DNA of 32,833 bases, from assembly GCA_021793515.1 (NCBI GenBank), contig JAJYSP010000028.1, forward strand, positions 1-32,833, read 5' to 3'. Shown here piece after piece: positions 1-32,833 of this stretch. The DNA comes from Actinomycetes bacterium. GTDB lineage: Bacteria > Actinomycetota > Acidimicrobiia > Acidimicrobiales > RAAP-2. Each line of letters starts with the position of its first letter. The first letter of the stretch is position 1. The notes under the pieces are model-generated. The model was given only the letters and a program-made list of their open reading frames with translations. It did not search any database and had not been told where the DNA came from. A program made the position numbers and the translations under genes.

Positions 1-75
1 CGTCGCGCCAATGACATCTTGCAGGCGGCGGCAAGTTTCTTCGGGGCGGAGCTCGACCGTCGACCGAAAAAGTAG
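1..75 (+). CDS. IS3-family transposase OrfA, C-terminal end (partial)
   Basis: Frame 1 is open from the window edge to a TAG at 73-75 and encodes RANDILQAAASFFGAELDR followed by RPKK. This is the typical end of the IS3 OrfA helix-turn-helix/leucine-zipper protein, which binds the element's inverted repeats. The stop codon lies directly after an AAAAAG run (67-72). IS3 elements use such runs for -1 programmed frameshifting, and orfB is in exactly the -1 frame here, so the active product is expected to be the OrfAB fusion. The 5' part is outside the window. Confidence 0.8.
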   Translation, partial: RRANDILQAAASFFGAELDRRPKK

Positions 76-992
76 TTGCGTTCATCGACGCCCACCGGGA
101 CAACGAGACCGGTGGGCGCAGGTGGGGGGTCGAGCCGATCTGTGAGCAGTTGCAGGTCGCCCCCAGCACCTACTACGACCAGAAGTCCCGCCCGCCCTCC
201 AAACGAGCGGTCCGCGACGACGAGGTCGGTCCGGCCCTCGAGGCCCTCTGGCGAAAGAACTACTCCGTCTACGGACGGCGCAAGCTCACCAAGGCCGCGA
301 GGCGTTGTGGACTCGACTGTGGTCGAGACCAGGTGGCGCGACTGATGAAACTACAGGGCATCCGCGGGGCATCTCGCGCGAAGAAGCGCTTCACCACCCA
401 CGCCGACGCCACCCACCTGCGCGCGCCCGACCTCGTGAAACGAGCGTTCGTGGCGAGTCGACCGGACCAGCTCTGGGTCGCGGACTTCACGTATTGCTCC
501 ACGTGGAGTGGCATCGTCTACGTGGCCTTCATCATCGACGTGTTCAGCCGCCGACTCGTCGGCTGGAAGGCGTCACGCTCGATGACGGCGTCACTCGTCG
601 TCGACGCGCTCAACATGGCGGCCTGGACGAGGCACACCAACCTCAACGGCCTCGTCTGTCACACCGACGCGGGAAGTCAATACACGTCCGTCGCCTACAC
701 CGACCGCATCGACGAACTCGGCGTCTGCGCGTCGATCGGCACCGTCGGTGATTCCTATGACAACGCCCTCGCTGAATCGGTGATGGGTCTGTTCAAGACC
801 GAACTGCACCGCAACCCGGCCGTGCTCGCCGACAACGGTGGACACTGGAAGGGACTCGACGATCTCGAGATCGCCACCTGCGCGTGGGTCTCGTGGTTCA
901 ACGAAGAACGCCTCCACGGCGAACTCGATGACCGCACACCGGTCGAAGTCGAGGCGGAGTATTCTCGCTCAGATCAGACCAAGGTGGCCTGA
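72..992 (+). CDS. IS3-family transposase OrfB (integrase catalytic core), made by -1 frameshift
   Basis: This is the DDE recombinase of the IS3 element. The frame is open upstream of any good start codon: reading from 72, right after the AAAAAG slip site, gives VVAFIDAHRDNETGGRRWG, a normal OrfB N-terminus, so the protein is probably produced as OrfAB by ribosomal slippage and not from the TTG at 150. An HTH_21-like segment (YSVYGRRKLTKAARR) precedes the rve core. The catalytic residues are visible as D in WVADFTY, D in CHTDAGSQYTS and E in DNALAESVMGLFKTEL. The C-terminus WFNEERLHGELDDRTPVEVE is the normal IS3 ending, so the enzyme looks intact. The neighbouring IS1634 gene is interrupted by this element. 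Confidence 0.88.
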   Translation, partial: VVAFIDAHRDNETGGRRWGVEPICEQLQVAPSTYYDQKSRPPSKRAVRDDEVGPALEALWRKNYSVYGRRKLTKAARRCGLDCGRDQVARLMKLQGIRGASRAKKRFTTHADATHLRAPDLVKRAFVASRPDQLWVADFTYCSTWSGIVYVAFIIDVFSRRLVGWKASRSMTASLVVDALNMAAWTRHTNLNGLVCHTDAGSQYTSVAYTDRIDELGVCASIGTVGDSYDNALAESVMGLFKTELHRNPAVLADNGGHWKGLDDLEIATCAWVSWFNEERLHGELDDRTPVEVEAEYSRSDQTKVA

Positions 993-1007
993 GACATCCA
1001 AGCTCGG

Positions 1008-1035
1008 AAGTCTCCAGGAAACCCAGGCCGGTTCA
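1008..1035 (+). repeat. Probable right terminal inverted repeat of the IS3 element
   Basis: The segment between the orfB stop and the resumed IS1634 reading frame ends in GGAAACCCAGGCCGGTTCA. Its form (purine/CCC block and terminal CA) is like the right ends of actinobacterial IS3 elements. The partner repeat is outside the window, so the pairing cannot be tested here. Confidence 0.5.
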
Positions 1036-2475
1036 ATCGGTGCGGCGCTGCGAGAAGCGGCGAAGGGACGGCGCCTCGACGCCGGTGTGGTCGAGCGAAT
1101 CTGCTTCGCCCTCGTCGCCCAGCGCTGTCTCGAGCCGGCGTCGAAGTTGGCCGCGGTGCGCTGGGCGCGTGAGCGCGTCGCTCTCGGTGACTGTCCGGAC
1201 TTCGACGATGACGCCGCTTACGCGGCGATGGACTTCTTGCTCGCGGCCCTGCCCGACGTCGCCGAGCGGATCTTCTCTACTACTTCCAACCTGCTCAACC
1301 TCTCCTGTGACGTCATCTTCGTCGACACCAGCTCGACCTACTTCGAGCGTGACGTCGCCGACGGTGAGGCCGACCTCGATCTCGCCAAGAGCGCGCAGGA
1401 GAACGCCGACGTGGCGGAGTCAGAACGCTCCGGGCCCGAAGAACAGGCCACGCGCCGATTCAACAAGCACTCCAAGGATCACCGACCCGACCGGCCCCAA
1501 ATTGTGCTCGGCATGGCGGTGACCGCCGAGGGGGTGCCGGTGCGTTGTTGGACGTTCCCGGGCAATACCTCAGACCAGGTCATCATCCGCACCATCAAGG
1601 ACGACCTGGCGGGCTGGATGCTGAATCGGGTGGTGTGGGTGGCGGACCGGGGCTTTAACTCGGTGGCGAACCGCGCCTACCTTCAGCGTGGTGGTGGCCA
1701 CTACGTGGTCGCCGAGAAACTGCGCCACGCCAGTGGTGAGGCGAAAGAAGCACTTAGCCGTCCCGGTCGCTACGCCAGCGTCGCGGGCAACCTCTCGGTG
1801 AAAGAGGTCCGCGTCGGTGAGGGCGCGAGGGCGCAGCGCTTCGTGGTCTGTCACAACCCCGAAGGTGCGCAGCGTGACCAACAAGTGCGCGCCAACCTGG
1901 TGGCCTACTTGGAGACCCAGATCGAAGGGTCTGACGAGTGGACCAAGTCCAAGCGCGACGAACTGGCCGGTCGCCTGCGCACGACGCCGGCCCTCTGGCG
2001 ACTGGTGCGACGCCTCGGTGACGGAAGGTTCCGCATCGATAAGGCGGCCATCGCCAACGAGGCCAAACTCGACGGCAAGTGGTTGCTGCGCACCAGTGAC
2101 GACACCCTCACCCCCACCGACCTCGCCCTCGCCTACAAGCAACTCTTGGAAGTTGAACGCGGTTGGCGTGACCTGAAGGGATCACTCGGACTGCGACCGG
2201 TCTTTCATCACCGCGAGGACCGCATTCGCGCCCACGTGCAGCTCTGCTGGTTGGGACTTCTCCTCGTGCGGGTCATCGAGAACCAGACCGGTGACACCTG
2301 GCGCAACGTCCGTCACGAACTCGACCGCATGCACCTGGTGACCATGGAGACGAGCGAGGGACGCGTGGCCCAACGCTCGAACACCACGCCTGGTCAAGCC
2401 GAGATCTTCAAGTCCCTCGACATCGCCGAGCCCGGCCGCTTCCTCGATTTCGAGGTTCCGAGACCGCTCACGTAG
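1036..2475 (+). pseudogene. IS1634-type (IS4-like) transposase, 5' part removed by the IS3 insertion
   Basis: From 1036 the frame reads IGAALREAAKGRRLDAGVVE and stays open for about 479 codons to TAG at 2473-2475. It is a typical IS1634/IS1549-like transposase: first catalytic D in DVIFVDTSSTYFE, second D in VVWVADRGFNSV, and the IS4-type YREK signature in the YKQLLEVERGWRDLKG region. The usual 60-100 N-terminal residues are missing. The frame upstream of 1036 is open by chance through the end of IS3 orfB, and its translation (MDTGRDSTISRSPPARG...) is an out-of-frame shadow. The gene is therefore split, and its 5' half should lie left of the IS3 element beyond the window edge. It is unlikely to make an active product. 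Confidence 0.8.
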
Positions 2476-2662
2476 TTCCTGGTCGGCAGTTCATGTAGTA
2501 ACACGACCGATTCGCGCCTCCACGCCCGTTGTTCCTCGTCAGCGCAACTAACTAGCCCAGTCGTGTGTCCATCATCTCCGGAAGTCCGGTCTGCGATGGA
2601 CGCTCGAAATCAATGGACTGTCGAGTTGCAACGGCGCCCGTGTTTGGACCGCGATCCGAGAG
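2476..2662. other. Gene-free stretch after the IS1634 remnant
   Basis: No convincing ORF is seen on either strand. The right end of the IS1634 element should lie here. CAGTTCATGTAGTAAC (about 2487-2502) is a possible terminus, but without the left end this cannot be confirmed. Base composition drops compared with the flanking IS. Confidence 0.35.
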
Positions 2663-3196
2663 TTAGAGTTCCATATCTTGGTTGCCACGATCCTTCTTGC
2701 GTGAGCGTTCGAGGACTTGGCGAAGTATCGGGAGCACGGCGCGATCCTTTTCGCGGCCGGCTGCTTCTTTGGAACGAATGACGTCGGCGAGTGCGGCAAC
2801 GAAGATTGTCACGGTGTCGGTAATCTGCTCCTGGGTAGCTGATCTTCGCAGGTCGTCGTAGCCTCGTGTGCCATCTGGAAGTAGCGCGATGTCCAGGTAG
2901 CCGTGTTTGGTCACGAAAGTCCAGGTCGTCCCCTGCCCGAATGTTCGCTCATCGAGTGGTATCGCTAAAGGTTCCTCCATGTCTGGAATCCGAAGCTTGG
3001 CGTCAAGTTCTCTGAGCGCGGCTGCGAGCCTTATGAAGTTCTCGCGCGTACGTGCGGGCGTGACGTCGACGTCACGAGTGACGTAGGGAGAACCACGCAG
3101 TTCGGCGGCGAGTCCACCGATGACGACGTAAAGAACTTGGTGACGCTCGAGGACCTCAAGGATTTCGTCGGGGCGATAAGGAACCAAGTCAGCCAT
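2663..3196 (-). CDS. Nucleotidyltransferase-fold toxin of an HTH/NTase toxin-antitoxin pair
   Basis: A 177-residue protein with the minimal nucleotidyltransferase (AbiEii/MenT-like) fold. VVIGGLAAELRG gives the G-rich turn, TRDVDVTP the paired metal-binding aspartates, and GYLDIALL supplies a third acidic residue on the next strand. The C-terminal LADVIRSKEAAGREKD is typical of this group, whose members transfer nucleotides to tRNA or protein targets. The actual target here is unknown. The ATG at 3196 overlaps the upstream antitoxin stop by 8 nt (ATGGCTGA), which suggests translational coupling. A GTG at 3220 is an alternative start. The gene lies in an AT-richer patch next to IS elements, consistent with horizontal acquisition. 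Confidence 0.75.
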   Translation of the reverse strand: MADLVPYRPDEILEVLERHQVLYVVIGGLAAELRGSPYVTRDVDVTPARTRENFIRLAAALRELDAKLRIPDMEEPLAIPLDERTFGQGTTWTFVTKHGYLDIALLPDGTRGYDDLRRSATQEQITDTVTIFVAALADVIRSKEAAGREKDRAVLPILRQVLERSRKKDRGNQDMEL

Positions 3197-3512
3197 GGTG
3201 TCTCGCCGTCCTTTGTTCACGCTGTTCGTGGAACCGAACCCGGGTCATGAGATCGGTGAATCGTTCGGCGGGTGTCATTCGAAGATGTTGGTCAATGATC
3301 GTCACATTGGAGTCGTCAAATTTGGACATGAAGAACGTGAGATCAAAACCACAAGCGCGGACAACCCCCCGGAGTGTCTCAAGACTTGGTGAGGCGTCGT
3401 CGCGTTCCCAGCGGGCAATCACGGATTGAGCCTTGCCAAGGCGCGCACCTAGTTCGGTTTGAGTCAGTCCGGCTCGTAAGCGAGCTTCTTTGATTAAGTC
3501 TCCACTTACCAT
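3189..3512 (-). CDS. XRE-family HTH antitoxin/regulator
   Basis: A 107-residue protein with an N-terminal Cro/C1 helix-turn-helix: LIKEARLRAGLTQTELGARL, then GKAQSVIARWERDDASPSLE, residues about 6-45. The C-terminal half (DSNVTIIDQHLRMTPAERF...) probably contacts the toxin. ATG at 3512 was chosen because it begins just before the HTH and lies 10 nt from a perfect palindrome that would overlap the promoter. Upstream in-frame codons would read through that operator. It is the first gene of a two-gene operon with the nucleotidyltransferase. As in other such pairs it probably neutralises the toxin and represses its own operon. That function is inferred from gene order and fold. Confidence 0.78.
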   Translation of the reverse strand: MVSGDLIKEARLRAGLTQTELGARLGKAQSVIARWERDDASPSLETLRGVVRACGFDLTFFMSKFDDSNVTIIDQHLRMTPAERFTDLMTRVRFHEQREQRTARHHG

Positions 3513-3521
3513 GTGACTACT

Positions 3522-3541
3522 ATAGTACAAATCTGTACTAT
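3522..3541 (-). promoter_or_regulatory. Perfect palindromic operator of the toxin-antitoxin operon
   Basis: The arms ATAGTACA and TGTACTAT are exact reverse complements around AATC, 9-10 nt upstream of the antitoxin ATG at 3512. On the minus strand a -10-like TACTAT overlaps one arm, so bound XRE protein would block RNA polymerase and the transcript would have almost no leader. Confidence 0.65.
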
Positions 3542-3850
3542 TAGGTTTCTGCGGACGCCTGATTGTCATTTGACACCCAACGGTCGTCGTTCGAGCACGT
3601 TCGGACCACAAATTCTCGCCCACCGAAACGAATTCTTCGATCAGTGCGGTCGTCGAGGGCGCTCCAAAGAACGTGTGCTACCGGTTCCTATTGTGCGACT
3701 CAAGTTCTACCGAAAAGCTGGCGGACCGGGAATATTTCTCGGACTCACTGCGTCGCTCGGGTCACGTGACTCGAATTCGTCGCCGCCATTGTCGAAGCCC
3801 AACTCGCTATTGCATCACGAGTGAATAGGTGTGAGAATCGCGTCACCTTT
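3542..3850. other. Gene-free stretch between the TA operon and the doc remnant
   Basis: Open frames here are short and resemble no protein family I recognise. Composition is AT-richer than the rest of the window. No tRNA, repeat or strong hairpin was seen. Confidence 0.4.
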
Positions 3851-4161
3851 CTATTCGAGACGGAGTCGTTCGGCGATTTCTACGATGTCCAGTTGGGGAC
3901 TTGCGATGTCGTAGACAAGCTGGAATGCCTCGTGGTTTGTGAGTTGAGCAGACAGGTCGTTCAGATCGAAGAACACGGCTGTGCTGAGCCGCGCGAGTCG
4001 CTTGTTGCCATCCACGAGGGCGTGGTTCTTAGTCATCAACTGTAAGGTGCGGCAGCTTTCAGATTCAAAGTTGCGTAAGCGTCCTTACCAAAGGCGCTGG
4101 ACCGCGGTCTGTTTACTGCTCGGTCCAACAGTCCGAGATCACGAACTGGACTGACTCCCAG
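3851..4161 (-). pseudogene. doc-like (Fic-fold) toxin pseudogene: frameshifted and 5'-truncated
   Basis: Two reading frames together give an almost complete Doc toxin. From 4161 down to 4048 the frame encodes LGVSPVRDLGLLDRAV, then RPRSSAFGKDAYATLNLKAAA. It then stops (PYS-stop). From 4045 the other frame continues LQLMTKNHALVDGNKRLAR to a stop at 3851. The pieces join to KAAA-x-LQLMTKNHALVDGNKR if one base is restored at about 4046-4047. The Fic/Doc catalytic motif is the conserved HALVDGNKR (canonical HxFxDGNKR form). Intact Doc proteins kinase-inactivate EF-Tu. This copy has no start codon in frame before a TGA at about 4215 and no recognisable phd antitoxin gene beside it, so it is a relic. 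Confidence 0.75.
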
Positions 4162-4317
4162 CGTTCCGGAGTCTCGGTTGTGGGACCTAGGACCCGGGGT
4201 CGATTGTTCTCACCACCCTTCGATGGACTTGAATCCCGTGCCGCGTTTACCGAACCCGGGCGAACTTGGTCTTCATTGCGCAAGTGGTCTGCCTTTCGGT
4301 TGTCGCGTGCCCCACCG
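4162..4317. other. Short gene-free stretch between doc remnant and ChrB-domain gene
   Basis: No phd-like antitoxin frame or other gene can be recognised on either strand. The doc coding similarity fades out at about 4162. Confidence 0.35.
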
Positions 4318-4752
4318 TCAGGAAGAAACCTGGCGCGCGCACCACGCGTAGAGCGCGTCGTAGACGAACGAGCCGCGCTCGAGGAGGACGTGGTCATCCA
4401 ACTCGGTGTCAAGCCCGCCCACGCCAATCGCTTCCAGACCGCGCCCGGCCGGGTCGCTGTCGATATCACAGGCGATATCCGCCGCGTGCACAATTTTCGC
4501 GAGGCGGACTAACGCGGCGTCGCTGTCGAGGTGGTACTCGTCGATGAGGACCTCAAAGGAGCACTTGTTGCCCCGGTGCGTGTACGTGGCGCCTGGCGCA
4601 TCAAAGCTGACGGCACCCTCTCGCTCAGCGGTTTCGATGACTTGTTCTCGGGGCACGTAGAGAATCTCGGCTTCGGGGTCGACAAATTTCTTGATCAGCC
4701 ACGGGCAGGCGATTCGGTCGGTCTTTGGGCGTTCCCGTGTAACCCATTTCAT
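4318..4752 (-). CDS. ChrB C-terminal-domain protein (chromate-resistance-like)
   Basis: A 144-residue protein matching the C-terminal domain of ChrB: MKWVTRERPKTDRIACPWLI at the start, then KFVDPEAEILYVP, RGNKCSFEVLIDEY, HAADIACDID and a C-terminal YDALYAWC. ATG at 4752 is supported by GAGAGGAA about 8 nt upstream, whereas longer starts would lack a ribosome site. In full ChrB proteins this domain follows a regulatory half, and chrB usually neighbours the chrA exporter. Here the domain stands alone, with no chrA or chrB N-terminal half nearby. Many stand-alone family members exist and their biochemical role is not settled, so chromate resistance should not be assumed. Confidence 0.75.
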   Translation of the reverse strand: MKWVTRERPKTDRIACPWLIKKFVDPEAEILYVPREQVIETAEREGAVSFDAPGATYTHRGNKCSFEVLIDEYHLDSDAALVRLAKIVHAADIACDIDSDPAGRGLEAIGVGGLDTELDDHVLLERGSFVYDALYAWCARQVSS

Positions 4753-4834
4753 ATTGATTCCTCTCTTGCGCTTCGACAAACTCGGGACATGTTGGGGCGC
4801 GGTAAATGTGACACCCAGGGCCGAACCTGAATCA

Positions 4835-5080
4835 GTGACCACGATCGTCCAAGAGCGCACGTCAACTTCGCCGAAGAGCACCGTAACCCAGGCCTACATC
4901 TACGCGCTCGACCCGACACCCGACCAGGCGAAAATGCCGCGCAGCCACATCGGTGGCTCGCGCTTCGGTCTGCTCTACCTCTGGGCGGAGCAACGCGATG
5001 AGATGGTGCCGTGGTGGAGCGAGATCGACTCCTCGACATACAACGACGCCACGAAGCGTCTGGGTGATTCGGTGCAGGTG
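4835..5080 (+). pseudogene. TnpB (IS200/IS605-type) N-terminal remnant
   Basis: From the GTG at 4835 the frame gives TVTQAYIYALDPTPDQAKM and then SHIGGSRFGLLYLWAEQRDE, which matches the N-terminal start of TnpB proteins (QAYxxALxPTxxQ...RxHxGxxRF). VPWWSEIDSSTYNDATKRL resembles a later TnpB segment, so an internal deletion is likely. Everything after about residue 80, including the RuvC nuclease core and zinc finger, is missing. The frame then runs without a stop into the downstream DinB-like gene. No catalytic residue remains, so this is a decayed transposon fragment and not an active guide-RNA nuclease. Confidence 0.6.
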
Positions 5081-5128
5081 CTCCGGAGACTCCCGAATAT
5101 CTGGCTCGGTTCAGTTAGCGTCAATGGG

Positions 5129-5638
5129 ATGACGTGGATCGCTCCTGAGCCGCCCGACGACAAACCCGCCCCTGACACTGGTGACATTCGCCCCATTCTC
5201 CAGGGGTATCTCGACCACCAACGTCTTACGTTGCTTCGAATTTGTGCCGGATTGAATGCCGAACAGTTAGTGCTGCCCCCTGTACCACCGTCGACGCTCT
5301 CGCTGTTGGGCCTGGTCCGGCATATGACAAAGGTCGAACGAACTTGGTTGCGAATCCGCGCCGCCGGCGAGGACATCGCTGCCCTATTTACGATTACCGA
5401 CGAAGACTTTGACGATCTCGACTCAGCAAGCGCTCCCCAGGCGATCGCCGACCTTGCCGCTGAATGGGCGCGTTGCGACACGGCAGTGAAGAATCTGCCG
5501 CTTGATCACTGCGTCGACGTACGTGGGCAGGCGGTGTCGCTCGCTTCAATCTACGTCCACCTCATTGAGGAATGGGCCCGTCACAACGGCCACGCTGACA
5601 TCATCCGTCAAGCTCTGGATGGCGTTACCGGTCGCTGA
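5129..5638 (+). CDS. DinB-like DUF664 protein (putative mycothiol-dependent enzyme)
   Basis: A 169-residue four-helix-bundle protein of the DinB/YfiT superfamily, DUF664 branch. The N-terminus MTWIAPEPPDDKPAPDTGD, the central LSLLGLVRHMTKVERTWL and the C-terminal SIYVHLIEEWARHNGHADI, followed by RQALDGVTG, are all characteristic. The three metal-binding histidines are expected to be the H of VRHM and the two in YVHLIEEWARHNGH. Relatives include mycothiol-dependent transferases and maleylpyruvate isomerase-like enzymes. Substrate is unknown. ATG at 5129 was chosen because family members start at MTW. The open frame continues upstream only because a TnpB remnant lies there in the same phase. 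Confidence 0.8.
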   Translation: MTWIAPEPPDDKPAPDTGDIRPILQGYLDHQRLTLLRICAGLNAEQLVLPPVPPSTLSLLGLVRHMTKVERTWLRIRAAGEDIAALFTITDEDFDDLDSASAPQAIADLAAEWARCDTAVKNLPLDHCVDVRGQAVSLASIYVHLIEEWARHNGHADIIRQALDGVTGR

Positions 5639-6012
5639 CTATCGAGCCTTCTGCAGGACTCGTGAGTTTTCCCAGTCATCCTCGCTGTGGCGCCAATCAC
5701 GACGGTCGTTCAGTTGTCCAGCCGTTATGGCGTTGAATGTGAGGTACCGGTTTGCGTGGTTTGGCCAAGGGCCGCCCGTTGACACGTCCGAAACTGCTCG
5801 CCTGGTGAGTTGGCGTCTCGTGTAGCTCCTGACCAACGTCGTCAATTGGCGATGTTGGCACCGCCGTTCATGAGGTGTCATGGACGCGGCGGTGGCGGTG
5901 GGCTTCCCCTATCAAGGATCGACGGGCGAATGAGAAGCCGCCAGACGAGGGTTTCGTGAATGCAAATTCGGCCGGTAGTCTCAATTGAATCGACAGTTGA
6001 TGGGAGGTCGCC
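5639..6012. other. Intergenic stretch without a recognisable gene
   Basis: An 80-codon open frame on the minus strand (5639-5881) has no recognisable family and no ribosome site, so it was not called. The last 60 bases carry TAGTCT at about 5976 and the GGGAGGT ribosome site of the next gene. Confidence 0.4.
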
Positions 6013-6444
6013 ATGGCCCGCGTGTGCACGTACTTGAACTTCCAAGGCAACGCCGAGGAAGCCTTCACGCATTACCGCGATCTCTTCGGCACGAAGTTCG
6101 TCGGCCCGTTCGTTCGCTTCGCCGACATGCCGATTCCCGGGAGCCCTGAACTCTCACCTGAGGATGCGAACCGCATCATGCATATGGAACTGGAGATCAC
6201 CGCCGGGCACGTTCTCATGGCCACGGACATGCTTCGCTCAATGGGCATGGAGTGCCGGGTCGGCAACAACACCACGATCATGATCGAAGTCGACACGAAA
6301 GAAGAGGTTGACCGCCTCTATGCCGGACTCGCCGCGGGGATCGAAGAGAACGCGCCAGCCGATCAGCCCTGGGGTTCGTACTGGTCGACGTGTCTCGATC
6401 GTTTCGGCATTCGTTGGATGATCGCCACTCCAATGGCAGCGTAA
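6013..6444 (+). CDS. VOC/PhnB-like glyoxalase-fold protein
   Basis: A 143-residue vicinal-oxygen-chelate protein of the PhnB/3-demethylubiquinone-methyltransferase-like group. It has the typical opening CTYLNFQGNAEEAFTHYRDL, the middle IMHMELEITAGHVLMATD, and the end WGSYWSTCLDRFGIRWMI. ATG at 6013 is preceded by a strong GGGAGGT. Family members bind a metal with His/Glu residues contributed by the beta-alpha-beta-beta-beta repeats. Their reactions vary and the substrate here cannot be deduced. It is monocistronic, or followed 51 nt later by the peptidase E gene on the same strand. Confidence 0.85.
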   Translation: MARVCTYLNFQGNAEEAFTHYRDLFGTKFVGPFVRFADMPIPGSPELSPEDANRIMHMELEITAGHVLMATDMLRSMGMECRVGNNTTIMIEVDTKEEVDRLYAGLAAGIEENAPADQPWGSYWSTCLDRFGIRWMIATPMAA

Positions 6445-6495
6445 GAACTCGCTCGTGCGACCGGCCACCCTCTACTCGGACTCTTCGAGGGTGCC

Positions 6496-7191
6496 GTGAA
6501 ATTCTTGCTCACGTCCAGTGGTATCTCGAACCCGAGCATCCACGAAGCGCTCGTTGGCCTATTGGGCAAACCGATAGCCGAATCGAGCGCCCTCTTCGTG
6601 CCCACCGGGATGCATCCTTTCCCCGACGGCGGCAGGGTGATCGAAGCGATCAGAGGGACAACGTCGAGTCCACTCTGCGACCTGGGTTGGAAATCGTTGG
6701 CCCTGCTTGAGCTCACCGCACTGCCGAGTGTCAAGCGCGAGAACTGGGTCCCGACCCTCGAAGAGGCCGACGCGCTGCTCGTTTGGGGCGGAAACGTTAT
6801 GTACCTGCGTTACTGGATGCGACAATCCGGCCTGGCTGAGTTGTTACCGACGCTACCCAACTTGGTCTACGTCGGGGTCAGCGCGGGGAGTATCGTCACC
6901 ACCCCCTTCAACTGCGATGTCGAGTCGAATCGCCAGTTCGCGCCCGACGGTAGCGAGATGACGCAGGGGAGCGAAACGGCGCTTGGCCTTGTTGATTTCA
7001 CGATGTGGGTCCACGTCGACAACCCGAATCCCATCTTCGAAGATCACACCATGGCCAATGTCGCGGCGTGGGCGAGGGGGGTTCCCGTGCCGACGTACGC
7101 GATCGACGACCAGACCGCCATCGCGGTGGACGGCACCACAGTCGATGTCGTCTCCGAGGGGAATTGGCAACTGTTCTCCCCCAAGGCTTGA
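6496..7191 (+). CDS. Peptidase E-like (S51) class I glutamine-amidotransferase-fold protein
   Basis: A 231-residue protein related to peptidase E (alpha-aspartyl dipeptidase). The nucleophile elbow is VGVSAGSIV, with the serine at about residue 129. LVWGGNVMYLRYW (about 95-107) is the upstream family motif and HVDNPNPIFEDHT contains the likely catalytic histidine region. There is no signal peptide, so it is cytosolic. Start GTG at 6496 is preceded by GAGG at a short distance. The protein probably cleaves N-terminal Asp-X dipeptides or belongs to a close uncharacterised branch. Confidence 0.8.
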   Translation: MKFLLTSSGISNPSIHEALVGLLGKPIAESSALFVPTGMHPFPDGGRVIEAIRGTTSSPLCDLGWKSLALLELTALPSVKRENWVPTLEEADALLVWGGNVMYLRYWMRQSGLAELLPTLPNLVYVGVSAGSIVTTPFNCDVESNRQFAPDGSEMTQGSETALGLVDFTMWVHVDNPNPIFEDHTMANVAAWARGVPVPTYAIDDQTAIAVDGTTVDVVSEGNWQLFSPKA

Positions 7192-7235
7192 GCACAGCCT
7201 CTCAACGACTCACCTTTTTCAGGGGGCATTAACGA

Positions 7236-7859
7236 TCAGTCGGAGCCGCTTGGCGAGTTCGAAGGCTGTGGTCGTGCGCACCACGGGGGAGCCGTGACGT
7301 GTTGGCCACGCCATTCGCTCTCGAGCAGGGCGAAGTCGATCTCGTCGCTCCACGCGCCCTTGAACCACTCGTTCTCGATGAGGTGCGCCTCACGTCGCAT
7401 CAATAGCCGGTCGCCGAGACGAAGTGATCGAGTGTTGCGAGCGTCGACCCGCGCGATCACGCGGCGCAGCCCGAGGTCGTCAAAGCCAAGGTGCAAGAGT
7501 GCGTGCGCGGCCTCAGTGGCGAATCCCTGCCCGGCGTACTCGGGATTGATCGTCCAGCCGATCTCGCCACCTCGGTGCACTTCGCTGACGAAGCGGAGCA
7601 TGACGTCACCGATGACCCGTCCGGTTGTCGCGAGTTCGACGCCGAGCGTCACGGCGTCGCCCTCACCGGTGATCACGTGCGTCGCCCACCGGTCGGCGAG
7701 CCGCTGGGTTACCGCCGCGGCGTCCAGTGGCTCAGAGGGGATATATCGGCAGACGTCCTCGCGTGATCGGTACGCGACGACATCCTCGATGTCTTCGGCG
7801 GTGAGCGGTCGCAGTCGCAGTCGGGCGGTCGTTACGGGATAGATGGGAGCGAGTTGCAT
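7236..7859 (-). CDS. RimJ/RimL-type GNAT N-acetyltransferase
   Basis: A 207-residue GNAT protein. TTARLRLRPLTAEDIEDV is the standard N-terminus of the RimJ/RimL/SpeG group, IGWTINPEYAGQGFATEAAH contains the acetyl-CoA-binding (Q/R)xxGxG/A signature, and LRRVIARVDARNTRSLRL is the helix-4 region with the conserved N-S pair. ATG at 7859 follows AAGG at 9 nt; an in-frame codon 33 nt upstream is less likely. The last 20 residues (after WRGQH) are proline-rich and unlike the family. It may modify a ribosomal protein or a small amine. The substrate is not predictable. Confidence 0.82.
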   Translation of the reverse strand: MQLAPIYPVTTARLRLRPLTAEDIEDVVAYRSREDVCRYIPSEPLDAAAVTQRLADRWATHVITGEGDAVTLGVELATTGRVIGDVMLRFVSEVHRGGEIGWTINPEYAGQGFATEAAHALLHLGFDDLGLRRVIARVDARNTRSLRLGDRLLMRREAHLIENEWFKGAWSDEIDFALLESEWRGQHVTAPPWCARPQPSNSPSGSD

Positions 7860-8180
7860 CGGTCGCGACCTTAACTCGCGCCTCGGTCGCACAAAGGCAC
7901 GGCCGTGCTCAACGCGATGACGTCCTCGCGTTCGTCACGGTCGACCGCCAGCACGAGCGAAGTGACGGACGGCACGCCAATTACCCGGGCAGTTAAGCTC
8001 GATTGACCGCAGTGATCAGGGATGATCGATGGTGGTTGGTCGTTCGTTCCGCCGTCGCGCGGAATTCATCTGCCGTTTCCTGAGGGTTCACGAGGCGCCC
8101 CGGAAATCGCGCCTTTTATCAGGTAGTGTTCGCCGCGGACCTCCAAACTGGAGGATTCGCAAGGTGCGGAAGGTGAAGGA
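7860..8180. other. Intergenic region upstream of the ABC importer operon
   Basis: No gene is seen. A small perfect hairpin, CCTCCA-AAC-TGGAGG (8140-8154), lies 26 nt before the binding-protein ATG, and TAGTGT at 8124 is a possible -10. No known riboswitch consensus (TPP, cobalamin, M-box) could be recognised. Confidence 0.4.
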
Positions 8181-9341
8181 ATGTCCCTTAAACGAGTGAA
8201 GGTGGTGCTCGCCGCTGGAGCGACGATGGCCAGTCTCGCCGTCGTGTCGGTGACCGGGTCGGTGGGCGCCAGTGGGGCGACGTCGGTCAACTGGTCGACC
8301 GTGCAGACCTTGGCGGCGAGCGGACCGACGTCGATGGCGGCGCTGGTGAAGGCCGCCAAGAAGGAAGGAACGCTCAACGTCATCGCTCTGCCGCCGAACT
8401 GGGCGAACTACGGCGCGATGATCTCGACGTTCCAGAAGAAGTACGGCATCAAGGTGAACTCGGAGAACCCGAACGGATCCAGTCAGGACGAGATCAACGC
8501 GATCATCGCTGACAAGGGTCGCTCGACGAACCCCGACGTCATCGACGTGGGTACCAACTTCGCGATTGCGGCCCAGCAGAAGGGTCTCCTCGCGCCGTAT
8601 CGCGTGGCGACGTGGGCGCATATCCCCGCGGCGCTGAAGCAACCGAAGGGGTACTGGTTCGACGACTACGGCGGGTTCGTCGCGATCGGTTGCAACGCCG
8701 CAGTCGTGAAGCACTGTCCGACGTCGTTCGCTCAGATGCTCAAGAAAGGTCAGGGTTACAAGATCGGCATCAACAACAACCCGACGGCCTCGAGCTCTGC
8801 ATTGGCGGCAGTCATGGCGGCGGCGATCGCGAACCACGGCTCGCTCAACAACGTGAAGCCCGGGGTTGACTACTTCAGGACGATGAACAAGAACGGTAAC
8901 TTCGTGGCCACCGTGGCCGGACCCTCAACGGTCCAGAGCGGGGCGACCAACATCGTCATCTGGTGGGACTACCTCCAGGCGTCGGGGATCAACACCTTGC
9001 CCGGCTACGCGAAGAAGTGGAAGATCGTGATCCCGAGTGACGCGTCGATGGCCGAGTACTACACCCAGGCCATCAATAAGTCAGCACCGGACCCTGCGGC
9101 CGCTCGGCTGTGGGAGGAGTTCCTCTACTCGACCCAAGGTCAGAACATCTGGCTCCAGGGGATGGCGCGCCCGGTCGAACTGGCCTACATGACGGCCCAC
9201 CACCTGGCGAACGCGAAGGCGCTGGCTGCGCTGCCGCCGCTGCCCAAGGGTGCCATCCAGTATCCGACCCAGTCCCAGATCACCAAGGCCGAGGCCGTGG
9301 TCGTCGCGAACTGGCCCACCGAGGTCACGTCGGGTCCGTAG
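8181..9341 (+). CDS. ABC importer extracellular solute-binding protein (family 1)
   Basis: A 386-residue secreted binding protein. It begins with a signal peptide (basic MSLKRVK, a hydrophobic core to about residue 30, then ASGATS). It lacks an obvious lipobox cysteine. The mature domain starts KKEGTLNVIALPPNWANYGA and has the two-lobe layout of the spermidine/putrescine, ferric-iron and 2-aminoethylphosphonate binding proteins. It delivers substrate to the two permeases encoded next. Start ATG follows AGGTGAAGGA. It is the first gene of a tight four-gene operon (spacing 10 nt, then overlaps). Polyamine, Fe(III) or aminophosphonate are all possible, and the sequence alone does not decide. Confidence 0.85.
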   Translation: MSLKRVKVVLAAGATMASLAVVSVTGSVGASGATSVNWSTVQTLAASGPTSMAALVKAAKKEGTLNVIALPPNWANYGAMISTFQKKYGIKVNSENPNGSSQDEINAIIADKGRSTNPDVIDVGTNFAIAAQQKGLLAPYRVATWAHIPAALKQPKGYWFDDYGGFVAIGCNAAVVKHCPTSFAQMLKKGQGYKIGINNNPTASSSALAAVMAAAIANHGSLNNVKPGVDYFRTMNKNGNFVATVAGPSTVQSGATNIVIWWDYLQASGINTLPGYAKKWKIVIPSDASMAEYYTQAINKSAPDPAAARLWEEFLYSTQGQNIWLQGMARPVELAYMTAHHLANAKALAALPPLPKGAIQYPTQSQITKAEAVVVANWPTEVTSGP

Positions 9342-9351
9342 CCGTCCTCGC

Positions 9352-10302
9352 ATGACTTCAACAACGTCGGATGGACAATCGATCGTCTCCGGCCCGGGTG
9401 CCTCGGCACCCGGCGCCGGGGGCGTCGACGTCACCGGGCGACTTCGGCGTCGCGCGCTGGGCCGGTGGCTCGCACCGGTAGCGGCCATGGCGCCGTTCTC
9501 GATCTACTCGTTTCTCGGCCTCGGTGTGCCGATCATCGCGGTCATCTACTACGCCTTTCAGAGCGAGCAGGGTAAACCGACCCTGTCGAACATCGCGCTG
9601 GTGACCCACGGGTCCTACCTGCTGGGCTTCGAGAACAGCATCGTGCTGGCCCTGATCACCTCGATCGTGCCGGGCATCCTCGGCCTCATCCTCGCGTACG
9701 CCATCGCGACGTCACGTAGCGCAACGCTCAAGCGCCTCGTCGCCACCGCGTCGGGCGTGCTCGCCAACTTCGGCGGCATCAATCTCACCTTCATGTTCAT
9801 TGCAACGCTCGGCTCGACGGGGATCCTCACGGCGTGGTTGAGCGCGATCCACCTCAACCCGTGGAACTTCGGGTTCAACCTCTATTCCTTCTACGGCGTC
9901 GCGCTCGTCTACCTGTATTTCCAGGTGCCGCTCATGGTCCTAGTCATCACGCCGGCGCTCGGGGGACTGCGTCCCTCGTGGCGTGAAGCGGCGGAGAACA
10001 TGGGCGCGTCGAGCTGGGGCTACTGGCGCTACGTCGGCGTCCCAGTCCTGATGCCGTCGGTGCTCGGCGGGATGCTGCTGCTCTTTGGTAGCGGGTTCGC
10101 CGCCTACGCCACCGCTGAAACCCTGACTGCCGGGACCGTGACGTTGGCACCGATCCAGATCGGCTCACTGCTCGCGGGCAACCAGCTCGCCGGTCAAGAG
10201 AACGTCGGCTACGCCGTCGGCCTCGGCATGTTCGTGGTACTCGCGGTAACGATGATCCTCTACGGGTTGGTTCGGCGAAGGGCGTCCAAGTGGCTTCGCT
10301 GA
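9352..10302 (+). CDS. ABC importer permease 1
   Basis: A 316-residue membrane protein with about six transmembrane helices (starting near APFSIYSFLGLGVPIIAVIY). The cytoplasmic EAA loop reads REAAENMGASSWGYWRYVGV, close to the consensus EAAxxxGAxxxxxFxxVxxP that docks onto the ATPase. The first 45 residues are hydrophilic and rich in G, A and P. ATG at 9352, 10 nt after the binding-protein stop, was selected; the open frame upstream overlaps that gene. It is the PotB/FbpB-type subunit of the importer. Confidence 0.85.
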   Translation: MTSTTSDGQSIVSGPGASAPGAGGVDVTGRLRRRALGRWLAPVAAMAPFSIYSFLGLGVPIIAVIYYAFQSEQGKPTLSNIALVTHGSYLLGFENSIVLALITSIVPGILGLILAYAIATSRSATLKRLVATASGVLANFGGINLTFMFIATLGSTGILTAWLSAIHLNPWNFGFNLYSFYGVALVYLYFQVPLMVLVITPALGGLRPSWREAAENMGASSWGYWRYVGVPVLMPSVLGGMLLLFGSGFAAYATAETLTAGTVTLAPIQIGSLLAGNQLAGQENVGYAVGLGMFVVLAVTMILYGLVRRRASKWLR

Positions 10303-11138
10303 TTCCCGACATCGTCGAAGACGCCCTCGTCGCCGTCCCCGAAGTACCGGGTCGACGCCGTCGGCCGCGGTTGCGCCTGTGGCGTGCGGTCGTGCTCTTC
10401 CTCGCGGGCGCCTACTTCCTCATCCCGATCTACGCCGGGCTGCGCTTCTCCTTCGAGAACGACGCTGGCCACCTCTCGCTCTACGCGGTGAAGGCGATTC
10501 CCTCCGAGCCGGGCTTCTCGGCGGCCTTCTGGCTCTCGATGCGTCTCGCGGTGGTCACCCTCGCGCTCACGCTCGTGTTGATGGTCCCGACCTCGGTCTA
10601 CGTACACCTCAAGCTCCCGCGTCTGCGCCGGCTCCTCGACTTCGTCACCATCCTGCCGATCGTGATCCCTCCGATCGTGCTCATCTTGGGCGTGCTGCGC
10701 GCCGCACCGCTGTGGCTGCGCGCGTCGCCCTATCTATTGAGCCTCGTCTACGTGATCCTGTCGATGCCCTTCGTCTACCGCTCGCTCGACGCGGGACTCA
10801 GCGCCATTGACTTGAAGACGCTCGTCGAGGCGTCACGATCGCTCGGGGGGAACTGGTTGAACACGCTCTGGCGCGTCGTCGTGCCCAACCTCCGTTCGGC
10901 GCTGCTCTCGGCGACAGTGCTGACGTTGGCGTTGGTGCTCGGGGAGTTCACCATGGCGAGTCTCGACTTGTGGACGACGCTGCCCGTGTGGATCTATCAG
11001 TTCCAACAGGTCGACGCCCACGTCTCGACCGCGGTGTCGATGGTCTCGCTGATCGGGACGTGGCTACTGATCACACTCATTGTCTCCCTCGACCGATCAC
11101 AATCGCGTCGTACACGCAGAAGGACGAATAACTCGTGA
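10290..11138 (+). CDS. ABC importer permease 2
   Basis: A 282-residue protein with about six membrane helices. The first is VLFLAGAYFLIPIYAGL, after a cytosolic Arg-rich stretch (GRRRRPRLRLWR). The EAA loop is seen as VEASRSLGGNWLNTLWRVVV. It begins with GTG inside the end of permease 1 (13-nt overlap), so the two are probably translationally coupled. It is the PotC/FbpB-type partner permease that forms the channel heterodimer. Confidence 0.85.
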   Translation: MASLIPDIVEDALVAVPEVPGRRRRPRLRLWRAVVLFLAGAYFLIPIYAGLRFSFENDAGHLSLYAVKAIPSEPGFSAAFWLSMRLAVVTLALTLVLMVPTSVYVHLKLPRLRRLLDFVTILPIVIPPIVLILGVLRAAPLWLRASPYLLSLVYVILSMPFVYRSLDAGLSAIDLKTLVEASRSLGGNWLNTLWRVVVPNLRSALLSATVLTLALVLGEFTMASLDLWTTLPVWIYQFQQVDAHVSTAVSMVSLIGTWLLITLIVSLDRSQSRRTRRRTNNS

Positions 11139-12244
11139 CCGAACTAGTCGACGCCACCCGTACCACCGGTGCGGCCCCCGCCGGGGCGAGAGTGAGCCTC
11201 GAGGGGCTCGTTCGGACCTACGGCACGACCCGGGCACTCGACGGATTCTCCCTCGCCATCGAACCAGGGGAGTTCGTGGCCTTGCTCGGCCCGTCGGGCT
11301 GCGGCAAGACGACCGCACTGCGCGTGCTCGCCGGATTTGAACGACTCGATAGTGGGCGCGTCACGGTCGACGGGCGCGACGTGAGCAAGATCAGCGCGCA
11401 GCACCGAGACATGGGGATGGTCTTTCAGAGCTACTCGCTCTTTCCCAACATGAACGCACTCAATAACGTCGCCTTCGGGCTGCGAATGCGTCGCCAGCAC
11501 GCGACCCAGCGCCGTCAGAAGGCGGGCGAACTCTTGGAACTGGTTGGACTGAGCGACCAGGCGTCCAAGTACCCGCACCAGATGTCCGGTGGCCAGCAAC
11601 AGCGGATCGCCCTGGCCCGGGCCCTCGCGATCGAACCCCGTGTCCTGCTGCTCGACGAACCGCTCTCGGCACTCGACGCCAAGGTGCGCGCCGAGTTACG
11701 CGATCAGATCCGCCAGCTCCAACAGCGCCTTGCGATCACGACAGTCTTCGTCACCCACGACCAGGAAGAAGCGCTCTCCATGGCCGACCGCGTCTGCGTG
11801 ATGTCCGCGGGGCGCGCCGAGCAGACGGCCACACCCGCAGCCCTCTACTCACGACCGACGACGTCCTTCGTTGCCGAGTTCGTCGGAGTCTCGAGCCGGG
11901 TGCCGGTCGAACCAGTGGACGGTTCGGTGGTGCTCTTTGGCGAGCGGTGCCGTATTCGCGCGAGCGACACCGGCCTACCCAATGGTCCATTGGACGCGCT
12001 GCTTCGGCCCGAGGACGTGGCAATCACCCTCGATGAGACTGCCAAGCCCTTCGTCACCCATAAGAGTTTCCTCGGCGCGACCACCCGCGTGATCGCCCAG
12101 GTCGACGGCGTGGCGGTACGTGTCGACGTTCGCAGCGACGTCGCGGCCGACATCGAGTTGGGCGCTCGGGTGCGCGTCTCGGTCGTCTCGCGAGACGTGC
12201 TGGTGGCCGAGCGAAGCGTGACGAACCCGGTGTCACCGCAGTAG
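11135..12244 (+). CDS. ABC importer ATPase (PotA/FbpC-type)
   Basis: A 369-residue ATPase. Walker A is GPSGCGKTTALR, Q-loop in MVFQSYSLFPNM, signature MSGGQQQRIALARAL, Walker B VLLLDEPLSALD and H-loop VFVTHDQEEALS. The C-terminal 120 residues (after about 250) form a TOBE regulatory domain (LLRPEDVAITLDE, FLGATTRVIAQVDG). This build is that of the CUT1/polyamine/iron importers. The start GTG overlaps the previous stop by 4 nt (GTGA), completing the binding protein-permease-permease-ATPase operon. A 26-residue N-terminal extension (TELVDATRTTGAAPAG...) precedes the nucleotide-binding domain. Confidence 0.9.
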   Translation: MTELVDATRTTGAAPAGARVSLEGLVRTYGTTRALDGFSLAIEPGEFVALLGPSGCGKTTALRVLAGFERLDSGRVTVDGRDVSKISAQHRDMGMVFQSYSLFPNMNALNNVAFGLRMRRQHATQRRQKAGELLELVGLSDQASKYPHQMSGGQQQRIALARALAIEPRVLLLDEPLSALDAKVRAELRDQIRQLQQRLAITTVFVTHDQEEALSMADRVCVMSAGRAEQTATPAALYSRPTTSFVAEFVGVSSRVPVEPVDGSVVLFGERCRIRASDTGLPNGPLDALLRPEDVAITLDETAKPFVTHKSFLGATTRVIAQVDGVAVRVDVRSDVAADIELGARVRVSVVSRDVLVAERSVTNPVSPQ

Positions 12245-12324
12245 GCGCAATGACGTCCGACGCTACCGACGAGGCCAGACCATGGCAGCGGAGGGTGGTC
12301 TCGAGTGTGTAACTTGGGGACTCA

Positions 12325-13101
12325 ATGGAGTCAACCGGTAGTCCGTCTCTTCTCGAACTCGATCGTGTCTCAGTGCACTTCGGTGGCCTGCACGCGCTGC
12401 GCGACGTCTCCTTTTCGGTGTCCTCCGGTGAGATCGTCGGACTGATCGGACCTAACGGCGCGGGCAAGACGACCGCCTTCAACGTGGCGTGCGGGTTCGT
12501 GCGCCCGTCGTCGGGCCACGTTCACTATCCCGCGGCGGGACGGTCCAATGTCCACCCGAACCAACTTGCCCACATTGGTGTCGCGCGCACGCTCCAGGGT
12601 GTCGGACTGTTCCCGCACTGCACCGTGCTCGAGAACGTGATGGCCGGCGGACACATCCGCGCCGGCGGCGACTTCTTTACGAGCCTCTTCGCCCTACCGC
12701 GCGGCGTACGGAGCGAACGCGGACTTCAAGCGTCGGCGATGGCCATGCTCGAGCGTCTCGGCGTGGCCGACGTCGCGAAGCTGATGCCGAGTGCGATTCC
12801 CTACGGCGTGGCGAAGAAGGTCTCGGTGGCGCGCGCGCTGATGAGCGAGCCCCGACTGCTCCTGCTCGACGAACCGGCGTCGGGGCTGGACGAAGCCGAG
12901 CTCGAGGAGTTCTCGGCGCTGATCAGCGAGCTTCGTTCGACGATGGGGGTGTTGCTCGTCGAGCACGACATGGAGTTCGTGATGCCACTCGTGGACCGAC
13001 TAGTCGTGCTCAGCTTCGGCGAGGTGATCGCCACGGGATCGGCCGAGGAGATCCGCGCCCACGAAGCGGTCATCGCCGCCTACCTCGGGGTTGACGAATG
13101 A
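12325..13101 (+). CDS. livG: Branched-chain amino-acid-type ABC ATPase LivG
   Basis: A 258-residue ATPase of the Liv family. It has Walker A GPNGAGKTTAFN, LivG-type ARTLQGVGLFPHCTVLENV, Walker B LLLLDEPASGLD and H-loop LLVEHDMEFVM. The signature is IPYGVAKKVSVARALM, a non-LSGGQ form; LivG proteins normally show a xxYGxxRRxEIARAL variant, so this is a mild further deviation. It is the first gene of a five-gene cluster coupled by 4-nt overlaps. TAACTT at 12310 is a possible -10. The substrate may be a branched-chain amino acid, amide, urea or another small molecule. Confidence 0.88.
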   Translation: MESTGSPSLLELDRVSVHFGGLHALRDVSFSVSSGEIVGLIGPNGAGKTTAFNVACGFVRPSSGHVHYPAAGRSNVHPNQLAHIGVARTLQGVGLFPHCTVLENVMAGGHIRAGGDFFTSLFALPRGVRSERGLQASAMAMLERLGVADVAKLMPSAIPYGVAKKVSVARALMSEPRLLLLDEPASGLDEAELEEFSALISELRSTMGVLLVEHDMEFVMPLVDRLVVLSFGEVIATGSAEEIRAHEAVIAAYLGVDE

Positions 13102-13808
13102 TCCGCGCCAATGGGTTGTCCGTCTCCTACGGCGCGGTCCAGGCACTGCGCGACGTGACCTTCACCGCCGAGACCGGAACCATCACCGCCGTGCTCGGCG
13201 CTAACGGCGCGGGCAAGACGACACTGCTTCGAACGATCAGTGGACTCGTCACGCCACGGTCGGGAACCGTCTCGCTCGACGAGACGACGCTCACGGGTGA
13301 GCGGCCCGAGGACATCGTGCGTCGTGGTGTGGGCCACGTACCCGAAGGACGTGGGGTGATCGCCGAGTTCACCGTCGAGGAGAACCTCCGCCTCGGCGCC
13401 ATGATCTCGCCGATGTCGTTGCGCGACGGGCTCAACCAGCAGTACGAGTGGTTTCCGGTGCTCGGCGAACGGCGCAAACAAGCCGCGGCGACCCTGTCGG
13501 GTGGCGAACGTCAGATGCTCGCCATGGCCCGCGCCCTGATCGCCCAGCCGACGGTGCTCTTGCTCGACGAGCCATCACTCGGCCTCGCGCCGCTCGTAAC
13601 GGCCCAGTTGATGCACACCGTCTCCGAACTCTGTACGACGACAGGTCTGACGGTGATCCTGGTCGAGCAGAACGCGAAGTCGGCGCTGCGTATCGCGAGT
13701 CGCGCGGTCGTGCTGTATCTGGGCCGCGTCGTCGCCGATGACACCGCCGCGGTCGTGGCCCAGGACGACCAGCTACGCCAGTACTACCTCGGGATGGTCA
13801 AGCAATGA
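13098..13808 (+). CDS. livF: Branched-chain amino-acid-type ABC ATPase LivF
   Basis: A 236-residue ATPase with Walker A GANGAGKTTLLR, the LivF-type VGHVPEGRGVIAEFTVEENL, signature LSGGERQMLAMARAL, Walker B VLLLDEPSLGLAPL and H-loop ILVEQNAKSAL. The C-terminus RQYYLGM is the common family ending. The start overlaps the livG stop by 4 nt (ATGA). It pairs with LivG to energise the LivH/LivM channel. Confidence 0.92.
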   Translation: MIRANGLSVSYGAVQALRDVTFTAETGTITAVLGANGAGKTTLLRTISGLVTPRSGTVSLDETTLTGERPEDIVRRGVGHVPEGRGVIAEFTVEENLRLGAMISPMSLRDGLNQQYEWFPVLGERRKQAAATLSGGERQMLAMARALIAQPTVLLLDEPSLGLAPLVTAQLMHTVSELCTTTGLTVILVEQNAKSALRIASRAVVLYLGRVVADDTAAVVAQDDQLRQYYLGMVKQ

Positions 13809-14704
13809 GTTCCGTTCTCACGTCGCGCAACGTCGCTGACGTCTTGGGTGGCATCACCAACGGCGTGATCTACAGCCTCGTCGCGCTGAGCCTGGTGCTG
13901 GTGTGGCGCTCGACGCGCATCCTCAACTTCGCCCAGGGTGCGATGGCGATGATCGCCGCCTACATCGGTTTCGCCGTGCTCGCGCCGTCAACCAACTACT
14001 GGGTCTCCATGGCGGTCGCCATCATCGCGGGACTCGCCCTGGGTGGGCTCACCGAGCGAGTGATCGTGCGCGGTCTCTACGGCAAGCCCGAAATCAACCC
14101 AGTCGTGGCGATGGTCGGATTCCTGTTGGTGCTGGAGTCGGTCGCGGCGGCCATATGGTCGACCACGTCGCGAGGCCTGCCGACACCGTTCTCGATCGTG
14201 GACTGGCAGATCAACCATAAACCCGTCGCGTTATCGCCCTTCGCGCTCTATGAGATCGTTACCGCGGTGGTGGTGATGACGGTGATCGCCCTGCTCTTCC
14301 AGTTCACCAAGCTCGGACTCAAACTCCGAGCCGCCGCGCTCGCACCGGAGGTCTCGCGACTGCTCGGGGTCCGGGTGGGGCGGATGTTGACGCTGGGCTG
14401 GATGCTCTCCAGTGGTGTCGGAGCCGTCACCGCGGTACTGGTCGCGTCGAATTACTTCACCGGACTCACCCCCACGACCATGGACGGGGTCTTCGCGTTC
14501 GGCTTCATCGCGGCGGCCATCGGTGGACTGGACAGTCCGGTCGGGGCGCTGGTGTCGGGCGTCTCACTCGGGATCATCCTGCAGTTCGTCGGTGACTACC
14601 TGAACTCCAACGACATCATCCTGGTGGCGCTCGGGATGCTCATCGTCTCGCTGATGGTGCGCCCGAACGGCGTGTTCACCCGCTCGGCCCAGAGGCGGGT
14701 GTGA
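13805..14704 (+). CDS. livH: Branched-chain amino-acid-type permease LivH
   Basis: A 299-residue permease with about eight membrane helices. The opening GGITNGVIYSLVALSLVLVW and RILNFAQGAMAMIAAYIGF are diagnostic of LivH. SGVGAVTAVLVASNYFTGL and GFIAAAIGGLDSPVGALVSG mark the C-terminal half. It overlaps livF by 4 nt (ATGA) and livM follows directly. Confidence 0.9.
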   Translation: MSSVLTSRNVADVLGGITNGVIYSLVALSLVLVWRSTRILNFAQGAMAMIAAYIGFAVLAPSTNYWVSMAVAIIAGLALGGLTERVIVRGLYGKPEINPVVAMVGFLLVLESVAAAIWSTTSRGLPTPFSIVDWQINHKPVALSPFALYEIVTAVVVMTVIALLFQFTKLGLKLRAAALAPEVSRLLGVRVGRMLTLGWMLSSGVGAVTAVLVASNYFTGLTPTTMDGVFAFGFIAAAIGGLDSPVGALVSGVSLGIILQFVGDYLNSNDIILVALGMLIVSLMVRPNGVFTRSAQRRV

Positions 14705-15894
14705 TGGGCGCGCGCTGGAACCAACGAGTCGTCGCGGGTACGGCGGTCGGCGTCGCGGCGGTGCTCGCGTCCTGGCTCGGGGTGGGCACCGCTCGGGCCG
14801 CGACGGCACTCAGCATCGCGGCCGTCGTCCTCGTCGTGGGTCTGGTCCTAGTCTCGTCGTCAGAGTTCCGCCGCGACCACCCGGTGATCGCGCGCGCCGC
14901 GATCAGCCTGGTGGCCGTTGACGTCTCACTCGTCGTGACCGGCTTCTTCTCCTCGACCGTCGACTCCAATCTCGCGATCGGCGCGGCGATGTCGATCGTG
15001 CTGCTCGGTCTCTCATTCCTGACCGGCTCGTCGGGACAGATCTCGATCGGCAACGGCGCCTTCATGGGGGTGGGTGCCTTCACCGTCGCCATCTGGGCCA
15101 ACCATCACGCGGCAACCCCTATCGCCGTCGTGCTGATCCTCGCCGTGGTGGCTGGTGCGCTGGTTGGGCTGTTGCTCGGGCTGCCCGCGACGCGCCTCCG
15201 CGGGCCGTACCTCGCCGGCATGACCCTCGCCTTCGCCGTTGCCTTCGGTGCGGTGCTCAATCTCTTTTCGACGTGGACCGGTGGCGATTCGGGACTGCAA
15301 CTGCCCTCCGCGGTGAACGCCCCAGCCTGGCTCGTCCACTTCTTCCGGTCCGGAACCTCGTCGCTCACGACCAACAGCGTCTGGCTGGTCGACGTGACGA
15401 TCGTCACCGCGGGGATCGCACTCTTCTTCATGGCGAACCTCTTTGCAAGTCGAACCGGCCGGGCGATGCGACTGGTGCGCGACAATGACGTCGCGGCCGA
15501 GCTCGTCGGCATCTCACTACCGCGCGCGCGGGTCATCGCGTTCGTCGTCTCGGCGGCGTACGCGGCGTTGGGCGGCGGACTGTGGACGCTCATCAACAAC
15601 GCGGTGACGCCCGCCACCTACGGTTTCGCCCTCTCGATCACAATTCTCTCGCTCGTGGTGATCGGTGGGATCGGGACGATCCCCGGGGCGCTCATTGGCG
15701 GGCTGATCTACGCCTTCGCCGCCAGCGTGATCGCCTGGTTCACCGCCCACACTGGTCTCAACCCGCAAGGGAACGTCGCGAGTCAGCTCAACGGGATTAT
15801 TTTTGGTGGTCTCTTGGTGCTCACAATCCTGTTCGCACCAACGGGAATAGCGGGTTTCGTGCGCCGGCGATGGGCATCGTGGCGCTCGAGGTGA
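14704..15894 (+). CDS. livM: Branched-chain amino-acid-type permease LivM
   Basis: A 396-residue permease. The LivM core LSFLTGSSGQISIGNGAFMG is at about residues 100-120, and LRGPYLAGMTLAFAVAFGAV and LVVIGGIGTIPGALIG are also family hallmarks. About 90 extra N-terminal residues with three predicted helices precede the core. ATG at 14704 shares one base with the livH stop (TGATG); a GTG at 14701 is an equal alternative. Together with LivH it forms the transmembrane channel. Confidence 0.88.
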   Translation: MGARWNQRVVAGTAVGVAAVLASWLGVGTARAATALSIAAVVLVVGLVLVSSSEFRRDHPVIARAAISLVAVDVSLVVTGFFSSTVDSNLAIGAAMSIVLLGLSFLTGSSGQISIGNGAFMGVGAFTVAIWANHHAATPIAVVLILAVVAGALVGLLLGLPATRLRGPYLAGMTLAFAVAFGAVLNLFSTWTGGDSGLQLPSAVNAPAWLVHFFRSGTSSLTTNSVWLVDVTIVTAGIALFFMANLFASRTGRAMRLVRDNDVAAELVGISLPRARVIAFVVSAAYAALGGGLWTLINNAVTPATYGFALSITILSLVVIGGIGTIPGALIGGLIYAFAASVIAWFTAHTGLNPQGNVASQLNGIIFGGLLVLTILFAPTGIAGFVRRRWASWRSR

Positions 15895-15961
15895 ATTGCT
15901 ACTGCCTACGCGGCGGTCTAGGGTCGGCATCGGGGCTTACGCACCAGTAATCAACAAACAA

Positions 15962-15976
15962 CCATCGAAACGATGG
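15962..15976. repeat. Small hairpin before the Liv binding-protein gene
   Basis: CCATCG-AAA-CGATGG is a perfect 6-bp stem in the leader just 16 nt upstream of the ATG at 15993, and overlaps the purine-rich ribosome site region. It could modulate translation or protect the 5' end of a processed mRNA for the abundant binding protein. Role inferred. Confidence 0.35.
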
Positions 15977-15992
15977 AGGGGGGAGACAAACC

Positions 15993-17351
15993 ATGGAGGT
16001 ACGACGCACGCGTCGTCTCACGATCGGCGGATCAGCGCTCGCGCTGAGTCTGAGTCTGAGTCTGATCACGATGGGGACATCGATGGGAGCGGCGAGCGCT
16101 TCGACGAGGGCGCCCAAAGTCCCAGGGGTGACGGCGAAACAGGTGACCATTGGAGCGACGGTGCCATTGACCGGCATCGCGTCCCAGGGCTATAGCGAGG
16201 TCGCCAAGGCCGCGAACGCGGTCTTTACGTGGGTGAACCAGCATGGTGGGGTCAATGGTCGAAAGATCAAGTACGTCTTGAAGGATGACTGCTACGGCAC
16301 ACCGGGATTTGGGTGCACCGGGAATCCGAACACGGTCGCCCAGACTAAGGCGCTACTCGCGCTGCCGGTCTTTGCGACGGTTGGATCGCTCGGCACGCCG
16401 ACCCAGGACTCGGTGCGCGCACTGCTGAAGGCCAACCACGTCCCGCAGTTGTTCGTCAACTCTGGCTCCAAGGACTGGAACAACCCGAAGACCTACCCAG
16501 GCCTCTTCGGATGGCAGACCAGCTACACCACCGAGAGCAAGATCCTCGGTCAGTACATCAACGCCCACTTCGCCGGTCAGAAGGTCTGCTTCTTAGGCCA
16601 GAACGACGACTTTGGCGCTGACGGCCTGCTCGGTCTCAACTACGTCGGCGTCAATCCCGTCGACTCGGTCATGTACAACGTGGCCGGACTGGTCACCGGC
16701 GGCGGCGGCTACTTCACGCCGTTCATCTCGAAGTTCCAGTCGGATGGCTGCAAGGTCGTCGTGCTCGACACGATTCCCGGTGCGACTGACGCCGCGCTCG
16801 GCAACGCGCTCGCGCTCGGCTACTCGCCCCAGTGGGTCATCTCCAGCGTCGGTGCCGACCCGGTGACGGTGGACGCGGCCTTCGCCGGCAAGCCCTTCCC
16901 GGACCCCGAGATCGGCGCGATCTCGTTCAGCTACTTGCCCGCGACGTCAGACCCGTCGGTGTGGAACGGCTGGATGCGCACGGTCATGGCCAATGACAAG
17001 GCGGACTTCCCGAACTTCACGTCGACCACACCCCTCGATGGGAACATGGCCTACGGCATCGGCTGGGGCGTCGCGTTCGTCGAGGCGTTGAAGGCGGCGG
17101 GCCGCAACTTCACGCGAGCGAGCTTCCTGCACACGTTGATGTCGACGTCGTTCCAGACACCGGCTCTCGTTCCGCTGCGCTACTCGCCGACGAACCACCA
17201 GGGGCTGAACGGCGGCTACATCGTCAAGGTCACCAGCTCGTCGTCGACTTCGGTGCTCGACCGCACGGTGTACACGACGGGCTCGACCAAGTCGAGTCCG
17301 GTAGTGGTCACCTCGAAGTTGAGCACGGCCATCCCGGCCTGGCTGCAGTAA
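15993..17351 (+). CDS. Branched-chain amino-acid-type substrate-binding protein
   Basis: A 452-residue secreted protein of the Peripla_BP_6 (LivJ/LivK) family. A twin-basic-free signal peptide (RRTRRLTIGGSALALSLSL... to about residue 36) precedes VTAKQVTIGATVPLTGIAS, the standard first strand. HGGVNGRKIKYVLKDDCYG, LPVFATVGSLGTPTQDSV and YINAHFAGQKVCFLGQNDDF are conserved family parts. The start is supported by GGAGGGGGGAGA upstream. It lies 98 nt after livM, in the same direction, and is followed by a strong hairpin, so it probably is the last gene of the Liv unit. The ligand is not predictable. Confidence 0.9.
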   Translation: MEVRRTRRLTIGGSALALSLSLSLITMGTSMGAASASTRAPKVPGVTAKQVTIGATVPLTGIASQGYSEVAKAANAVFTWVNQHGGVNGRKIKYVLKDDCYGTPGFGCTGNPNTVAQTKALLALPVFATVGSLGTPTQDSVRALLKANHVPQLFVNSGSKDWNNPKTYPGLFGWQTSYTTESKILGQYINAHFAGQKVCFLGQNDDFGADGLLGLNYVGVNPVDSVMYNVAGLVTGGGGYFTPFISKFQSDGCKVVVLDTIPGATDAALGNALALGYSPQWVISSVGADPVTVDAAFAGKPFPDPEIGAISFSYLPATSDPSVWNGWMRTVMANDKADFPNFTSTTPLDGNMAYGIGWGVAFVEALKAAGRNFTRASFLHTLMSTSFQTPALVPLRYSPTNHQGLNGGYIVKVTSSSSTSVLDRTVYTTGSTKSSPVVVTSKLSTAIPAWLQ

Positions 17352-17366
17352 CTAACACACGTTCAA

Positions 17367-17402
17367 CGACGATGCCCCGGCGTGCGCGCCGGGGCATCGT
17401 CG
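17367..17402 (+). terminator. Strong perfect hairpin, probable terminator of the Liv operon
   Basis: CGACGATGCCCCGGCG and its exact 16-base complement surround a TGCG loop, 15 nt after the binding-protein stop. There is no U-tract, as is common in high-GC actinobacteria, so it may act as an I-shaped terminator or mRNA end stabiliser. Confidence 0.75.
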
Positions 17403-17407
17403 CGTTC

Positions 17408-17832
17408 GGGGCTATGCGGCTCCTGTGTAGAACGTGGGGATTGCCCGCCACTCGCTGGTGCACAACTGGCCAGCGTTCGGTGGATAACGGGTGAAATCAG
17501 GGGTAAAAGTTCTCGATTTCCCCACTCGTGGGTAAAGACCCCTTTCGCTCGGCCCACCGTTCTGGCACAGTGACACTCGTAGTTCACGGAGTACCGGTCG
17601 ACGATCGGCGAAACCGCAAGGGGACGTCGACGGAGGGGCGAGGGACCTCGAAAGAGGGACGGAGTCACTCACCGGGCGGTGGGGTTCGGCCCACCGTTCG
17701 CACGACGAATGCCGTGAGCACCGCCGTCACACGGTGGCCCGTCCGACACGGGTCAGCGCGAGACGTGCCTTCGGAGACCCCGAGAGGCTGGAGGGCTTGC
17801 CCACTGGTCACTCGGGGTCTTCGGCTTTTCAC
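17408..17832. repeat. 425-bp non-coding direct repeat, copy 1
   Basis: The segment from GGGGCTATGCGGCTCC to GGCTTTTCA recurs 601 bp downstream. The only difference I find is one T more in the GTCTTTCGG run at 17819-17822. Both flanks diverge abruptly. No terminal inverted repeats and no target duplication are visible, and open frames inside are unlike proteins, so it is not an ordinary IS. It starts 5 nt after the Liv terminator. Confidence 0.9.
17590..17830 (+). ncRNA. Candidate structured RNA, copy 1 (unassigned family)
   Basis: The right 240 nt of the repeat can form a chain of perfect stems: GTCGACG/CGTCGAC (17597-17603 with 17625-17631) around a GAAACCGCAAGG loop; CCTC-GAAA-GAGG (17646-17657); CGGTGGG/CCCACCG (17677-17696); a three-way junction closed by GCACG/CGTGC (17700-17704 with 17764-17768) holding CACCG/CGGTG and CCCGT/ACGGG; and a terminator-like GACCCCGAG/CTCGGGGTC (17776-17784 with 17811-17819) followed by TTTCGGCTTTT. 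The stated 5' end is a guess from TAGTTC at 17580. It is not RNase P, tmRNA, SRP or a riboswitch class I can recognise. Confidence 0.45.
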
Positions 17833-18008
17833 GCGTCACCACCATCGCGCTGACGTGCTTCGCTCCTCGGGGGATTGGTGGTGGCCCAGTGATGGCGTAC
17901 TCGCTGCACGGACCGAACGGTGTTGATCGTCTCGTCACCGCACGCGTTCGACACGAGCCACGAGCGTGGTGGCACCCGATGGAAGCCGGTCGCTCGTGTG
18001 TCGTGTCT
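17833..18008. other. 176-bp unique spacer between the two repeats
   Basis: This sequence is not related to the flanks outside the repeats. It contains an inverted pair CACCACCA...TGGTGGTG (about 17836 and 17875) and no credible gene. Confidence 0.4.
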
Positions 18009-18432
18009 GGGGCTATGCGGCTCCTGTGTAGAACGTGGGGATTGCCCGCCACTCGCTGGTGCACAACTGGCCAGCGTTCGGTGGATAACGGGTGAAATCA
18101 GGGGTAAAAGTTCTCGATTTCCCCACTCGTGGGTAAAGACCCCTTTCGCTCGGCCCACCGTTCTGGCACAGTGACACTCGTAGTTCACGGAGTACCGGTC
18201 GACGATCGGCGAAACCGCAAGGGGACGTCGACGGAGGGGCGAGGGACCTCGAAAGAGGGACGGAGTCACTCACCGGGCGGTGGGGTTCGGCCCACCGTTC
18301 GCACGACGAATGCCGTGAGCACCGCCGTCACACGGTGGCCCGTCCGACACGGGTCAGCGCGAGACGTGCCTTCGGAGACCCCGAGAGGCTGGAGGGCTTG
18401 CCCACTGGTCACTCGGGGTCTTCGGCTTTTCA
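18009..18432. repeat. 424-bp non-coding direct repeat, copy 2
   Basis: Nearly perfect copy of 17408-17832 in the same orientation, with a single-base deletion at about 18420-18422. It ends 135 nt before a GNAT gene whose own promoter lies at 18556. Confidence 0.9.
18191..18430 (+). ncRNA. Candidate structured RNA, copy 2 (unassigned family)
   Basis: All stems described for copy 1 are present, 601 nt further on, including the terminator-like GACCCCGAG/CTCGGGGTC pair (18377-18385 with 18412-18420). The only change is in the loop/tail after that stem. Preservation of every arm is expected from near identity, so it is not independent evidence for the fold. Confidence 0.45.
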
Positions 18433-18555
18433 ACGACAAAACTTGCTGGTGGGGCGTGAAGACCGTGCGCGGTTACGTCTCGGGCAGCGCGATACCGCGA
18501 CCGAGGGAAAGTTCTGGCGCTGTCGCTCGACGGATTGCGACGGGGACACGGGTCG
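18433..18555. other. Spacer between repeat copy 2 and the GNAT promoter
   Basis: No gene or repeat is seen here apart from the run-out of repeat copy 2 at its left edge. Confidence 0.35.
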
Positions 18556-18561
18556 TACACT
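18556..18561 (+). promoter_or_regulatory. Probable -10 hexamer (TACACT) for a leaderless GNAT mRNA
   Basis: TACACT ends 6 nt before the ATG at 18568, which places the transcription start at or next to the start codon. No ribosome-binding sequence precedes that ATG. Confidence 0.5.
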
Positions 18562-18567
18562 GCACCG

Positions 18568-19077
18568 ATGACGCTCGAACTTCGGCCCTTCACCGTGGAC
18601 GACGAGGAAGCTGCGCTGCGCGCCTGGCGGGCCTTTCGAGAAACCACCTTCGTGTTCCTCCTGTCGTATCACGAGGGGCAGCCGTGGGCCGAGTATGTGG
18701 CGTCCCTCGCGGACTACCGCGAGGGACGAAATCTCCCCGAAGGCCACGTGCCCGGCGCGATGCTCGCGGCAGTGGTCGACGGTGTGCTCGTCGGGCGCGC
18801 GTCGGTGCGCTTCGAGCTCAACGAGTACCTCGCGGCCTACGGCGGGCACATCGGCTACGCGGTCATCCCCGAGTACCGCCGCAGGGGCTACGCGAAAGCG
18901 ATCTTGCGCCAAGCCCTGCGGCTCGCCTCGGCCCACGGGGTCTCGCCGGTCCTGCTCACGTGCGACGACGCGAACGTCGGGTCGGCCACGGTCATCGAGC
19001 GGTGCGGGGGAGAGCTCGAGAGCGTCGGTCCGGATGAACACGGCGTGCTGTTTCGTCGCTACTGGGTACGCGTCTGA
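18568..19077 (+). CDS. GNAT N-acetyltransferase
   Basis: A 169-residue GNAT protein. MTLELRPFTVDDEEAALRAW opens the fold, HIGYAVIPEYRRRGYAKAIL holds the acetyl-CoA-binding RRRGYA motif (about residues 105-115), and VLLTCDDANVGSATVIERCGG is the typical C-terminal part with the conserved N...S. The region FRETTFVFLLSYHEGQPWAEYV is shared with the YjgM/DUF-type GNATs of actinobacteria. ATG at 18568 is supported by the immediately preceding -10 and the natural N-terminus. The substrate is unknown. It converges with the SRAP gene 14 nt downstream. Confidence 0.85.
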   Translation: MTLELRPFTVDDEEAALRAWRAFRETTFVFLLSYHEGQPWAEYVASLADYREGRNLPEGHVPGAMLAAVVDGVLVGRASVRFELNEYLAAYGGHIGYAVIPEYRRRGYAKAILRQALRLASAHGVSPVLLTCDDANVGSATVIERCGGELESVGPDEHGVLFRRYWVRV

Positions 19078-19091
19078 CGCGCCCGCGCCTT

Positions 19092-19784
19092 TCAGAAGAG
19101 CGGCGGGGTTTCGAGCGGTTCGATGAGCGAGGGGCCATCGTTGCGGATCGAGCCGACGGCCGGACCGACGCCGTGGTGGGTCAGGGTTCCCGGACGCGCG
19201 GGTCTGAGCAGCAACGCTCGCTCGTCGGGTCCGTACTGCGCCACGTCGAGCCACGTCGTGACGTCCTCGAGTTCGAGCACGACGGGCATCCGGTCGTGGA
19301 CGCCGTCCATGTCGGTGTTCGGGGTCGTCGTGATCACGGTGCAGGTCGCGACGGCCTCGTCGCTTGAGGACCAGTGCTCGTAGAGGCCGGCGAGCACGAT
19401 GGGCTGGGTGTCGCGACGGGTGAAGTAATGAGGTTGACGGTGATTCCCCGGTCGGTGATCCCACTCGTAGAACCCGTCGACGGGGATGACGCAGGGGCGC
19501 TTGGCGAAAGCGGCGCGGAACGATGGCTTCGCTGCGACCGTCTCGCCTCGGGCGTTAAAGAGTCGATTGGCGATCGCCGGGTCCTTCGCCCAGCTGGGTA
19601 TGAGCCCCCAGCGGTAACGGTCGAGCACCCGGGCGCCCTCACGGTCGCTCACCGCGACGAGTTGTTGGCGGGGTCCGACGTTCCAGCTCGGCTCCTGGTC
19701 GGGGTCTAGGCCGGCGGCGAGGGTCGCCTCGAGGAGTCGTGCGAGGCGGCTCGGTGGGCTGAACAGGGCGATTCGTCCGCACAT
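19092..19784 (-). CDS. SRAP/YedK (HMCES)-family abasic-site protein
   Basis: A 230-residue SOS-response-associated peptidase. It begins with MCGRIALF, leaving Cys2 as the residue that forms a thiazolidine link with abasic sites in single-stranded DNA. PSWNVGPRQQLVAV, RYRWGLIPSWAKDP, LFNARGETVAAKPSFR, CVIPVDGFYEW (catalytic Glu) and GVHDRMPVVLE (catalytic His) are all present. The protein shields AP sites from error-prone cleavage. ATG at 19784 follows GAGAGGAG. It is divergent from the SOS mutasome operon, with only 69 nt between the two starts, so the LexA box there may also control it (inference). Confidence 0.92.
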   Translation of the reverse strand: MCGRIALFSPPSRLARLLEATLAAGLDPDQEPSWNVGPRQQLVAVSDREGARVLDRYRWGLIPSWAKDPAIANRLFNARGETVAAKPSFRAAFAKRPCVIPVDGFYEWDHRPGNHRQPHYFTRRDTQPIVLAGLYEHWSSSDEAVATCTVITTTPNTDMDGVHDRMPVVLELEDVTTWLDVAQYGPDERALLLRPARPGTLTHHGVGPAVGSIRNDGPSLIEPLETPPLF

Positions 19785-19838
19785 AGGACTCCTCTCTGCT
19801 TTGACGATAGGCCGTTGGCGCGCGTCACCGGGACTGGG

Positions 19839-19844
19839 TACTCT
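19839..19844 (+). promoter_or_regulatory. Probable -10 hexamer (TACTCT) of the imuA'-imuB-dnaE2 operon
   Basis: TACTCT ends 9 nt before the ATG at 19854. TTGACG at 19801 is too far to be its -35. The LexA box begins 3 nt after the hexamer, so repressor would cover the transcription start. Confidence 0.5.
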
Positions 19845-19846
19845 TA

Positions 19847-19860
19847 CGAACATATGTTCG
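19847..19860. promoter_or_regulatory. LexA (SOS) box overlapping the imuA' start codon
   Basis: CGAACATATGTTCG is a perfect 14-bp palindrome that fits the Gram-positive/actinobacterial LexA consensus CGAAC-n4-GTTCG. It includes the ATG at 19854-19856. Downstream are the mutasome genes, which are known LexA targets in actinobacteria. It probably also influences the divergent SRAP gene 63 nt away. Confidence 0.88.
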
Positions 19861-20510
19861 CTTCTCCACCGATTCGACCCCCCGTCCCCCCCGAGCTGGC
19901 CGCCACGCTGCGCCCGGTGAGCTTCGCGACCAACCGGCGAATCGCCCTCGAGGAGCCGTGGCGCGGTCTCGTGCCCGGCGAGGGGCTGCGTCGCGGTTCG
20001 ACGGTCGCGATCCAGGCGCCGTCGGGGGCCGGGGGGCTGAGCCTGGCCCTGAGTCTGCTCGCCGGGGCGAGTTCGCGTGGTCACTGGGCGGCGGTGGTGG
20101 GCGTCGACGACCCCGGCGTGCTCGCCATGGCCGATCTCGGTGTCGACCTGCGTCGCGTGCTCTTCGTGCCGCGACCTCGGGGGGCGTGGGCCGAGTCGGT
20201 TGCGGACCTGCTCGACGGCGTGGACCTAGTGGTCGTGCGGCCCCCGTCGCGAGCGGCCATGGGCAGCGCGCGGGTGTTGACGGACCGGGTGCGCGAGCGC
20301 GGTGCGGTGCTGCTCGTGGTGAGCGAGTCCGCGTCGACCTGGCCCCTGCCGGTCGACCTCTCCTTCACGGTCACCCACGCGCAGTGGTCGGCGTCGTCTC
20401 GTCTCGAAGACCGCACGCTTCGCGTACGTATCGAGGGTCGCGCCGGTGTGCGTAGCGCCGAACACGTCGTCGTGCTGCCCGATCGTCGGGGACGGGCGGC
20501 GGGTGGCTGA
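19854..20510 (+). CDS. imuA': ImuA' RecA-like mutasome protein
   Basis: A 218-residue RecA-fold protein of the SOS mutasome. RGLVPGEGLRRGSTVAIQAP, then SGAGGLSLALSLLAG is in the position of Walker A but lacks the GK(S/T) signature, as in actinobacterial ImuA'. WAAVVGVDDPGVLAMADLGV and LVVVRPPSRAAMGSARVL continue the core. ImuA' bridges ImuB to RecA or DnaE2. ATG at 19854 lies in the LexA box; the frame is open further upstream but without a better start. The imuB ATG follows the stop directly, so the three genes form one SOS-induced operon. Confidence 0.82.
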   Translation: MFASPPIRPPVPPELAATLRPVSFATNRRIALEEPWRGLVPGEGLRRGSTVAIQAPSGAGGLSLALSLLAGASSRGHWAAVVGVDDPGVLAMADLGVDLRRVLFVPRPRGAWAESVADLLDGVDLVVVRPPSRAAMGSARVLTDRVRERGAVLLVVSESASTWPLPVDLSFTVTHAQWSASSRLEDRTLRVRIEGRAGVRSAEHVVVLPDRRGRAAGG

Positions 20511-21587
20511 ATGGAACGACTCATCGGTGTCTGGGTCGAGTCGCTGCGCGTCGAGGCCCTCGACGGCTCCACGTTGCGCGAGTCGCTCGCGCTCGTGGAC
20601 GCGCTCAGCGTGGTCTGTCCCTTCACCGAGCTGATCCATCTCGGCTTCTACGTGCTGCCCTCGCGGGGTCCGAGTCGGTTCTTCGGGGGCGAGGCGCGGG
20701 TGCTCGAGGTGGTGTCGACCGTGGTGCGCGACGTGCTCGGCCGCGAGGCGTCCCTCGGCGTGGCCGACGGTCTCGTCTGGTGCGAACTCGCGGCGCGCGA
20801 GGGCGTGGTGATCGCGCCGGGGGCGACGGACGAGTATCGGCGGTCGCGACCCCTTGCGGTGCTCGGCCGCCGCGACCTCGCCACGACCGGTCGTCGACTC
20901 GGGCTGAGGACGGTGGGGGACTTCGCCGACCTAGCCCGGGCACGGGTGAACGAGCGTTTCAGTGCGTCGGTGCTGGTGTTGCACCGGGTCGCGCGCGGCG
21001 AACTCGACGAGCTGCCTGGCCAACGTGACGCGCGCCTCGCCGCGCGACTCGGTCGTCTGCGCGAGGCCAATCGACCCGACGAGCAGCGGGGGTTCTTCGG
21101 CCAACGTGGGGCAGCCGACGACCGGGCGCACGCCGCCGCGCTGCGTCTGCGTCAACGGCTGGGGGCCGACGGCGTGGCCGTAGCCGCGCTGCGGGGTGGC
21201 CGTCTACCCCAGGACCGTGCGGCGCTTGTGCCGTGGGGTTCACCGACGGCGCCGTCCGAGGATGACGCGCCGTGGCCGGGCCAGTTGCGTGCGCCGTCGC
21301 CCGCGACGGTGTTCACCCATCGGGTGGCGGTCGAGCTGCGCGGCGCGGCGAACGTCACCGTGCGGGTGGACGCGCGTGGTTCGCTCAACACGCCACCGAC
21401 CACGTTCGCCTTCGCCTCGGGAAACGCGCGCGACGTGACCTGGTACGCGGGCCCCTGGCCGCTCGTCGAACGGTGGTGGGCGATCGGTCGGCGCCGGGCG
21501 CACCTGCAGGTGCTGCTCGACACCGGCGAGGCCCTACTGCTCGTCGCCGAGTCGGGTCGGTGGTCACTCGCGGGGGTCTACGACTGA
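20511..21587 (+). CDS. imuB: ImuB, catalytically inactive Y-family polymerase homologue (short form)
   Basis: A 358-residue member of the ImuB family. VCPFTELIHLGFYVLPSRGP, then SRFFGGEARVLEVV matches the middle of the Y-family palm/ImuB region, and RRLGLRTVGDFADLARARV is the helix-hairpin-helix thumb part. LREANRPDEQRGFFGQRGAAD and ALRLRQRLGADGVAVAAL lie in the little-finger region. The usual protein is near 500 residues. Here about 60 residues around the N-terminal finger are absent. The catalytic acidic residues of active Y polymerases are not seen. ImuB acts as a scaffold linking the beta clamp, ImuA' and DnaE2. The ATG abuts the imuA' stop and the TGA overlaps the dnaE2 ATG. Confidence 0.82.
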   Translation: MERLIGVWVESLRVEALDGSTLRESLALVDALSVVCPFTELIHLGFYVLPSRGPSRFFGGEARVLEVVSTVVRDVLGREASLGVADGLVWCELAAREGVVIAPGATDEYRRSRPLAVLGRRDLATTGRRLGLRTVGDFADLARARVNERFSASVLVLHRVARGELDELPGQRDARLAARLGRLREANRPDEQRGFFGQRGAADDRAHAAALRLRQRLGADGVAVAALRGGRLPQDRAALVPWGSPTAPSEDDAPWPGQLRAPSPATVFTHRVAVELRGAANVTVRVDARGSLNTPPTTFAFASGNARDVTWYAGPWPLVERWWAIGRRRAHLQVLLDTGEALLLVAESGRWSLAGVYD

Positions 21588-24500
21588 TGCCCGGGTACGG
21601 CGAACTACACGCCCACTCGGGGTTCAGCTTCCTCGACGGGGCGAGCGACCCCGAGGAACTCGTCGCCGAGGCCGCCCGGCTCGGCCTGACGGGGCTCGCG
21701 CTCACCGATCACCACGGGCTCTACGGGGTGGTCCGCTTCGCCGAGGCCGCGCGCGCCCTCGGGGTCGCCACGGTCTTTGGTGCGGAGCTGACCCTCGACG
21801 CCGACGACGATCGGGTGGGGGTGACGGATCCCTCCGGTGAGCACCTCGTCGTGCTCGCCCGCTCGCCGGCGGGCTACCGGGCCCTCTCGACGCTGCTCGC
21901 CGAGGCGCACCTGCGTCGTGGGGAGAAGGGTTCACCGCGCTTCAGCCTGGACGAGGTCGCCGCGGCGAGCCAGGAGTGGGTGGTGTTGAGCGGGTGTCGC
22001 AAGGGGCCGCTGACCCGTGCCCTCGTCGAGGCGGGCCCGCGCGCGAGCGATCGTGCGCTCGCTCGATTGGTCGAGGCCTTCGGTCGTGATCACGTGGTCG
22101 TCGAGCTGTGGGACCACGGTGCACCCGATGACGTCGCGCGCAACGACGTCCTCGCCGAGCTCGGTGTGCGTCGTGGACTGGCGGTGGTGGCGACGAACAA
22201 CGTGCACTACGCCACGCCCGACGCCTTCGCTCGGGCCAACGTTCTCTCGGCGATCCGCGCGCGGCGCAGCCTCGAGGCGATGCAGGGCTGGCTCGAGGCG
22301 TCACCCCTCGCGCACCTGCGCAGCGACGCCGAGCAGCGACGCCGGTTTGCGCGCTGGCCCGGGGTCGTCGACCTCGCCGGGGAGCTCAGCGCGCAGCTGG
22401 CCTTCGACCTGCGCCTGGTGGCGCCGAACCTTCCGCCGTTCGCGACGCCACCGGGGATGGACGAGCAGGCCTACCTCGAGCAGCTCGTCGAGGATGGCGC
22501 GGCGCGGCGCTACGGCGCACGCGGCGCCGAACGGGTGCCCGGCGCGTGGCGCCAGATCGACCACGAGCTCGCCGTGATCCGTCAGCTCGGCTTCGCGGGC
22601 TACTTCCTCACCGTGTGGGACATCACGGAGTTCTGCCGGCGTGAGAACATCTACTGTCAGGGTCGCGGCTCGGCTGCGAACTCGGCCGTGTGCTTCTCGC
22701 TCGGGATCACCAACGCCGACGCGGTGCGATTGAACCTCTTCTTCGAACGGTTCCTCTCGCCGGCGCGCGACGGCCCCCCCGACATCGACGTCGACATCGA
22801 ATCGGGCCGACGCGAGGAGGTCATCCAGTACGTCTACGCCCGCTACGGGCGCCGCCACGCGGCCCAGGTCGCCGCGGTCATCACGTACCGACCGCGCTCG
22901 GCGCTGCGCGACGTCGCGCGCGCGTTCGGCTACTCCGAAGACGAGGCGGACGCGATCCGAGACCGGGTCGACCGTCACACGATGACCCCACTCGGACCTG
23001 ACGTGCCCGAACTCGTCACGACCATGGCCGCACAACTGCTCGAGCGCCCGCGTCACCTCGGGATCCACTCGGCGGGCATGGTGCTCTGCGATCGACCGGT
23101 GATCGAGGTCTGTCCGGTTGAGTGGGGCCGCACGCCCGGACGCAGCGTGCTGCAGTGGGACAAGGACGACTGCGCGGCCATTGGTCTGGTGAAGTTTGAC
23201 CTGTTGGGACTCGGCATGCTCGACGCGCTGCATCGCGCTGTCGACCAGGTTCGAGCTTTCCACGGGGTGACGCTCGACCTCGGGTCCCTGCCCCAGGAGT
23301 CCGCCGTCTACGACCTGCTCTGCGAGGCCGACACCGTGGGGGTCTTCCAGGTCGAGTCACGCGCGCAGATGGCGACCCTGCCGCGCGTGCAGCCCCGATG
23401 CTTCTACGACCTCGTGATCGAGGTCGCCCTGATCCGCCCCGGCCCCATTCAGGGCCGCGCCGTGAACCCCTACATCCGCCGGCGCCGCGGCGAGGAACCG
23501 GTGACGTACCTGCACCCACGGCTTGAGCCGATCCTGCGCCGGACTCTTGGGGTGCCACTCTTCCAGGAGCAACTGATGGAGATGGCGGTCGCGGTCGCGG
23601 GTTTCTCGCCCGCCGAGGCCGACGAACTGCGCCAGGCCATGGCGGCGAAGCGCTCGGCGCTGCGCATGCTCAAGCTGAAGGGCCGCTTCTACGCCGGCAT
23701 GGCCGCCAACGGCATCCGCGGCGCCGCAGCCGACGAGCTCTTCGACGCGTTGTCGGCCTTCGCCAACTTCGGGTTCCCCGAATCTCACTCGGTCTCCTTC
23801 GCCCACCTCGTCTACTGCTCGGCCTGGATCAAACACCACTACCCGGCGGCCTTCCTCGCCTCGCTGCTGAACGCTCAGCCCCTCGGTTTCTGGTCGCCCC
23901 AGAGCCTGGTGGCCGACGCCCGTCGACACGGGGTCGCGGTGCGCCGACCCGACGTGAACGTGTCGGGAGTCGGCGCGACACTCGAGGGGCCGAGCGCCGC
24001 GCCCGCGGTTCGCCTCGGCCTGGGCGCCGTGCGCGGGATCGACGACGGACTCGCCGCGCGACTGGTCGCCGGTGCACCCTGGTCGGGTCCCGAGGACCTC
24101 GTGCGCCGTGCCGGGTGCTCGCAGACTCACCTCGAGTCACTGGCCGCCGCCGGTGCCCTCGACGCCTTCGGACCGTCACGGCGGGCTCTCACCTGGTCGG
24201 CTGGCGCGGCGGCCCAGTCATCGCCCGACCGGCTCGCCGGGGTCATCACGGGACTCGTCGCGCCGGCGCTCGCCACACCGACGCCGATGGAACGCGTCGC
24301 CGACGACCTCTGGGCGCTCGGGCTGACCCCCGAGGCGACGGCGATGGAGTTGATCCGTCCGACGTTGCGCGCGAGTGGCGTGGTGACGGCCGCCTCGCTG
24401 GTCGGCGCGGAGCAGACACGCGTGGCGGTGGCCGGTGTGGTCACGCATCGCCAGCACCCCGAGACCGCCCACGGCGCCGTCTTCCTCAACCTCGAGGACG

Positions 24501-24685
24501 AGACGGGTCACGTGAACGTGATCTTCTCCAAGGGTGCGTGGGCGCGGTGGTCCGCAGTCGCTGGACGCGCCGGCGCGCTCGTGGTGCGCGGCTCACTGCA
24601 ACGCGGGCAGGGGACCCTCGCGCTCAGCGCGGAGTCGGTCGAACCGTTGTCACTGGCCGCGACGCGCTCGCGCGACTGGCACTGA
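21587..24685 (+). CDS. dnaE2: Error-prone DNA polymerase DnaE2
   Basis: A 1032-residue C-family polymerase of the DnaE2/ImuC group. An N-terminal PHP domain reads ELHAHSGFSFLDGASDPEEL. The polymerase core contains YCQGRGSAANSAVCFSLGI (about residue 355) and PDIDVDIESGRREEVIQYVY with the catalytic aspartates. VGVFQVESRAQMATLPRVQP and PLFQEQLMEMAVAVAGFSP follow. A C-terminal OB fold (VVTHRQHPETAHGAVFLNLE) ends the protein. It makes the mutagenic bypass of damaged DNA together with ImuA'/ImuB. ATG at 21587 shares one base with the imuB stop (TGATG). The stop is exactly next to the stop of the opposing gene. Confidence 0.95.
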   Translation: MPGYGELHAHSGFSFLDGASDPEELVAEAARLGLTGLALTDHHGLYGVVRFAEAARALGVATVFGAELTLDADDDRVGVTDPSGEHLVVLARSPAGYRALSTLLAEAHLRRGEKGSPRFSLDEVAAASQEWVVLSGCRKGPLTRALVEAGPRASDRALARLVEAFGRDHVVVELWDHGAPDDVARNDVLAELGVRRGLAVVATNNVHYATPDAFARANVLSAIRARRSLEAMQGWLEASPLAHLRSDAEQRRRFARWPGVVDLAGELSAQLAFDLRLVAPNLPPFATPPGMDEQAYLEQLVEDGAARRYGARGAERVPGAWRQIDHELAVIRQLGFAGYFLTVWDITEFCRRENIYCQGRGSAANSAVCFSLGITNADAVRLNLFFERFLSPARDGPPDIDVDIESGRREEVIQYVYARYGRRHAAQVAAVITYRPRSALRDVARAFGYSEDEADAIRDRVDRHTMTPLGPDVPELVTTMAAQLLERPRHLGIHSAGMVLCDRPVIEVCPVEWGRTPGRSVLQWDKDDCAAIGLVKFDLLGLGMLDALHRAVDQVRAFHGVTLDLGSLPQESAVYDLLCEADTVGVFQVESRAQMATLPRVQPRCFYDLVIEVALIRPGPIQGRAVNPYIRRRRGEEPVTYLHPRLEPILRRTLGVPLFQEQLMEMAVAVAGFSPAEADELRQAMAAKRSALRMLKLKGRFYAGMAANGIRGAAADELFDALSAFANFGFPESHSVSFAHLVYCSAWIKHHYPAAFLASLLNAQPLGFWSPQSLVADARRHGVAVRRPDVNVSGVGATLEGPSAAPAVRLGLGAVRGIDDGLAARLVAGAPWSGPEDLVRRAGCSQTHLESLAAAGALDAFGPSRRALTWSAGAAAQSSPDRLAGVITGLVAPALATPTPMERVADDLWALGLTPEATAMELIRPTLRASGVVTAASLVGAEQTRVAVAGVVTHRQHPETAHGAVFLNLEDETGHVNVIFSKGAWARWSAVAGRAGALVVRGSLQRGQGTLALSAESVEPLSLAATRSRDWH

Positions 24686-25528
24686 TCAGCGGTCGAAGGC
24701 GTATTCGGCGCGTTCACCCAGTTCGACCTGGAGGCGGACCTCTAGCTGGACGAGGGGGAGGTCATCGGCGTGGGTGACCCCCACGCAGCGTGATGACGTG
24801 TGCAGCACGTCAAAGCGCAGCGGGTGGTGGTGCAGGATCGAGCCCACGAATACCGGGAGCAACGCCTCGGGGCTCTCGGTGAAGTCGTGCGTCGCGAACT
24901 CGGCGGTGAGCAACGGCCAGATCGCGGGCTGAAAGCCCCACAGGTTCATCGAGACCGTCGTCTCGGCGTCCAGCGAGACCGGCGACAGGCCGTCGTCGGA
25001 GACGAAGCCGTTCGGTGAGTTGTGGACGAGGCGACGTTCGACGATGTCGGTGAGGTGGCCGTTGACGACGTTACAGACACCCCGTGAGACCGGTAGATCG
25101 CCCACCAGCGCCCGGTCCAAGCGAAAGCCGATGAGGCAGTTGGTGGACTTGGTCGTGAGGTGTTCACTCAGGAGGCTGAACACTTCACGACCGTAGAGGT
25201 CGTCGGCGTTGGAGATGGCGAAGGGAATGGTCGGGTCCAGGAAGGGTAGCGCCGCGAGTGTCGCGGGGACCGTGCCCTGAGGCTGTGCCTGGAGCGCGAA
25301 GTCGACTGACCACTCCCGCGGCCATGTGGCGCTGACGTGGCGGCGGATCTCGGGGCCCGTCTCGGGGTTGATCACGAGCACGATGTGTGAAAAGCCCGCG
25401 GCGACGGCGTCCGAGGCGATGAGATCGATGACACCCTCACCGTGCAGGCCGATGGGCGCGAGTTGCTTCAGTCCCCCGTAGCGACGAGCCCGACCGGCGG
25501 CCAGGACGACGAGTGACGGGCCCGTCAC
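24686..25528 (-). CDS. Sugar-type nucleotidyltransferase family protein
   Basis: A 280-residue protein with the Rossmann-like NTP-transferase fold. VVLAAGRARRYGGLKQLAPI is the N-terminal G-x-G-x-R-x-x-x-x-K nucleotide-binding signature, FAISNADDLYG is the metal-binding D motif, and TTVSMNLWGFQPAIWPLL is a later conserved strand. There is no visible acyl-transferase or hexapeptide domain. The GTG at 25528 overlaps the fabH-like stop by 4 nt (GTGA), so a coupled two-gene operon is likely. Which NTP and which acceptor it uses cannot be told. Its operon partner suggests a link to a lipid or polyketide-like product. It converges with dnaE2 with zero spacing. Confidence 0.75.
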   Translation of the reverse strand: MTGPSLVVLAAGRARRYGGLKQLAPIGLHGEGVIDLIASDAVAAGFSHIVLVINPETGPEIRRHVSATWPREWSVDFALQAQPQGTVPATLAALPFLDPTIPFAISNADDLYGREVFSLLSEHLTTKSTNCLIGFRLDRALVGDLPVSRGVCNVVNGHLTDIVERRLVHNSPNGFVSDDGLSPVSLDAETTVSMNLWGFQPAIWPLLTAEFATHDFTESPEALLPVFVGSILHHHPLRFDVLHTSSRCVGVTHADDLPLVQLEVRLQVELGERAEYAFDR

Positions 25529-26445
25529 GACCAGCGCACCACTGCACTCGCCCACGTCATGCCGGCGCCGAAGCCCGTCAAGAGGGCGTACTCACCGGCC
25601 TTAACGCGTCCGTTGGCGATGGCGTCGTCCATCGCGAGGGGGATCGAGGCACTCGAGGTGTTGCCGTAGCGATCAAGGACCACCACCGCGCGCTCCATGT
25701 CGATGCCAAGGCGCTGGGTGGCGGCCTGGATGATGCGAATGTTCGCCTGGTGGGGCACGACGAGCGCGATGTCCTCGGCCTTCACGTCGGCGTTGGCCAT
25801 GGCGGTCGTTGCCGACTCGACCACGACGCGCACGGCCCGCCGGAAGACCTCCTTGCCGTCCATCTGGATGTAGCCCCCGTGCTCACAGGTGAGCAGGTCC
25901 GCCCAGTTCCCGTTCGCGCCCAAGACGAACGAGAGCAGGTCGTTGCCGTCGGCGTCGTACTCGAGCACGGTCGCCCCGGCCCCGTCAGCCAGCAGGACCG
26001 CCATGTTGCGGTCCGACCAGTCGGTCCAGCGTGAGAGATTCTCGGCGCCGATGACGAGCACGCGGCGTTGACCCGTCTCGAGCAGGCCGTAGGCGGTGCG
26101 CACGGCGTACATGAACCCGCTGCAGGCCGCGTTGAGGTCCATCGCTGGACAGGTGAGGCCCATCTCGGCGGCGATCAGGGTCGCGGTGGCCGGGGTGATC
26201 CGGTCCGGCGTGGTTGTGGCGAGCACCAAGAAGTCGATGTCGTCGACGCCGACGCCCGACGCGGCGAGGGCGCGCTGGCCCGCGAGGACGCCGAGGGACT
26301 TCGCCGAACCGCCGATGCGACGCTCACGGATACCGGTGCGCTCGGTGATCCACGCGTCCGAGGTGTCTAGGGTCTGGGAGAGTTCGTCATTCGTGACGAC
26401 CCGGTCGGGAACGGCGGTACCCCACCCCTTGAATCGAACGCCCAT
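25525..26445 (-). CDS. 3-oxoacyl-ACP synthase III (FabH-like)
   Basis: A 306-residue thiolase-fold condensing enzyme. The catalytic triad is complete: Cys108 in DLNAACSGFMYA, His232 in VVPHQANIRII and Asn262 in RYGNTSSASIPLA. RFKGWGTAVPDRVVTNDEL, then WITERTGIRERRI is the FabH N-terminus. It would condense acyl-CoA with malonyl-ACP to start fatty-acid synthesis or a related pathway. It sits outside a visible fab cluster (no acpP, fabF or fabD nearby) and is coupled to a nucleotidyltransferase, so it may start a specialised acyl chain. ATG at 26445 follows GAAAGGG. Confidence 0.88.
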   Translation of the reverse strand: MGVRFKGWGTAVPDRVVTNDELSQTLDTSDAWITERTGIRERRIGGSAKSLGVLAGQRALAASGVGVDDIDFLVLATTTPDRITPATATLIAAEMGLTCPAMDLNAACSGFMYAVRTAYGLLETGQRRVLVIGAENLSRWTDWSDRNMAVLLADGAGATVLEYDADGNDLLSFVLGANGNWADLLTCEHGGYIQMDGKEVFRRAVRVVVESATTAMANADVKAEDIALVVPHQANIRIIQAATQRLGIDMERAVVVLDRYGNTSSASIPLAMDDAIANGRVKAGEYALLTGFGAGMTWASAVVRWS

Positions 26446-26491
26446 GGAAAAGCCCTTTCGCCGACCGGTATGAGGCCAGTCTAGGTCGGAC

Positions 26492-26899
26492 CTACGCGCT
26501 CGGCGGTGCCTTCAATACCTGCAGCGTGCAGCGCGCGACTGCGATCAGCCGCTCACGCTCGTCTGTGAGTTCGATTCCCCAGACCTGGACCGAGCGGCCC
26601 TTGCGGAACGGCGTCGCCGTCGCGGTGAGCTGTCCCGAGGCCATCGAGCGCAGGTGCGAGCAGTTGAGCTCGGTGCCGACCACGATGTGCTCGGGTCCGA
26701 CGCTGATCGCGCCGCCGAAGGAGGCCGCGCCCTCGGCGAGTAGCGCCGAGACCCCACCGTGGAGGATGCCGTAAGGCTGGTGGACCTTGGGTCCGACCTC
26801 GAGGCGCAGCACGACGCGCTCGCCAGAGGCTTCGACCACTTCGACGCCGAGCAGGTCATGCACGTTCTCGCTCGTGGTGAAACCGTCGAGGAAGTCCAT
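26492..26899 (-). CDS. PaaI-type hotdog thioesterase
   Basis: A 135-residue single hotdog domain. [20 protein letters not shown] is the PaaI/YbgC active-site segment with HGG and a helical Glu/Ala stretch. [20 protein letters not shown] is the family's second motif. It probably hydrolyses an acyl-CoA or aryl-CoA. ATG at 26899 was selected. A -10-like TATGAT sits 6 nt upstream, so the mRNA is probably leaderless. It is divergent from the threonine aldolase gene, with 35 nt between the two start codons. Confidence 0.85.
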
Positions 26900-26905
26900 C
26901 GGGCA

Positions 26906-26911
26906 ATCATA
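26906..26911 (-). promoter_or_regulatory. Probable -10 hexamer (TATGAT) of the hotdog thioesterase gene
   Basis: On the minus strand TATGAT is followed by TGCCCG and the ATG at 26899, the 6-nt spacing typical of leaderless starts. It also overlaps the control region of the divergent aldolase. Confidence 0.5.
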
Positions 26912-26934
26912 TGGGGCCCGGTAGCCTCGCACGT

Positions 26935-27954
26935 ATGACCCGACTCGTCGACCTACGAAGCGATACCGTCACTCAGCCCACCGCGGCGATGCGCGAAGCG
27001 ATGGCGAGCGCGCCCGTCGGTGACGACGGGTACGGCGAGGACCCCACCGTCAACACCCTCGAGGCGCGGGTCGCGGCGCTGCTCGACAAGGAGGCGGCCG
27101 TCTTCGTGCCCTCGGGGGTGATGGCGAACCAGATGGCGATGCGCGTGCTCACCCACCCCGGTGACGTGGTCGTCGCGGGCGCGAACCAGCACGTCGTGGA
27201 CTTCGAGATGGGCGCCTCGGCGCGCAACGCCTCCATCCAGTTCGCCCTCGTCGACGACACGTCCGGTCGCCTCGACCTTGACCGGGTGGTCGAGCTCGTC
27301 GAGGCCGAGGCCGATCACCGCGCCCACGTCGGGGCGGTCGCCGTCGAGAACACCCATATGCCTTCGGGCGGCACGCCCTGGGCGCTCGCCGACCTCGAGG
27401 CGCTCGCGCGCGCGGTGCAGCGACCGGTCCACCTCGACGGAGCGCGGCTCTTCAACGCGGTCGTCGCCACCGGTGTCCCGGCCGCCGCCTACGCCGCGCC
27501 GGCGACGACCGTGATGGTCTGTCTCTCCAAGGGGCTCGCCGCGCCGGTCGGCTCGCTGCTCGCCGGACCGAGGGACCTGATGGAGCGGGCGCGTATCGAA
27601 CGTAAGCGCCTCGGCGGCGCCATGCGACAGGCGGGCGTGCTCGCCGCGGCCGGCCTGGTGGCGCTCGACACCATGATCGATCGGCTCGCCGAAGACCACG
27701 TACGGGCCCGTCGCCTCGCCGACCTGGTGGCACGGACGTTCCCCGAATCGGGCTACGACCCCGCCTCGTGTCGTACGAACATCGTGGTCTTTAACCACCC
27801 CGACGCGCGCGCGCTGGTCGGCGAACTCGCCGGGCGTGGCGTACTCGCCGGCACCCTCGCCGCGCGACGCGTGCGACTCGTGACCCACCTCGGCGTCAGC
27901 GACGATGACCTTGAGCACGTGGCGGCTGCCTTCGATGGCCTGAGTGGCCGCTGA
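26935..27954 (+). CDS. Low-specificity L-threonine aldolase
   Basis: A 339-residue PLP-dependent fold-type-I enzyme that splits L-threonine/allo-threonine into glycine and acetaldehyde. [19 protein letters not shown], then [16 protein letters not shown] is the unmistakable N-terminus, [15 protein letters not shown] (166-180) contains the PLP-nitrogen-binding Asp168, and [13 protein letters not shown] holds the Schiff-base Lys199. ATG at 26935 was chosen. TAGCCT ends 7 nt upstream, again suggesting a leaderless mRNA. It has no co-transcribed partner in tight spacing. Confidence 0.92.
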
Positions 27955-28026
27955 CACCGAGATTTCACCCTCGACCAGCGACTCGGCCGTAGTCGTGGCA
28001 GTAGCCTGGACTCGGTAGTTGTGCTC

Positions 28027-29286
28027 ATGCCCGAAATTTTCCACCTCTCTACGTTCCTGCACCGACCGATCTTCGATCGCGAGGGTGACCGGATTGGACG
28101 CGTCCAGGACCTGGTCGCGCGTCTCGGCGACGACGCCCACCCGCCCATCGTGGGTGCGGTCATCCGTATCGAGGGCCGTGACCTCTTCGTGTCGATCCGA
28201 AAGATCGGTGGCCTCGAGCGTGGACGTGTGACCTTCGAGGGACGCCGGGTCGACCTTCGACGCTTCGAACGCCGTCCCGGTGAGTTGCTGCTCGCCGAGG
28301 ACCTGCTCGCGCGACATCTGATCAACCTGGTGCGCGGTCGACTCATCAGTGCCAACGAGATCGAGTTGGCCAAGATCGACGATGTCTGGGAGGTCGTCGG
28401 GGTGGACCCCGGACGTCGCCCCCTGCTGCGTCGGATCCTCGGTCCGTCGATGGGCCAGCGCGTCAAGGCCGAGGCAATCGTCGACTTCGCCTCGATCGAG
28501 CCCTTCGTCGGTCACGTCCCCACGGCCCGGTTGCGGATCCCGTATCGTAAGCTCGCCAAGCTGCACCCCGCCCAGATCGCCGATCTCGTCGAGCAGGCGA
28601 GCCACGAGGAGGGCGAGGAGATCATCGAGGCGGTCGGACTCGACCGTGAGCTCGAGGCCGACGTCTTCGAGGAACTGGACACCACCCACCAACTCGAGTT
28701 CCTCGAAGACCGCAGTGACGCCGACGCGGCTCGGTTGCTCGCGCGTATGGAGCCTGACAACGCGGCCGACCTGATCAGCGAGATTGACCAGGAGCGGCGC
28801 CTCACAATCCTGGAGAACCTGCCGGCGGGCCAACAGGCCAAGGTTCGAAACCTGCTCGCCTACAACGCCGACACCGCCGGGGGGATGATGAACCCGGACT
28901 TCGTGTCCGTGCCGGTCACCGCGACCGTCGCCGAAGCGCTGGAGTCCGTGCGGGACTCGCGCGTGCCGGCCGAAGCCCTCCAGAGTGTCTACGTCATCGA
29001 CGAACAGGGCCAACCAGTCGGGGCGGCTGCCATCGCGGGACTTGTGCGAGCCCGCGCGAACGATCTCGCCCTCAGCGTGGCACGTACCCAGTTGGCGCAC
29101 GTGCACCCGCACTGGGACCTGCACCGTGTCGCTCGAAAGATGAGTGACTTCAATTTGACTGTGCTGCCGGTCGTGGATGAGACGCACGGTCACATGATCG
29201 GCGTGGTGACCGTCGACGACTTGCTCGAGGAGCTCTTGCCCCAGGGCTGGCGTCGTGAGTTCGGCATGACGGCGGGGGAGGAATAG
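28027..29286 (+). CDS. Soluble PRC-barrel / MgtE-N / CBS protein
   Basis: A 419-residue cytosolic protein. Residues 1-130 are a beta-rich PRC-barrel-like domain seen twice (IFDREGDRIGRVQDLVA and the NEIELAKIDDVWEVVGV area). Residues about 165-275 form an MgtE intracellular-N superhelix (IPYRKLAKLHPAQIADLVEQ, ADVFEELDTTHQLEFLED, ARLLARMEPDNAADLISEID). Residues about 285-405 are a CBS pair (NPDFVSVPVTATVAEALE, KMSDFNLTVLPVVDETHGH). MgtE's membrane domain is absent. The gene is followed by an NRAMP-like transporter, so it may be the metal-sensing regulatory partner (inference). ATG at 28027 or GTG at 28021 are both possible; TAGTTG lies just upstream. Confidence 0.8.
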   Translation: MPEIFHLSTFLHRPIFDREGDRIGRVQDLVARLGDDAHPPIVGAVIRIEGRDLFVSIRKIGGLERGRVTFEGRRVDLRRFERRPGELLLAEDLLARHLINLVRGRLISANEIELAKIDDVWEVVGVDPGRRPLLRRILGPSMGQRVKAEAIVDFASIEPFVGHVPTARLRIPYRKLAKLHPAQIADLVEQASHEEGEEIIEAVGLDRELEADVFEELDTTHQLEFLEDRSDADAARLLARMEPDNAADLISEIDQERRLTILENLPAGQQAKVRNLLAYNADTAGGMMNPDFVSVPVTATVAEALESVRDSRVPAEALQSVYVIDEQGQPVGAAAIAGLVRARANDLALSVARTQLAHVHPHWDLHRVARKMSDFNLTVLPVVDETHGHMIGVVTVDDLLEELLPQGWRREFGMTAGEE

Positions 29287-29310
29287 TGACTCGCCGTGCG
29301 CCACGTTCAA

Positions 29311-29332
29311 AGGGGGTTGTCTGAAACCCCCT
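29311..29332. terminator. Hairpin after the CBS gene (terminator or leader element)
   Basis: AGGGGGTT and AACCCCCT pair perfectly around GTCTGA, 24 nt after the stop. No U-tract follows. It may end the upstream transcript or belong to the transporter leader. Confidence 0.5.
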
Positions 29333-29453
29333 AGTACCGCTTCAACCGTGACAGTGCAGTACGACCCAACCCGACCGCGGTCGGTCCGTTTGGCAGGTCT
29401 CTAACCCGCCTCTGGGCCCGTCGTGGTCGCCCACGACGATGAGAGGAGGTGGC
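29333..29453 (+). other. Hairpin-rich leader of the NRAMP-like transporter gene
   Basis: Two further perfect palindromes lie here: CCGACCGCGGTCGG (29371-29384) and GTCGTGG-TCGC-CCACGAC (29420-29437), the latter directly before the GAGGAGGT ribosome site (29443-29450). A stem next to the ribosome site suggests translational control, perhaps metal-dependent. The conserved bases of the M-box or Mn (yybP-ykoY) riboswitches were not recognised. Confidence 0.4.
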
Positions 29454-31034
29454 GTGGAGAACGAGAGCCGACAACAGCAGATCCGAGGGGCCTTCGGGAC
29501 GATCTCGTCCCACGACACCGGCGAGCGTCGTGGCGCGCGAGCCCGCTTGCTCACGTTGCTCGCCATCATCGGTCCGGGGCTGATCGTGATGGTCGGCGAC
29601 AACGATGCCGGTGGCGTGTCGACCTACGCCCAAGCTGGCCAGAACTTCGGGTACTCCTTGCTGTGGACGTTGCCGCTGCTGATCCCGGTACTAATCGTCA
29701 ATCAGGAGATGGTCGCGCGTCTAGGCGCGGTGACCGGTGTGGGCCACGGCCGCCTAATCCGCGAACGTATCGGTCGACGTTGGGGCAACGTCTCGATTGG
29801 GTCGATCCTGTTGCTTAACTTCTTGATCATCATCACCGAATTCATCGGTATCTCGCTGTCGATGGATTATTTCGGCGTGTCGCCCTACATCTCGGTGCCC
29901 GTCGCCGTGGTTGCGCTCTTCTCGGTCACCGCGACCGGATCGTTTCGTCGCTGGGAGCGCTTCATGATGCTCTTCGTGGCGACCAATGTGATTGTCATCC
30001 CGCTCGTGCTGCGCGTGCACGTCGCCACGGCTGCGATGACCCAGAACTTCGTCGTCCCGGGCATCCGCGGTGGTGCGAGCTCGGCGAGCGTGTTGCTGAT
30101 CATTTCAATCATCGGTACGACCGTGGCACCGTGGCAGCTCTTTTTCCAGGAGAGCAACATCGTTGACAAGAAGATCTCACCGCGCTGGCTCAACTACGAG
30201 CGGGCTGACACAGTGATCGGTTCGATTGTGGTGGTGGTGGTCGCGTCATTCCTCGTTGCGGTCACCGCGGCTGGTCTGTCGCACCACGGCGGTACCAATG
30301 CATACGTGAACGCGCTCGAGGTCGCGCGTGGACTGAGTCGCTACGTCGGACACGGAGCCGGCGCCTTCTTCGCCATCATCTTGCTCAACGCGTCAATCGT
30401 CGGTGCGGCCACGGTCACCCTCGCGAGCAGTTACGCGATGGGTGATCTCTCGAACCGGTTCAACCAGGGCCTCGACGTGCCGATCCGTGAAGCGAAGGGC
30501 TTCTACGGTGTCTTCGCCGCACTGTTGGTGATCGCCGGTGCGGTAACCCTGCTTCCCGGCGCGCCGCTCGGCATCATCACGCTGGCGGTTCAGGCGATGA
30601 GCGGCCTGATGTTGCCGAGCACCTCGATCATCGTGCTGCTACTCGCCAACGACCGGGCCACCCTCGGTCCGTGGGTCAACCCGCGCTGGCTGAACGCTCT
30701 CGCGGTCGTAATCGTCGGCGTGCTCGTTGTGCTCTCGGTGGTAATGATGATCTCGACCGTCTTCCCTTCGGCGCCGGTTGTGGGCCTGCTCGAGGGCCTC
30801 GGGGCGGTCGCGATCGTTGGACTCGCCATTGGACTTCCCATCGGGTTACGACGCGCCGGACCGCAGCCCCACTACGACGTCGAACGTCTCGACTGGCGCA
30901 CACCTCGACTGGCACTGCTCGAGCCACCGGTGCAGTCGCGCCCTCGGCGCTGGCTGCTCGGGGCGAACGGTGCCTACCTCATTGTCGCTGGCACTCTACT
31001 CGTGGTGCGTATCATCCAACTGACGACCTCCTAG
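29454..31034 (+). CDS. NRAMP-related divalent-metal transporter
   Basis: A 526-residue protein with about 11 membrane helices and the LeuT/NRAMP fold. The first helix reads GPGLIVMVGDNDAGGVSTYA: the usual DPGN metal motif is replaced by D49-N-D-A-G-G. The sixth helix has TTVAPWQLFFQESNI where classical NRAMPs have the MPH motif, so the metal-binding methionine is lost. This resembles the NRAMP-related proteins proposed to move Mg2+ or other hard ions. GTG at 29454 was chosen because GAGGAGGT precedes it, whereas the ATG at 29439 has no ribosome site. The neighbouring MgtE-N/CBS protein supports a role in Mg2+ or Mn2+ balance (inference). Confidence 0.85.
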   Translation: MENESRQQQIRGAFGTISSHDTGERRGARARLLTLLAIIGPGLIVMVGDNDAGGVSTYAQAGQNFGYSLLWTLPLLIPVLIVNQEMVARLGAVTGVGHGRLIRERIGRRWGNVSIGSILLLNFLIIITEFIGISLSMDYFGVSPYISVPVAVVALFSVTATGSFRRWERFMMLFVATNVIVIPLVLRVHVATAAMTQNFVVPGIRGGASSASVLLIISIIGTTVAPWQLFFQESNIVDKKISPRWLNYERADTVIGSIVVVVVASFLVAVTAAGLSHHGGTNAYVNALEVARGLSRYVGHGAGAFFAIILLNASIVGAATVTLASSYAMGDLSNRFNQGLDVPIREAKGFYGVFAALLVIAGAVTLLPGAPLGIITLAVQAMSGLMLPSTSIIVLLLANDRATLGPWVNPRWLNALAVVIVGVLVVLSVVMMISTVFPSAPVVGLLEGLGAVAIVGLAIGLPIGLRRAGPQPHYDVERLDWRTPRLALLEPPVQSRPRRWLLGANGAYLIVAGTLLVVRIIQLTTS

Positions 31035-31037
31035 TGT
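31032..31037 (+). promoter_or_regulatory. Probable -10 hexamer (TAGTGT) for the PIG-L gene pair
   Basis: TAGTGT overlaps the transporter stop region and ends 6 nt before the GTG at 31044, the same layout as other leaderless starts in this window. Confidence 0.45.
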
Positions 31038-31043
31038 CGTGGC

Positions 31044-31859
31044 GTGAGTAATCGACCGACCCTGGTGTGCGTGCACGCACACCCCGACGACGAGGCGCTC
31101 TTCACCGGCGGGATCTCGTCGCACTACGCCAAACTCGGGTACCGCGTGGTGCTCGTGACCTGTACTGACGGACGCTACGGCCTGGACCCCACGGGTCGCT
31201 CGGGTGACGACCCCGACCACGACGTGCCCGCGACGCTGGTGACCCGCGCGGGCGAACTCGCCACGGCGGCGGCCCTCGTCGGCTTCGAGCGGGTCATCCA
31301 GCTCGGGTATCGCGATTCGGGGATGTCGGGCTGGCCCCAGAACGAGGACACGAACGCCTTCGCCGGCGTGGACGTCGAGCGAGCCGCAACGACGCTCGCC
31401 GCCCTCTTTGACGAGCTCGACGCCACGGTCGTGGTGACCTACGACGAGCAAGGCTTCTACGGACACCCCGATCACGTGATGGCCAACGTCCTCACCCGAG
31501 CGGCCGTCTCGCGCTCGACCTCGGTCGAGCGCCTCTACTACCCGATCGTGCCCGAGAGCGTGCTCTCGCGCTTCGTGCCCGACGCGCGAGCCCTCGAGGT
31601 CTTCCTGCCGGCGTGGGTCCTCGAGGCGGGGATCGGCGCACCCGACGAGCTCGTCGCCACGACCATGGACGTGCGCCGCTGGGCATCGGTTAAGCAGCGC
31701 GCCATCGCGGCGCACGCCAGTCAGATCGACAACGCTGACCTCGTGACAATGGACTCCACGCTCTTCCTCGTGCTCTTTGGCACCGAGTACTACCAGCGCG
31801 CTTGGTCGCGACGGGCACCGGTGGCGGATGAGTCTGATCTTTTTGGGGGCCTCTCGTGA
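31044..31859 (+). CDS. PIG-L/LmbE zinc deacetylase 1 (MshB/Mca-like)
   Basis: A 271-residue PIG-L protein. The zinc site is seen as VHAHPDDEALF (residues about 9-19) and GFYGHPDHVMA (about 138-148); GYRDSGMSGWPQNED is a typical Mca/MshB-type stretch. Such enzymes remove the acetyl group from GlcNAc-Ins in mycothiol synthesis (MshB) or cleave mycothiol S-conjugates (Mca). The sequence does not decide between these. No signal peptide is seen. GTG start at 31044 has TAGTGT 6 nt upstream. It overlaps the next paralogue by 4 nt. Confidence 0.85.
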   Translation: MSNRPTLVCVHAHPDDEALFTGGISSHYAKLGYRVVLVTCTDGRYGLDPTGRSGDDPDHDVPATLVTRAGELATAAALVGFERVIQLGYRDSGMSGWPQNEDTNAFAGVDVERAATTLAALFDELDATVVVTYDEQGFYGHPDHVMANVLTRAAVSRSTSVERLYYPIVPESVLSRFVPDARALEVFLPAWVLEAGIGAPDELVATTMDVRRWASVKQRAIAAHASQIDNADLVTMDSTLFLVLFGTEYYQRAWSRRAPVADESDLFGGLS

Positions 31860-32704
31860 GCCTCACCTTCCTCGCCGTCCACGCCCACCCCGACGACGAG
31901 GCCAGTTCCACGGGCGGGGTCTTTGCGCTGCTCGCGGCCCAGGGCGTGCGCACCGTGCTCGTGACCTGCACGAACGGTGAGTACGGCGACGCACCCGGTG
32001 GCATCAAACCCGGGGCGTCGGGCCACGACCCCGAGGCGGTGGCGACGTTGCGCGAGGCCGAGCTCGATCGTGCCGTCGCCATCTTGCACGTGGACCGACT
32101 GGTGCGACTCGGCTATCGCGACTCGGGCATGGTGGGCTGGCCCCAGAACGAGGACCCGCGGTCCTTCTGGGCGACGCGAGTCGACGAGGCGGCGGACCGC
32201 CTAGCCGCGGTGCTGCTCGAGGAGCGGCCCGAGGTCGTCGTGACCTACAACGAGATCGGCTTCTACGGCCACCCCGATCACATCCAGGCCCACCGGATCA
32301 CCCTCGCGGCGATCAAGCGGCTCGACTACGAGCCAACCGTCTACTTCAACGCGATCCCCAACAGCGTGATGGCTCGCTACCGGGCGCGCTGGGCCGAGGA
32401 GGCTCGCCAGCGAGCCGACGCGGCGCTCGCGCGCGGCGAGGAACCCGAGCCCGAGTTCGACGGTGAGGAAATGGACCTCGGGACTCCCGACGACCAGATC
32501 GCGGCCACGATCGACGTCAGCGCGGTGGTGGACGCGAAGTTCGATGCGCTGGCGGCCCACGAATCCCAGCTCGCCGACTCGTTCTTCATGGCGATGGGTC
32601 GCGAGCGGTTCCGCCTTGATATGGGCACCGAATGGTTCGTGCGCGCGACCAACCCCCACGGCATCGATGGGCCGGTTACCGACCTGTTCGCCGGCTATCG
32701 GTGA
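31856..32704 (+). CDS. PIG-L/LmbE zinc deacetylase 2 (Mca-like)
   Basis: A 282-residue paralogue of the preceding gene. It has the same zinc motifs (VHAHPDDEASSTG and GFYGHPDHIQAH) and GYRDSGMVGWPQNEDPRSFW. It carries an extra acidic segment (ARGEEPEPEFDGEEMDLGTP, about 197-216) absent from copy 1, which recalls the insert of mycothiol S-conjugate amidase (Mca). GTG at 31856 overlaps the first paralogue's stop by 4 nt, so both come from one mRNA. A division of work (one MshB-like, one Mca-like) is plausible but not proven. Confidence 0.85.
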   Translation: MSLTFLAVHAHPDDEASSTGGVFALLAAQGVRTVLVTCTNGEYGDAPGGIKPGASGHDPEAVATLREAELDRAVAILHVDRLVRLGYRDSGMVGWPQNEDPRSFWATRVDEAADRLAAVLLEERPEVVVTYNEIGFYGHPDHIQAHRITLAAIKRLDYEPTVYFNAIPNSVMARYRARWAEEARQRADAALARGEEPEPEFDGEEMDLGTPDDQIAATIDVSAVVDAKFDALAAHESQLADSFFMAMGRERFRLDMGTEWFVRATNPHGIDGPVTDLFAGYR

Positions 32705-32719
32705 CGGCGGCGTGAACGG

Positions 32720-32725
32720 TACATT
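32720..32725 (+). promoter_or_regulatory. Probable -10 hexamer (TACATT) of the terminal ABC gene
   Basis: TACATT ends 6 nt before the GTG at 32732, suggesting a leaderless transcript that starts a new unit after the PIG-L pair. Confidence 0.45.
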
Positions 32726-32731
32726 GGTTCG

Positions 32732-32833
32732 GTGAGCGCCAGCACGTTATTGGAGCTGCGCGACGTCGGCAAGGTCTTCGGCGACACGGTGGCCCTCGAG
32801 CCCACGACGTTGTCCATCGACGAGGGCTCCTTC
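32732..32833 (+). CDS. ABC transporter ATPase, N-terminal fragment (cut by window end)
   Basis: Thirty-four codons from a GTG encode a typical start of a nucleotide-binding domain: LLELRDVGKVFGDTVALEPT, then TTLSIDEGSF, with the A-loop aromatic (F of KVFG). This matches importers of the nitrate/sulfonate/polyamine style. The Walker A motif lies beyond the window edge, so the class remains open. Its own -10 (TACATT) precedes it. Confidence 0.7.
   Translation, partial: MSASTLLELRDVGKVFGDTVALEPTTLSIDEGSF

Follow-up and report, generated by a model that had tools for sequence, protein, structure and literature searches.

The window analysed here, a stretch of 32,833 nucleotides from a genome of the Acidimicrobiia, carries a non-coding sequence in two copies, and the question that this locus raises is whether such a sequence could be the gene of a structured RNA and, in that case, which kind of RNA it would encode. 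The preliminary description had reported two direct copies of 425 bp that lie 601 bp apart and differ at one base. The arrangement holds, with both copies in the same direction and 601 bp from start to start, but the exact unit is 424 bp long and has 0 mismatches: copy 1, which includes an upstream array, promoter-like elements and the RNA, occupies positions 17408-17831 and copy 2 positions 18009-18432, both on the plus strand, and the first unlike base past the unit is a C at 17832 and an A at 18433. A blastn-type search through the 43 contigs of the own genome (2.38 Mb) returned the two copies of the window and no third one. The repeat had also been said to code for nothing recognisable, and this was borne out by its homologues, as stop codons are present in 21 to 30 of the 30 depending on the frame and no frame is open in all of them. 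The protein-coding reading was rejected on this ground. Furthermore, none of the 163 gap runs in the alignment of homologues has a length that is a multiple of three, these runs being shared among sequences and not independent.

Homologues and covarying fold of the repeated element

The search of related genomes that had been suggested as a check did find homologues. One copy used as a DNA query matched in 31 of 61 genomes, these being 31 of the 37 from the genus (the own genome included) and 0 of the 24 from outside it, and the covariance model R1 (3' half) regained two of the six genus genomes missed, which brings the homologues to 33 of 37. The other four (G002, G024, G031 and G032) gave no homologue even with R1, and two further genomes of the genus, from beyond the set of 37, contain weak R1 matches (E 7e-4). 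The shared part is mostly query positions 153-420, about 265 nt, and starts at query position 93 in two genomes.

A structure of 76 pairs was obtained with RNAalifold from the alignment of 30 homologous sequences (A2). According to it, RNA 1 has about 252 nt and spans 17577-17828 on the plus strand, with the 5' strand of helix P1 beginning at 17579 and the final pair of P6 ending at 17824; RNA 2 has the same sequence and lies 601 positions further on, at 18178-18429, and both ends are inferred in the two cases. In the 5' domain (17579-17720), supported by pair counts in the alignment, helix P1 (17579-17589 with 17712-17720) closes around three hairpins: P2 (17607-17628), P3 (17633-17670), whose GNRA loop is found in 30/30 aligned sequences, and P4 (17675-17698), whose GUUCGG loop is found in 29/30. 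Hairpin P5 (17723-17768) follows, with the tip GUCCGACACGG and a CCGAC loop present in all 30 sequences, and then the 3' terminal hairpin P6 (17771-17824, and 18372-18425 in copy 2), which has a purine-A mismatch and a strongly conserved lower stem. The preliminary description had proposed a three-way junction and a terminator-like 3' hairpin. There is a junction, although a larger one, as P1 encloses three hairpins and P5 and P6 come after it; the 3' hairpin is in fact strong and is followed by CTTTTC, but a scan of positions 17300-18600 found no T-run terminator.

Comparative data support the several stems that had been drawn from the window alone. Standard pairs make up 97.0% of the 2270 cells of the structure (89.7% in shuffles), 33 of the 76 pairs show changes on both sides (18.7 in shuffles), and the cells with double-sided changes number 186 against 55.3, with 0/500 shuffles reaching as high. 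When the structure was slid along the alignment, at most 46.6% of the cells were paired and at most 40 had double-sided changes. These controls have limits, since the structure was derived from alignment A2 itself and is favoured over its slid versions, and the shuffles ignore how the sequences are related. Nine of the ten helices contain at least one pair changed on both sides, the tenth consisting of two invariant pairs at the tip of P2, and the RNA part of the window folds better than its dinucleotide shuffles (z -3.94, 0/200). Such pair-keeping changes indicate selection on the fold. Together with the genus-wide homologues and the absence of any Rfam match above chance, the covarying helices support the structured RNA gene that had been proposed, and we consider it almost certain, as far as sequence comparison can establish it, that the element is a real structured RNA.

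The preliminary description had failed to place the element in a known family, and Rfam left it unmatched as well. With gathering as with loose thresholds, cmscan gave nothing above chance level on the element (mir-2861 at E 4.4 in each copy and SNORD39 at E 4.9), and in the 20 homologous loci scanned, out of 30, no match at E up to 1 covered the RNA, so a known Rfam family was discarded. RNase P RNA, tmRNA and small SRP RNA were over the cut-off in 10/11, 9/11 and 9/11 related genomes, respectively, and in this genome their genes sit elsewhere (contigs C16, C30 and C27), which rules out these three identities, in agreement with what had been stated before. In another part of the window, positions 30-164 match the Rfam ALIL pseudoknot RF01497 over its cut-off (54.5 bits), a frameshift element of IS3-type insertion sequences.

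The end of a known mobile element had been named as a finding that would refute an RNA gene. The possibility that we are dealing with a mobile or REP-like repeat, or with an element acting at the DNA level and without RNA function, draws some support from the identical or near-identical copies found in tandem in several species. However, plasmid and phage records contained no match to the element and viral contigs contained no exact P6 pattern, and a phage, plasmid or viral origin was rejected; the many dispersed copies that mark REP or mobile elements were not seen either, as the own genome has its two copies side by side and other genomes mostly have a single one. As the pair-keeping changes also speak for selection on the fold, we regard this explanation as hardly tenable.

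Loci with the P6 hairpin and their neighbours

Model R1 alone gave matches in 26 of 397 genomes of the order at E <= 0.1. A scan of named species genomes with a P6 pattern retrieved at least 119 stretches, whose labels are Acidimicrobiales-type or unplaced actinobacterial MAGs, the others being uninformative or odd (Acidobacteria, Saccharibacteria, Burkholderiales). Five of them, labelled Planctomycetota, Nocardioides, Saccharopolyspora, Streptomyces and Nocardia and without P1 or P5 motifs, were set aside as chance. Sorted by exact motifs, the 114 loci kept among the matches listed comprise 58 of type 1, 22 of type 2 (P5 tip GTCCGACACGG present, type-1 P1 motif absent) and 34 of a third group. 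If one error is allowed, two type-2 loci (L063 and L180) resemble type 1, and 21 loci of the third group have the P5 tip, leaving 13 with neither mark. The alignment of 21 type-2 sequences has a poor consensus and at least one type-1 sequence (L063) inside, and can be taken only as a lead.

A broader search with model R2 at E <= 0.001 found likely relatives of P6 in 102 of the 397 order genomes, which belong to 52 of 203 genera and, as counted among the matches listed, to 25 families; 94 of the 102 genomes have exactly one site. At the same threshold, matches were present in 61 of 395 genomes of the class, 22 of them outside the order, and in 12 of 396 genomes of a phylum sample, three of them outside the class with E values of 3e-4 to 9e-4. 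It has to be considered that some of the loci from which R2 was built come from the very order and class searched, one of them from outside the order. No R2 match was present in 295 of the 397 order genomes, and when 33 matchless genomes were searched again with laxer filters one gave a match at E <= 0.1 and 32 gave none; these may lack the gene or may have it in a form too diverged to be detected. We inspected 31 distant R2 sites, that is, 18 and another 13 from 13 loci and extra copies. By eye, neighbouring sites at L249, L251 and L252 (same class, outside the order) share P6 and have quite different bodies upstream of it, as if two RNA types shared a 3' hairpin.

The lower stem of P6 reads CCCCGAG/CUCGGGG in 26 of the 30 A2 sequences, the other four keeping all pairs, and likewise in 17 of 18 distant R2 loci, where the exception (L240) has a pair-keeping change. 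Judging by these sequences, this stem is strongly conserved but not invariant. In a set of 43 P6 hairpins (A4), thinned from 83 that included near-identical ones, the changes in the apical stem are compensatory. At pair 14-41, 26 hairpins have A-U and 17 have G-C, and 0/43 have a mismatch or G-U, even though every R-Y combination would have satisfied the search pattern. That the lower stem is constant throughout A4 follows from the pattern with which the hairpins were collected, and because of this we have slightly lowered our confidence in the reading of the element as a stand-alone, trans-acting, protein-binding RNA that is developed below.

The P5 tip bears on a different possibility, namely a trans-acting antisense sRNA in which target mRNAs would pair with the P5 loop CCGAC, and possibly also with the P4 loop, while the rest served as a scaffold. 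That the P5 loop is unchanged in the 30 aligned type-1 sequences speaks for such an RNA, and the tip GTCCGACACGG is found, with no more than one error, in 99 of the 114 pattern loci kept among the matches listed. Nevertheless, the tip is missing from 13 third-group and two type-1 loci of these same 114, and from all 18 distant loci inspected, while P6 is present in every one of them; moreover, copy 1 differs at the tip in two species with two copies. An antisense role thus seems unlikely to us, without being dismissed.

The genes around the element were also considered. On its left, the window has a periplasmic binding protein that ends a branched-chain amino acid transporter operon, and on its right a GNAT acetyltransferase (same strand), SRAP (opposite strand), ImuA', an ORF in the position of ImuB and the error-prone DNA polymerase DnaE2. 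Positions 19092-24685 thus contain SRAP on one strand and, on the other, a cassette of ImuA', ImuB (by position) and DnaE2, and this arrangement accompanies the RNA gene in a large part of the genus; the name ImuB comes from position, as the match of ORF 20511-21587 to DNA polymerase IV is sub-threshold. SRAP, ImuA', ImuB or DnaE2 lie near 46 of 58 type-1 loci (31 of the 34 of those with at least 3 kb downstream), near 2 of 22 type-2 loci (1 of 13) and near 0 of 34 third-group loci (0 of 24). A functional link to SOS mutagenesis was rejected: the synteny is real within the genus, and we do not read it as function because it is rare in type 2 and absent from the third group. The neighbours of 18 distant loci are varied, and those in other families include a UvrD-type helicase (at one locus, checked with profiles) and an NT5C-type nucleotidase. 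At L229 and L231, from another family of the order, an inverted motif (GGGTGTGACA ... TGTCACACCCC), seen by eye, lies on both sides of the RNA gene; it could serve the neighbouring genes as operators or could travel together with the RNA gene.

Repair genes are often found downstream, both in the genus and at the distant locus with the UvrD-type helicase, and the next gene in the window, GNAT, is on the strand of the RNA, which is what a cis-acting leader (a riboswitch or attenuator of the downstream gene) would also show and counts against the reading that we prefer. However, SRAP is on the opposite strand in all listed type-1 hits, as is GNAT in 12 of the 13 pattern loci that were seen to have it, and a tandem of identical units is ill-suited to a single leader. 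The changing neighbours, the opposite-strand SRAP and the closed hairpin in which the RNA ends argue against a leader, which we consider very improbable, and in favour of an RNA that acts in trans.

Upstream elements and possible role of the RNA

An array of G-rich and A-rich blocks lies at 17434-17523 on the plus strand (GTGGGGATTG at 17434, GGTGGATAAC at 17479, GGGGTAAAAG at 17500 and CGATTTCCCC at 17514; copy 2 at +601), and its role is inferred. In an ungapped consensus of type-1 upstream regions, which were thinned from 57 to 31 non-redundant ones, the blocks GGTGgAaAA and cTGGG.AAAAgt.t.TgaTTTc are prominent; in the window the distance between array and RNA is ~11 nt greater than in the majority of rows. 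The possibility that the array consists of DnaA boxes was dropped, as exact boxes occurred in only three of 39 upstream sequences (thinned from the same 57). Between the array and the RNA there is a promoter-like pair (17542-17571, plus strand; 18143-18172 in copy 2), also of inferred role, with a poor -35-like box, CTTTCG (17542-17547), and a conserved TGGCACAGT that contains the -10-like CACAGT (17566-17571), and cTCTGGCAcAGT, adjoining the RNA, is conserved in the type-1 homologues (31 non-redundant sequences). In 10 of 17 distant loci a CTTGAC box precedes P6 by 150-420 nt, when 0.74 would be expected from 2-mer shuffles, one of the 18 loci being too short and excluded; this box was picked after inspecting the same loci, and the count is post hoc. 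We read the type-1 elements and the distant CTTGAC box as what could be one promoter diverging between groups. The scan of 17300-18600 found no sigma-70 consensus promoter, so the upstream elements are conserved in the genus and promoter-like, not consensus, and transcription of the RNA is inferred from them. The lack of such a promoter near the copies, like that of a T-run terminator, speaks against the reading proposed next.

We lean, by a narrow margin over its being wrong, towards the element being a stand-alone, trans-acting, protein-binding structured RNA of a new family. Each 424-bp copy would be a complete gene, in which the upstream array and the promoter drive a transcript of ~250 nt; this would fold into the P1-closed domain with three hairpins, followed by P5, and would end in P6, which may also protect or make the 3' end. 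The RNA would work in trans, with the lower stem of P6 and its purine-A mismatch, the CCGAC of P5, the GNRA of P3 and the GUUCGG of P4 as putative docking sites for proteins. Duplication would raise the dose of RNA, and gene conversion or repeated duplication would keep the copies identical. The copies, the homologues, the covarying structure, the P6-bearing loci across the class and the genus-conserved upstream elements were all observed in sequences; transcription, action in trans, the protein partner and the dose are inferences, and there are no transcript data. Helping to control gene reading is one possibility for its role.

The known RNAs with which it is compared in role bind the transcription machinery. 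6S RNA binds the sigma-70 polymerase holoenzyme and templates pRNA, whereas Ms1 RNA binds the polymerase core and has a HAD-IB hydrolase and an oxidoreductase as gene neighbours. 6S RNA (RF00013) was over the cut-off in 0/11 related genomes, where a single weak match (E 0.1) came from another family, and in 4/14 control genomes; 6S-like families other than RF00013 were covered only through the cmscan of the loci, and no Rfam covariance model gave a 6S match in the element. As described in the available part of the source, 6S RNA is a hairpin-like rod with a central bubble (PMC9130861), and this shape was not found here, since in the covarying structure the domain closed by P1, with its several hairpins, is followed by two 3' hairpins that stand apart; the likeness in role is proposed by analogy only. 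The same partial source describes Ms1, from mycobacteria and Streptomyces, as a structured, stand-alone RNA, a few hundred nt long, that diverges rapidly in sequence from one genus to the next (PMC9130861), features that our actinobacterial RNA resembles, and mentions an Ms1 family in Rfam, of which the accession is unchecked. It differs from Ms1 in having no Rfam match, in its multi-hairpin domain followed by P5 and P6, and in its neighbours where these were checked: no HAD-IB was seen, the genus loci having GNAT, SRAP, ImuA', ImuB and DnaE2, and the sole HAD-like neighbour tested matches NT5C, most distant loci being judged by eye. CoRP of Corynebacterium, as far as the accessible portion of its report goes, is likewise a structured RNA from a single lineage, where neither 6S nor Ms1 had turned up in searches (PMC11077062), but it has 516 nt and is cleaved in stationary phase, compared with an inferred ~250 nt here.

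It could still be argued that this is a true Ms1 or 6S RNA, so diverged that its sequence can no longer be matched. The Ms1 RNAs of S. coelicolor and M. smegmatis are in fact reported, in what is available of the source, to share no similarity detectable by BLAST (PMC9130861), and the lack of RF00013 over the cut-off in the 11 genomes would be consistent with such divergence. Against it stand the chance-level Rfam results for the window and the 20 homologous loci, the lack of a rod with a central bubble in the covarying structure, and the HAD-IB neighbour that was not seen, and we consider it improbable, somewhat more so than the antisense sRNA. We rate the element as a putative new family among the structured RNAs that bacteria make as stand-alone molecules, and the tests of membership in 6S or Ms1 that sequence data allowed gave it no support.

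That the protein partner of this stand-alone RNA may be the transcription machinery, a role like that of 6S, Ms1 or CoRP RNA, rests on analogy with sources seen in part (PMC9130861, PMC11077062, PMC4191392), and we put it forward as a tentative guess that is more probably mistaken; the structure, without the 6S rod and bubble, and a partner that is only inferred weigh against it. More speculative still is a picture in which the Acidimicrobiia would possess an RNA class of their own, not described so far, for the regulation of the transcription machinery. With an architecture distinct from those of 6S and Ms1/CoRP, and thus a third one, it would dock by the lower stem of P6, depend on an array-controlled promoter and be dosed by repeated tandem duplication with homogenised copies. 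As no 6S RNA was over the cut-off in 11 related genomes, this RNA is a concrete candidate for a missing global regulatory RNA. The Acidimicrobiia are poorly studied at the RNA level, and among the matches listed no such RNA from this class is named in the open-licence literature; the family has strong comparative support, no Rfam match and likely relatives in many families of the class.

Copy number and copy identity

Sites are mostly single, and tandem pairs recur. L145 has two copies that are identical over 404 bp and separated by an unrelated spacer, and in G026 a 486-bp unit is repeated without any spacer, its two copies differing at one of the 494 positions compared, while at L066 and L117 (G178) the similarity between copies is 79% and 93%, respectively, over about 440 nt. 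Two to four sites are present in each of three genomes from one other family of the class, some of them 0.5-1 kb apart. In the genome of the window, as in that of L145, the copies match each other fully, and from one genome to the other they are about 90% alike. This identity fits gene conversion as well as separate recent duplications, and the unrelated spacers are not decisive between them. Recurrent tandem duplication with matching copies makes these loci a natural case for studying how the copies of an RNA gene stay alike.

Two minor observations concern such pairs. At L066 and L117, copy 1 differs at the P5 tip GTCCGACACGG and copy 2 keeps it, so that the paralogues are unlike at one loop. 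Finally, in yet another family, contig C357 of G324 carries two R2 sites on one strand (1315-1366 and 1670-1722), 355 bp apart, as a further tandem pair.
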